Positions 1-44,698 of a DNA stretch of 44,698 bases are shown one piece after another; the stretch's first letter is position 1; each line of letters begins with the position of its first letter. The position numbers and the translations under genes are program-made. The stretch is from the NCBI GenBank assembly GCA_016927275.1, contig JAFGMW010000077.1:1-44698 (forward strand), read 5' to 3'. This DNA comes from Pseudomonadota bacterium (GTDB lineage: Bacteria > UBA10199 > 2-02-FULL-44-16 > JAAZCA01). Below the pieces are notes generated by a model. The model was not told the origin of the DNA. It ran no database searches and saw nothing but the letters and a program-made list of their open reading frames with translations.

Positions 1-1104
<1,104 letters not shown>

Positions 1105-1132
1105 CCAGAGAGCCGGAAAGTTGGGACGCGGG

Positions 1133-1191
1133 TGTGGACAACGCGAGGTTTCGACGTCCGGTCATCCACAGAGCTGATCGCCTGTGGATAT
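1133..1191. promoter_or_regulatory. Cluster of three DnaA-box-like sequences
   Basis: Three nonamers each differ by one base from the DnaA box TTATCCACA or its complement: TGTGGACAA (1133-1141), TCATCCACA (1162-1170) and TGTGGATAT (1183-1191). The last two form an inverted pair, ATCCACAG and CTGTGGAT separated by ten bases, and are followed by an AT-rich stretch (about 1188-1207). They lie between the rpsI terminator and the pyrG promoter. A DnaA-binding site is one reading; an operator for another dyad-binding regulator is the alternative. Confidence 0.45.
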
Positions 1192-1234
1192 AATTTGCAC
1201 AAATAACAGTCGGGTGAAAAGGACCGGTCGGGAC

Positions 1235-1265
1235 AAAAGAAACGGGGTGGCATGTGCCACCCCGT
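1235..1265 (-). terminator. Intrinsic terminator downstream of rpsI
   Basis: A perfect inverted repeat, ACGGGGTGGCA (1242-1252) and TGCCACCCCGT (1255-1265), is followed on the minus strand by a T-rich run TTTCTTTT (1242-1235). The hairpin lies 28 bases past the rpsI stop codon, so it should end the rplM-rpsI transcript. Confidence 0.85.
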
Positions 1266-1293
1266 GAAAAGGTGCGAGGTTGAAGATCGTCGA

Positions 1294-1722
1294 TCAGCGC
1301 TTCGAGTACTGCGGACGCTTGCGCGCCTTTCTGCGGCCCACCTTGCGGCGCTCCTTCTCGCGGGCGTCGCGAGTGAGAAGCCCCTCGACCTTGAGAGGCT
1401 TTCTCAGGTCCTGGTTCATGGCGATGAGGGCCCTGGCGATGCCGTGTCTTGTAGCCCCGGCCTGTCCCGCGATGCCGCCGCCGCACACGTTGACCACCGC
1501 ATCGAACTTGCCGGCGGTGCCGGTGAGCTCGAAGGGCTTACCTACCGCCAGCTGCAGGGTGGGGCGGGGGAAGTAGTCGTTGACCGCCTTGCCGTTGACC
1601 GTGATGGTGCCCACGCCCGGCGCGAGCCTCACGCGGGCGATCGAGGTCTTGCGCTTTCCGGTCGCCTGGAACTCGGTGCGCTTCTTCGATCGGCCCTGCG
1701 TCTCCTGCGATGTCTCTTTCAT
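1294..1722 (-). CDS. rpsI: 30S ribosomal protein S9
   Basis: Component of the small-subunit head; its C-terminal tail reaches the P-site tRNA. The 142-residue product has the S9 core (ATGKRKTSIARVRL, then the VNVCGGGIAGQAGATRHGIA block) and ends in the conserved basic tail RRKARKRPQYSKR. It carries a short charged N-terminal extension (MKETSQETQGRSKKRTEF) compared with the roughly 130-residue norm. The ATG at 1722 is preceded by GGAGAAGG at good distance; upstream in-frame starts would overlap rplM. It lies 25 bases after rplM, the standard L13-S9 operon. Confidence 0.97.
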   Translation of the reverse strand: MKETSQETQGRSKKRTEFQATGKRKTSIARVRLAPGVGTITVNGKAVNDYFPRPTLQLAVGKPFELTGTAGKFDAVVNVCGGGIAGQAGATRHGIARALIAMNQDLRKPLKVEGLLTRDAREKERRKVGRRKARKRPQYSKR

Positions 1723-1747
1723 AGAACCTTCTCCGCTCTGGTGTTCG

Positions 1748-2185
1748 TTACAGTTTGATTTCGGTCGGCGACTGGGCTGCGTGCGGGTGCTCCGAGCCGG
1801 GGTAGATCTTGAGCTTCTTGATGATGTGTTTCGAGAGCGTGTTCTTGGGGAGCATGCCCCAGACCGCATCGCGGAGCACCCTGTCGGGGTGCTTTTCGAG
1901 CTGTTGCCCGGCCGAGATGGACTTCATGCCGCCGAAATAGCCGGAGTGGCTGTAGTAGTTCTTGTCGTCGAGCTTGTTGCCGGTGAAGCGGAGCTTCGCG
2001 GCATTGAGCACCACCACGAAATCACCCGCGTCCACGTGAGGGGTGAAACTCGCGCGGTGTTTGCCGCGGAGTATGTCGGCGATCCGGCTGGCCGCGCGGC
2101 CGACCACCTTGTCCGTCACGTCCACGACCACCCAGCCGCGTTCGGCGGTCTGGGGAGTTTCCAATCTGGTCTTCTGGCTTTCCAT
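1748..2185 (-). CDS. rplM: 50S ribosomal protein L13
   Basis: Early-assembling large-subunit protein. The 145-residue product matches the family in length and has the hallmark segments WVVVDVTDKVVGRAASRIA, GDFVVVLNAAKLRFTGNK and AVWGMLPKNTL. It is the first gene of the rplM-rpsI operon. The SD before the ATG at 2185 is weak, but the start gives the normal N-terminus with a short extension. Two promoter-like elements and a hairpin with a T-rich run lie in the 117-base gap separating it from nifS, which suggests its own transcription and perhaps leader control. Confidence 0.97.
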   Translation of the reverse strand: MESQKTRLETPQTAERGWVVVDVTDKVVGRAASRIADILRGKHRASFTPHVDAGDFVVVLNAAKLRFTGNKLDDKNYYSHSGYFGGMKSISAGQQLEKHPDRVLRDAVWGMLPKNTLSKHIIKKLKIYPGSEHPHAAQSPTEIKL

Positions 2186-2211
2186 AGTGGGCTCGCTATA
2201 TAACTAGTTGA

Positions 2212-2240
2212 ATTTAAAAAAGAAAACATGCCCCTGTCAA
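2212..2240 (-). promoter_or_regulatory. Candidate proximal promoter of rplM-rpsI
   Basis: Minus-strand TTGACA (2240-2235), 17-base spacer, TTAAAT (2217-2212). The -35 is perfect and the -10 matches four of six. The -35 lies in the loop of a hairpin (2231-2244), so the promoter and the terminator-like structure cannot both be the whole explanation. Confidence 0.4.
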
Positions 2241-2244
2241 GGGG
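2216..2244 (-). terminator. Terminator-like hairpin between nifS and rplM
   Basis: On the minus strand CCCCT (2244-2240) pairs with AGGGG (2235-2231) around a four-base loop, then CATG and a T-rich run (TTTTCTTTTTT) down to 2216. It could end nifS transcription or act as an attenuator in the rplM leader, since a second promoter lies upstream of it. The stem is only five base pairs. Confidence 0.4.
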
Positions 2245-2251
2245 TGCGCAA

Positions 2252-2279
2252 CTTATAGGAAAACCTCGTTCAAAGTCAA
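2252..2279 (-). promoter_or_regulatory. Candidate distal promoter of rplM-rpsI
   Basis: Minus-strand TTGACT (2279-2274), 16-base spacer, TATAAG (2257-2252); each hexamer matches consensus at five of six bases. The same design (TTGACT, 16 bases, TATAAC) precedes lysS. A transcript from here would include the hairpin at 2231-2244 in its leader. Confidence 0.55.
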
Positions 2280-2302
2280 GAAAAAACCATTAAATCCGGG
2301 GA

Positions 2303-3457
2303 TTAGGCGACCGGACTGAGCTCCCTGAGCCTCTTTATTATACCGGGCATGTGCGTAAGGACCGCGTCCACATCATCCTCTGTGTTGTAGCGGGACAGGG
2401 AGAACCGGATGGATCCGTGGGCCCGCTCGAACGGCACCCCCATCGCTATCATCACATGGGAGGGGTCGAGGCTGCCCGAGGCGCAGGCCGAGCCCGAGGA
2501 GGCGCAGATGTTGTGCTCGTTGAGGAGCAGGAGTATCGCCTCGCCCTCGACCGACTCGAAGCCGAGGTTGGTCGTGTTGGGAAGCCTGTGGCCCGTGTCG
2601 CCGTGTATGTGGACCCTCGGGATGGAATCGATGAGACCCTTCTCCAGCCTGTCGCGCAGGGCCGCCATCTGCCTGCAGTCCTCTTTCCAGTGAGCCATGG
2701 CGAGCTCGCAGGCCTTTCCAAGGCCGACGATGGACGCCGCATTCTCCGTGCCCGCCCTGCGGCCGCGCTCCTGATGTCCGCCGATGATCATGGGGGAGAA
2801 CTTCGTCCCCCGGCGGATGTAGAGCGCGCCGATCCCCTTCGGGGCGTGTATCTTGTGACCGGACATCGAGAGGTATGCTACAGGAGTTTCCCTAAGGTCG
2901 CAGGGGAGCTTGCCGATCGTCTGCACGGCGTCTGTGTGCAGCACGACCCCCCGGTCCGAGCATATCGCCGCTATCTCCTCGATGGGGAAGACGACGCCGG
3001 TCTCGTTGTTCGCCCACATGACTGAGACCAGGGCGGTCTGGTCGTCTATGGAGTCCCTCAGAGCGTCGAGGTCGAGCCTCCCCTGGCTGTCGACGGGGAG
3101 ATAGACCACGTCCATGCCGCGCCCCTCCAGGTGGCGGGCCAGGTTGAGCACCGCGGGGTGCTCGACCTTTGTCGTCACGATCCTCTTCTTGTCGGGCGCG
3201 GCCGCGAGCGCGGACATGATTGCGGCGTTGTCGCTCTCCGTGCCGCAGCTGGTGAAGACGATCTCGTCCGGCCCGGCCGCCCCCAATGTCAGGGCGACCT
3301 GCTCCCGGGCCCTCTCGATGTGGCGCCCCACCTGTCCGCCGAAGGTGTGCATGCTGGAGGGGTTGCCCCACATCTCCCTGAGAAAGGGGAGCATGGCGTC
3401 GATGACCTCAGGGGCCACGCGCGTGGTCGCGTTGTTGTCCAGATAGATTGCCTTCAA
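2303..3457 (-). CDS. nifS: Cysteine desulfurase, NifS/IscS type
   Basis: PLP enzyme that removes sulfur from cysteine as an enzyme-bound persulfide and passes it to the NifU scaffold. The 384-residue product starts KAIYLDNNATT, the typical NifS/IscS N-terminus. It has SGHKIHAPKG with the PLP lysine at K202, and the persulfide cysteine C325 in SSGSACASGS. The start is TTG at 3457: its TTGA overlaps the nifU stop, and AGGAGGTG stands six bases upstream, which indicates translational coupling. The frame is open upstream for 34 more codons inside nifU, which I reject because they do not match the family. It is the last gene of merR-nifU-nifS. Confidence 0.95.
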   Translation of the reverse strand: MKAIYLDNNATTRVAPEVIDAMLPFLREMWGNPSSMHTFGGQVGRHIERAREQVALTLGAAGPDEIVFTSCGTESDNAAIMSALAAAPDKKRIVTTKVEHPAVLNLARHLEGRGMDVVYLPVDSQGRLDLDALRDSIDDQTALVSVMWANNETGVVFPIEEIAAICSDRGVVLHTDAVQTIGKLPCDLRETPVAYLSMSGHKIHAPKGIGALYIRRGTKFSPMIIGGHQERGRRAGTENAASIVGLGKACELAMAHWKEDCRQMAALRDRLEKGLIDSIPRVHIHGDTGHRLPNTTNLGFESVEGEAILLLLNEHNICASSGSACASGSLDPSHVMIAMGVPFERAHGSIRFSLSRYNTEDDVDAVLTHMPGIIKRLRELSPVA

Positions 3458-4320
3458 GCCCGCACCTCCTCGACCCTGATGGAGGGAGAGACCTCCCTCT
3501 GTATCTCCTTCTCGATGAACTGCCTCATCGTGTAGTTGGCGGAGGGGCAGTTCTCGCATGCCCCTTTGAGCCTCACGTAGACGACGTTCTGGTCCACGTC
3601 CAGCAGATCTATGTCGCCTCCGTCCTGCCTGAGCGCGGGCCTGATGCGCTCGCTGATGAGCTGCTCGATGATGTGTATTTTCTCGATGTTGGTGAGCGCG
3701 AGCCCCTTTGCCTTTTTCTCCTGCGCGACCTGCGCCGGGGTGGTCGGGGCGGTCTTACCGTTGCGGATCTCGTCGAGGATCTCCTGTATCCTCTCGTGGC
3801 AGAGGCCGCATCCGCCGCCGGCCTTGGTGTAATTTGTGACCTCCTCCACGGTGGTGAGGCGGTTCTCCCTGGCGACCTTCCTGATCTGCTCGTCGGTCAC
3901 CCCGTAGCACTTGCATACCACCGTCCCCTCGAGGGTCCTGGTCTCCGCCCCCTCGCCGCGGTAGTTGGCGATCGCGGCCTCGAGGGCCTCGCGCCCCATG
4001 ACGGAGCAGTGCATCTTCTCCTCGGGCAGCCCGCCGAGATACTCGGCTATGTCCCTGTTGGTGATCCTCTCCGCCTCCTCGAGCGTCTTTCCCCTGATGA
4101 TCTCGGTGAGGGCGGAACTGGAGGCGATCGCCGAGGCGCAGCCGAAGGTCTTGAACCGGGCATCGACTATGCGGCCTTCGTCGTCGAGTTTGAAGCTGAG
4201 CCTCAGCATGTCTCCGCATGCGAGCGATCCGACCTCGCCCACGCCGTCGGGGTTTTCTATCTCGCCCACGTTGCGAGGGTGAATGAAATGTTCGATCACC
4301 TTCTCAGTGTAGTTCCACAT
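3454..4320 (-). CDS. nifU: NifU, three-domain Fe-S cluster scaffold
   Basis: Scaffold on which Fe-S clusters are built and from which they are passed to apoproteins. The 288-residue product has all three classical parts. The IscU-like domain has cysteines C35, C61 and C105. A central BFD-like [2Fe-2S] domain has C136, C138, C171 and C174. The C-terminal Nfu domain carries C255 and C258 in GACENCPS. The ATG at 4320 has GGGAGGT seven bases upstream and yields the standard start MWNYTEKVIEHF. The gene is 13 bases after merR and overlaps the nifS start. No nitrogenase genes are in the window, so a housekeeping Fe-S role is more likely than a nitrogenase-specific one. Confidence 0.96.
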   Translation of the reverse strand: MWNYTEKVIEHFIHPRNVGEIENPDGVGEVGSLACGDMLRLSFKLDDEGRIVDARFKTFGCASAIASSSALTEIIRGKTLEEAERITNRDIAEYLGGLPEEKMHCSVMGREALEAAIANYRGEGAETRTLEGTVVCKCYGVTDEQIRKVARENRLTTVEEVTNYTKAGGGCGLCHERIQEILDEIRNGKTAPTTPAQVAQEKKAKGLALTNIEKIHIIEQLISERIRPALRQDGGDIDLLDVDQNVVYVRLKGACENCPSANYTMRQFIEKEIQREVSPSIRVEEVRA

Positions 4321-4333
4321 GGGATCCACCTCC

Positions 4334-4798
4334 CTATATGAGCGGATCAAGCAGGGGGGAGATATCCTCCCCGCGCTCCGCCAGGCACCTGCTGCAGGTC
4401 TCCTTCTCCATCGGCTGCCCGCACCTGCTGCATCGGGCCAGCTGCTCGATCACGTCGTCTATCTGCTCCATGCACTGGCGAAGGCCTGCGATCTTTTCCT
4501 CGAACTCCCTGCGCCGAAGGAGCAGGGCGCCCCGCAGTTCGTCAAGGGATTCCCTGGAGGCGCTGCCGTTGCGCAGCCCCAGGAGCGCGCGGATTTCCTC
4601 CAGCGCCATGCCTATGTCCTTGAACCTGACGATGATCTTCATGAGCTGGAGGTCATGGTCGGAATAGACCCTGAATCCGCCCTCGCTTCTTGAGGGGGAG
4701 AGCAGCCCCAGCTCCTCGTAGTACCTGATGGTCCTGGAGGAGATGCCCAGCAACTGCGCAACCTCGCCAATATGATAAGTTGATTCCTTGCTATCCAT
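4334..4798 (-). CDS. MerR-family regulator with a four-cysteine tail, probable regulator of nifUS
   Basis: A 154-residue transcription regulator. Residues 8-45 are the MerR winged helix (YHIGEVAQLLGISSRTIRYY, then GGFRVYS), followed by a coiled-coil-like dimer helix (about 80-120). A C-terminal cysteine cluster, C123-x2-C126-x8-C135-x2-C138, looks like a small zinc ribbon or metal/Fe-S site. The gene ends 13 bases before nifU, so it is almost certainly co-transcribed. A 24-bp imperfect palindrome lies 18 bases upstream of its start, at the place expected for a self-regulated operator. Metal or cluster sensing through the cysteines is an inference. The position suggests it does what IscR does elsewhere, but the families are unrelated in DNA-binding domain. 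Confidence 0.85.
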   Translation of the reverse strand: MDSKESTYHIGEVAQLLGISSRTIRYYEELGLLSPSRSEGGFRVYSDHDLQLMKIIVRFKDIGMALEEIRALLGLRNGSASRESLDELRGALLLRRREFEEKIAGLRQCMEQIDDVIEQLARCSRCGQPMEKETCSRCLAERGEDISPLLDPLI

Positions 4799-4816
4799 AA
4801 GGCAAGCTTATCCAAC

Positions 4817-4840
4817 CTTAACGTTAACGTCAACATTAAG
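4817..4840. promoter_or_regulatory. 24-bp imperfect palindrome, candidate operator of the merR-nifU-nifS operon
   Basis: The half sites CTTAACGTTAAC (4817-4828) and GTCAACATTAAG (4829-4840) are complementary except at two of twelve pairs. A minus-strand TTGACG that could be a -35 lies inside it (4833-4828); the best-placed -10 (TAAGCT, 4810-4805) is poor, as is common for activator-dependent MerR promoters. From memory, TTGACGTTAACG-like palindromes are known for some MerR regulators such as LiuR; that similarity needs checking. Confidence 0.6.
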
Positions 4841-4908
4841 ATCACAAATGAGGATGCGCTTGTTTTAATTAATTATTAGATATTTAAAAGGGAAATATGA
4901 ATTATTAC

Positions 4909-5613
4909 TTAAACTTTTCGGGCATATTGAGGGAGATTTTGAGCGATCCTTGCGGAAAAAATGTCGATCATGGCCTGCGTATAGCTCAGCACGCTGGGGA
5001 CATAGGCCTGGGTTTCCTTGAAGGGGGGTATCTTGTTGCCGTATTTCTCTACGTTTCCCTCTCCCGCATTATAGCCGGCAAGTGCGAGTTCCACATTCCC
5101 GTCGAAGCGGTCGAGGAGCCAGCGAAGGTACTTGGTACCGCCCTCGATGTTCTCCGCCGGGTCGAAGACGTTCTTCACGCCGAAGCGCCTGGCGGTGGCG
5201 GGCATCAGCTGCATGAGGCCCTTTGCGCCCGCATGCGAGACCGCTTTGTGGTTTGCGCCCGATTCCTGCAGGATGACGCCGCAGATGAGCTCGACCGGGA
5301 CGTTGTTGCGCCTGGCTGCGCCCTCTATGAGAGGGGCGAGCTTCGAGAGGCGCTCGGCATGCTTGATCGTGATCCTGCTGGAGAGGGCCATGCGGGGGGG
5401 CGGCTGGTGCCTGCGCGCGCCCGAGAGTTTCTTCTGATGGCGCGGCGATTCGGTGAGGTGTTCCTGTTTGCTGCCCCTGTTCTCATCGCTCGACTGGGCG
5501 ATCTTGTCCAGGCGCTTCTTGAAGGCTTCCGAGTCGTGGGCCTTCGCCTTGCCCTGTTCGACAAAGCGGCTGTATCGCTCCACAAGACCCTTTTCTTTGA
5601 CCGGTATGCTCAT
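4909..5613 (-). CDS. Lytic transglycosylase, SLT domain, no evident signal peptide
   Basis: Cleaves peptidoglycan glycan strands by an intramolecular reaction. The 234-residue product has a charged, low-complexity N-terminal part (1-80) and a complete SLT domain (about 95-215). The domain shows the catalytic glutamate E117 in ILQESGANHKAVS, then GLMQLMPATA, AGYNAGEG and ETQAYV. SLT enzymes normally carry an export signal or lipobox; none is visible here, and the ATG at 5613 has a good SD (GGAAGGAAG). It may be exported by another route or need an upstream start that I cannot find. It stands alone between the double-RDD gene and merR. A TATAAT at about 5630-5635 could be its -10, but the -35 is poor. 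Confidence 0.88.
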   Translation of the reverse strand: MSIPVKEKGLVERYSRFVEQGKAKAHDSEAFKKRLDKIAQSSDENRGSKQEHLTESPRHQKKLSGARRHQPPPRMALSSRITIKHAERLSKLAPLIEGAARRNNVPVELICGVILQESGANHKAVSHAGAKGLMQLMPATARRFGVKNVFDPAENIEGGTKYLRWLLDRFDGNVELALAGYNAGEGNVEKYGNKIPPFKETQAYVPSVLSYTQAMIDIFSARIAQNLPQYARKV

Positions 5614-5728
5614 CTTCCTTCCATGATCATTATAATGAACAGAGGCGCACGAAAATCCTCATGGATATTATCGGGTGCCCGACTACCTGAAGTTGCTTGA
5701 AACTGAATTAATCAATGAAAATAAACAG

Positions 5729-7450
5729 TTAGTCGCCCAGGGATTCATCCTCATCGCGTTCATCATCATCGCTCTCCTGCTCCGGTGCGGCTGGAGGTGT
5801 GACAGGCTCGCTCATCGCAGGGCCCGGCATGGCGGAAGGGCCCTCGTCCTGTTCGGCCTGTGCCTTCGGGGCCTCGGGGGCAGGGGGGGGAGTCGGGGGC
5901 TGGATGAGGGGCGCCTCCTCAGGGGGGGTGATGTAGAAGAAGCGCTGCTCCTTTATCTCGCGGCGGGCGTGCTTGTCGCGAAGGGTGATCGTCACCGTGT
6001 ACCTTCCCGGGAGGGAGCGCTCGGGCAGGGCGATGTTGTTCTCGAACCGGATGAGGCCGCGCTTGGTCATCTTCTGCCGGAAGTCGTTGATGTTCTCCAG
6101 CTTGAGGCCGACGGTCCCGTCGGGGTATCTGATGTCCACGTCCTCCTGGATCCACACCTCGCCGTTCTTTACGCTCACGCCGCCCACGTCGAACACCATG
6201 AACAGGGTCTCGCCCGGCTGGAATATGGAGGGCTTGCGGATGGAGAGCGGATCGCCGGCGGCAAACTGGAAGTCCCGGATCCCCAGGTTGGCCTCGCGCA
6301 TCTCCTCGACCGTGGAGGCCCTGCCCCTGACGTCGAAGTCCGGGAGGAAGTTCACCTCGAAGTCGCCGCTCAAGAGGTTCTGGCGGTTGTTCGCCCCTGC
6401 GTAGAGGAGCACAGCGGCGAGCAGGAGCGCGGCGCAGATCGATATGGCACCCCTCCACTCGCGCGACGCCTTGACGACCAGCGAGCCCGCGGCCGCATCG
6501 CCGGGCCTCTGCCTGCGGACGTTCATGAGGCCGGTCAAAAACCCCAGGGGGTTTAGGTCGAACGGCTTCCAGATGTTCCTCACCAGCGCGGTGGCCAGAG
6601 AGCTCGCGCTTCCGTCCTCGTGGCAGACCGAAAGCCCCATGATCCACTTGCCGGGCGATGTGTGGAGGAGCCACTCCGGCAGCACGAAATAGGCGAGCAG
6701 AAAGAGGGGGGCCATCACGGTGAGGAGCATGCTTCCGACCGGCATGCGCGGGGAGAGGAGCAGCGCGTAGCCCAGCGCCCAGCCGCAGAGGATAGCGAGG
6801 TCGATCACGAGCGCCACGGCACGGCGCGATACGCTGGATATGAGGTCGAGCGAGAGGGCGAACCTGCGCGGCGGCCTGTTCAGGGTGCGTATGACGAGCG
6901 TGTGCGCGGCCATGTCGCCGAGCCTCTTGTGCCAGTCGGTCCACTCCATGCACGCGACAGGGACGAGGATCGGCGCGAGCAGCATGTCGATCGGCCGCAG
7001 GAGGTTTCTTACGAGGGCGGAGCCGAAAGAGACGTGGCCGCCGTCCTGGCCCCTCACGTACAGGTGGCAGAGGAGCTTGCCCGGGCTCGCGCCCAGGGAG
7101 AACTCCGACAGGGTGAACCAGAGCAGGGCGATGAGGAGAAATATCCCGTGGAAGATCAGGCCCGGGACCCCCGCGGCGGGCACAGGGCCGGCGGCGGCCC
7201 CCATGACGACGGCTCGGTAGGCGACCATGAGGGGCCAGTAGAGGGCGTAGAGCAGCGAGCAGTCGATGAAGAAGGCGGCGAAGCGGTCCTTCAGCTCCGC
7301 GATGGTCGGGGCCTGGGAGTCGGCCTCCTCGCCCGATGCGGAGGCGGCGCGCCCGCCGCGGTCCATCGTGAACTCGTCGTCGAAATCGGTCGGGATCTCG
7401 CCCACGTCGATCAGATCGGTCTTGCCGAGCTCTCTCTCGTCGCTTGCCAT
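5729..7450 (-). CDS. Membrane protein with two RDD domains and an extracytoplasmic tail
   Basis: A 573-residue protein of unknown function. Residues 1-48 are acidic and cytosolic. Two RDD-type membrane domains follow: one at about 50-190 (R56/D63, SPGKLL at 122, KRLGDMAAHTLV at 175) and one at about 205-328 (R210/D217, SPGKWIMGL at 265, RRQRPGDAAAGSLVV at 312). Another membrane helix (about 335-352) leads to a 160-residue beta-rich segment with ligand- or Ig-like character and then a Pro/Ala- and Asp/Glu-rich tail ending DDDERDEDESLGD. RDD proteins are usually a single domain of 150-200 residues, so this is an enlarged form. It has a clear SD (GGGGAGAAG) and follows the phosphodiesterase gene by ten bases. 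Confidence 0.8.
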   Translation of the reverse strand: MASDERELGKTDLIDVGEIPTDFDDEFTMDRGGRAASASGEEADSQAPTIAELKDRFAAFFIDCSLLYALYWPLMVAYRAVVMGAAAGPVPAAGVPGLIFHGIFLLIALLWFTLSEFSLGASPGKLLCHLYVRGQDGGHVSFGSALVRNLLRPIDMLLAPILVPVACMEWTDWHKRLGDMAAHTLVIRTLNRPPRRFALSLDLISSVSRRAVALVIDLAILCGWALGYALLLSPRMPVGSMLLTVMAPLFLLAYFVLPEWLLHTSPGKWIMGLSVCHEDGSASSLATALVRNIWKPFDLNPLGFLTGLMNVRRQRPGDAAAGSLVVKASREWRGAISICAALLLAAVLLYAGANNRQNLLSGDFEVNFLPDFDVRGRASTVEEMREANLGIRDFQFAAGDPLSIRKPSIFQPGETLFMVFDVGGVSVKNGEVWIQEDVDIRYPDGTVGLKLENINDFRQKMTKRGLIRFENNIALPERSLPGRYTVTITLRDKHARREIKEQRFFYITPPEEAPLIQPPTPPPAPEAPKAQAEQDEGPSAMPGPAMSEPVTPPAAPEQESDDDERDEDESLGD

Positions 7451-7460
7451 CTTCTCCCCC

Positions 7461-8246
7461 TCACATCGTCTCAGCGGCTCCGAAGTGACGCTTTGCCGCG
7501 GCTATGTCGTCGGTGAATATTCCGTCCACCCCCATACCGGAGCAGAGATCGAACTCATGGGGCTCGTTCGCCGTCCATGCGTTGATCTCGAGGCCGGTCC
7601 TGCGCATCTTGGCGGCGAGTGACGGCCACAGCGCGCGGAGCGACGGATGCAGCGCCGTGATCCCCTCGAATTTAGCAAAAAGGCGCGTCGGGAAAAAGGG
7701 AAAAGGGGGCAGCGCGATCGTGAGGGCCCTGGGCAGCTTCGGATGCCTGCGCCTCAGCTCGTTCACTATCCGCCAGCACGAGGTGGCGACGAGCACCCTG
7801 CCGCGCATCCTGAACTCGCCGAGGAGGCCGCCTACGAGCTGCGCGACCGAAGCGGCGAACCCCGGCTGATACTTCAGGTCGATGACCGTGAGCACCTCGT
7901 GCGGGGCGATGAGCTCCAGGACCTCGGGGAGGGTGGGCATGGGGGTGCCGGCGAATTTCGTGCTGAATTGGCTGCCGGCGTCGAGATTCCGCACGGTCTC
8001 GAAGGGGGTGGCGTGCAGGTATCCCTCGAAGAGGGTGCGGAGGGACAGGTCGTCGTCGTGGGTGCAGACCGGGACCTTGTCCCGCGTGAGCTGGACGTCG
8101 AACTCGATGCCGTCGGCGCCGAGATCCAGGGCCCTCTTTATGGCGGGCAGGGTGTTCTCAGGGGCCTCGGCCCCGGCGCCCCGGTGCGCGATGAGCATGG
8201 GCCTCTTCTTCCGGGCCGAAACGTCCTCGAGGGTCATCCTCTCCAT
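7461..8246 (-). CDS. Glycerophosphodiester phosphodiesterase family protein
   Basis: Hydrolyses glycerophosphodiesters to glycerol 3-phosphate and an alcohol. The 261-residue product has the GDPD signature: AHRGAGAEAPENTLPA (H21, R22, E30, N31), GIEFDVQLTRDKVPVCTHDD (E48, D50, H63), later VIDLKYQPG, and a C-terminal NAWTANEP block. There is no signal peptide, so it is of the cytoplasmic UgpQ-like kind. The first ATG (8246) lacks a good SD; an ATG three codons in (8237) is an alternative. It lies between rsmE and the double-RDD gene on the same strand, probably in one transcript. Confidence 0.92.
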   Translation of the reverse strand: MERMTLEDVSARKKRPMLIAHRGAGAEAPENTLPAIKRALDLGADGIEFDVQLTRDKVPVCTHDDDLSLRTLFEGYLHATPFETVRNLDAGSQFSTKFAGTPMPTLPEVLELIAPHEVLTVIDLKYQPGFAASVAQLVGGLLGEFRMRGRVLVATSCWRIVNELRRRHPKLPRALTIALPPFPFFPTRLFAKFEGITALHPSLRALWPSLAAKMRRTGLEINAWTANEPHEFDLCSGMGVDGIFTDDIAAAKRHFGAAETM

Positions 8247-8281
8247 GCGGGGGGTATATCACATGACGGGTGGCGTGTCGA

Positions 8282-9031
8282 TCAGCAGGCGTCCATGTTG
8301 CCTGATTCGTACTGGCATATCGCTATCGCGACCACCGCCGCGGTTTCGGCCCGAAGTATCTGCTGCCCGAGGCTCGCGATCGCGGCGCCGGAGCTGCGCG
8401 CGAGAGAGACCTCGTCATCCGTGAATCCGCCCTCCGGTCCTATGATCACGATGGGGCCATGGCCGGGAGAGGGCCCACCGCCCGAAAGGGCATGGCGCAG
8501 CGCGAGCCTCTCCTCGGACTCGTGGAAGAGAATGGCCCTGTCGAACGATCCGAGCGAGGCACACAGCTTCTCGAAGGTGATTGCGCTCTCGACCACGGGG
8601 AGGAAGGTCAGTCCCGACTGCTTCGCGGCCTCGGTCGCTATCCTCGAGAGGCGGGCGTGCCTGCGCGGGCCCGATCCTGCAGCTGCCCTCCGGACAGTTC
8701 GGGCCGAGTCAAACGGGATGACGCGGCTGCATCCGAGTTCCACCGCCTTCTCGACCGCCCACTCCATGCGCTCGGGCCGGATCGAGGCGATCGCGAGGAC
8801 CGGTGCGGGGGCCGACTCCGTGCGCTGCAGCTCCTCGACCACCGCGACCGAGACGCACCCGCTGCCCGCGCCCTCGATGCGCGCTCGAAACGACCGGCCC
8901 CGGCCGTCGGAGAGGACGAGCTGGTCCCCGGGCCTGAGCCTCAGCGACTGCGTGATGTGCCTGGCGTCGGCACCTCGGATCTGCGTCCTCTCGCCGGCGA
9001 CGAGTTTTCTGTCCAGGAAGAACTGCGGCAT
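8282..9031 (-). CDS. rsmE: 16S rRNA (uracil1498-N3)-methyltransferase
   Basis: SAM-dependent SPOUT methylase that modifies U1498 in the decoding region of 16S rRNA. The 249-residue product has the N-terminal PUA-like part (MPQFFLD, DARHITQSLRLRPGDQL). The SPOUT knot follows, with IIGPEGGFTDDEV near residue 196 and the C-terminal LGQQILRAETAAVVAI. The length is normal for the family. It starts one base after the prmA stop, with GGAGGG within the prmA end serving as SD, so the two are co-translated. The prmA-rsmE pair is common in bacteria. Confidence 0.95.
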   Translation of the reverse strand: MPQFFLDRKLVAGERTQIRGADARHITQSLRLRPGDQLVLSDGRGRSFRARIEGAGSGCVSVAVVEELQRTESAPAPVLAIASIRPERMEWAVEKAVELGCSRVIPFDSARTVRRAAAGSGPRRHARLSRIATEAAKQSGLTFLPVVESAITFEKLCASLGSFDRAILFHESEERLALRHALSGGGPSPGHGPIVIIGPEGGFTDDEVSLARSSGAAIASLGQQILRAETAAVVAIAICQYESGNMDAC

Positions 9032-9032
9032 A

Positions 9033-9896
9033 TCAGGCGTCCCTCCGGAAGATGACCGCGCTCCACTCGCCGTCTCGATCGGTCTCGTGGGCCGCGAACG
9101 CCCCCGCGTACGATGAGATTATCTCAGCCTCCTGGTCGGCCGTGATGCCTGAGAGTATGAGCACGCCGTTGTCTTCGACCCGGTCGACCATGGGGTCTCT
9201 GAGCTCGATGAGCGTCGAGAGAAGTATGTTCGCGACCACCGCGTCGTATCGGCCCTTTGCCATCTCGAGTCTGGGGAGGAGGGCGACGTCGCTGCAGCCG
9301 TTCTTGTCGAGATTCTCCCTGGCGACCGCGAGCGCGTCGGGATCGTTCTCCACTGCGCATATCCTTTCGGCGCCCATGAGCCTTCCGGCGATGGCCAGTA
9401 TCCCGCTGCCGGTGCCCACGTCGAGGAGCGACCGGATCCCGCGCGCACGCGATGCGAGGGAGCGCGCGCACAGCCGGGTGGTCTCGTGCAGCCCGGTGCC
9501 GAACGCCATTCCGGGGTCGAGCTCTATCACCGAATCCCCGGCGCGCCGCTCGTATCGCTCCCAGCTGGGCACGACCACTATGCCATGGGCGATCTCGAAG
9601 GGGGCGAAGCGCTGCTTGAAGGCATCGCGGAGGTCGCCGATCCTCTCCCTGCGGCAGGTGACTTGGGCGTCGGCGAGGCCGGGAAAGGTTCTGAACGTTT
9701 CGCTCACCTCGTCTGCGAGCGGGGCCTCTTTCCTGCCTCGCGCATCGAAGTTGGCGACGAGCGTCACCGACGCGCTACCCGCGGCCGCGAGCTCCAGGAT
9801 GGATCCGCAGCCGAGCCGGGCGAGTAGGAAAGAGGCCTCCTCGGCCCGGTCCCTCGGGACGGTCGCCTCGATGCGCAATGTGTCGTATTTTTTCAT
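9033..9896 (-). CDS. prmA: Ribosomal protein L11 methyltransferase
   Basis: Methylates lysine side chains and the N-terminus of ribosomal protein L11. The 287-residue product has the short substrate-recognition N-domain and then the class I methyltransferase fold: DPGMAFGTGLHETTRLC, the SAM loop LLDVGTGSGILAIAG, the acidic turn AVENDPDALAVA, and VANILLSTLIEL, a PrmA-specific NxL motif. The length matches the family. It sits in an apparent operon behind the solute-binding protein (27 bases) and is coupled to rsmE. Confidence 0.95.
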   Translation of the reverse strand: MKKYDTLRIEATVPRDRAEEASFLLARLGCGSILELAAAGSASVTLVANFDARGRKEAPLADEVSETFRTFPGLADAQVTCRRERIGDLRDAFKQRFAPFEIAHGIVVVPSWERYERRAGDSVIELDPGMAFGTGLHETTRLCARSLASRARGIRSLLDVGTGSGILAIAGRLMGAERICAVENDPDALAVARENLDKNGCSDVALLPRLEMAKGRYDAVVANILLSTLIELRDPMVDRVEDNGVLILSGITADQEAEIISSYAGAFAAHETDRDGEWSAVIFRRDA

Positions 9897-9923
9897 GATG
9901 TCGCCGGCCGGTCCTCCTGGGCG

Positions 9924-10706
9924 CTACCTGAGCGCGCTGAAGCCCTTGAGCCTCAGCTCCTGCAGCAGCTCCTTCGCCTCCGGATCGGCCCCTGCGCCGA
10001 TGAGGACCTCCTTCAGCCTCTCGGCGTCCTTCCATGAACGGTCGAAGAGCAGGACCTTCGCCGTGGGGACGCTCTCGGAGCGCCACACGGTGATGAGCCG
10101 CTTCGCCCAGGGGGAGCCCAGGTTCTCCAGCGTCTTCGCCTCTATGGGCGTGAGCAGGGCGAACGCGTCGATCTCGCCCGAGGCGATCTTCTTGAGGCTC
10201 GAGAAGAGCTGAGTCGTGGATGAGACGGAGGCGTCGGCCGAAAGTTTCGGGAAGAGCCTCTCCCTCACGTAGCTCAGGGTGAGCGGCTCGCTCGAGAGGA
10301 TCCTCGCGCCCGGCGGCAGCTCTCTCTTCGTCCCCACGAGCGCGTATCTCTCGCTGGGCTTGCCTTCGGGGAGCGGCAGCGTTGAGAGCATGACCGGCGG
10401 GTCGCCCATCTCGCCTCCGTACTGAGACAGCGCGGCGAAGCTCACGATCCCTATCGCAGGCTTGCCCTGGGCTATGTACTTCAGCCCCCCGTCCACGGTG
10501 TTGTAGTAGCGGCCGGTGATCGCCACGTCGCCCATCTTCTTCCCCACGTATGCGAGGAAGTCGTCCAGCACCGGCTGCGCCTCCTCGGTGCTTCCAGCCT
10601 CGCCCGGGTACCAGAAGACCATGGATGCGGCGCGCGCATGGGCGCCCGCTGCCGTGGAGCATATCATCGAGCAGAGCAGAAGGCCGATCGCCGCGCTTCT
10701 CTTCAT
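9924..10706 (-). CDS. Periplasmic solute-binding protein, PhnD-like
   Basis: A 260-residue exported protein: a signal peptide (about 1-27, MKRSAAIGLLLCSMICSTAA, ending AHARA) precedes a type 2 periplasmic-binding fold. Features resembling phosphate/phosphonate-binding PhnD proteins are LDDFLAYVGKKMGD near the start, ITGRYYNTVDGGLKYIAQGK, and the late segment SGEIDAFALLTPIE. No permease or ATPase gene is adjacent, so the ligand and partner are unknown. It has a strong SD (GGGAGG) and a promoter 33-61 bases upstream, and starts the minus-strand run that continues with prmA. A sensor-partner or orphan role is possible. Confidence 0.75.
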   Translation of the reverse strand: MKRSAAIGLLLCSMICSTAAGAHARAASMVFWYPGEAGSTEEAQPVLDDFLAYVGKKMGDVAITGRYYNTVDGGLKYIAQGKPAIGIVSFAALSQYGGEMGDPPVMLSTLPLPEGKPSERYALVGTKRELPPGARILSSEPLTLSYVRERLFPKLSADASVSSTTQLFSSLKKIASGEIDAFALLTPIEAKTLENLGSPWAKRLITVWRSESVPTAKVLLFDRSWKDAERLKEVLIGAGADPEAKELLQELRLKGFSALR

Positions 10707-10738
10707 CGGAAACCTCCCGGTCGTCTGTGAGGCCGCAG

Positions 10739-10767
10739 ATTCTGTAGCCGCGGGGCGCGGATGTCAA
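10739..10767 (-). promoter_or_regulatory. Promoter of the PhnD-like gene and prmA-rsmE run
   Basis: Minus-strand TTGACA (10767-10762), 17-base spacer, CAGAAT (10744-10739). The -35 is perfect and the -10 matches four of six. The start would be near 10732, 26 bases ahead of the ATG. The facing leuS promoter is not clear; TTGACG at 10799-10804 is the best -35 but has only weak -10 matches. Confidence 0.55.
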
Positions 10768-10902
10768 CCGGGTGGGCCAAGGGCCGCTCCGATAAATTTT
10801 GACGCTTTCCGCGATGTATGTTAACTGCGCAATTTAATTGAGCGTTATGCTCCGGAGAGGGATGGGGCTGCGGGGCGGCCCGCGACACGGAGGAGAAAGG
10901 TG

Positions 10903-13335
10903 ATGGCGGAGCGAAGGTACGATCCGGCCGAGATAGAGGCGAAGTGGCAGGCGCGGTGGAGCGCCGACGGGGCGTTCAACGTGGAGCCGGGCGAGGGTTC
11001 GCGCAAGTACTACCTGCTCGAGATGCTGCCCTATCCCTCGGGGCGCCTGCACATGGGCCACGTGCGCAACTACGCGATAGGGGACGTGGCCGCCAGGTAC
11101 AAGATGATGCAGGGCTGCAATGTGCTCCACCCGATAGGATGGGACGCCTTCGGCATGCCGGCCGAGAACGCGGCCATAAAGCACGGCGTCCATCCGGCGA
11201 AGTGGACTTACGAGAACATCGATTACATGAGGGGCCAGTTCAAGAGGCTCGGCTGCTCCTACGACTGGGACCGCGAGTTCGCGACCTGCGCTCCGGAGTA
11301 TTACAGGTGGGAGCAGCTCATCTTCACGAAGATGTTCGAGAGGGGATGGGCCTACAAGAGGACCTCGAAGGTCAACTGGTGCCCCGCCTGCCGGACGGTT
11401 CTGGCGAACGAGCAGGCGGAGGGCGGGGTCTGCTGGCGCTGCGACTCCCAGGTGGAGCTGCGGTCCATGACCCAGTGGTATCTGAGGATAACGGACTACG
11501 CCGAGGAGCTCCTGCGCGACGTTGACGAAAAGCTCGCGGGCTGGCCCGAGCGCGTGCGGGTGATGCAGCGCGAGTGGATAGGAAAGAGCGAGGGCGCGAA
11601 CATAGAGTTCGAGATGGAGGGGAGTAAAGGGCGCATCGCGATCTTCACGACCAGGCCCGACACCCTCTTCGGAGCCACATTCATGAGCCTCGCGTGGGAG
11701 CATCCCCTGGCCCTGGAGCTCGCCGACGCGTGCGGCAGGGGCGGCCAGGTTCGCAGCTTCATAGAGCGGAGCGCGAGGATCGACCACCAGGCGAGGCTGG
11801 CCGGCTCGTACGAGAAGGAGGGGGAGTTCACCGGCGCGCACTGCATCAATCCTCTCACAGGCAGGCGCATGCCGATCTACGTTGCGAACTTCGTGCTCAT
11901 GGACTACGGCACCGGCGCCGTGATGGCGGTCCCTGCCCACGACCAGAGGGACTTCGAGTTCGCCAGGAAGTACAACCTCCCGATCAAGGTGGTGATACAG
12001 CCCGACGGCGCGCCCCTCGATCCGCGGACCATGGAGGGCGCATGGGAGGGCCCGGGCACGCTCGTGGAGTCGGGGCACTTCTCGGGCATGCCGTCCGCGG
12101 AGGGGGCGAGGGCGATCACCGCGCACCTTGCCGGGAAGGGCATGGGCGGCCCCACGGTCACATACCGGCTCAAGGACTGGTGCATATCGCGCCAGCGCTA
12201 CTGGGGAGCGCCGATCCCCATCGTGCACTGCGAGGCCTGCGGCGACGTCGCGGTGCCGGAGGGGGAGCTGCCGGTGGAGCTACCCATGGACGTCGAGCTC
12301 ACCGGCGAGGGCGGCTCCCCGCTCGCAAAGGTGGAATCGTTCGTGAACACCCTCTGCCCGAAGTGCGGCAAGGCGGCCAGGCGCGAGACCGACACCATGG
12401 ACACCTTCGTCGAGTCGTCCTGGTACATGTTCCGCTACACCTGCCCCCATCACGCCGGGGCCCCCCTCGACCCGGAGATGGTCCGCTACTGGATGCCGGT
12501 GGACCAGTACATAGGGGGGATCGAGCACGCGGTCGGGCACCTCATCTACTGCCGCTACTTCACCAAGGTCATGCGCGACCTGGGGTTGGTCGATCTGGAC
12601 GAGCCGGTAGCGAACCTCATGACCCAGGGCATGGTCTACAAGGACGGCGCGAAGATGAGCAAGTCGAAGGGCAACGTCGTCGACCCCGACGAGATGATAA
12701 AGAGGTACGGCGCCGACGCGGTGAGGCTCTTCATGCTCTTCGCCTCCCCGCCCGAGAAGGACCTGGAGTGGAGCGACCAGGGGATCGAGGGCGCGAGCCG
12801 CTTCGTGATGAGGCTCTGGAGGCTCGTCGACGGGTGGATAGAATCGGGGGCGAACGGCGCCCCGGGCGATGATGCGGAGCGCCAGCGCCACAGGACGATC
12901 AGGAAGGTCACCGAGGACATCGAGCGCTACCACTTCAACACCGCCATAGCGGCGCTCATGGAGTACGTGAACTTCCTCTACGGACGGAGGATCGAGAGCA
13001 TCGGCAGGGAGTCGATCGAGACCCTCGTTCTGCTCATATCGCCGCTCATGCCGCACGTGGCCGAGGAGATGTGGTCCATGCTGGGGCATGGGGGCTGCGT
13101 GCTCAGGGAGCGCTGGCCGTCACACGACGAATCGAAGATCGCCAGCGACTCGGTCACTGTGATAGTCCAGGTCTCGGGAAGGCTCCGCGACAGGATAGAG
13201 GTGCCGGCGTCGGCGGCCGAGGAGGAGCTGAGAAAGGCGGCGCTGGCCAGCGAAAAGGTCAGGGCCGCTATGGGCGGGAAGGATCCGAGGAAGGTGATCG
13301 TGGTGCCGGGCAAGCTCGTCAACATCGTGCTCTAG
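10903..13335 (+). CDS. leuS: Leucyl-tRNA synthetase
   Basis: Class I synthetase that charges tRNA-Leu and edits mischarged products. The 810-residue bacterial-type protein has the HIGH-like motif in [18 protein letters not shown] near residue 45. A zinc-finger-like insert follows ([10 protein letters not shown], then CWRCDSQV). The CP1 editing domain carries [12 protein letters not shown] and [18 protein letters not shown]. The catalytic [12 protein letters not shown] is near residue 584. ATG at 10903 is preferred over the adjoining GTG at 10900 because GGAGGAG lies eight bases before it. It is followed three bases later by holA. Confidence 0.97.
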
Positions 13336-13338
13336 GAT

Positions 13339-14358
13339 ATGCCGAGGATCGACGTCACAGAGCTGGACAAAGAGATAAGGCAGGGGAAGCTCAGGCCCGT
13401 GTATGTTGTCGTGGGCGAGGAGCCGTACCTGGCCCAGGCGGCGCTCGCCTCGATCAGGGAGGCGGCGGGCTCCGGCGGCGCGGAGGTGCACACCTTCGCT
13501 GCGCAGGAGGCCAGGCCGGACGAGGTGATCGGCCTGCTCCGCAACCTCTCCCTGCTCGGGTCGCGCCCGATGGTGGTCATACGCGACGGCGAGGCGCTGA
13601 CCAAGGAGCGCAAGGCGTCGATGGCGGAGGCGCTGGCCGATTACATCGCGAGCCCCATCGATTCGTCCGTTCTCGTCATCACCGCGGAGAAGATGGACGG
13701 CCGCTCCAGACTCATGCAGCTCGCTGCGAAGAGCGGGGCGGTTGTCGAGTGCCGGCGCCTCTACGACGACAGGCTCCCCTCATGGATAGGCATGCAGGTG
13801 AAGAGGCGCGAGAGGCAGATATCCATCGAGGCTGCGAAGTTTCTGGCCGAGATGGTCGGAAACGACCTGGGGCAGATATCGGGCGCGATCGACCGGGTCA
13901 TCCTCTACATAGGCAGCCGCAGGGCGATCGAGCTCGGCGACGTTGAGGAGGCGGTCGCCGAGACCCACCAGAGGGACGTCTTCGACCTCACCGACGCGGT
14001 TGGCCGCAGGCAGCTTGCGCGGGCCCTGTCGTTTCTGCACAACCTCATCCAAAACGGCCAGCCCCCGACGCTGATACTGCACATGCTGGCGCGCCACTTC
14101 AGGATGCTCGCGAAGGCCAGGGAGATATCGGGCAGGACCTCCGACCGCGCCGAGATGGCGCGCTACATCGGCGTCAACCCGTATTATCTGCAGGGCTACG
14201 TCGACCAGGCGAAAAACTTCTCCCGGAGCGAGCTGCGGGCAGCCTTCGCCATCCTCCACAGGTGCGACAGGGGGATAAAGTCGAGCAGGCTGCAGAAGGA
14301 GAGGGTGATCGAGAGAGCGGTGGTGGCGCTGACAGAAAAAAAGGGCGCCGCCCGATGA
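13339..14358 (+). CDS. holA: DNA polymerase III subunit delta
   Basis: Wrench of the clamp loader that opens the sliding clamp. The 339-residue product has the family profile: RPVYVVVGEEPYLAQ at the N-terminus (a degenerate P-loop region), FDLTDAVGRRQLARAL in the middle, and the C-terminal helical domain with MLARHFRMLAKA and GVNPYYLQGYVDQAKNFS. It starts three bases after the leuS stop, with no SD of its own, implying coupling. Its last codons and stop (14343-14358) also encode half of the hairpin that terminates rpsT on the other strand. Confidence 0.93.
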   Translation: MPRIDVTELDKEIRQGKLRPVYVVVGEEPYLAQAALASIREAAGSGGAEVHTFAAQEARPDEVIGLLRNLSLLGSRPMVVIRDGEALTKERKASMAEALADYIASPIDSSVLVITAEKMDGRSRLMQLAAKSGAVVECRRLYDDRLPSWIGMQVKRRERQISIEAAKFLAEMVGNDLGQISGAIDRVILYIGSRRAIELGDVEEAVAETHQRDVFDLTDAVGRRQLARALSFLHNLIQNGQPPTLILHMLARHFRMLAKAREISGRTSDRAEMARYIGVNPYYLQGYVDQAKNFSRSELRAAFAILHRCDRGIKSSRLQKERVIERAVVALTEKKGAAR

Positions 14359-14367
14359 GCGGCGCCC
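14336..14367 (-). terminator. Intrinsic terminator of rpsT, embedded in the 3' end of holA
   Basis: A perfect 9-bp stem, GGGCGCCGC (14343-14351) with GCGGCGCCC (14359-14367), and a seven-base loop. Read on the minus strand it is followed by seven T (14342-14336). It lies 22 bases beyond the rpsT stop, and overlaps the holA stop codon at 14356-14358. Confidence 0.9.
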
Positions 14368-14389
14368 CCTGCCTTCGCGATGTGTCGCG

Positions 14390-14668
14390 CTAGGCCCCCT
14401 GCGCGTTGACGTGCCGCGCGAGTCTCGAGACCAGCCTCGAGGCCTTGCGCCTGTGAATGACGCCCCTCTGCGCGCCCTTCATTATAATGGGTGAGGTCCT
14501 CTTGAGATCCTCGGGGGTCGCCCCGGCCCGGGCCGCCTTGAGGGCGGTGCGCATCTTGGAGAGGCGCGTTTTGTTGATCAGCCTTCGCTTCTCGTTCTGG
14601 CGCGCGCGCTTGATCGCCGACGCGTGCCTGCCCACTCCCAGCTTCTTCTTCAACTTGTCTATGGCCAT
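14390..14668 (-). CDS. rpsT: 30S ribosomal protein S20
   Basis: Primary 16S rRNA-binding protein. The 92-residue, strongly basic product contains the S20 signature SAIKRARQNEKRRLINKTRLSK and the later GVIHRRKASRLVSRLAR. The N-terminus (MAIDKLKKKLGVGRHA) is a little longer than in E. coli. The ATG at 14668 has AGGGAGAAG in front. It is a lone minus-strand gene between holA and murJ, with a terminator inside holA. A perfect minus-strand TTGACA (14730-14725) could be its -35, though the -10 is weak (GATAGC or TAGCTG). Confidence 0.95.
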   Translation of the reverse strand: MAIDKLKKKLGVGRHASAIKRARQNEKRRLINKTRLSKMRTALKAARAGATPEDLKRTSPIIMKGAQRGVIHRRKASRLVSRLARHVNAQGA

Positions 14669-14682
14669 CTTCTTCTCCCTTG

Positions 14683-14711
14683 TTGCAAATGAGGAGTGCC
14701 GCAGCTATCAT
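14683..14711 (+). promoter_or_regulatory. Candidate promoter of murJ
   Basis: TTGCAA (14683-14688), 17-base spacer, TATCAT (14706-14711): four of six and five of six matches. It lies in the rpsT-murJ divergent gap and overlaps the region used by the rpsT promoter in the other direction. Transcription would start near 14718 and run straight into a terminator-like hairpin. Confidence 0.5.
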
Positions 14712-14730
14712 GCCACCCTGTAGTTGTCAA

Positions 14731-14756
14731 CCCCGCGTATTCGGGGCCCTTTTTTT
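14731..14756 (+). terminator. Terminator-like hairpin in the murJ leader
   Basis: CCCCG (14731-14735) pairs with CGGGG (14742-14746) around a six-base loop, then CCC and seven T (14750-14756). It stands between the candidate murJ promoter and the murJ ATG at 14779. The first CCCC could alternatively pair with GGGG at 14762-14765 close to the murJ start, so two exclusive structures are possible. Confidence 0.45.
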
Positions 14757-14778
14757 CGGGAGGGGCCGGGAAAAGGCC

Positions 14779-16380
14779 ATGCAGAGCGAACATGCAAACA
14801 TCAGCCGCCGGGTGGGCACGGTCAGCTTCTTCACCTTCCTCTCGAGGATCCTGGGCCTCGTCCGGGACGCTGTCCTGGCCTGGGCCTTCGGCGCCACCAG
14901 GTTCGCAGACGCCTTCTACGTGGCCTTCAGGATACCGAACCTCCTCAGGCGGCTGGTGGCCGAGGGGGCGCTCACGGTCGCCTTCGTGCCCGTATACACG
15001 GAGAACCTCAGAATATCGAGGGCGGAGGGGAGGCGCGCGGCCTCGGTCGTGTTCACCTACCTCTCGATCTTCCTCGTCGCGCTCGCGATCTTCGGCGTGA
15101 TCTTCGCTCCGCTCCTGGTGAAGATGATAGCCTGGGGCTTTGCGGACAATCCGGAGAAATTCGAGATCACGGTTTACCTCACCAGGCTCATGTTCCCCTA
15201 CATCGTCCTCATCAGCCTCGTTGCCCTGGCGATGGGCATACTCAACTCGCTCAAGCACTTCGCGGCCCCGGCCGCATCGCCGGTCCTTCTCAACATCTTC
15301 ATCATCATAGGCGCCCTTGTGCTCGAGAGGTACGCGAGGGTGCCGGCCGAGGGGGTGGCGATCGGCGTGCTGCTGGGCGGGGTCGCGCAGCTGGCGCTCC
15401 AGATCCCGGTCCTGGTCAGGGAGCGGATGCTCCCCAGGATAGAGTTCAACTGGAGGCACCCCGCCCTCAAGGGGCTGCTGGTGCTCATGATACCGTCGGC
15501 GTTCGGCGCCGCCGTCTATCAGTTCAACGTCGTCGTGGTCACGTTCCTGGCTTCCTTTTTGCCCGACGGCAGCGTCTCCTATCTCTGGTACGCCGACAGG
15601 GTCTCTGAATTCTCGCTGGGCATATTTTCCATCGCCGTGGCGACCGCCACGCTGCCGACCCTCTCCGAGCACGCGGCGAAGAAGGACATCGGTTCTTTCA
15701 AGTCGACTCTCGGCTACAGCCTGAGGCTCGCGTTTCTGATCGACATCCCGGCCGCGGTCGGGCTCTACGTGCTGGCGCTCCCGGTCATCAGCGTGCTCTT
15801 CCAGAGGGGGGAGTTCACCCCCGAGGCGGCGGTCGCCTCAGCCGGCGCCCTCTGCTTCTTCGCCATGAAGATACCGTTCGTCTCAGGCGTCCGCAACCTC
15901 GTGCCGGCGTTCTTCGCCCTCAAGGACGCCAGGACCCCTGTGGCGGTATCCGTGCTGGCGGTGGCGGTCAACGCGGCATTCGCGCTGCTGCTCATGAAGC
16001 ATCTAGCGCACAGGGGCCTGGCCGCAGCGCTGGTGATCTCCTCCGCGGCGAACTTCTTCCTTCTGCTGTGGATGTTCAGGAGAAAGGTGGGGCTCATCGG
16101 GTGCAGCGCGATCCTCAAGTCGGTGGCGAGGACCGCGCTGGCCAGCGCCGTCATGGGGGCGGCGCTCTATGCGGCGCTCAACTTCATCGGCTTCGACCGC
16201 AGCCTTTCGATATGGGCCCGGGCGGGGATGCTGCTCGCCCTCATCTTCGGAGGCGCGGCGCTCTATCTTGCGATCATAAGGGCGATAAGCCCGGAGGAGT
16301 TCGCGGCGGTTGCGGCGCTGGTGCGCAGGCGGGCCGCCGGCGCTCTGCCCGCGGACCGGGTTCCCCCTTCCATGCCCTGA
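14779..16380 (+). CDS. murJ: Lipid II flippase MurJ
   Basis: Moves lipid II across the inner membrane for peptidoglycan synthesis. The 533-residue product has the MviN/MurJ profile with about 14 membrane helices. It starts with the hallmark FFTFLSRILGLVRDAVLAWAFG and includes AFRIPNLLRRLVAEGALTVA, VPVYTE and the later ALPVISVLFQRGEF. ATG at 14779 is chosen because the family begins close to this point; an open frame extends 33 codons upstream across the leader hairpin, which I reject. It is divergent from rpsT and converges on mazG 12 bases later. Confidence 0.95.
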   Translation: MQSEHANISRRVGTVSFFTFLSRILGLVRDAVLAWAFGATRFADAFYVAFRIPNLLRRLVAEGALTVAFVPVYTENLRISRAEGRRAASVVFTYLSIFLVALAIFGVIFAPLLVKMIAWGFADNPEKFEITVYLTRLMFPYIVLISLVALAMGILNSLKHFAAPAASPVLLNIFIIIGALVLERYARVPAEGVAIGVLLGGVAQLALQIPVLVRERMLPRIEFNWRHPALKGLLVLMIPSAFGAAVYQFNVVVVTFLASFLPDGSVSYLWYADRVSEFSLGIFSIAVATATLPTLSEHAAKKDIGSFKSTLGYSLRLAFLIDIPAAVGLYVLALPVISVLFQRGEFTPEAAVASAGALCFFAMKIPFVSGVRNLVPAFFALKDARTPVAVSVLAVAVNAAFALLLMKHLAHRGLAAALVISSAANFFLLLWMFRRKVGLIGCSAILKSVARTALASAVMGAALYAALNFIGFDRSLSIWARAGMLLALIFGGAALYLAIIRAISPEEFAAVAALVRRRAAGALPADRVPPSMP

Positions 16381-16392
16381 CGGGCGGATCGA

Positions 16393-17166
16393 CTATCCCT
16401 CTTTCTTCGCCAGCTCCCAGAGCCTGTCCCATTCCTCAGGCGAGAGCTCGCCGAGCTTCCTCCCGGTCTGCTCAATCTGCCGTTCGATCGAGTTGAACCG
16501 CTTCATGAAGCGCTGTGTCGCCCTGCGCAGGGCCCCCTCGGGGTCGATCTTGAGGAAGCGGCCGAGGTTGGCCAGCGTGAAAAGCAGATCGCCGTACTCG
16601 TGATCGATCTCGTCGGTCGCCCCCTGTTTCCGCGCCTCGTGGAGTTCCTGCGCCTCCTCCTCGACCTTTCCGAGTATCCCCTCGGCGTCGGACCAGTCGA
16701 AGCCGACCCGCGAGCTCTTCTCGCCGAGGCGGAAGGCCTTCAGCAGCGCGGGCAGGCTGTCGGGGACGCCCCCGAGCACCGATCTTTTCCCCTCCTGCTT
16801 CTTGAGCTGCTCCCACTGCGCAAGCACCTCGCCGGTCCCGGAGACCTTGCTGTCGCCGAAGACGTGGGGATGGCGATGGATCAGCTTCTTCGTGATGGAG
16901 TCAACGACGTCCTCCACTGAGAATCGGGACTCCTCTTCGGCTATCCGGGAGTAGAAGAGTATCTGGAGCAGAAGGTCGCCCAGCTCCTCCTTGAGCGCGT
17001 CGTAGTCCTCGCGGTCGATGGCCTCGAGCACCTCGTGCGTCTCCTCGAGGGTGTGCGCGGCGATGTCCTTGTACGACTGCTCGCGGTCCCAGGGGCAGCC
17101 GTCGGGCGCCCTGAGCCTCGCCATTATCCCGACAAGCTCCTCGAACCTCTTTCCCAGGTCTTTCAT
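16393..17166 (-). CDS. mazG: Nucleoside triphosphate pyrophosphohydrolase MazG
   Basis: Hydrolyses NTPs and dNTPs to monophosphates and pyrophosphate. The 257-residue product has two MazG domains. The first shows RLRAPDGCPWDREQSYK, EETHEVLEAI and EELGDLLLQILFYSRI; the second shows EEEAQELHEA and HEYGDLLFTLANLGRF. This is the full-length E. coli type. ATG at 17166 gives the usual N-terminus (MKDLGKRFEELVGIM). No SD is visible there; a TTGACA-17-TATCCC element lies so close upstream that a leaderless mRNA is predicted. It diverges from the YjbQ-like gene. Confidence 0.93.
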   Translation of the reverse strand: MKDLGKRFEELVGIMARLRAPDGCPWDREQSYKDIAAHTLEETHEVLEAIDREDYDALKEELGDLLLQILFYSRIAEEESRFSVEDVVDSITKKLIHRHPHVFGDSKVSGTGEVLAQWEQLKKQEGKRSVLGGVPDSLPALLKAFRLGEKSSRVGFDWSDAEGILGKVEEEAQELHEARKQGATDEIDHEYGDLLFTLANLGRFLKIDPEGALRRATQRFMKRFNSIERQIEQTGRKLGELSPEEWDRLWELAKKEG

Positions 17167-17173
17167 CCGGCAT

Positions 17174-17202
17174 GGGATAGGTGAGTAAATCCGCCGTGTC
17201 AA
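17174..17202 (-). promoter_or_regulatory. Candidate promoter of mazG
   Basis: Minus-strand TTGACA (17202-17197), 17-base spacer, TATCCC (17179-17174). The -35 is perfect; the -10 matches three of six. Only seven bases separate the -10 from the mazG ATG, so transcription would begin at or next to the start codon. Confidence 0.4.
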
Positions 17203-17221
17203 TCGGAGTTGTTTTTAATGA

Positions 17222-17250
17222 TTGCATTTAAAATCCCTCCCAAATAGATT
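17222..17250 (+). promoter_or_regulatory. Candidate promoter of the YjbQ-like/phoH run
   Basis: TTGCAT (17222-17227), 17-base spacer, TAGATT (17245-17250), each four of six, in a strikingly AT-rich gap. The -10 ends eight bases before the ATG at 17259, so this too predicts a transcript with almost no leader. Confidence 0.4.
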
Positions 17251-17258
17251 ATAGGATT

Positions 17259-17717
17259 ATGATTTTGTTGAGAAATTATTTTGTGAACACGACGAGCGGG
17301 ATCGACGTGCTCTCCGTGATCCACGAGACCAACAGGGCGATCAGGGAGGCGAATGCCCAGGATGGGCTCGTCACGATAATCGTCCCTGAGCCCGGCGCGG
17401 CCCTTGCGATACTCGAGCCGCTGTCCGAGATCTTGGAGCAGTTCAGAAGTTCGCTCGCGATCTTCCCGGGCGAGGGGGTGGAGGCGAAGAACAGGCGCAG
17501 GGAGGCGGTGCCGGTCTCTCCCAGGGTCGTCTCCGCCGTGCTGGGAAGGTCGGTCTCGATCCCGCTCGCGGCGGGAAAGCTCGTGCTGGGGCTCAGGGAG
17601 GAGCCGATGCTCGTGGACATGGACCCCCGGGGCAGGAGGCGGGAGTTCTTCGTCCAGGTGATGAGCGAGGCGGCCCAGGCCGCCGCAGCGGGCGGTGCCC
17701 AGAGGCCCAGGAGATAG
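17259..17717 (+). CDS. Divergent YjbQ/UPF0047-like protein
   Basis: A 152-residue protein that aligns by eye along its length with the YjbQ family (known for weak thiamine-phosphate synthase activity). Shared features are the N-terminal beta segment, DGLVTIIVPEPGAALAILE (compare family VPHTTAALTINE), then VLGRSVSIPLAAGKLVLG and a terminal RRREFFVQVM. The family's HTxA motif is replaced by EPGA (E44 in place of His) and LVLGTWQ by LVLGLRE, so the usual activity may be absent. ATG at 17259 has only a poor SD. It is seven bases ahead of phoH and probably co-transcribed with it. Confidence 0.65.
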   Translation: MILLRNYFVNTTSGIDVLSVIHETNRAIREANAQDGLVTIIVPEPGAALAILEPLSEILEQFRSSLAIFPGEGVEAKNRRREAVPVSPRVVSAVLGRSVSIPLAAGKLVLGLREEPMLVDMDPRGRRREFFVQVMSEAAQAAAAGGAQRPRR

Positions 17718-17723
17718 GTCCGC

Positions 17724-18702
<979 letters not shown>

Positions 18703-18710
<8 letters not shown>

Positions 18711-21150
18711 GCGAACATTTGAAGGGGCTCGCAGGGCGTTTGCGGCAGCGGCCGGGGAGATCGGCTCTTTTTTCAGCTCGCTCGCTCGCGCCCGCGCATT
18801 CTCCTGGATCTCGATAGTGCTGCTGGCCGCGGCCGTGACCCTGGTCACCACGATCTCCTTTCAGCAGATACCCCCTGCCGTGAGCGTGGGCCAGATAGCG
18901 GCCAGGGACATAAAGGCGGACCGCAACTATGAGATAGTGGACGAGGAGGCGGGCAAAAAGCTTCGGGACGAGGCGATGGCCTCGGTGCTGCCGGTGTACG
19001 ACTACGATGCCGGGCTCGCCGCGGCCCAGGAAGGCCGCGTCCGCGAGGCCTTCGAGGCGGCGCGCAGGCTCGTTGCCGGCTGGGCCCCTCCCGATCGCTC
19101 CGCCGCAGCGAGGGCGGGGACGGTCCTGCCGATCTCCGACGAGAGGCGCGCCGAGATGGAGAGGCTCCTCTCGCAGAGGCTCGGGATCGAACTCCCGGAA
19201 TCCGCAGTGTCGCAGCTCGCGAAGGATGGGTTCAACAGGCGCAGCGAGGGCGCCATTTTGACGCTCGTATCGAGGGCCATGTCCGGCCCCGTGCTCACCG
19301 AGGCGCCGCAGCGGGAGGGCGAGGAGCCCGTTCGTGCGATCCTCAGGACCGTGGAGGAGGCGAAGGAGGCCGGCGCCCCGCCCAGAAAAGACGAGGTGGA
19401 GGTTGAGGACATCTGCCTCTACCCGGTCGTCTTCAGGGTGAGGGCGCAGATCGAGAAGGAGAACCTCTCGGCTCTCGGTATAGGCGATGCGAGGACAGGC
19501 GCGGCGATCGCTTCGCTGGCTTCCGCGATGGTGCAGCCCAACGTGATCTTCAACAGGACCGAGAGCGCCTCCCGCCGCGACGCGGCCGCTGCGGCGATCA
19601 AGGACGCCACCATCAAGCTCAAGGCCGGCGAGATGATAATCAGGGAGGGCGCCCGGTTCGACAACTGGCACCTGAAGGTGCTCTCCGGGATGAGGGCGGA
19701 GCGCAAGAGCGCCTCGTATTATCTGGAGTTCATGGGCACGTTCCTGCTGGTGATCTGCTTTCTTCTTCTGCCTTTCATGTCTGTCGAGAAGTTCTTCCGC
19801 AGGGGCAGGGTGAGCCGCGAGGACCACCTCCTCATGGCACTGGTCGGCCTCTCGGTACTGCTCATCATGAGGTTCTCGCTGACCCTGGCGCCTGCGGTCC
19901 GCGACGCGATGCTGCTCTCCCTCAACTCCTCGGGCCTCCACTACGCGGTGCCGGTGGCGGGCGGGGCCATGCTCATCAGGATGTTCCTCAGGGCCGACGT
20001 CTCCTTCGTCTTCGCGATCGTCCTTTCGATATTCGCAGGCCTGTTCGTGGAGACCGACGCGACGTTCGTCGCCTACTGCCTGATCACGAGCCTCACCGCT
20101 ATCATGGCGATCGCGAACGCCGATCGCCGGAGCCACATCATCAGGGCGGGCGCCCTTACCGGCGCAGCGGGAGTTGCGGCCGTGCTGGGCATCAGGCTGA
20201 TACTCAGCGCGAACGCGCCGGTGGCCGCCTCCCTCTCCGAGACCCTCTGGTGCATGCTCTTCGCCATGGTCTCCGGCGTCGGCTGCGCCATATACGCGAT
20301 GATCGCGGCGCCGGTGGTGGAGTCGGTCTCGGGCTACACCTCGGACATCAAGCTGCTGGAGCTCGCCAACCTCAACCATCCGGTCCTGCGCGAGCTGGTC
20401 GTCAGGGCGCCGGGCACCTACCACCACTCGCACCTGGTGGGGCTCCTGGGCGAGGCGGCCGCGACGGAGATCGGGGCGAACGCGCTGCTGGTGAGGGTGG
20501 GGGCCTACTATCACGACATAGGCAAGCTCAAAAAGCCGCTCTATTTCGTTGAGAACACCAAGCCGGGCGAGAACAGGCATGAGAAGCTCTCCCCCAGCAT
20601 GTCCGCGCTCATTGTCTCCGCGCACGTCAAGGACGGCATCGAGCTCGCGCAGTCGTCCAAGATACCCAGGGCGATATACGACATGATACCGCAGCACCAC
20701 GGCACGAGGCTCATAAGCTTCTTCTATGAGAAGGCGAAGGTGTCCGAGGACCCGTCGCTGCAGAGGGTCGACCCCAAGGACTTCAGGTACCCCGGCCCCA
20801 AGCCCCAGACCAGGGAGGCCGCGATACTGATGCTCGCCGACGTGACCGAGGCCTCGGTGAGGGCGCTCAAGGAGAAGAGCCCGGCCCGCATCGAGCAGAC
20901 CGTGCAGAAGACGATCCACGACATCTTCAACGAGACCCAGCTCGACGAGTGCGATCTGACGCTTCGGGACCTCAACATGATAGCCACGGCGTTCACCAGG
21001 ACGCTGCTCGGCATATACCACGCGCGGATAGAGTACGCGAAGGAAGTGGAGAATGAGAAGGACAAGCAGACCCACCGGGAGGCTGCGGGGGATCACGGCG
21101 AGCATCCGCAACGGGCACCCGAGGGCGAAGGCGGACCTGGGGGCGATTAG
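18703..21150 (+). CDS. 7TM-HD phosphodiesterase, PgpH-like
   Basis: An 815-residue membrane protein of the YqfF/PgpH family, which in Listeria hydrolyses c-di-AMP. It has a membrane anchor (about 33-53), a large extracytoplasmic 7TMR-HDED domain (about 55-335), seven membrane helices (about 340-545) and a cytosolic HD domain. The HD residues are visible as TYHHSHLVG (about 571-579), AYYHDIGKLKKP (HD at about 604) and MIPQHHGTRL. The tail after about 790 is hydrophilic. It overlaps phoH by eight bases and ybeY by 98 bases. c-di-AMP as substrate is inferred from family; no cyclase gene is in the window. Confidence 0.9.
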
Positions 21151-21505
21151 CCGGGCGCTGAGGCGAGCGACCGCAGGGGGTGGGCAAAGCGCCCGTCGCG
21201 CGGAGATAATACTCACCGACGACGCTACGATCTCGAGCCTCGCCCTGCGCTACCGGGGATGCGGGGGGCCGACCGACGTGCTCGCGTTCGAGTACACCGG
21301 CGACCCATCGCTCGCCGGGGAGGTGGCGGTCTCGCTCGATGCGGCCAAGAGGCAGGCGCGCGAGCGGTCGGCGCCGCTCTCGGACGAGCTCCTGCTCCTG
21401 TGCGTCCACGGCCTTTTGCACGTCTCGGGGCAGGGCGACGAGAGCCCGGCCGACTGGCGAAGGATGCGGACAGCCGAGTTCGAGACCCTGGCCAGGATAC
21501 TGTGA
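21053..21505 (+). CDS. ybeY: Endoribonuclease YbeY with an altered zinc site
   Basis: Zinc-dependent endoribonuclease used in 16S rRNA 3' end maturation and ribosome quality control. The 150-residue product has the family's TDVLAFEY block (canonical TDVLSFP), then GEVAVSLDAAKRQARE, and the metal motif HGLLHVSGQGDE. The canonical motif is HGxLHLxGYDH; here H119 and H123 are kept but the third ligand position is D129. ATG at 21053 is the only ATG giving the full N-terminus. It has GGAAGTGGAG before it and lies 98 bases inside the preceding gene in another frame. lnt follows after eight bases. Confidence 0.88.
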   Translation: MRRTSRPTGRLRGITASIRNGHPRAKADLGAISRALRRATAGGGQSARRAEIILTDDATISSLALRYRGCGGPTDVLAFEYTGDPSLAGEVAVSLDAAKRQARERSAPLSDELLLLCVHGLLHVSGQGDESPADWRRMRTAEFETLARIL

Positions 21506-21513
21506 GGAACGCC

Positions 21514-23115
21514 ATGAATCGCGACAACATGAGGAGAAACGCATACCAGGCAGTCTGCGCCGCCCTCTCCGGAGCGCTCGTGGCGCTCTGCTTTCCGACC
21601 GTGTTCTTCGGCAGGCATTTGCCGGAGATGGGCTGGCTCGCCTGGATCGCCCTGGTGCCGCTTGTCATCGTGGTGCTCGATGCGAGCCCACGAAGGGCCT
21701 TCGCACTCGCCTTCATCTCGGGGCTGGTCGCGTACGGCGGCTCTCTCTACTGGATATACCGGGCGCTGCACCACTACGGCAAGCTTCCGCCGCTGGCCAG
21801 CTCGCTCGTGCTCGCGCTCATGATACTCATACTCGCGGCCTACATCGCCCTGGCGCCGGCGATTGCGCGCTTCATACAGACGAGGTGGCGCGGCGAGATG
21901 ATCGCCCTTTTGCCCGCGTGCTGGGCATCGGTCGAGTTGGCGCGCAATTACGGGCCCGCCGGTGGTTTCCCTTGGGCGAACATCGCCATGTCGCAGTGGC
22001 GCGCGCTTTCGATGATCCAGATCGCGGACCTCGTCGGCATATACGGACTCATCTTCCTGATCGTCTGGGTCAACGTCTGCCTCGCCGAGATAGTCTCCGC
22101 GCTGGCAGGCAGGAGGCCCGCGCAGCTCGCTCTCAAGACAGGGGTCACGATTGCGCTGCTGGTCGCGACATTTGCTTACGGCCGCGTGCGCCTGGGCGAG
22201 ATCAGCACGAACCTCGCGCCTGCCGGCACGATGACCGTGGGCATCGTCCAGGGCAACATCGCGCAGGAGGACAAGTGGCGCGAGGACAGGGCGATTGAAA
22301 ACCTCAAGATCCTCAGGCGGGGCACCAGGGCCCTCAGGGACGCCTCGGTCGATCTCGTGCTCTGGCCCGAGGCCAGCTTCCCATGGCCGATCGACACCCG
22401 GACCGCCGAGATAGAGCCGATTGCTCTGGGATTCGATGCAGAGGAACTCGGCCCTGTGCCCAGGCTCGGCATGGGCGCCATATCGGAGAAGCCGGACGGG
22501 GGTTATTACAACAGCTTCGTCCTCTTCGACGCAAAGGGGAACCTGACCGGCCGCTATCACAAGGTGCACCTGGTGCCGTTCGGGGAGTACGTGCCCTACG
22601 GCAGGCTGCTCTTCTTCGCCAGAAAGCTGACCGAGCCGGCCGGAAACTTCTCCCCCGGCGAGGGTTACGAGCCGATACTGATAGGCGACACGATGGCCGG
22701 TCCGCTGGTGTGCTACGAGGACATCTTCCCCGAGATATCGCGCTCGCTGGTCAGAAACGGTGCGGAGTACCTCGTGAACGTGACAAACGACGCCTGGTAC
22801 GGGGTCTCCTCCGCGCCGTTCCAGCACCTGGCCCTGGCGGTCTTCCGCTCGGTGGAGAACCGCAGGTACATGGTCAGGGCGACAAACACCGGGGTCTCGG
22901 CGGTGATATCGCCCTCGGGCAGGGTAGAGACCGAATCGGGAATCTTCCACGACGCTCTGATCGTCGCCCCGATAGGGCTGCGAAGGGGGCTTGCGCCCTA
23001 TTCGAGGATGGGGGACTGGTTCGCATATGCGTGCGCCGCCTATGCCGCGATTGGATTGATAATTGCAGTGGCGATCGGGATCAGGAAACGCAGAGGGCGG
23101 AGCACGGCAAACTGA
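21514..23115 (+). CDS. lnt: Apolipoprotein N-acyltransferase
   Basis: Adds the third acyl chain to the N-terminal cysteine of lipoproteins in the inner membrane, which prepares them for Lol sorting. The 533-residue product has about six N-terminal membrane helices and a periplasmic nitrilase-like domain. The catalytic triad is visible: E286 in LWPEASFPW, K350 in RYHKVHLVPFGEYVPYG, C400 in LVCYEDIFPEI. A last helix is near 505-525. ATG at 21514 follows GAGGAA at good spacing. The neighbouring LolCDE genes downstream act on its products. Confidence 0.95.
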   Translation: MNRDNMRRNAYQAVCAALSGALVALCFPTVFFGRHLPEMGWLAWIALVPLVIVVLDASPRRAFALAFISGLVAYGGSLYWIYRALHHYGKLPPLASSLVLALMILILAAYIALAPAIARFIQTRWRGEMIALLPACWASVELARNYGPAGGFPWANIAMSQWRALSMIQIADLVGIYGLIFLIVWVNVCLAEIVSALAGRRPAQLALKTGVTIALLVATFAYGRVRLGEISTNLAPAGTMTVGIVQGNIAQEDKWREDRAIENLKILRRGTRALRDASVDLVLWPEASFPWPIDTRTAEIEPIALGFDAEELGPVPRLGMGAISEKPDGGYYNSFVLFDAKGNLTGRYHKVHLVPFGEYVPYGRLLFFARKLTEPAGNFSPGEGYEPILIGDTMAGPLVCYEDIFPEISRSLVRNGAEYLVNVTNDAWYGVSSAPFQHLALAVFRSVENRRYMVRATNTGVSAVISPSGRVETESGIFHDALIVAPIGLRRGLAPYSRMGDWFAYACAAYAAIGLIIAVAIGIRKRRGRSTAN

Positions 23116-23151
23116 CAACAGACCACTGACCACAGATCACAGGAGAAATAG

Positions 23152-24253
23152 ATGAGCAAGGAACTGAGGGAGAAACTGGACGCGCTGAACAAGAGGCTGA
23201 TCGAGATCAGGGGGCATCTTTGACCTGCCTGCGAAGAGGAAGAGGGTCGAGGAGATAGACTCCCTTTCTCACCAGCCCGGGTTCTGGGACGACGCCAAGG
23301 GGGCCGGGGTCCTCACCAAGGAGAGGGACGCCCTGGCCTCGACGCTCTCGACCTTTGACGGGCTCGCCCGGTCCATCGCGGACGCGGAGGCGGTCGTCGA
23401 TCTCGCGAGGGGGGGCGGGGCGGGGGAGCTCGTGGGGGAGGCTCACTCGGAGCTGGCCCGGGTGGAGAAGGTGCTCGACGACCTGGAGTTCAGGCGCATG
23501 CTCTCCGGCGCCAGCGACCGCAACAACGCCATCATGTTCATCAACGCGGGGGCGGGCGGCACGGAGGCGTGCGACTGGGCGGAGATGCTCCTGCGCATGT
23601 ACCGCCGCTGGTGCGACGCGCACGGGTACGCCAACGAGGTGGTGGACTTCACCGCAGGGGACGGGGCCGGGTTTCGGAGCGTCACCATGACGGTCCAGGG
23701 CGACTACGCGTACGGGTATCTCAAGGCCGAGAACGGGGTCCACAGGCTGGTGAGGATCTCGCCGTTCGACGCGAACAAGCGGCGCCACACCTCATTCACC
23801 TCGGTCTTCGTACTGCCCGAGGTGGCGGACGACATCGAGGTGGAGATACGCGACGAGGACCTTCGCATAGACACCTTCCGCTCGGGGGGGGCCGGGGGCC
23901 AGCACGTCAACAAGACCGACTCCGCGGTCCGCATAACTCACGAGCCCAGCGGCATCGTCGTCGCCTGCCAGAGCGAGCGGAGCCAGCACCAGAATAAGGC
24001 CAACGCGCTCAAGGTGCTCAGGGCCAAGCTCTACGAGATCGAGGTCGAGAAGCGCCAGGCGGAGGAGGACAAGCTCACCAGGGACAAGAAGAAGATAGAA
24101 TGGGGAAGCCAGATCCGCTCCTACGTCATGCAGCCCTACCGGATGGTGAAGGACCACCGCACCGACGTCGAGACCGGAAACGTCGACGCGGTGATGGACG
24201 GGGAGCTGGACGGGTTCATAAGGTCGTATTTGCTCCGGAGCGCCAATGCATAG
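23152..24253 (+). CDS. prfB: Peptide chain release factor 2, made by programmed +1 frameshift
   Basis: Releases finished proteins at UGA and UAA. The first frame (23152-23223) encodes 23 residues, MSKELREKLDALNKRLIEIR then GHL, and ends at an in-frame UGA. A +1 shift continues at GAC (23222) for 343 more residues, total 366. The second frame begins DLPAKRKRVEEID and contains HQPGFWDDA, the UGA/UAA-specifying SPF tripeptide (203-205) and the hydrolysis motif GGQ (248-250). SPF rather than PxT identifies RF2. The SD is AGGAG seven bases ahead of the ATG. It follows lnt by 36 bases. Confidence 0.97.
23209..23224 (+). promoter_or_regulatory. prfB +1 frameshift site
   Basis: AGGGGG (23209-23214), a three-base spacer, CTT (23218-23220), TGA (23221-23223) and C. 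This is the standard autoregulatory site: the internal SD and slow UGA decoding push the CTT-bound tRNA one base forward when RF2 is scarce. Confidence 0.97.
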
Positions 24254-24287
24254 GGGGCGGTCCTTGAACCGAGATCGGAGGAGATCG

Positions 24288-25265
24288 ATGAGAATTTTCG
24301 CGATGGCGTCCACGGCGCTTGTGCTGCTCTCCTCGACATGCATGGCTCAGAGTTACGAGCAGCGCATGCGAGACCACAGGCTGCCGGACAGGGAGCCGAG
24401 TTCGGCCTCCCTTCAGATGTTCCGCTTCGGCGGGAAGACCGTGGGCGAGCCGGTCTATGTGACCGAGGCGCCGAAATTCGAGGAGTACACGGTCAGCGCG
24501 GCCCCGTTCATCGAGATGGAGGACGGCGGCAACGTGAAGGTCACGCTCAAGCGCGGGGCGAGGGCTCCGGTGTTCCTCGACTCGGTGGAGCTCGTGTCGG
24601 GGAAGAGGAGGTACAAGCCCGTCAAGGCGACCGCCGACGGCAAGGACGTGACGAAGAAGCTCTCCATGAAGGACGAGGACTGCGCCTGCTTCGACGAACT
24701 CGTCCTTGAATTCCCCCCCATCGGCGGGGAGGATGTGCGCAACGTGACGCTCGCCTTCACCGCGTCGGCGGGCAGGGTGCAGAAGACCATACCGCTGCCT
24801 ACCCAGAAGGAGGAGGCGACGATCGTCCAGAGCTCGAACTACTTCAACTACCTGCCCGGATCGGAGAATGGCGCAATAGAGCTCGACGGAGAGCACACCC
24901 CGAGGGATGAGCTCGGAAAGCCGAATTACAGGGAGAAGGCGGTCCCGGCGATCGGCGAGAAGACGCAGCCCATCCTCATGTGGGTGCGCGACGACGGCGC
25001 AAATCTCTCGGTCGCGCTCGACGTGGCTGCCGACAACACCCCCGACGGGGCGGACGACAAGGCGGTGCTCTACGTCCGGGGAAACGACGGGCTCAAGAGC
25101 TTCACAGCCGGGGCCGGCGGCGGGAAGTTCGGCCGCATGGGTTCGCAGTACACCGACGCATCCTCCGCGGAGCACCGCGTCTACGAGTTCGTGGTCCCGT
25201 TATCCGAGCTCCCTCAGCTCGACGAAAAGGGCAAGTGGGGAATCGCCTTCGCGGTTACCATGTAG
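24288..25265 (+). CDS. Secreted protein of unknown function
   Basis: I do not recognise this 325-residue protein. It has a signal peptide (MRIFAMASTALVLLSSTCMA, cleavage after about 20; the cysteine there lacks a proper lipobox). The mature part is hydrophilic and beta-rich with no membrane helix. It shows a KDEDCACFDELVLEFPP segment with two close cysteines, acidic loops such as DVAADNTPDGADDK, and a C-terminal FVVPLSELPQLDEKGKWGIA. This last pattern resembles carbohydrate-binding or DOMON-like domains only loosely. ATG at 24288 has a strong GGAGGAG; upstream in-frame codons are rejected. It lies between prfB and lysS. Confidence 0.75.
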   Translation: MRIFAMASTALVLLSSTCMAQSYEQRMRDHRLPDREPSSASLQMFRFGGKTVGEPVYVTEAPKFEEYTVSAAPFIEMEDGGNVKVTLKRGARAPVFLDSVELVSGKRRYKPVKATADGKDVTKKLSMKDEDCACFDELVLEFPPIGGEDVRNVTLAFTASAGRVQKTIPLPTQKEEATIVQSSNYFNYLPGSENGAIELDGEHTPRDELGKPNYREKAVPAIGEKTQPILMWVRDDGANLSVALDVAADNTPDGADDKAVLYVRGNDGLKSFTAGAGGGKFGRMGSQYTDASSAEHRVYEFVVPLSELPQLDEKGKWGIAFAVTM

Positions 25266-25282
25266 TGGGCGACGCTTATCCC

Positions 25283-25310
25283 TTGACTTCCTTGGTCGAG
25301 CTTATATAAC
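25283..25310 (+). promoter_or_regulatory. Promoter of lysS and possibly the lol-bamA run
   Basis: TTGACT (25283-25288), 16-base spacer, TATAAC (25305-25310); each hexamer matches at five of six. The transcript would start near 25317, giving a leader of about 46 bases that ends in a G-rich SD before the lysS ATG. Confidence 0.6.
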
Positions 25311-25362
25311 TCCCCGAAATTTCATACATTTCGCCATAATCTGAACTTCCGGTGGGGGGGAG

Positions 25363-26868
25363 ATGTCCGAGGACACAAATCAATATATAGAGCTGAGGCG
25401 AGGGAAGGCGGCAAAACTCCGCGAGATGGGGGTGAGCCCGTATCCCAACGGCATCGAGCCCTCGCACACCGCGGTCCAGATCCACGCGAAGTTCGACGAT
25501 CAGGACGCCGCTGCCCTCGAGAAGATCGATGAAACATTCTCGCTCGCCGGCCGGATAATGGCGATCCGGGCCTTTGGAAAGGCCGCCTTTCTCAAACTCA
25601 GGGACCGCACGGGCGACCTGCAGATATTCGTTCAAAAACAAGCTATTAACGATCAACTCTTCGAGCTTTACAAGATGTTCGACGTGGGCGATTTCGCCTG
25701 GTTCCACGGCAGGCTCTTCCGCACCAAGACAGGCGAGCTCACCCTGGCTGCCGGCGATCTCAAGTTTGTCACGAAGTCCATACAGCCGCTGCCCGAGAAA
25801 TGGCACGGGCTGACCGACATCGAGGCGCGCTACCGGCAGCGCTACATCGACCTCATCGTGAACGAAGGCGTCAAGCGGGCGTTCGTGGTCCGCTCGCAGG
25901 TGGTGCAGGCGATCCGGGAGTTCATGGTCTCCAGGGGGTTCCTCGAGGTCGAGACGCCGATGATGCATCCGATCCCCGGGGGCGCGGCGGCCAGGCCCTT
26001 CGTCACGCACCACAACAAGCTCGACCAGGACCTCTTCCTCCGCATCGCGCCGGAGCTCTATCTCAAGAGGCTCGTCGTCGGCGGCATGGAGCGGGTCTTC
26101 GAGATAAACAGAAACTTCAGAAACGAGGGGATATCGATCCAGCACAACCCCGAGTTCACCATGCTGGAGTTCTACCAGAGCTACGCCACCTACGAGGACC
26201 TCATGAGGCTGACCGAGGAGATGCTCTCCGAGGTCTGCGGCAAGGTGCTCGGGGCCGACGAGGCGATCTACCAGGGTGAGAGGATAAGCTTCAAGGCGCC
26301 GTTCGCCCGCCACACCCTCAAGGAGTCCCTCGTCGAGATCGGCGGGGTGGACCCCGCCATACTCACCTCGCGCGAGAAGGCGCTCAAGTACGCGCGCTCC
26401 CTCGGCGACGAGCTCAAGTCGAAGGACGAGGGTCTCGGCGCGATCCTCACCGAGATCTTCGAGCTCACCGTGGAGAAGAGGCTCGTCCGGCCGACCTTCA
26501 TCACCCAGTACCCGACCGAGGTCTCGCCGCTCTCTCGCCGGAACGACGCGGACCCGGAGGTGGCGGACCGATTCGAGCTCTTCGTGTACGGCCGCGAGAT
26601 CGCGAACGCCTTCTCCGAGCTCAACGACCCCGCCGACCAGGCGGGCCGTTTCAGGGCGCAGGTCGAGGCGCTCGGCCGCGGCGACGAGGAGGCCATGCAC
26701 TTCGACGAGGACTACATCACCGCTCTCGAGTACGGCATGCCGCCCACGGCGGGCGAGGGCATAGGCATCGACAGGCTGGTGATGCTGCTCACCGATTCAC
26801 CATCGATCCGAGACGTCATACTGTTTCCGCTCCTCAGGAGAAAGAAGGAGGGCGAAGAGAAGGTTTAG
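25363..26868 (+). CDS. lysS: Lysyl-tRNA synthetase, class II
   Basis: Charges tRNA-Lys. The 501-residue product has an N-terminal OB-fold anticodon-binding domain (about 55-150, with GRIMAIRAFGKAAFLKLRD). The class II catalytic core follows: motif 1 around FLEVETPMMHPIPGGAAARP, motif 2 FRNEGISIQHNPEFTMLEF, motif 3 GEGIGIDRLVMLLTD. ATG at 25363 is preceded by GGGGGGGAG. A short stretch at about 25618-25680 uses A/T-ending codons unlike the rest. lolC follows after an 89-base gap filled by hexamer repeats. Confidence 0.97.
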   Translation: MSEDTNQYIELRRGKAAKLREMGVSPYPNGIEPSHTAVQIHAKFDDQDAAALEKIDETFSLAGRIMAIRAFGKAAFLKLRDRTGDLQIFVQKQAINDQLFELYKMFDVGDFAWFHGRLFRTKTGELTLAAGDLKFVTKSIQPLPEKWHGLTDIEARYRQRYIDLIVNEGVKRAFVVRSQVVQAIREFMVSRGFLEVETPMMHPIPGGAAARPFVTHHNKLDQDLFLRIAPELYLKRLVVGGMERVFEINRNFRNEGISIQHNPEFTMLEFYQSYATYEDLMRLTEEMLSEVCGKVLGADEAIYQGERISFKAPFARHTLKESLVEIGGVDPAILTSREKALKYARSLGDELKSKDEGLGAILTEIFELTVEKRLVRPTFITQYPTEVSPLSRRNDADPEVADRFELFVYGREIANAFSELNDPADQAGRFRAQVEALGRGDEEAMHFDEDYITALEYGMPPTAGEGIGIDRLVMLLTDSPSIRDVILFPLLRRKKEGEEKV

Positions 26869-26871
26869 TTC

Positions 26872-26944
26872 AGGTTGAGGCTGAGGCTGAGGCTGAGAAA
26901 TGCCTTGGCCTCAACCTCAACCTCAACCTTAACCTTAACCTCAG
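26872..26944. repeat. Inverted array of degenerate hexamer repeats
   Basis: Immediately after lysS, three GAGGCT units (26877-26894) and a GAG are followed by an 11-base spacer. Then come CCTCAA three times (26909-26926), CCTTAA twice (26927-26938) and CCTCAG (26939-26944). The two arms are nearly complementary over about 25 bases, so the segment can form a hairpin, better as G-U pairs in the minus-strand transcript. There is no T-run, so it is not a standard terminator. Confidence 0.8.
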
Positions 26945-26957
26945 TCTTCCGGTCTCT

Positions 26958-28211
26958 ATGAACTTCCCTCTCAATTCATGGATCGCCGCGCGCTACCTGC
27001 GTTCCCGGAGCGCGGGCCGCTTTGCGCCCATGCTCACCGCCACCGCTGTCGCGGGGATAGCGGCCGGCACCATGGCGCTGGTCGTCGTCATGTCGGTGAT
27101 GCTGGGGTTCAGGGACGAGCTGGCCCAAAGGCTCGCCGGGTTCAGCGCCCACATCACGCTCATCAGGGCTGCCGGTTCAGAGGAGCTGCGCGAGAGGGAC
27201 CTGGATGCGATCCTCGAGGGCGTGCGGGTCGTCGACGCCGTGCCGTACGTGCAGGGCGAGGTCATCGCGACCGCCGAGGGGGGCGGCGAGCCGGCGGTGC
27301 TCGGCGCCCGCGTGCGCGGCGTGGACATGGAGCGCATGGGCGCCATGTCGGGAATCGATATCTACCGCGCGGGCGACGGTCCCGGGCTCCCCGACACGTC
27401 GTGGAGGGACGAAGACTCCCTGCCCGAGGCGACGGTGGGCAGCGAGGCGGCTGCCCAGCTCATGGTGCATCCCGATTTTGCCGACTCGCTGAGGCTCACC
27501 GCCCCCCTTGCGGAGGTGGGGCCCGCGGGCGACCTCGTCCCGAACTCGAGGAGCTACAGGGTGGCGGGCATCTTCCGCTCCGGCATCTACGAGTACGACG
27601 GCAAGTATGTCCTCGTGGGGCTCGAGGAGGCGCAGAGGCTCCTCGGGCAGCAGGCGGAGGAGGGCTGGCAGATAAGGCTCGCCGACCCGACCGACACGCC
27701 GGAGGCGCTGGCCGCCGCCAGGGCGAGGCTCCCGGAGGGATGGCGGGCGGAGGGGTTCGACGAGCACAACCGCAAGCTGTTCGCCGCCCTGAAGCTCGAG
27801 CGGGCGGCCATGGGGGCGATACTGGCCATGGTGCTCGTGATCGCCTCGTGCTCGATCGCCGGGGTGGCGCTTCTCATCACCGCGGCCAAGCGCCGCGACA
27901 TAGGGATAATGCAGGCCATCGGGCTTTCGCAGGGGCGGATCAGGCGGATATTCATCACGCACGCCTCGCTCATAGGCGCGGCGGGGTCGGGGATCGGATT
28001 CGTCCTCGGCACCCTCGCGGCGACGGCGGCGCAGATGTGGCCGATCCGGCTCCCGGACTCGTATTACCTCGACTACCTTCCGGTGGAGCTGAACCTGCCG
28101 CTCTCCGCGGCCTTCGCGCTGGTCGGTGTCGCGGTGGCGGCCGCGGCGTCGTTCTATCCGGTCGCGACGGCGTCCAGGGTGAGCCCGATCGAGGTCTTGA
28201 GATACGAATGA
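26958..28211 (+). CDS. lolC: Lipoprotein-releasing ABC transporter permease, LolC/LolE family (first)
   Basis: Inner-membrane subunit that extracts outer-membrane lipoproteins for transfer to a periplasmic carrier. The 417-residue product has the family pattern. The N-terminus WIAARYLRSRS precedes a first helix with VAGIAAGTMALVVVMSVMLG and GFRDELAQRL. A periplasmic MacB-like domain (about 55-265) follows, then three C-terminal helices with RRDIGIMQAIGLSQGRIRRIF, the cytoplasmic coupling segment. It is followed seven bases later by a second permease and then the ATPase, so the complex is probably a heterodimer of permeases. Confidence 0.9.
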   Translation: MNFPLNSWIAARYLRSRSAGRFAPMLTATAVAGIAAGTMALVVVMSVMLGFRDELAQRLAGFSAHITLIRAAGSEELRERDLDAILEGVRVVDAVPYVQGEVIATAEGGGEPAVLGARVRGVDMERMGAMSGIDIYRAGDGPGLPDTSWRDEDSLPEATVGSEAAAQLMVHPDFADSLRLTAPLAEVGPAGDLVPNSRSYRVAGIFRSGIYEYDGKYVLVGLEEAQRLLGQQAEEGWQIRLADPTDTPEALAAARARLPEGWRAEGFDEHNRKLFAALKLERAAMGAILAMVLVIASCSIAGVALLITAAKRRDIGIMQAIGLSQGRIRRIFITHASLIGAAGSGIGFVLGTLAATAAQMWPIRLPDSYYLDYLPVELNLPLSAAFALVGVAVAAAASFYPVATASRVSPIEVLRYE

Positions 28212-28218
28212 GGTGTCG

Positions 28219-29457
28219 ATGCCGCACGTCGCTTTCATAGCGAACCGACTGAACAGCCCGGGCCGGATGCCGCGATCGATAAGGATCATGCGCGCGGTCG
28301 CCGGCGTCGGGATCGCCGTGGCGGTCGCAGCGCTCGTGATATCGGCCGCGGTGGGCTCAGGGTTCGAGCGCAGCTACAGGGAGTCGCTGCTCGACTTCAA
28401 CGCGCACGTCATCGTGATGGGAGGGGGCGAGATAGCCGACGAGGGCGCGGCGATTGAGAGGCTGGATGGGCTTGCGAGGGCGGGCGGCATCCCCGCGGAG
28501 ATCGAGCACCTCGCGCCTTTTCTGTACCGGGAGGCGATGCTCATAGGCCCGGGGATGATCAGGGGCGTGGTGGTCAAGGGCGTGGACCTCGCCCGGCCGG
28601 GGGCGCTCGGCGGGATGCGGGTCTTACCCCTCGGCGAGGGGGCGCAGGTCGAGGGGACGGAGAGCGGCCCCGCCGGCGACTTTCCGGTACTGCTCGGCGC
28701 AGCCATGGCCCGCCGCCTGGCGCAGGGAGGGGAGGACAGGCTCAAGCTCCTCATCCCCTCGCCCGACGGCCAGCGCTTTGTCGGGATCTCGCCGGCCGGG
28801 ACCTTCGAGTCGGGCATGCACGATTACGACGCGGAGTTCATCCTCATGGACATAGGTCTCGCGCGCGGCCTCTTCGGCGCGGGCGGGCGCGCGGCGAGCG
28901 GGATAGAGCTGAGGATCGCGGCCCCGGAGGCCGCACAAGAGGTCGCGCGGGCGGTGGAGCGGGGCATGGGCCCGCCGTTTTCCGCCACGAGCTGGGACGA
29001 GCTCAACCGCGACCTGCTCTCCGCGGTGAGGCTCGAGAGGCTCGTCTCGGCGCTCATCATGGGGATCATGCTCGTAGTCGCTGCTCTCAACATCATAGCC
29101 GTGCTCGTGCTCACCACCATCCGCAGGCTGCCGGAGATCTCGATGCTCAAGGCGCTCGGCCTGACGGACCGCGAGGTCTCACGCATATTCGTTCGCAACG
29201 GTTTGTCGGTTGGGATGAAGGGGGTCGCAGCGGGGCTGGCGACCGGGATCGCGGTTTCATTTCTCGTTCAAAAACTTAGGCTTATACCGCTCGAGGCGGA
29301 GATCTACATGGTCGATTCCCTGCCGATTGACATTTCGTGGACTATATGCGGCATTGTTGCGCTCTTTTGTCTTGCGGTGATGTGGCTCGCCTCCAAATTT
29401 GCGGCGATGAGGCTTGCCGGGATCGAGACGGCCGAGGGGCTGGCCGCGGCCAGGTGA
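28219..29457 (+). CDS. lolE: Lipoprotein-releasing ABC transporter permease, LolC/LolE family (second)
   Basis: Second permease of the predicted Lol exporter, 412 residues, with the same layout as its neighbour: first helix (about 20-45, GVGIAVAVAALVISAAVGSG), periplasmic domain (about 46-265) and three C-terminal helices with RRLPEISMLKALGLTDREVSRIF. The N-terminal part is less typical (FIANRLNSPGRMPRSIR). The two permeases are clearly paralogues but quite different in sequence. ATG at 28219 is chosen over GTG at 28213 because AGG at 28211-28213 can act as SD. The last part (about 29255-29350) is relatively AT-rich. lolD follows six bases later. Confidence 0.87.
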   Translation: MPHVAFIANRLNSPGRMPRSIRIMRAVAGVGIAVAVAALVISAAVGSGFERSYRESLLDFNAHVIVMGGGEIADEGAAIERLDGLARAGGIPAEIEHLAPFLYREAMLIGPGMIRGVVVKGVDLARPGALGGMRVLPLGEGAQVEGTESGPAGDFPVLLGAAMARRLAQGGEDRLKLLIPSPDGQRFVGISPAGTFESGMHDYDAEFILMDIGLARGLFGAGGRAASGIELRIAAPEAAQEVARAVERGMGPPFSATSWDELNRDLLSAVRLERLVSALIMGIMLVVAALNIIAVLVLTTIRRLPEISMLKALGLTDREVSRIFVRNGLSVGMKGVAAGLATGIAVSFLVQKLRLIPLEAEIYMVDSLPIDISWTICGIVALFCLAVMWLASKFAAMRLAGIETAEGLAAAR

Positions 29458-29463
29458 GGGGAG

Positions 29464-30162
29464 ATGGCATTTCTCGAAGCCAGGGGGATCTGGAAGACAT
29501 ACACGGACATGGCCGAGCCTGTGGAGGTGCTCAGGGGGCTCGACCTCTCCGTCGAGGCGGGCGAGGCGGTGGGGATATTCGGCGCCTCGGGCAGCGGCAA
29601 GTCCACCCTCCTGCACGTCATAGGCGGGCTCGACTCTCCCACCGAGGGATCGGTGAGCGTCGCCGGTTTTCTGCTCGGCTCGCTCTCCGACGAGGAGATC
29701 GCGAGGTTCAGGAACCGCGAGGTCGGCTTCGTGTTTCAGTTCTACCACCTCCTCCCGGAGTTCTCCGCGCTCGAGAACGTCATGCTGCCCGCCCTCATCG
29801 CCGGTCACCCGAAGGGCGAGGCGAGGGGCATGGCCTCCGACGCGCTCGACGCGATGGGGCTCGCCAACAGGCAGGACCACATGCCGGCCATGCTCTCCGG
29901 CGGCGAGCAGCAGCGGGTCGCCATAGCCAGGGCCGCGGTGCTGAGGCCCAGGGTGATACTCGCGGACGAGCCGACAGGAAACCTGGACCGGCAGACCGGC
30001 GACATGGTCTGGAAATACCTCGTCGACCTCAACAGGGAGAAGGGCATCGCGATCGTCGCGGTGACGCACAACAGGGGACTCATCGACCGGTCGATGTCCG
30101 CTTACGAGCTGAGCGACGGCAGGCTCGTGAGGACCGCCGGCCAGGAGGGGCCGATCCCCTGA
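29464..30162 (+). CDS. lolD: Lipoprotein-releasing ABC transporter ATPase
   Basis: Drives lipoprotein release with the two preceding permeases. The 232-residue ATPase has Walker A GASGSGKSTLLH (about 41-52), the Q-loop VFQFYHLLPEFSALENVMLP typical of the LolD/MacB group, the signature LSGGEQQRVAIARA, and Walker B VILADEPTGNLD followed by the switch histidine in AVTHNRGL. It sits between lolE and bamA, so lipoprotein sorting and outer-membrane protein assembly share a transcription unit. Confidence 0.95.
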   Translation: MAFLEARGIWKTYTDMAEPVEVLRGLDLSVEAGEAVGIFGASGSGKSTLLHVIGGLDSPTEGSVSVAGFLLGSLSDEEIARFRNREVGFVFQFYHLLPEFSALENVMLPALIAGHPKGEARGMASDALDAMGLANRQDHMPAMLSGGEQQRVAIARAAVLRPRVILADEPTGNLDRQTGDMVWKYLVDLNREKGIAIVAVTHNRGLIDRSMSAYELSDGRLVRTAGQEGPIP

Positions 30163-30173
30163 GAAAAAAGAAT

Positions 30174-32480
30174 ATGCGAATGCGGGGGAAATTCACGTAT
30201 CGATCGGCGGCGGCGCTCATCGCGGCGTTGCTCGCGGCGGCGGCGCTGTCGGGCTCGGCCCATGCCGCGGGCCCGGTCGTGCGCGAGATAGTGTTCACCG
30301 GGGCGGTCCGCACCCCGGAGCAGACGCTGAGGTCCACGGTCAGGACCCAGGTCGGCGCTCCGCTCAGCGAGGAGCAGCTCGACAGGGACGTGCGCGACCT
30401 CTACAGGCTGGGGCAGTTCCGCCATATCAAGGTGGAGAGCTTGCCTGCGCAGGGCGGGGTGAGGCTCAACTTCGTCCTCGACGAGAGGCCGCTCATCGCG
30501 GAGATCGGATTCGCCGGCAACAAGAAGATAAAGAGCGACGACCTGAGGCCCGAGGTCACGCAGCGCACCTTCAGCCCGCTCGACGAGAAGGCGGTCGCGG
30601 AGTCGATGCAGCGCATCCGCGAGGCCTACGCGAAGAAGGGATACTACCTCGCTGAGGTCAACTACTACATCGACACCACGCCGGGCGGGGACTCGAAGCT
30701 CGTCTTCGACGTGCACGAGCACAAGGGCGTCATGGTCCGCAGGGTGCTCTTCGTCGGCAACAAGGTCTTCAAGGACAAGGAGCTGAGGAAGGTCATAAAG
30801 ACGAGGCAGAAGGGCGCGTTCTCGTTCCTCACCGGCTCCGGCAAGTACGAGGAGGAGATCCTCAAGAACGACATGCTCTTCCTCACCTATTACTACCTCA
30901 ACCACGGCTATCTCAGGGCGAAGATTTCCCCGCCCAGGACGACCATCTCGAAGGACAGGCGCTACATATTCGTCACCTATCAGGTGCACGAGGGCGAGCA
31001 GTACAGGATCGGCAGGATAGGCCTCTCGGGCGACATCCTCACCACCCCCCAGGAGCTGGAAGGGGCGCTCAGGACGAAGGCGGGCGAGATATACTCCCAG
31101 CGGACCCTCGACACCGACCTCATGGGGCTCACCGAGAGATACGGCGACGAGGGGTACGCGTACGCGAACATCGTGCCCCAGACCATACCCGACGACGAGA
31201 GCCTCACCGCCGACATAGACGTGAGGATCCACAAGGGCGACCGCATAACGATCGAGCGCATAAACATCGCCGGCAACAACGTGACCCGCGACAAGGTCAT
31301 CCGCAGGGAACTGGCCGTGATGGAGGACGACCGGTTCAGCGAGAGGGGGCTGCGCAAGAGCAAAGAGAACCTCATGCGGCTCGGCTACTTCGAGGACGTC
31401 ACCTTCGCGACGCCCAGGGGGACGCGGGACGACACGATGGTGCTCAACATCGACGTCAGGGAGCGGCCGACCGGCACGTTCAACATAGGCGCCGGCTTCT
31501 CCTCCGTCGAGAAGTTTATGATCAACGCCTCCATACAGAAGCAGAACTTCCTGGGCTACGGGATCAGCGGCCAGATATCGGCCGAGCTCTCCAAGAGGCG
31601 CCAGCTCTTCATGCTCTCGGTGAGCGACCCCTATTTCCTGGACACGAAGATGATGGCGGGGATCTCCGGCTATCGGAACGCATACAACTACAACGACTTC
31701 AGGCGCGCCGCGACCGGCGGCGACGTCTCCCTGGGCAGGCGCTTCTTCGACTACTACTCCTGGCAGCTGGGCTACACCCTCGAGCAGGTCTCGGTCGGCA
31801 ACTTCAGCTACGCGGTGCCGCAGTTCTTCAGGCAGAACACGAGCGGGCTCACCTCGCAGCTGTCCCTGACGCTGGCCCGCGACACGCGCGACAACCGGAT
31901 CACCCCCAACAAGGGGATGTACAACCTGCTTACCAACGAGGTCTCGGGCAACAAGCTCGGCGGCGACAACGACTACTACAGGGTCAACTTCAGGACCATG
32001 TTCTACTACCCGATCATCAAGGACAGGCTCATCTTCAAGGAGTTCTTCAGGATCGGCTACATCAGGAGCCTGAACGACCAGCCGGTGCCCCTGTTCGAGC
32101 GCTTCTTCACCGGCGGCGTCTTCTCGCTCAGGGGCTACCAGCCCGACTCGGTCGGCCCCAGCATCCGGATACCGGGCAGCGTCTCCGGCAGCGACCAGCG
32201 CTTCGTCTACGGCGGCGACAAGATACTCCTGTTCATCACCGAGTTCGAGATACCGATCTACGACAAGGCCGGCATCAGGGGGGTCGTCTTCTTCGACGCG
32301 GGCAACGCCTTCGGCGAGACGGAGAACTACGACATCAGGAACCTGCGGCTCGATTACGGCTTCGGGATCCGCTGGAATTCGCCCATGGGACCGCTCCGCT
32401 TCGAGTGGGGATTCCCCATCGCCCGCAAGGCGGGCGAGGACCCGGTCGTCTTCAACTTCACCATAGGCAACTTCTTCTAG
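30174..32480 (+). CDS. bamA: Outer-membrane protein assembly factor BamA
   Basis: Central Omp85 protein that folds beta-barrels into the outer membrane. The 768-residue product has a signal peptide (about 1-31, ending SGSAHA). POTRA repeats follow, about five of them in 32-400, with recurring GN-containing motifs such as IGFAGNKKIKSDDLR, VLFVGNKVFKDKELR and INIAGNNVTRDKVIRREL. The C-terminal barrel has FSLRGYQPDSVGP (the Omp85 RGY motif) and ends in phenylalanine (FTIGNFF), as outer-membrane proteins do. ATG at 30174 has only a weak SD; an open frame runs far upstream antiparallel to the family and inside lolD, which I reject. Two skp genes follow. Confidence 0.96.
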   Translation: MRMRGKFTYRSAAALIAALLAAAALSGSAHAAGPVVREIVFTGAVRTPEQTLRSTVRTQVGAPLSEEQLDRDVRDLYRLGQFRHIKVESLPAQGGVRLNFVLDERPLIAEIGFAGNKKIKSDDLRPEVTQRTFSPLDEKAVAESMQRIREAYAKKGYYLAEVNYYIDTTPGGDSKLVFDVHEHKGVMVRRVLFVGNKVFKDKELRKVIKTRQKGAFSFLTGSGKYEEEILKNDMLFLTYYYLNHGYLRAKISPPRTTISKDRRYIFVTYQVHEGEQYRIGRIGLSGDILTTPQELEGALRTKAGEIYSQRTLDTDLMGLTERYGDEGYAYANIVPQTIPDDESLTADIDVRIHKGDRITIERINIAGNNVTRDKVIRRELAVMEDDRFSERGLRKSKENLMRLGYFEDVTFATPRGTRDDTMVLNIDVRERPTGTFNIGAGFSSVEKFMINASIQKQNFLGYGISGQISAELSKRRQLFMLSVSDPYFLDTKMMAGISGYRNAYNYNDFRRAATGGDVSLGRRFFDYYSWQLGYTLEQVSVGNFSYAVPQFFRQNTSGLTSQLSLTLARDTRDNRITPNKGMYNLLTNEVSGNKLGGDNDYYRVNFRTMFYYPIIKDRLIFKEFFRIGYIRSLNDQPVPLFERFFTGGVFSLRGYQPDSVGPSIRIPGSVSGSDQRFVYGGDKILLFITEFEIPIYDKAGIRGVVFFDAGNAFGETENYDIRNLRLDYGFGIRWNSPMGPLRFEWGFPIARKAGEDPVVFNFTIGNFF

Positions 32481-32533
32481 CGGTGCCCCCTCTCGGCCGT
32501 TCGGGGCCCGATGCGCCCCCGCGGTTATTCCTC

Positions 32534-32563
32534 TTGCAATCGCAGGCGTTTTCGTATTATAAG
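32534..32563 (+). promoter_or_regulatory. Promoter ahead of the first skp gene
   Basis: TTGCAA (32534-32539), 18-base spacer, TATAAG (32558-32563). With the consensus-like SD AGGAGGT at about 32596-32602, this suggests strong separate expression of the periplasmic chaperone, beyond any read-through from bamA. Confidence 0.5.
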
Positions 32564-32606
32564 CTCTCAATTTTAAAGGTTTAACAGGACAAACAGGAGG
32601 TACGAC

Positions 32607-33140
32607 ATGAAGAAGGTTGCGGTGTTGCTGGTGGCTGCCATGGTGATGAGCCTTTCGCTGGCAGCAAAGGCCCGCGCGGCCACTGACGCGTCGAGCGGCT
32701 CGATCAAGATCGGCTACGTCGACATGAACAGGGCGCTCAACGAGGTCAACGAGGGCAAGAAGGCCAAGTCCCAGCTCGAGGCGGACGGAAGGGCGAAGAA
32801 GCAGAAGCTCGAGATCATGCAGAACGAGATCAAGTCCATGAAGGAGGAGCTGGACAAGCAGCGCCTCATCCTCTCCAAGGAGGCGCTCCAGGAGAAGGAG
32901 GCCAAGTTCCAGCAGAAGTTCTTCGAGCTCCAGAAGATGAGCGTGGATTTCGAGCGCGAATTCGCGGAGAAGGAGGTCAACTTCATTAGGCCCATCTCCG
33001 AGAAGCTCGCCAAGGTCATCCAGCAGATCGGCCAGCAGGACAGCTACACGGTCATCATGCCCAGCGCCATGGCGCTCTATTCGATCCCGGGCTCCGACCT
33101 GACCGACAAGGTGATAGCGCAGTACAACAAGGGCAAGTGA
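32607..33140 (+). CDS. skp: Periplasmic chaperone, Skp/OmpH family (first copy)
   Basis: Holds unfolded outer-membrane proteins in the periplasm before delivery to BamA. The 177-residue product has a signal peptide (about 1-24, ending AKARA). The family's IGYVDMNRALNEVNEGKKAK follows, then a long charged coiled coil (about 55-130), and TVIMPSAMALYSIPGSDLTD near the end. It has its own promoter and a near-perfect SD. Its last four bases (GTGA) overlap the start of a second family member. Confidence 0.92.
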   Translation: MKKVAVLLVAAMVMSLSLAAKARAATDASSGSIKIGYVDMNRALNEVNEGKKAKSQLEADGRAKKQKLEIMQNEIKSMKEELDKQRLILSKEALQEKEAKFQQKFFELQKMSVDFEREFAEKEVNFIRPISEKLAKVIQQIGQQDSYTVIMPSAMALYSIPGSDLTDKVIAQYNKGK

Positions 33141-33721
33141 AGGGCGGCGTGAGAAGAGGCAAGACATCGATCGCAGCGCTGACAATGGCCGTGCTGGCCG
33201 CAGTGGCCGGTACGGCCTTTTGCGCTCCTGCGCGCGCCTCGTCCGGTGAAAACATCGGGGCGAGGATCGGCTATGTGGACATCGGCCGCGCCCTGAACCA
33301 TGTCTCCGACGGCCGGGCCGCCAAGCAGCAGCTCAAGCTCGAGTTCAGGGAGAAGCAGCAGAGGCTGGACATGCTCCAGAAGGAGCTCGCTGAGATGAAG
33401 GACGGCCTCGACCGCGACAGGATGTCGCTCTCGTCGAAGGAGCTCGAGTCCAGGGATGGCGCCTACCGCGGCAAGCTCATGGACGTGCAGCGCCGCTTCG
33501 CGGAGTTCCAGCAGAACATGGCGGAGCGAGAGGCCAGGCTCACGGGCGAGATCCTCAAGAGGATAAGGACGATCGTCGCCGACATCGGCGACAGGGAGGG
33601 ATATGCCCTCATCCTGGAGAAGTCGCAGGAGCTGGTCCTCTATTCTCCTGGCGCGAGCGACATCACCGACCGGGTGATCGACGAGTACAACAGGGGGGCC
33701 AAGGGCAAGAGGGGGAGGTAG
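33137..33721 (+). CDS. Periplasmic chaperone, Skp/OmpH family (second copy)
   Basis: A 194-residue paralogue of the preceding gene: signal peptide (about 1-35, hydrophobic core ALTMAVLAAVAGTAF, ending PARA), the same IGYVDIGRALNHVSDGRAAK block, a coiled coil and a terminal YALILEKSQELVLYSPGASD segment. The GTG at 33137 overlaps the previous stop as GTGA; a GTG four codons later is possible. The sequences are diverged well beyond a recent duplication, so the two copies probably have separate roles or form mixed trimers. Confidence 0.9.
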   Translation: MKGGVRRGKTSIAALTMAVLAAVAGTAFCAPARASSGENIGARIGYVDIGRALNHVSDGRAAKQQLKLEFREKQQRLDMLQKELAEMKDGLDRDRMSLSSKELESRDGAYRGKLMDVQRRFAEFQQNMAEREARLTGEILKRIRTIVADIGDREGYALILEKSQELVLYSPGASDITDRVIDEYNRGAKGKRGR

Positions 33722-33722
33722 C

Positions 33723-34361
33723 ATGGCGCTCGACCGGCGTCTGCTCGAAATGCTCGTATGCCCGCAGTGCAAGGGCGGCCTCGAGGAGGTCGACGGCGGC
33801 TCGGGCCTCTCATGCGGCCGCTGCAAGCTCAGATACCCCATTCGCAACGGGATCCCGATCATGATATCGCAGGAGGCAGGCGACCTGAGGGCCGACGCCG
33901 GCCAGGGTGTGCGTTTGGCGCGCGCGAGCTTCCGCATATCCGAGGGGAGGGACGCGGGGCTGACCTTCCAGGTCGAGGCGGGGACCTGCAGGGCGATCGG
34001 CAGGGCCCAGGTCGACCCGAACCGCACCGCGGTCTTCAACATGGACATGGCGTTCGCCCTCGACGAGGGCACCAAGGGTCTCATCCTCAAATACGTAGCG
34101 AGGCAGTTCCAGCAGATGAGGGCGCAGGAGGGGGCAGGCGAGAGGCTCGGCCTCTTCAGGCGCTCGCCCGACGTGGTGCTCACCGACGCAAGCCTCTCAC
34201 GGCTGCACGCGATGATCTTCTCCGACGGGGAAAACGTGGCAATACTCGACCTGGTGAGCAAGAACGGGACCTTCGTCAACGGCCAGGAGATCGAGTCGAG
34301 GATGCTGAGCCCGGGCGACGTCGTGGAGCTCGGCGACACCACCATGGTGATGGAGAAATGA
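33723..34361 (+). CDS. Trm112-like zinc ribbon fused to an FHA domain
   Basis: A 212-residue cytoplasmic protein of two parts. Residues 5-48 are a Trm112/YcaR-like domain: LLEMLVCPQCKGGL, CGRCKLRYPIRNGIPIMI, with C13, C16, C31 and C34 as a zinc site. Residues about 66-212 look like a phosphothreonine-binding FHA domain: GR (93-94), SRLH (159-162), SKNGTFVNG (179-187) and LSPGDVVELGD. About 50 residues (100-150) are inserted between the first FHA strand pair and the SRLH loop. It starts one base after the second skp stop and ends seven bases before yicC. Function unknown; phosphopeptide binding is inferred from the retained FHA residues. Confidence 0.8.
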   Translation: MALDRRLLEMLVCPQCKGGLEEVDGGSGLSCGRCKLRYPIRNGIPIMISQEAGDLRADAGQGVRLARASFRISEGRDAGLTFQVEAGTCRAIGRAQVDPNRTAVFNMDMAFALDEGTKGLILKYVARQFQQMRAQEGAGERLGLFRRSPDVVLTDASLSRLHAMIFSDGENVAILDLVSKNGTFVNGQEIESRMLSPGDVVELGDTTMVMEK

Positions 34362-34368
34362 GGGGACG

Positions 34369-35247
34369 ATGGAATCGATGACCGGATACGGGACCGCGGA
34401 GGGCAGGGTCGGCAAGGGCCGTCTCTTCGTGGAGATAAAGAGCATCAACCACCGCTTCAACGAGATCAACGTCAAGATCCCGGCCCGGATGGGGGTGCTG
34501 GAGGCGCATATCCGCAGCAGGCTCACCGCAGTTTTTCCGAGGGGGAAGGTGGACGTCTTCTTCAAGGAGAAGGAGCCCCTGTTCGGCGGCGTGGCGGTCA
34601 CCATCGACGTCGACATCGCGAGGCAATACCAGCGCCTGCTCAGGAGGATGAAGCAGGAGCTCGGCATAGACAGCGACAGCAAGGGGCAGTTCCTCCAGAT
34701 CGTAGGGCTCGACCGCGTGCTGAGGGTCGAGGAGGCTGAGGGCTCCTACGAGAAGCTCTGGTCACAGATTGGAAAGCTGATCGACAAGGCGGTCTCCCAG
34801 GTCAGGCAGATGCGCCGCCGAGAAGGGGCCCACATAGGCCGCGACCAGCGCAAGAGGCTGGCGAGGCTGAAGGCCCTGATAGTCGCCATAAGGAGGGAGT
34901 CGGAGCGCTCCCTCGACAGCCACCTCCACAGGCTTCGAAAGAAGGTGGCGACCGCCGCCGGGACCCAGGTGGACGAGCAGAGGCTGGCCGCCGAGGTCTC
35001 CTATCTGGGCGGCAGGCAGGACATAGCGGAGGAGCTCCTCAGGCTGGAGAGCCACATCAAGCAGTACGGCGGCGTGATGGGTGAGAGCGACCAGATCGGC
35101 CGCAAGCTCGATTTCCTGCTGCAGGAGATGCACAGGGAGATAAACACCATCGGATCCAAGGCCTCGGACGCGAAGATCTCCCAGCTCGTCGTTGACTGCA
35201 AGTCAGAGCTGGAGCGCCTGAGGGAGCAGATCCAGAACGTGCAGTGA
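34369..35247 (+). CDS. yicC: YicC-family endoribonuclease
   Basis: A 292-residue protein of the YicC/YloC family, described as an RNase. The N-terminus MESMTGYGTAEGRVGKG, the segment VEIKSINHRFNEINVKIPAR and the C-terminal half with RQDIAEELLRLESHIKQY, GRKLDFLLQEMHREINTIGS and the terminal ELERLREQIQNVQ are standard. The ATG at 34369 is just beyond GAGGGGACG. The gene is three bases before gmk, the usual yicC-gmk arrangement. Confidence 0.95.
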   Translation: MESMTGYGTAEGRVGKGRLFVEIKSINHRFNEINVKIPARMGVLEAHIRSRLTAVFPRGKVDVFFKEKEPLFGGVAVTIDVDIARQYQRLLRRMKQELGIDSDSKGQFLQIVGLDRVLRVEEAEGSYEKLWSQIGKLIDKAVSQVRQMRRREGAHIGRDQRKRLARLKALIVAIRRESERSLDSHLHRLRKKVATAAGTQVDEQRLAAEVSYLGGRQDIAEELLRLESHIKQYGGVMGESDQIGRKLDFLLQEMHREINTIGSKASDAKISQLVVDCKSELERLREQIQNVQ

Positions 35248-35250
35248 CAG

Positions 35251-35823
35251 ATGAGAAAGGGCCACCTCTTCGTCATATCCGCCCCGTCGGGCGCCGGCAA
35301 GTCCACGGTGCTCGACTGCGTCCGCAGGCGCATCGGAAACCTTGAGTTCTCCGTCTCGTGCACCACCCGGCCGATCAGGGCCGGCGAGTCGGAAGGGGTC
35401 CACTACCGCTTCGTGGACGAGTCGGTTTTCAGGGCGATGATAGACAGGGGCGAGTTCCTCGAGTGGGCGGAGGTGCACGGCGAGCTCTACGGCACTCCGA
35501 GGCTCCCGATCGAGGGGGCGATCGCGGCGGGCAGAGACGTGCTCCTCGACATAGACGTCCAGGGGGGCATGGCGATAAAGCGGTCGTTCCCCGAGGCGGT
35601 CACGGTCTTTCTCCTCCCGCCGAGCATGGGGGAGCTGAAGAGCAGGCTGGGGGGCAGGGCCACAGACAGCCCGGAGCAGATAAGGGTGAGGCTCGCCAAC
35701 GCCGAGCGCGAGATGGGCTTTGCGGAGCGCTACGACCGCAGGGTGGTCAACGACGAGGTCGAGCGGGCGTGCGGCGAGCTCTGCGCGCTGATCGAGGCAT
35801 CGAGGAAGGCGAAGAGGGGATGA
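35251..35823 (+). CDS. gmk: Guanylate kinase
   Basis: Phosphorylates GMP to GDP, feeding GTP and ppGpp pools. The 190-residue product has the P-loop SAPSGAGKSTVL (10-21), the GMP-binding VSCTTRPIRAGESEGVHYRF and FLEWAEVHGELYGT, and DIDVQGG. The length is normal. Its stop overlaps the start of relA/spoT as ATGA, so GDP/GTP supply and (p)ppGpp synthesis are translated together. In many proteobacteria rpoZ separates these two genes; it is missing here. Confidence 0.96.
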   Translation: MRKGHLFVISAPSGAGKSTVLDCVRRRIGNLEFSVSCTTRPIRAGESEGVHYRFVDESVFRAMIDRGEFLEWAEVHGELYGTPRLPIEGAIAAGRDVLLDIDVQGGMAIKRSFPEAVTVFLLPPSMGELKSRLGGRATDSPEQIRVRLANAEREMGFAERYDRRVVNDEVERACGELCALIEASRKAKRG

Positions 35824-37976
35824 TAAGGCTCCACGACATACTCGACATGGTCTCCGCCTACATCCCGGATGCGGATCTGGACGTGATACGCAAGGCCTAC
35901 GTCTTCTCCGCCAAGGCCCACCAGGGGCAGACCAGGCGCTCGGGCGAGCCCTACCTCGTCCACCCGATGGAGGTGGCGGGCATCCTCGCCGAGATGAAGC
36001 TCGACGTCCCCTCCATCGCCACGGCGCTGCTCCACGACACGGTCGAGGACACGGTCGCCACGATCGACGAGGTCGAGGGGCTCTTCGGCGAGGAGATCAA
36101 GAACCTCGTCGACGGGGTGACCAAGCTCTCCAAGATCCAGTTCACCACCACGGAGGAGAGGCAGGCCGAGAACTTCCGCAAGATGATCATGGCGATGGCC
36201 AAGGACATCCGCGTGATCATCGTGAAGCTCGCCGACCGCGTGCACAACATGCGGACGCTGGAGCACCTCCCTGAGAACAGGCGCGAGGCGATCGCGAGGG
36301 AGACGATCGACATCTATGCGCCGATCGCCAACCGCCTCGGCATCCAGCAGATAAAGACCGAGCTCGAGGACCTGGCCCTCAAGCACCTCAAGCCCGACAT
36401 CTACGGGATGATCGACGAGCAGGTGCGAAACCGCGCCCAGCAGAGGGACAAGTTCATCACCGAGGTGCGCAGGATCGTCGTCGGCAAGACGCGCGAGCAC
36501 AACATCGAGTGCGAGATATACGGGAGGCTGAAGCACTACCACAGCATATGGCGCAAGATGGAGGACCAGCACATCCCGTTCGACCAGGTCCACGACGTGG
36601 TCGCGTTCCGCATCATAGTGGACACGCTCCAGCAGTGCTACGAGGCGCTGGGCGTCATACACTCCCTATGGAGGCCGGTCCCCGGCAGGTTCAAGGACTA
36701 CATCGCCATGCCGAAGGGAAACGGCTACCAGTCGCTGCACACGACGGTCATCGGCCCCCACGGCGACCGCGTCGAGTTCCAGATCAGGACCAGGGAGATG
36801 CACGAGTCGGCCGAGCACGGCATCGCCGCCCACTGGAAGTACAAGGAGGGCAGGCTCATCACCGACAAGGACGAGATGAAGTTCAAGTGGATCCGAAAGC
36901 TCCTGGAGTGGCAGTCGGAGCTCTCCGACCCCAGCGAGTTCCTTGACACGGTGAGGCTCGACCTCTTCGCCGACGACGTCTACGTGTTCAGCCCGGCGGG
37001 GATGCTGCTGGAGTTCCCCAGGGGCTCGACGCCCATCGACTTCGCCTACGCGATTCACTCCGACGTGGGCAACTGCTGCATCGGCGCGAAGGTGAACGGC
37101 AAGATCGTCCCGCTGCGCTACGAGATGCACAGCGGCGACACGGTGGAGATACTCACGGGAAAGCAGAAGCAGCCGCACAAGGACTGGCTCGCCTTCGTCA
37201 AGACCTCCAGGGCCAAGGCCAAGATCCGACAGTTCATCCGCTCGGAGGACAAGGGCCGCAGCTCGCAGCTCGGCCGGGAGCTCCTCGAGAAGGAGTGCCG
37301 CAAGTACGGGCTGGGCGTCGCCCATGTGCTCAAGAGCAAGGAGCTGGACGAGTTCGCATCAAAGTCCTCCTACGACAGGGGCGAGGGGATCCTCTCCGCG
37401 ATCGGCTACGGAAGGATATCCCCGGCGCAGATCATCGCGCTCTTCGTGCCGCACGACCAGCTCCACCCCGAGGACCGGCCCAGGCCGAAGGACGAGTCGG
37501 TGATCGGCAAGATCGTAAAGAAGCTCAAGCGCTCCAAGGGGATGGTGAAGGTGGGGGGCATGAGCGACATGATGGTCTCGTTCGGCAAGTGCTGCAACCC
37601 CGTGCCCGGCGACCCGATCGTGGGATACGTCACGCGGGGCCGCGGGGTCGTCGTGCACGTGAAGGACTGCGAGAGGATACTGGGCCAGGACGACGAGCGC
37701 TACATAAACGTGGAGTGGGACATGTCGAGCGCCCAGGCCAGGGCCGCCAGGGTCAAGGCGGTCTGCGCCGACAGGCCCGGGATACTCGCGAAGATGACCG
37801 AGGCGATATCGGACCAGGGGGCGAACATCGTGGGCGCGTCGATAAAGGTCGGCGACGACAAGACCGCGACGAACCTGTTCGAGATAGAGATAAAGGACGT
37901 CTCTCAGCTCAAGGCTGTGATCAAGGCGCTCGAGCGGGTGAAGGGGATGATTTCCGTGGAGCGGGTGAGGGAATAG
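35820..37976 (+). CDS. Bifunctional (p)ppGpp synthetase/hydrolase, RelA/SpoT family
   Basis: Makes and degrades the alarmone (p)ppGpp. The 718-residue product has an intact HD hydrolase domain (YLVHPMEVAGIL; HDTVEDT at 72-78) and a synthetase domain with RFKD (290-293) and YIAMPKGNGYQSLHTTV. RFKD is the RxKD form seen in bifunctional enzymes, against ExDD in RelA-only ones. A TGS domain (VYVFSPAGMLLEFPRGSTPI, about 385-445), a zinc-finger-like segment (FGKCCNPVPGD) and a C-terminal ACT domain (about 640-718) follow. ATG at 35820 overlaps the gmk stop. An open frame reaching far into gmk is rejected because it reads gmk out of frame. Confidence 0.96.
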   Translation: MIRLHDILDMVSAYIPDADLDVIRKAYVFSAKAHQGQTRRSGEPYLVHPMEVAGILAEMKLDVPSIATALLHDTVEDTVATIDEVEGLFGEEIKNLVDGVTKLSKIQFTTTEERQAENFRKMIMAMAKDIRVIIVKLADRVHNMRTLEHLPENRREAIARETIDIYAPIANRLGIQQIKTELEDLALKHLKPDIYGMIDEQVRNRAQQRDKFITEVRRIVVGKTREHNIECEIYGRLKHYHSIWRKMEDQHIPFDQVHDVVAFRIIVDTLQQCYEALGVIHSLWRPVPGRFKDYIAMPKGNGYQSLHTTVIGPHGDRVEFQIRTREMHESAEHGIAAHWKYKEGRLITDKDEMKFKWIRKLLEWQSELSDPSEFLDTVRLDLFADDVYVFSPAGMLLEFPRGSTPIDFAYAIHSDVGNCCIGAKVNGKIVPLRYEMHSGDTVEILTGKQKQPHKDWLAFVKTSRAKAKIRQFIRSEDKGRSSQLGRELLEKECRKYGLGVAHVLKSKELDEFASKSSYDRGEGILSAIGYGRISPAQIIALFVPHDQLHPEDRPRPKDESVIGKIVKKLKRSKGMVKVGGMSDMMVSFGKCCNPVPGDPIVGYVTRGRGVVVHVKDCERILGQDDERYINVEWDMSSAQARAARVKAVCADRPGILAKMTEAISDQGANIVGASIKVGDDKTATNLFEIEIKDVSQLKAVIKALERVKGMISVERVRE

Positions 37977-37980
37977 CGGC

Positions 37981-38169
37981 TCAGGCCTTCAGCACGCTGC
38001 CGGAGCGTATGCAGCGGGTGCAGACCTTGGCCTTGTAGGTGCGGCCGTTGCGTTTGATCCGGATGCGCTGCAGGTTGGGCCTCGATATCTTGCGCGTCTT
38101 TATGTTCGAGTGGGACACGTTGTGGCCGAACACGGTCTTTTTCCCACAGATCTCACAGGTGGCTGGCAT
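37981..38169 (-). CDS. rpmB: 50S ribosomal protein L28, zinc-binding form
   Basis: Large-subunit protein. The 62-residue product, MPATCEICGKKTVFGHNVSH onward, has both cysteine pairs (C5/C8 and C50/C53) of the zinc-ribbon form of L28, with basic segment KTRKISRPNLQRIRIKRNG. Many bacteria keep a zinc-free paralogue for zinc limitation; none is in this window. It has a strong SD (GGAGGT). It converges with relA/spoT (four-base gap) and diverges from yraN, whose start region overlaps its leader. Confidence 0.96.
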   Translation of the reverse strand: MPATCEICGKKTVFGHNVSHSNIKTRKISRPNLQRIRIKRNGRTYKAKVCTRCIRSGSVLKA

Positions 38170-38185
38170 GTCTTACCTCCGAAGG

Positions 38186-38611
38186 ATGCTCAAAAAGTCT
38201 CGCCCACCTAGCACGGACGGTGCTGATCTGCAAGACAAAACTATTAAAAACAACCACCTAGGCGGCGCAGGGGAGGAGATGGCCGCGGAGAAGCTCATGG
38301 AGATGGGCTTTGAGATCATAGGCAGGAACATACGGTACAAGTTCGGCGAGATAGACATCGTGGCAAAGAGGGGTAGAGAGCTCCACTTCGTCGAGGTCAA
38401 GACCCGCACGGGCAGGATGTTCGGCGACCCCGTGGAGTTTGTGACCGAGACGAAGAAAAAGAGGATCAAAAGGGCTGCCGAGATGTTCATCCTCAAAACT
38501 GGAAATAACTTTAATGATAATAATATACCTCCTTGTTTTTTCGATGTTATAGGAGTTGATCTGAGCGGCGATCACCCTTCGGTAGAGTGCATAATCGACG
38601 CCTTTGAATGA
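38186..38611 (+). CDS. yraN: YraN/UPF0102 family nuclease-like protein
   Basis: A 141-residue member of the UPF0102 family with a restriction-endonuclease-like fold. It has LGGAGEEMAAEKLMEMGFEI, the catalytic-type core KFGEIDIVAKRGRELHFVEV and KTRTG, i.e. the E-x-D / E-x-K pattern. The start is uncertain: ATG at 38186 is used, with AAGG directly against it; ATG at 38168 would overlap the rpmB start. The 3' part (about 38495-38560) is strongly AT-rich with A/T-ending codons, unlike its surroundings. The role is unknown; a function in DNA metabolism is often suggested. Confidence 0.85.
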   Translation: MLKKSRPPSTDGADLQDKTIKNNHLGGAGEEMAAEKLMEMGFEIIGRNIRYKFGEIDIVAKRGRELHFVEVKTRTGRMFGDPVEFVTETKKKRIKRAAEMFILKTGNNFNDNNIPPCFFDVIGVDLSGDHPSVECIIDAFE

Positions 38612-38624
38612 GGAAGCGACAACG

Positions 38625-40391
38625 ATGACACCGGAAAAGCACGGCACGGCGATAGGGGCGTTCCTCGAGAGGGCCCGGGCTGCGGGGGATCGGCCATTCG
38701 CCCTTTTCAAGGCAGGGGGCAGATACAGGGAGATCTCGTGCGCCCGGATGCGGGAGCGGGTGCTTCGATGCGCCGCGGGGCTCTCCTCGAGGGGTGTGGG
38801 CAGGGCCGATCGCGTGGCAATAATGCTCACCACGCGCCTCGAATGGACCGTCGCCGACCTCGCCGTCATGGCCGCGGGCGCGATCTCGGTGCCCGTGTAC
38901 TGCGCCCTGACGCCGGAGCGGATCGCCCATATACTCCGCGACTCCGCGCCGAAGGCGGCCTTTGTCGAGGATGCCCGGGTGGCCCGGCTCTTCGAGGAGG
39001 CGAGAAAGATCGGCGGCATCGGCGAGGGGATGCAGATCTTCGGCCTTGAGAGGGGCGCGGGGTCCGCATCGCTCGATGAGCTCGAGTCGATGCAAGACAG
39101 TGCCGCCTGCGAGTGCATCGAAGCGCTGGTCGAGGGGTTGAGCGGCGGCGATCCGGCGACCTACGTCTACACCAGCGGCACCACCGGCGCCCTCAAGGGC
39201 GTGGTCGTGACCCACGGCATGATCATGTCGGAGGTTCTGGCCGCGGGGCTCGCGTTCAGGTTCACCCACAGGCACGTGGGGCTCATCGCGCTGCCGCTCG
39301 CGCACGTGCTCGGCCGCATGATCCAGTTCTACCACGCGGTCCACGGCCCTGTGCTCGCATACGCCGAGAGCCTGGAGCGGCTCGCGGAGAACTATCTCGA
39401 GGTGAGGCCCCATTTCGTCTGCGGCGTGCCCAGGATGCTCGAGAAGATCCACGAGCGCGTCTGGGAACACTTGCGCAGGGCCGGCCCCCGGTCGAGGAGG
39501 ATGGCGCAGTGGGCGCTCGCGGTCGGCCGCGAGCGGAGCCAGGCGGCGATGCGTTTCAGGGAGATCCCGCTCGCGCTCAGGCTCAGGCACGCGATCGCGG
39601 ACCTCGTCGTCTTCCGGAGGCTCCGCTCAAGGCTGGGGGGGAGGCTCAGCGATTTCGTCTGCGGCGGGGCGCGCCTCTCCGAGGAGGTGTCGCGCTTCTT
39701 CCACGCGGCCGGGATCAGGGTGCTGGAGGGCTACGGCCTCACCGAGACCTTTGCCGCGGTCACCGCGAACACGCCCGGCGACTTCAGGCTCGGGACCGTG
39801 GGCAAGCCCCTCTCAGGGGTGGCGATCAAGCTCGCACCCGACGGCGAGATACTCCTCAAGGGGCCCATGGTCTTTCGCGAGTACCTGAACATGCCCAGGG
39901 AGACCGCCGAGGCTTTCGATGCGGAGGGATGGTTCAGGACCGGGGACTTGGGCGAATATTCCAGGGACGGGTTTTTGAGGATCACCGGCCGCAAGAAGGA
40001 GATGATCGTGACCGCGGGGGGCAAGAACATCTCGCCGCAGCTTATAGAGTCGGAGCTGGAAGGCTCGCCGCTCGTCCACAACGCCATGGCCTACGGCGAC
40101 GGCCGCAGGTACGTGACCGCGCTCGTGGCCGTGAACCTCGAGGAGGCGGCTAAGGCGGCCGGGATCGAGGGGCGGGACGCTGGGATGCTCAAGGACCCCA
40201 GGGTCATCGGGCTGATCGAGGGGCACGTGCGCCGCTGCAACGAGAGGCTGGCGAAATACGAGACGGTCAAGCGCTTCGCGCTGGTGGAGGGCCCGTTCAC
40301 CGTGGCCGGCGGGGAGCTCACGCCCACGTTCAAGATCCGCAGGGAGTTCGTGGCCGAGAAATATCACGACCTGCTCAACTCCCTTTACTAG
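38625..40391 (+). CDS. AMP-forming acyl-CoA synthetase, long-chain type
   Basis: Activates a carboxylic acid, probably a long-chain fatty acid, as acyl-AMP and then acyl-CoA. The 588-residue product has the ATP loop YVYTSGTTGALKGVVVTH, the fatty-acid-binding/linker region PHFVCGVPRMLEKIHERVWE, the A5 motif EGYGLTETFAAVT and the A7-A8 hinge WFRTGDLGEYSRDGFLRITG then RKKEMIVTAGGKNISP. The C-terminal lysine motif is TPTFKIRREFV. ATG at 38625 has GAGGAAG upstream. Substrate specificity cannot be read from sequence. It follows yraN by 13 bases. Confidence 0.9.
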   Translation: MTPEKHGTAIGAFLERARAAGDRPFALFKAGGRYREISCARMRERVLRCAAGLSSRGVGRADRVAIMLTTRLEWTVADLAVMAAGAISVPVYCALTPERIAHILRDSAPKAAFVEDARVARLFEEARKIGGIGEGMQIFGLERGAGSASLDELESMQDSAACECIEALVEGLSGGDPATYVYTSGTTGALKGVVVTHGMIMSEVLAAGLAFRFTHRHVGLIALPLAHVLGRMIQFYHAVHGPVLAYAESLERLAENYLEVRPHFVCGVPRMLEKIHERVWEHLRRAGPRSRRMAQWALAVGRERSQAAMRFREIPLALRLRHAIADLVVFRRLRSRLGGRLSDFVCGGARLSEEVSRFFHAAGIRVLEGYGLTETFAAVTANTPGDFRLGTVGKPLSGVAIKLAPDGEILLKGPMVFREYLNMPRETAEAFDAEGWFRTGDLGEYSRDGFLRITGRKKEMIVTAGGKNISPQLIESELEGSPLVHNAMAYGDGRRYVTALVAVNLEEAAKAAGIEGRDAGMLKDPRVIGLIEGHVRRCNERLAKYETVKRFALVEGPFTVAGGELTPTFKIRREFVAEKYHDLLNSLY

Positions 40392-40405
40392 GGATCAGTT
40401 CGGTG

Positions 40406-40434
40406 TTGCAGAGGGTCCGGCTTTAGGGCATAAC
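40406..40434 (+). promoter_or_regulatory. Candidate promoter of the DUF4870-like/DUF2752 pair
   Basis: TTGCAG (40406-40411), 17-base spacer, CATAAC (40429-40434); both match four of six. The ATG of the first membrane protein is at 40468 behind AAAAGGGGGG. Confidence 0.35.
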
Positions 40435-40467
40435 TGGCAGGAACTTTTCAGGAAAAGGGGGGACACT

Positions 40468-40878
40468 ATGATCGCAGCAGGACAGATGCCACAGACTCCG
40501 CCGCCGGGCGGACAGACGCCGCAGCAGGGCACGGGCCTCGCCCCGAACATCGCGAGCCTCCTGTGCTACATCTGCACGCCGATCACGGGCATAATCTTCC
40601 TTCTCATCGAGAAGGAGAACAGGGACGTCAAGTTCCACGCCTGGCAGTCGCTGGTCTTCGGCCTCGCGTACATCGCCCTTGTCATCGTCCTCGAGATACT
40701 AGCCGCCATCCTGGGCATGATTGCCAGCGTGCTGGGGATCATAGTCGGCTTCTTCATTCCGATAGTGATGCTCGCCGCCTTCATCATCTGGATCATCTGC
40801 CTCGTGAAGTCGTATCAGGGCGAGCGCTGGAGGATACCGGTGATAGGCGATTTCGCCGCAAAGAAGGCGGGAGAATAG
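40468..40878 (+). CDS. Small membrane protein, DUF4870/Tic20-like
   Basis: A 136-residue inner-membrane protein. A Pro/Gln-rich cytosolic N-terminus (1-22) precedes LAPNIASLLCYICTPITGIIFLL and IEKENRDVKFHAWQSLVFG, the family's signature charged loop. Two or three helices follow, then the cytosolic end KSYQGERWRIPVIGDFAAKK. This layout is that of DUF4870-type proteins; the function is unknown. It is 12 bases before a DUF2752 protein, a combination that suggests joint function. Confidence 0.8.
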   Translation: MIAAGQMPQTPPPGGQTPQQGTGLAPNIASLLCYICTPITGIIFLLIEKENRDVKFHAWQSLVFGLAYIALVIVLEILAAILGMIASVLGIIVGFFIPIVMLAAFIIWIICLVKSYQGERWRIPVIGDFAAKKAGE

Positions 40879-40890
40879 CAGGGGCAAGTC

Positions 40891-41283
40891 GTGCGATCTG
40901 CATCGCGCTCAAAATCGGGCTGGGGCGTCCTCGCGGGCGTCCCGGCCCTTTTTGCCCTGGCCTTTGCCTGGCCGTCGCTCGGCTGGGTCTCGCGGGCGAG
41001 GCTCTGCGCCTTCAGGTCGTTTGCGGGCTTCGACTGCCCCGGGTGCGGGCTGATAAGGTCTTTCACAGCCCTCGTGCACGGCAGGGTGAGGGAGGCGATC
41101 GATTTCCATCCGATGGGGCCCGTGATCGCGCTCTGGCTCGCATACCTGTTCGCGAGGTCGCTGGCCGAGCGCGCCGGCGGAAGGACTCTGCCTCCCCTCA
41201 CGGGACAGTCCTCCAGGGACATACTGCTGTGGGCGTTCGTCGCAGGGATGATGCTGCAGTGGGTCGTGAAGCTTGCGGTATAG
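40891..41283 (+). CDS. DUF2752 membrane protein
   Basis: A 130-residue protein with a first helix (about 12-32), the DUF2752 hallmark FDCPGCGLIRSFTALVHGRV with a CxxC pair, a HPMGPVIALWLAYLFARS helix and a final helix near the C-terminus. The start is GTG at 40891. No biochemical role is known for the family; the CPGC motif may bind metal or form a disulfide. It sits between the DUF4870-like gene and nadE (15 bases). Confidence 0.85.
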   Translation: MRSASRSKSGWGVLAGVPALFALAFAWPSLGWVSRARLCAFRSFAGFDCPGCGLIRSFTALVHGRVREAIDFHPMGPVIALWLAYLFARSLAERAGGRTLPPLTGQSSRDILLWAFVAGMMLQWVVKLAV

Positions 41284-41298
41284 CGACGGGGTGATCCG

Positions 41299-42933
41299 AT
41301 GAAGATAGCGATCGCGCAGATAAACACCACCGTTGGCGACTTCGAGGGCAACGCGGCGAAGATCGCCGACGGGATGAGAAGGGCCGAGCGCGAAGGGGCG
41401 GAGCTCGTCCTCTTCCCTGAGTTGGCGATCACCGGATATCCGCCCAGGGACCTTCTCGAGAAGCCCTCGTTCATCGAGGCGAACCTCAAGGCCCTCGAAG
41501 CCCTTGCCAAGGGGAGCGCAAAGACCGCGGCGGTGGTCGGCTTCGTCTCGCCGAACGAGTCGAGCCGGGGCAGGGCGCTGTACAACAGCGCCGCCCTCCT
41601 CCACGGCGGGAGGGTAGCGTTCGTGCAGCACAAGACCCTGCTGCCGCAGTACGACGTCTTCGACGAGGGCCGCCACTTCGAGCCCGCCAGCGAGCACAGG
41701 GTGTTCGAGCTCAACGGCAGGCGGCTCGGGCTCTCGCTGTGCGAGGACCTCTGGAGCAACCACACCTTCCGCGGCCGCAGGCTCTACGCGGTCAACCCCG
41801 CGAAGATGCTCAGGGACGCGGGCGCGGAGATCGTCCTCAACATATCGGCCTCGCCGTACACCGTGGGCAAGCAGGCGCTGCGCCTCGATCTCTTCTCGGC
41901 CGAGGCGCGCTCGGTGGGGCTTCCGGTCTTCTACTGCAACCTCGTGGGCGGCAACGACGAGCTTGTGTTCGACGGCCGCAGCTTCGCGCTCGACGCCGGC
42001 GGCAGGCCAGTGAGGGAGGGACGCCCTTTCGAGGAGGATTTCTTCGTCGTGGACAGCGGCTCCATGGGAGCTCCGGTGTCGCCCGCGGCGATGCCCGAGG
42101 AGGATGAGATCTGGCGCGCCCTGGTCCTGGGGCTTGCCGACTACATGCGCAAGTGCGGGTTCGAAAGGGCGGTGATCGGGCTCTCCGGCGGCATAGACTC
42201 GGCGGTGGTCGCGGCTATCGCGTGCGACGCGATCGGCAGAGACAGGGTGCTCGGCGTCATGATGCCCTCGCCCTACACCGGGGAGCGGAGCATGCGCGAC
42301 GGGGAGGCGCTCGCGCGCAACCTCGGGATATCCACCTGGCAGGTCCCCATCGGGGAGGTCTACGAGGCCTATCGCCGGGCGCTGGGCTACGCCCTCGATC
42401 CCGGGGCGCCGGTCTCGCTCGCCGAGGAGAACATCCAGGCCAGGATCAGGGGCAACATCCTCATGGCGGTCTCGAACCGCGACGGATCGCTGGTGATCTC
42501 CACGGGCAACAAGTCGGAGCTCTCCGTCGGCTACTGCACCCTCTACGGCGACATGGCCGGCGGGTTCGCGCTGATATCGGACATACCCAAGACGCTGGTC
42601 TATGCGCTCGCGCGCCGCGCCAACCGGGGCGGGGAGAGGATCCCGAAGGGGATAATCGATCGGCCGCCGTCGGCGGAGCTCAAGCCCGACCAGGCGGACA
42701 CCGACACCCTGCCGGCGTACGACGTGCTGGATCCGATCATGCGGCACTACATCGAGGACCGCATGAGCATGGAGGAGATCGTGGGCAGGGGCTTCGACAC
42801 AGGGACCGTGGAGCGGATCGTGAGGATGATAGACGCCAACGAGTACAAGCGCAGGCAGGCGCCGCCCGGGATCAAGATCACGATGAAGGCGTTCGGCATG
42901 GGGCGTCGCTTCCCGATCGCCAGGAAGACATGA
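41299..42933 (+). CDS. nadE: Glutamine-dependent NAD+ synthetase
   Basis: Last step of NAD synthesis: amidates nicotinic acid adenine dinucleotide using glutamine. The 544-residue product has an N-terminal nitrilase-like glutaminase domain with catalytic E41 (FPELAITGYPPRD), K112 (QHKTLLPQYDVFDE) and C148 (LSLCEDLW). The synthetase domain follows, with PP-loop LSGGIDSAVVAAI (295-307) and the later STGNKSELSVGYCTLYGDMA. ATG at 41299 has GGGGTGA upstream. rsmI follows after one base. Confidence 0.96.
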   Translation: MKIAIAQINTTVGDFEGNAAKIADGMRRAEREGAELVLFPELAITGYPPRDLLEKPSFIEANLKALEALAKGSAKTAAVVGFVSPNESSRGRALYNSAALLHGGRVAFVQHKTLLPQYDVFDEGRHFEPASEHRVFELNGRRLGLSLCEDLWSNHTFRGRRLYAVNPAKMLRDAGAEIVLNISASPYTVGKQALRLDLFSAEARSVGLPVFYCNLVGGNDELVFDGRSFALDAGGRPVREGRPFEEDFFVVDSGSMGAPVSPAAMPEEDEIWRALVLGLADYMRKCGFERAVIGLSGGIDSAVVAAIACDAIGRDRVLGVMMPSPYTGERSMRDGEALARNLGISTWQVPIGEVYEAYRRALGYALDPGAPVSLAEENIQARIRGNILMAVSNRDGSLVISTGNKSELSVGYCTLYGDMAGGFALISDIPKTLVYALARRANRGGERIPKGIIDRPPSAELKPDQADTDTLPAYDVLDPIMRHYIEDRMSMEEIVGRGFDTGTVERIVRMIDANEYKRRQAPPGIKITMKAFGMGRRFPIARKT

Positions 42934-42934
42934 G

Positions 42935-43615
42935 ATGCCGGGCACCCTCTACATAGTCGCGACCCCGATCGGCAACCTCGAGGACATCACGGGCAGGGCG
43001 ATCCGCACGCTCCGCGAGGTCGACCTCATCGCCTGCGAGGACACGCGCCACACCAAAAAGCTCGCCGCGAGGTTCGACATCCGCACCCCGCTCACCAGCT
43101 TCTTCAAGGGGAACGAGTCGGCCAAGGCCTCGACCATCATCGCCCGGCTCAAGGAGGGGAGAAACGTGGCGCTGGTCTCGGACGCCGGCACCCCCTGCAT
43201 CTCAGACCCGGGGTTCCCTTTGCTCGCCCGGGCGGTGGAAGAGGGGATCGCGATCGTCCCGATCCCGGGCCCGTGCGCGCTCGCGGCCGCGCTCTCCGCC
43301 TCCGGGCTGCCGACCGACCGCTTCACCTTCGTGGGCTTTCTCCCGGACAAACCCGGGAAGAGGAGGAGGGCGCTCGAGGGGCTTCGCCCGCTGGGTCACA
43401 CCCTGGCGCTCTACGTCTCCCCCTGGAAGGCCGCGGCCACCGTGGCTGACTGCCTCGAGGTCTTCGGGGACAGGCGGGCGTGCCTGTGCCGGGAGCTCAC
43501 CAAGGTCCACGAGGAGTTCGTGAGGGGATCTCTTTCAGAGATCGCGGGCCGCATCGAAGGCAAGCCGCCCAAGGGGGAGATGACTTTGATAATTGATATG
43601 AAGGCTGAGGCTTAA
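42935..43615 (+). CDS. rsmI: 16S rRNA (cytidine1402-2'-O)-methyltransferase
   Basis: Tetrapyrrole-methylase-fold enzyme that 2'-O-methylates C1402 of 16S rRNA. The 226-residue product has LYIVATPIGNLEDITGRAIR, CEDTRHTKKL, VALVSDAGTPCISDPGF and IPIPGPCALAAALSASGLP, a textbook pattern. It is slightly shorter than the E. coli enzyme (286), lacking part of the C-terminal region. It starts one base after nadE and converges with murB, four bases apart. Confidence 0.95.
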   Translation: MPGTLYIVATPIGNLEDITGRAIRTLREVDLIACEDTRHTKKLAARFDIRTPLTSFFKGNESAKASTIIARLKEGRNVALVSDAGTPCISDPGFPLLARAVEEGIAIVPIPGPCALAAALSASGLPTDRFTFVGFLPDKPGKRRRALEGLRPLGHTLALYVSPWKAAATVADCLEVFGDRRACLCRELTKVHEEFVRGSLSEIAGRIEGKPPKGEMTLIIDMKAEA

Positions 43616-43619
43616 CCTT

Positions 43620-44510
43620 TTACTCAAGGTAGACCACCTCTGTAGCGAGCTCGATCCCGTGCACCCTGCCGACCTTTTCGCTCATGATCTTCGCCAGTTC
43701 CATGACCTCCGAGGCGCTCGAGGGGCCCTCGGTCACGATGATGTTCGCGTGGGTGTGCCAGGGGCGGGCGCCGCCGACCCTGAGATCCTTGCAGCCGGCC
43801 TGTTCCAGGAGCCTGCCCGCGGCCACCCGGGTGCCGTCGCCGAGCGTGGGGTTCTTGAAAAAGCTGCCGGCCGTGGCCACGGTGGCCGGGTCAGGGTGTT
43901 TCGCGCGGCGGTCGGACAGCCTCTTCTGCATGAGGGCCCTGATCTCGGCTGCATCGCCCCTGCGGAGCGCTATCGTCGCGTCGAGCACGACCTCGCCGCG
44001 CTCCCTTATGGAGCTTGAGCGATATGTGAAGGAGAGCGAGGGGCCCTCCGCCTTTCTCATGTTGCCGTTCCGGTCTAGCAGGAGGATCGAGCCTACCATC
44101 TCCCCCATGGAGCTGCCGTAGGCCCCGGCGTTGCCCGCTATCGCGCCGCCCACGGTCCCCGGGATGCCGGAGAAGTTCTCGAGCCCCGCAAGCCCCTTGC
44201 AGGCGCAGAACTCGATGAGCTCCCGCAGCGAGTACCCGCCCGAGACGGTGACTGTGCCGTCCCGGTTCAAAGCGGGCGAGGTGGAGTCCTTGAAAGATAT
44301 CACTGTGCCGTTGTAGCCGTCGTCGGAGGCGAGGATGTTGGAGCCGTGGCCTATGACGTACCAGCCCATGCCCATGGATTCCGCCTTCCAGACCCCCTCC
44401 ACGACCTCCCTGGCCGTGCGGGCCTCGCAGAACGCCCTCGCAGCGCCGCCGAGCCTGAAGGTGGTGTGGTCAGCGAGCCTTATGCCGCTCTGGAAGCAGG
44501 GCTGAGACAT
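43620..44510 (-). CDS. murB: UDP-N-acetylenolpyruvoylglucosamine reductase
   Basis: FAD enzyme that forms UDP-MurNAc for peptidoglycan. The 296-residue product has HTTFRLGGAARAF, the FAD loop YVIGHGSNILASDDGYNG, GIPGTVGGAIAGNAGAYGSS, the catalytic-serine segment TAGSFFKNP and the C-terminal HTHANIIVTE. It is the short, type II-like form. ATG at 44510 has no visible SD; a promoter match lies seven bases upstream, suggesting a leaderless mRNA. It is a lone minus-strand gene convergent with rsmI, not in a mur cluster. Confidence 0.95.
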   Translation of the reverse strand: MSQPCFQSGIRLADHTTFRLGGAARAFCEARTAREVVEGVWKAESMGMGWYVIGHGSNILASDDGYNGTVISFKDSTSPALNRDGTVTVSGGYSLRELIEFCACKGLAGLENFSGIPGTVGGAIAGNAGAYGSSMGEMVGSILLLDRNGNMRKAEGPSLSFTYRSSSIRERGEVVLDATIALRRGDAAEIRALMQKRLSDRRAKHPDPATVATAGSFFKNPTLGDGTRVAAGRLLEQAGCKDLRVGGARPWHTHANIIVTEGPSSASEVMELAKIMSEKVGRVHGIELATEVVYLE

Positions 44511-44690
44511 AGGCGGCTTAATAAGTTGTTTTGCCCCCCTGTTTCAATAAAAATATCAGAAATTTGAAATATCTCCTTCATATCTCCTCAGGGGATGCTT
44601 TCATCGACCCTGATAAAGTCCTTTAAGAGGTTTTGCTTTTTTGAATTCTTTTTAATATCAATGAATAAGGGGAATAACACGGAGGTCTGG
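44511..44690. other. AT-rich gap between murB and the next plus-strand gene
   Basis: About 180 bases of AT-rich sequence. It contains the murB promoter match and, on the plus strand, TAATAT (44653-44658), a possible -10 with only a poor -35. I see no tRNA, terminator or repeat in it. Confidence 0.5.
44518..44547 (-). promoter_or_regulatory. Candidate promoter of murB
   Basis: Minus-strand TTGAAA (44547-44542), 18-base spacer, TATTAA (44523-44518): five of six and four of six. The -10 ends seven bases before the murB ATG, so transcription should start at or next to the start codon. Confidence 0.45.
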
Positions 44691-44698
44691 ATGAGATC
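44691..44698 (+). CDS. Possible start of a further gene, cut by the window edge
   Basis: ATG at 44691 is preceded by GGAGGT (44681-44686) at five-base spacing, a good ribosome binding site. Only two full codons are visible. An in-frame ATG at 44661 is an alternative start but has no SD. Confidence 0.3.

Follow-up and report, generated by a model that had tools for sequence, protein, structure and literature searches.

The window, by which we mean the whole 44,698-nucleotide stretch analyzed here, carries on its forward strand a gene for a protein that joins a zinc ribbon of the Trm112/YcaR type to a forkhead-associated (FHA) domain. This fusion gene, its parts, and the adjacent genes are listed below with the evidence for each.

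32607..33140 (+): second OmpH-like gene (PF03938)
33137..33721 (+): skp/OmpH-like gene directly upstream of the fusion gene, with a 1-base gap (PF03938)
33723..34361 (+): Trm112-FHA fusion gene, 212 aa, ATG at 33723, stop codon ending at 34361
33732..33851 (+): Trm112/YcaR-type zinc ribbon, residues 4-43, with Cys 13, 16, 31, and 34 (PF03966, E 1.2e-12)
33918..34007 (+): first half of the FHA domain (beta1-beta3), residues 66-95, with R94 in the GR motif (insert-removal test, shuffled control, AlphaFold2 strands)
34008..34157 (+): insertion in the FHA beta3-beta4 loop, about residues 96-145 (43-member alignment, conservation; AlphaFold2 pLDDT <50)
34026..34049 (+): candidate phospho-acceptor motif T102-A-V-F-N-M-D-M, residues 102-109 (Thr in 40 of 43 members)
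34164..34358 (+): second half of the FHA domain, residues 148-212, with S159-R160-x-H162 and N181-G182-T183 (PF00498, AlphaFold2 model, GarA Z 17.3)
34369..35247 (+): yicC, for a YicC-like endoribonuclease, 7 bases downstream (PF03755, PF08340)

The earlier note had read the protein as a Trm112/YcaR-type domain with four cysteines joined to a sequence with the FHA core residues, and the Pfam search that it proposed agreed, as both matches exceeded their cut-offs. Trm112p (PF03966) matched residues 4-43 with an E-value of 1.2e-12 (48 bits; cut-off, 22), a region that holds C13, C16, C31, and C34. FHA (PF00498) matched residues 148-204 with an E-value of 2.1e-15 (57.3 bits; cut-off, 20.7). The phosphothreonine (pThr)-contact motifs of FHA domains are GR, SRxH, and NGT, and all three are kept. 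Yop-YscD_cpl, a family with the FHA fold, was matched by residues 149-211 (E 4.6e-14). None of the NCBIfam models exceeded its cut-off for the fusion protein; the OdhI equivalog model NF041660 failed with 36.9 bits against 200, and the YcaR equivalog model NF008806 failed with 37.2 bits against 126. The protein has an FHA domain and, judged by sequence, a Trm112 domain that is distinct from the stand-alone YcaR protein. It does not belong to the GarA/OdhI family, because it lacks the ETTS tail and missed the equivalog cut-off; the region before its FHA domain consists of the ribbon and a linker, and ETTS is absent from the fusion protein. A frame error or a chance co-occurrence of the two domains was ruled out, since the frame is open in 43 homologues.

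The GR arginine (R94) and the SRxH serine (S159) are separated by 64 residues, whereas 13 residues separate the two positions in four further FHA domains from the genome; the fusion protein therefore has about 51 extra residues here, close to the insertion of about 50 residues that the earlier note had described. The spacing across the 43 members is 53-80 residues. When residues 96-145 were deleted in silico, Yop-YscD_cpl was matched continuously over profile positions 1-91 of 94 with 66.8 bits. Without the deletion, the second half alone scored 52.4 bits and the FHA part including the insert scored 54.4 bits. In one relative, insert removal gave 66.2 bits versus 47.3 bits for the second half alone. 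As a control, 30-31 residues of the FHA first half were scrambled in 10 sequences, 5 of which were derived from the window protein. The shuffled sequences scored 51.2-55.9 bits (window) and 45.8-46.8 bits (relative) with Yop-YscD_cpl, and 0 of 10 matched from profile position 1. The PF00498 score did not discriminate between real (65.2 and 61.3 bits) and shuffled sequences (55.4-65.7 bits). The insert removal and the shuffled control indicate that residues 66-95 are beta1-beta3 of an FHA domain that is split by an insertion in its beta3-beta4 loop.

We also obtained an AlphaFold2 model from an 8-row alignment (mean pLDDT 58.3), an earlier model from three rows (mean pLDDT 44) being too low for use. 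Strands were predicted at residues 68-74, 81-84, and 89-94 before the insert, and more strands from residue 151 on, with pLDDT block means of 52-85 in the first half of the FHA domain and 69-92 in the second. Across residues 96-148, which make up the insert, pLDDT was under 50, and a helix was predicted at residues 115-132. Fold searches were carried out with residues 64-212, and the zinc ribbon was compared by sequence. The top structural match was GarA (6i2r_B; Z 17.3, rmsd 1.4, 94 residues), followed by OdhI (4qcj, Z 17.1), CT664 (Z 16.7), and DgcB (6hc0_D, Z 16.2), where matches within 1 Z of each other are regarded as tied. Foldseek placed GarA, CT664, and OdhI first, in this order, and GarA was the best FHA domain among solved structures by profile (5.4e-13). 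In a single-sequence PDB search, the FHA domain of CT664 was ranked over that of GarA, which counts against the switch reading discussed below. Structure prediction, one of the checks suggested in the earlier note, thus gave a model with a predicted FHA sandwich nearest to those of GarA and OdhI.

A position for beta3 at LGLFRR (residues 142-147), where two trial MAFFT alignments set the "IGR" of ordinary FHA domains, was considered and rejected. A third MAFFT alignment set this "IGR" on the "IGR" of residues 92-94. For the model, the ordinary FHA rows were trimmed to beta4 onwards, so the placement of beta3 is not decided by them, and the model obtained after this trimming places beta3 at residues 89-94. 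Directly after the insert, a conserved G-x-F-[KR]-R stretch with an invariant R147 (window 34146-34163, residues 142-147) mimics the GR motif.

The distribution of the family was examined with a profile (A1) built from 28 members out of an initial 30; the two omitted are L020, a near duplicate of L019, and L033, whose start is unsure. At E 1e-25, the family was found in 43 of 46 genomes of the class, with 28 of these finds made by construction since the profile was built from those genomes. All 29 class genomes with completeness of 90% or more and contamination of 5% or less have a member. The three misses are G016, G031, and G032, for which the search at E 1e-25 gave no member. Outside the class, none of the 464 genomes sampled from four other phyla matched the fusion family at E 1e-20. 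This sample comprised 132, 40, 1, and 291 genomes from the phyla of G054, G057, G059, and G049, respectively, and in the search of the 291 genomes only 10 candidates per listed genome were scored. No relatives of the fusion were found in viral contigs with two patterns. Two of the relatives come from metagenome-assembled genomes, bacterium isolate SKS1.bin41 and Deltaproteobacteria bacterium isolate C24_metabat.bin.128. A literature search under the two terms Trm112 and forkhead-associated found no paper that pairs them; its scope was these two wordings. The earlier note had called for a count of the fusion but had missed its class-wide extent, which rules out a one-off fusion. These results indicate that the protein is retained by nearly all sampled members of a poorly known bacterial class.

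We traced the gene order at 36 loci by tblastn with 27 window genes including the fusion, so that the trace shows only genes with a counterpart in the window. The skp and yicC genes were named by Pfam, and the names of the other neighbors are labels from sequence reading. A skp-like gene lies 5' of the fusion in all 36 loci; in 33 of them the trace continues with yicC, and the other three end at a contig edge. The position after skp and before yicC given in the earlier note is right. Where the stretch suffices, the order is mostly lysS, lolC, lolE, lolD, bamA, skp, fusion, yicC, gmk, and rel. The 1-base and 7-base gaps in the window suggest that the fusion gene is likely to be cotranscribed with its neighbors. 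The two skp/OmpH-like genes of the window match PF03938 with E-values of 6.1e-27 and 1.7e-28; tandem copies were also traced in L038, L040, L041, and L050, and one copy in the other loci.

A link to envelope assembly, which the earlier note put forward from the place of the gene after skp and before yicC, draws only on gene order (lolC-lolE-lolD-bamA-skp-fusion-yicC). In its developed form, this explanation would make the FHA fold a phospho-independent, structural one like the cytoplasmic domain of YscD/PscD, serving as an envelope-assembly scaffold beside bamA and skp. The fusion does resemble Yop-YscD_cpl, from a type III secretion system component, in its continuous match to profile positions 1-91 of 94 after insert removal. 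However, the pThr-contact residues are kept in the fusion almost without exception, although a domain with a purely structural role would have no use for them. We consider a scaffold of this kind very improbable. The traced neighbors of the fusion are lol-bam-skp-yicC-gmk-rel.

A four-cysteine zinc ribbon is shared by the fusion with YcaR, UPF0434, and bacterial Trm112 proteins, and the best solved relatives of its ribbon by sequence profile are the UPF0434-type structures 2js4 and 2hf1. According to the excerpted text of a 2017 review (PMC5372719), YcaR-type proteins usually have about 60 residues, whereas the ribbon of the fusion is joined to an FHA domain. The same excerpt calls the function of bacterial Trm112 unknown and notes Trm112-methyltransferase fusions in some bacteria. 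In the family, the zinc-ligand cysteines 13, 16, 31, and 34 are present in 41, 39, 41, and 40 of 43 members, respectively; two rows lack the domain, and a few members have Ser in place of C16 or C34. PF03966 is matched by the fusion in 39 of 46 class genomes, 36 of which have no further match over the cut-off. The members from G043 and G045 have the four cysteines by alignment without a PF03966 match, and G024 has a PF03966 match outside the fusion as well. In G029 (L061) and G009 (L062), the Trm112 domain has been lost, while the FHA domain, the insert, and the gene order are kept; PF03966 has no match anywhere in the G029 genome. In G020 (L051:4940-5158 (-)) and G040 (L073:567-953 (-)), the gene directly upstream of the fusion is a stand-alone Trm112 gene, which scores higher with PF03966 than the fused domain (48.7 versus 31.8 bits in G020 and 55.5 versus 35.7 bits in G040).

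These data bear on a role as a methyltransferase activator, in which the ribbon would bind and stabilize an S-adenosylmethionine-dependent methyltransferase as eukaryotic Trm112 does, and the FHA domain would add kinase control or bring the pair to a phosphorylated target. The PF03966 match, sole in 36 of 46 genomes, and the methyltransferase fusions noted in the review excerpt (PMC5372719) are in line with this role, but the loss of the ribbon with retention of the FHA domain and insert in G029 and G009, the absence of any PF03966 match in G029, and the Ser substitutions at C16 or C34 argue against it. A methyltransferase gene next door was ruled out, since the adjacent genes are skp and yicC. 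Among the 27 traced genes, the only one labeled as methyltransferase-like from sequence reading is rsmI; in the window its start lies 8.6 kb downstream, and the trace recovered it at 3 of 36 loci, many of the loci not extending far enough to show it. The methyltransferase link proposed in the earlier note was thus not upheld by the neighborhood or by the 2 of 43 members without a Trm112 domain, and we regard an activator role as unlikely.

The FHA pocket is strongly conserved. R94 is present in 43 of 43 members, S159 in 42 of 43, H162 in 43 of 43, and N181 and T183 each in 41 of 42 readable members. The insertion is conserved as well. In the alignment of 43 members, whose rows are related so that counts are not independent, the mean column pair identity of insert residues 96-126 was 0.415, compared with 0.41 for the zinc ribbon and 0.392 for beta1-beta3; values were lower for the linker (0.207) and for insert residues 127-141 (0.156). 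In its first half, the insert is therefore as conserved as the zinc ribbon, a feature that the earlier note did not report. When the insert of a relative was searched against the PDB, nothing matched. Column 102 of the alignment contains Thr in 40 members, Met in one, Ile in one, and a gap in one, and never Ser. A restriction to Thr without Ser is expected for a pThr-selective FHA ligand. Among the 40 members with T102, a hydrophobic residue (VILMFYW) is found at +3 in 40 and at +2 in 38; both positions are hydrophobic for 38 of 40 T102 residues but only 36 of 439 other Thr residues in the same proteins.

The member without the T102 stretch, from G015, is also the only one with S159N, N181T, and T183S, which alter three pThr-contact positions. 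In a tree of 42 of the 43 members, from which G040 was left out because it is cut by a contig end, G015 lies among members that bear T102, and the absence of T102 is therefore a loss. The G015 branch is long (1.95) and its placement was flagged as unsure by the tree program, and the co-loss is a single event. G015 differs at 9 of 37 conserved positions, including Y124C, G143S, F145L, M164L, and F166Y; the G045 member has 11 changes at conserved positions and has kept its pocket. Against a switch, Met or Ile stands in place of T102 in G043 and G045, both of which keep the pocket; T-V-V and T-V-I occur nearby.

A different reading of these features is quite possible, although we place it below an even prospect. 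The FHA domain would read a pThr on another protein, either a kinase or a client; the insertion would be a folded partner-binding subdomain, and T102 would be structural and unphosphorylated. This would account for a pocket kept in nearly all members, among them G043 and G045 with their Met and Ile, and for L113, D114, and Y124 in the helix part, which are conserved about as T102 or more; it also fits with kinases in all class genomes. It gives no reason, however, for Thr without Ser in 40 of 43 members, for the hydrophobic +2/+3 residues, or for the joint loss in G015.

The T102 context was compared with known FHA self-peptides. In GarA, OdhI, and DgcB, a Thr peptide of the protein's own N-terminal tail sits in the FHA cleft, and the shared features of these peptides, as given in an excerpt of the report, are hydrophobic residues at -3, +2, and +3, Glu at -2, and Ser at +1 (PMC6733907). 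The residues at -3, -2, and +1 of T102 are outside this rule, which is a point against a switch. When the 17-residue GarA tail peptide, SDEVTVETTSVFRADFL (as quoted in part of PMC8546545), was slid over the family profile, the best register put the second GarA Thr on T102. In comparison with shuffled peptides, TSVFRADF gave a p value of 0.0026 and ETTSVFRADF 0.0028. Other cuts of GarA failed, with 0.105 for VETTSVF (-3 to +3), 0.107 for ETTSVFR, and 0.167 for TVETTSVFRA, and for the full 17-mer p was 0.15 when the insert was scanned and 0.34 for the complete protein. The GarA-like motif had been noticed before the resemblance was tested, and the resemblance of the T102 motif to the GarA self-peptide is suggestive only, as a sequence likeness.

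Pkinase matches were present in all 46 class genomes (the own genome and 45 others), with at least three in each and six in the own genome. This is the co-occurrence of a Ser/Thr kinase for which the earlier note had proposed to look, and with the kept pThr-contact residues it leaves the suggested link to Ser/Thr phosphorylation plausible. PP2C_2 was matched in 43 of 46 class genomes; the own genome (G000, assembly rated 96% complete) had no PP2C_2 match, which speaks against a switch.

We tentatively favor, while holding it at somewhat under even confidence, a phospho-switch adaptor in which the phosphorylated insert of the fusion protein takes its own FHA pocket. The kept pocket, the Thr-never-Ser pattern at 102, the conserved insert, the hydrophobic +2/+3 residues, the likeness to GarA and OdhI, the co-loss in G015, and the kinases all favor this switch. 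A Ser/Thr kinase would phosphorylate T102 in the insertion, and pT102 with its hydrophobic +2 and +3 residues would fill the FHA pocket of the same molecule in cis. Alternatively, pT102 could enter the pocket of a second molecule in trans and give a dimer or oligomer; trans binding modes of self-peptides have been discussed for other FHA proteins, according to the excerpt consulted (PMC6733907). Only seven residues lie between R94 and T102, and cis binding may therefore be sterically hard, which, like the low pLDDT of the insert, counts against the switch. Pocket filling would shut out a client, while the unphosphorylated protein would keep its pocket free, and the zinc ribbon may serve as a second docking surface for a partner. 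The fuller statement is more doubtful: an FHA domain with its own pThr ligand inside the fold, where T102, phosphorylated in the insertion of the pThr-contacting beta3-beta4 loop, competes for the pocket in cis or enters it by a swap in trans, where a kinase sets the availability of both pocket and ribbon, and where the arrangement is fixed across the class, the gene being in one string together with skp and yicC-gmk-rel. Self-recognition of this type, if real, would represent a new FHA topology, with the ligand placed within the domain and not in a tail. It would also connect Ser/Thr kinase signaling with the bacterial Trm112 domain, which is little understood. The fusion is a single-gene, class-wide test case for the role of bacterial Trm112 ribbons. 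Even without a switch, a protein in 29 of 29 good class genomes at a fixed place merits a name and an assay.

Among known systems, GarA and OdhI are the top structural matches of the fusion, GarA is also its best FHA match by profile, and the T-x-V-F-x-x-D context is partly similar. They differ in that their motif is an N-terminal ETTS stretch (excerpt of PMC12321487), whereas the candidate of the fusion lies inside an FHA loop with a zinc ribbon attached to the domain. Once phosphorylated, OdhI no longer inhibits 2-oxoglutarate dehydrogenase, as stated in an excerpt of PMC9769921. DgcB of Bdellovibrio, an FHA-GGDEF protein, recognizes a Thr peptide of its own and shares with the fusion the hydrophobic +2/+3 residues and a close fold (6hc0_D, Z 16.2), but its peptide is in an N-terminal tail and its output is a diguanylate cyclase. 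The own genome also encodes a separate FHA-GGDEF protein like DgcB (L004; GGDEF assigned by eye), with threonines just before its FHA domain.
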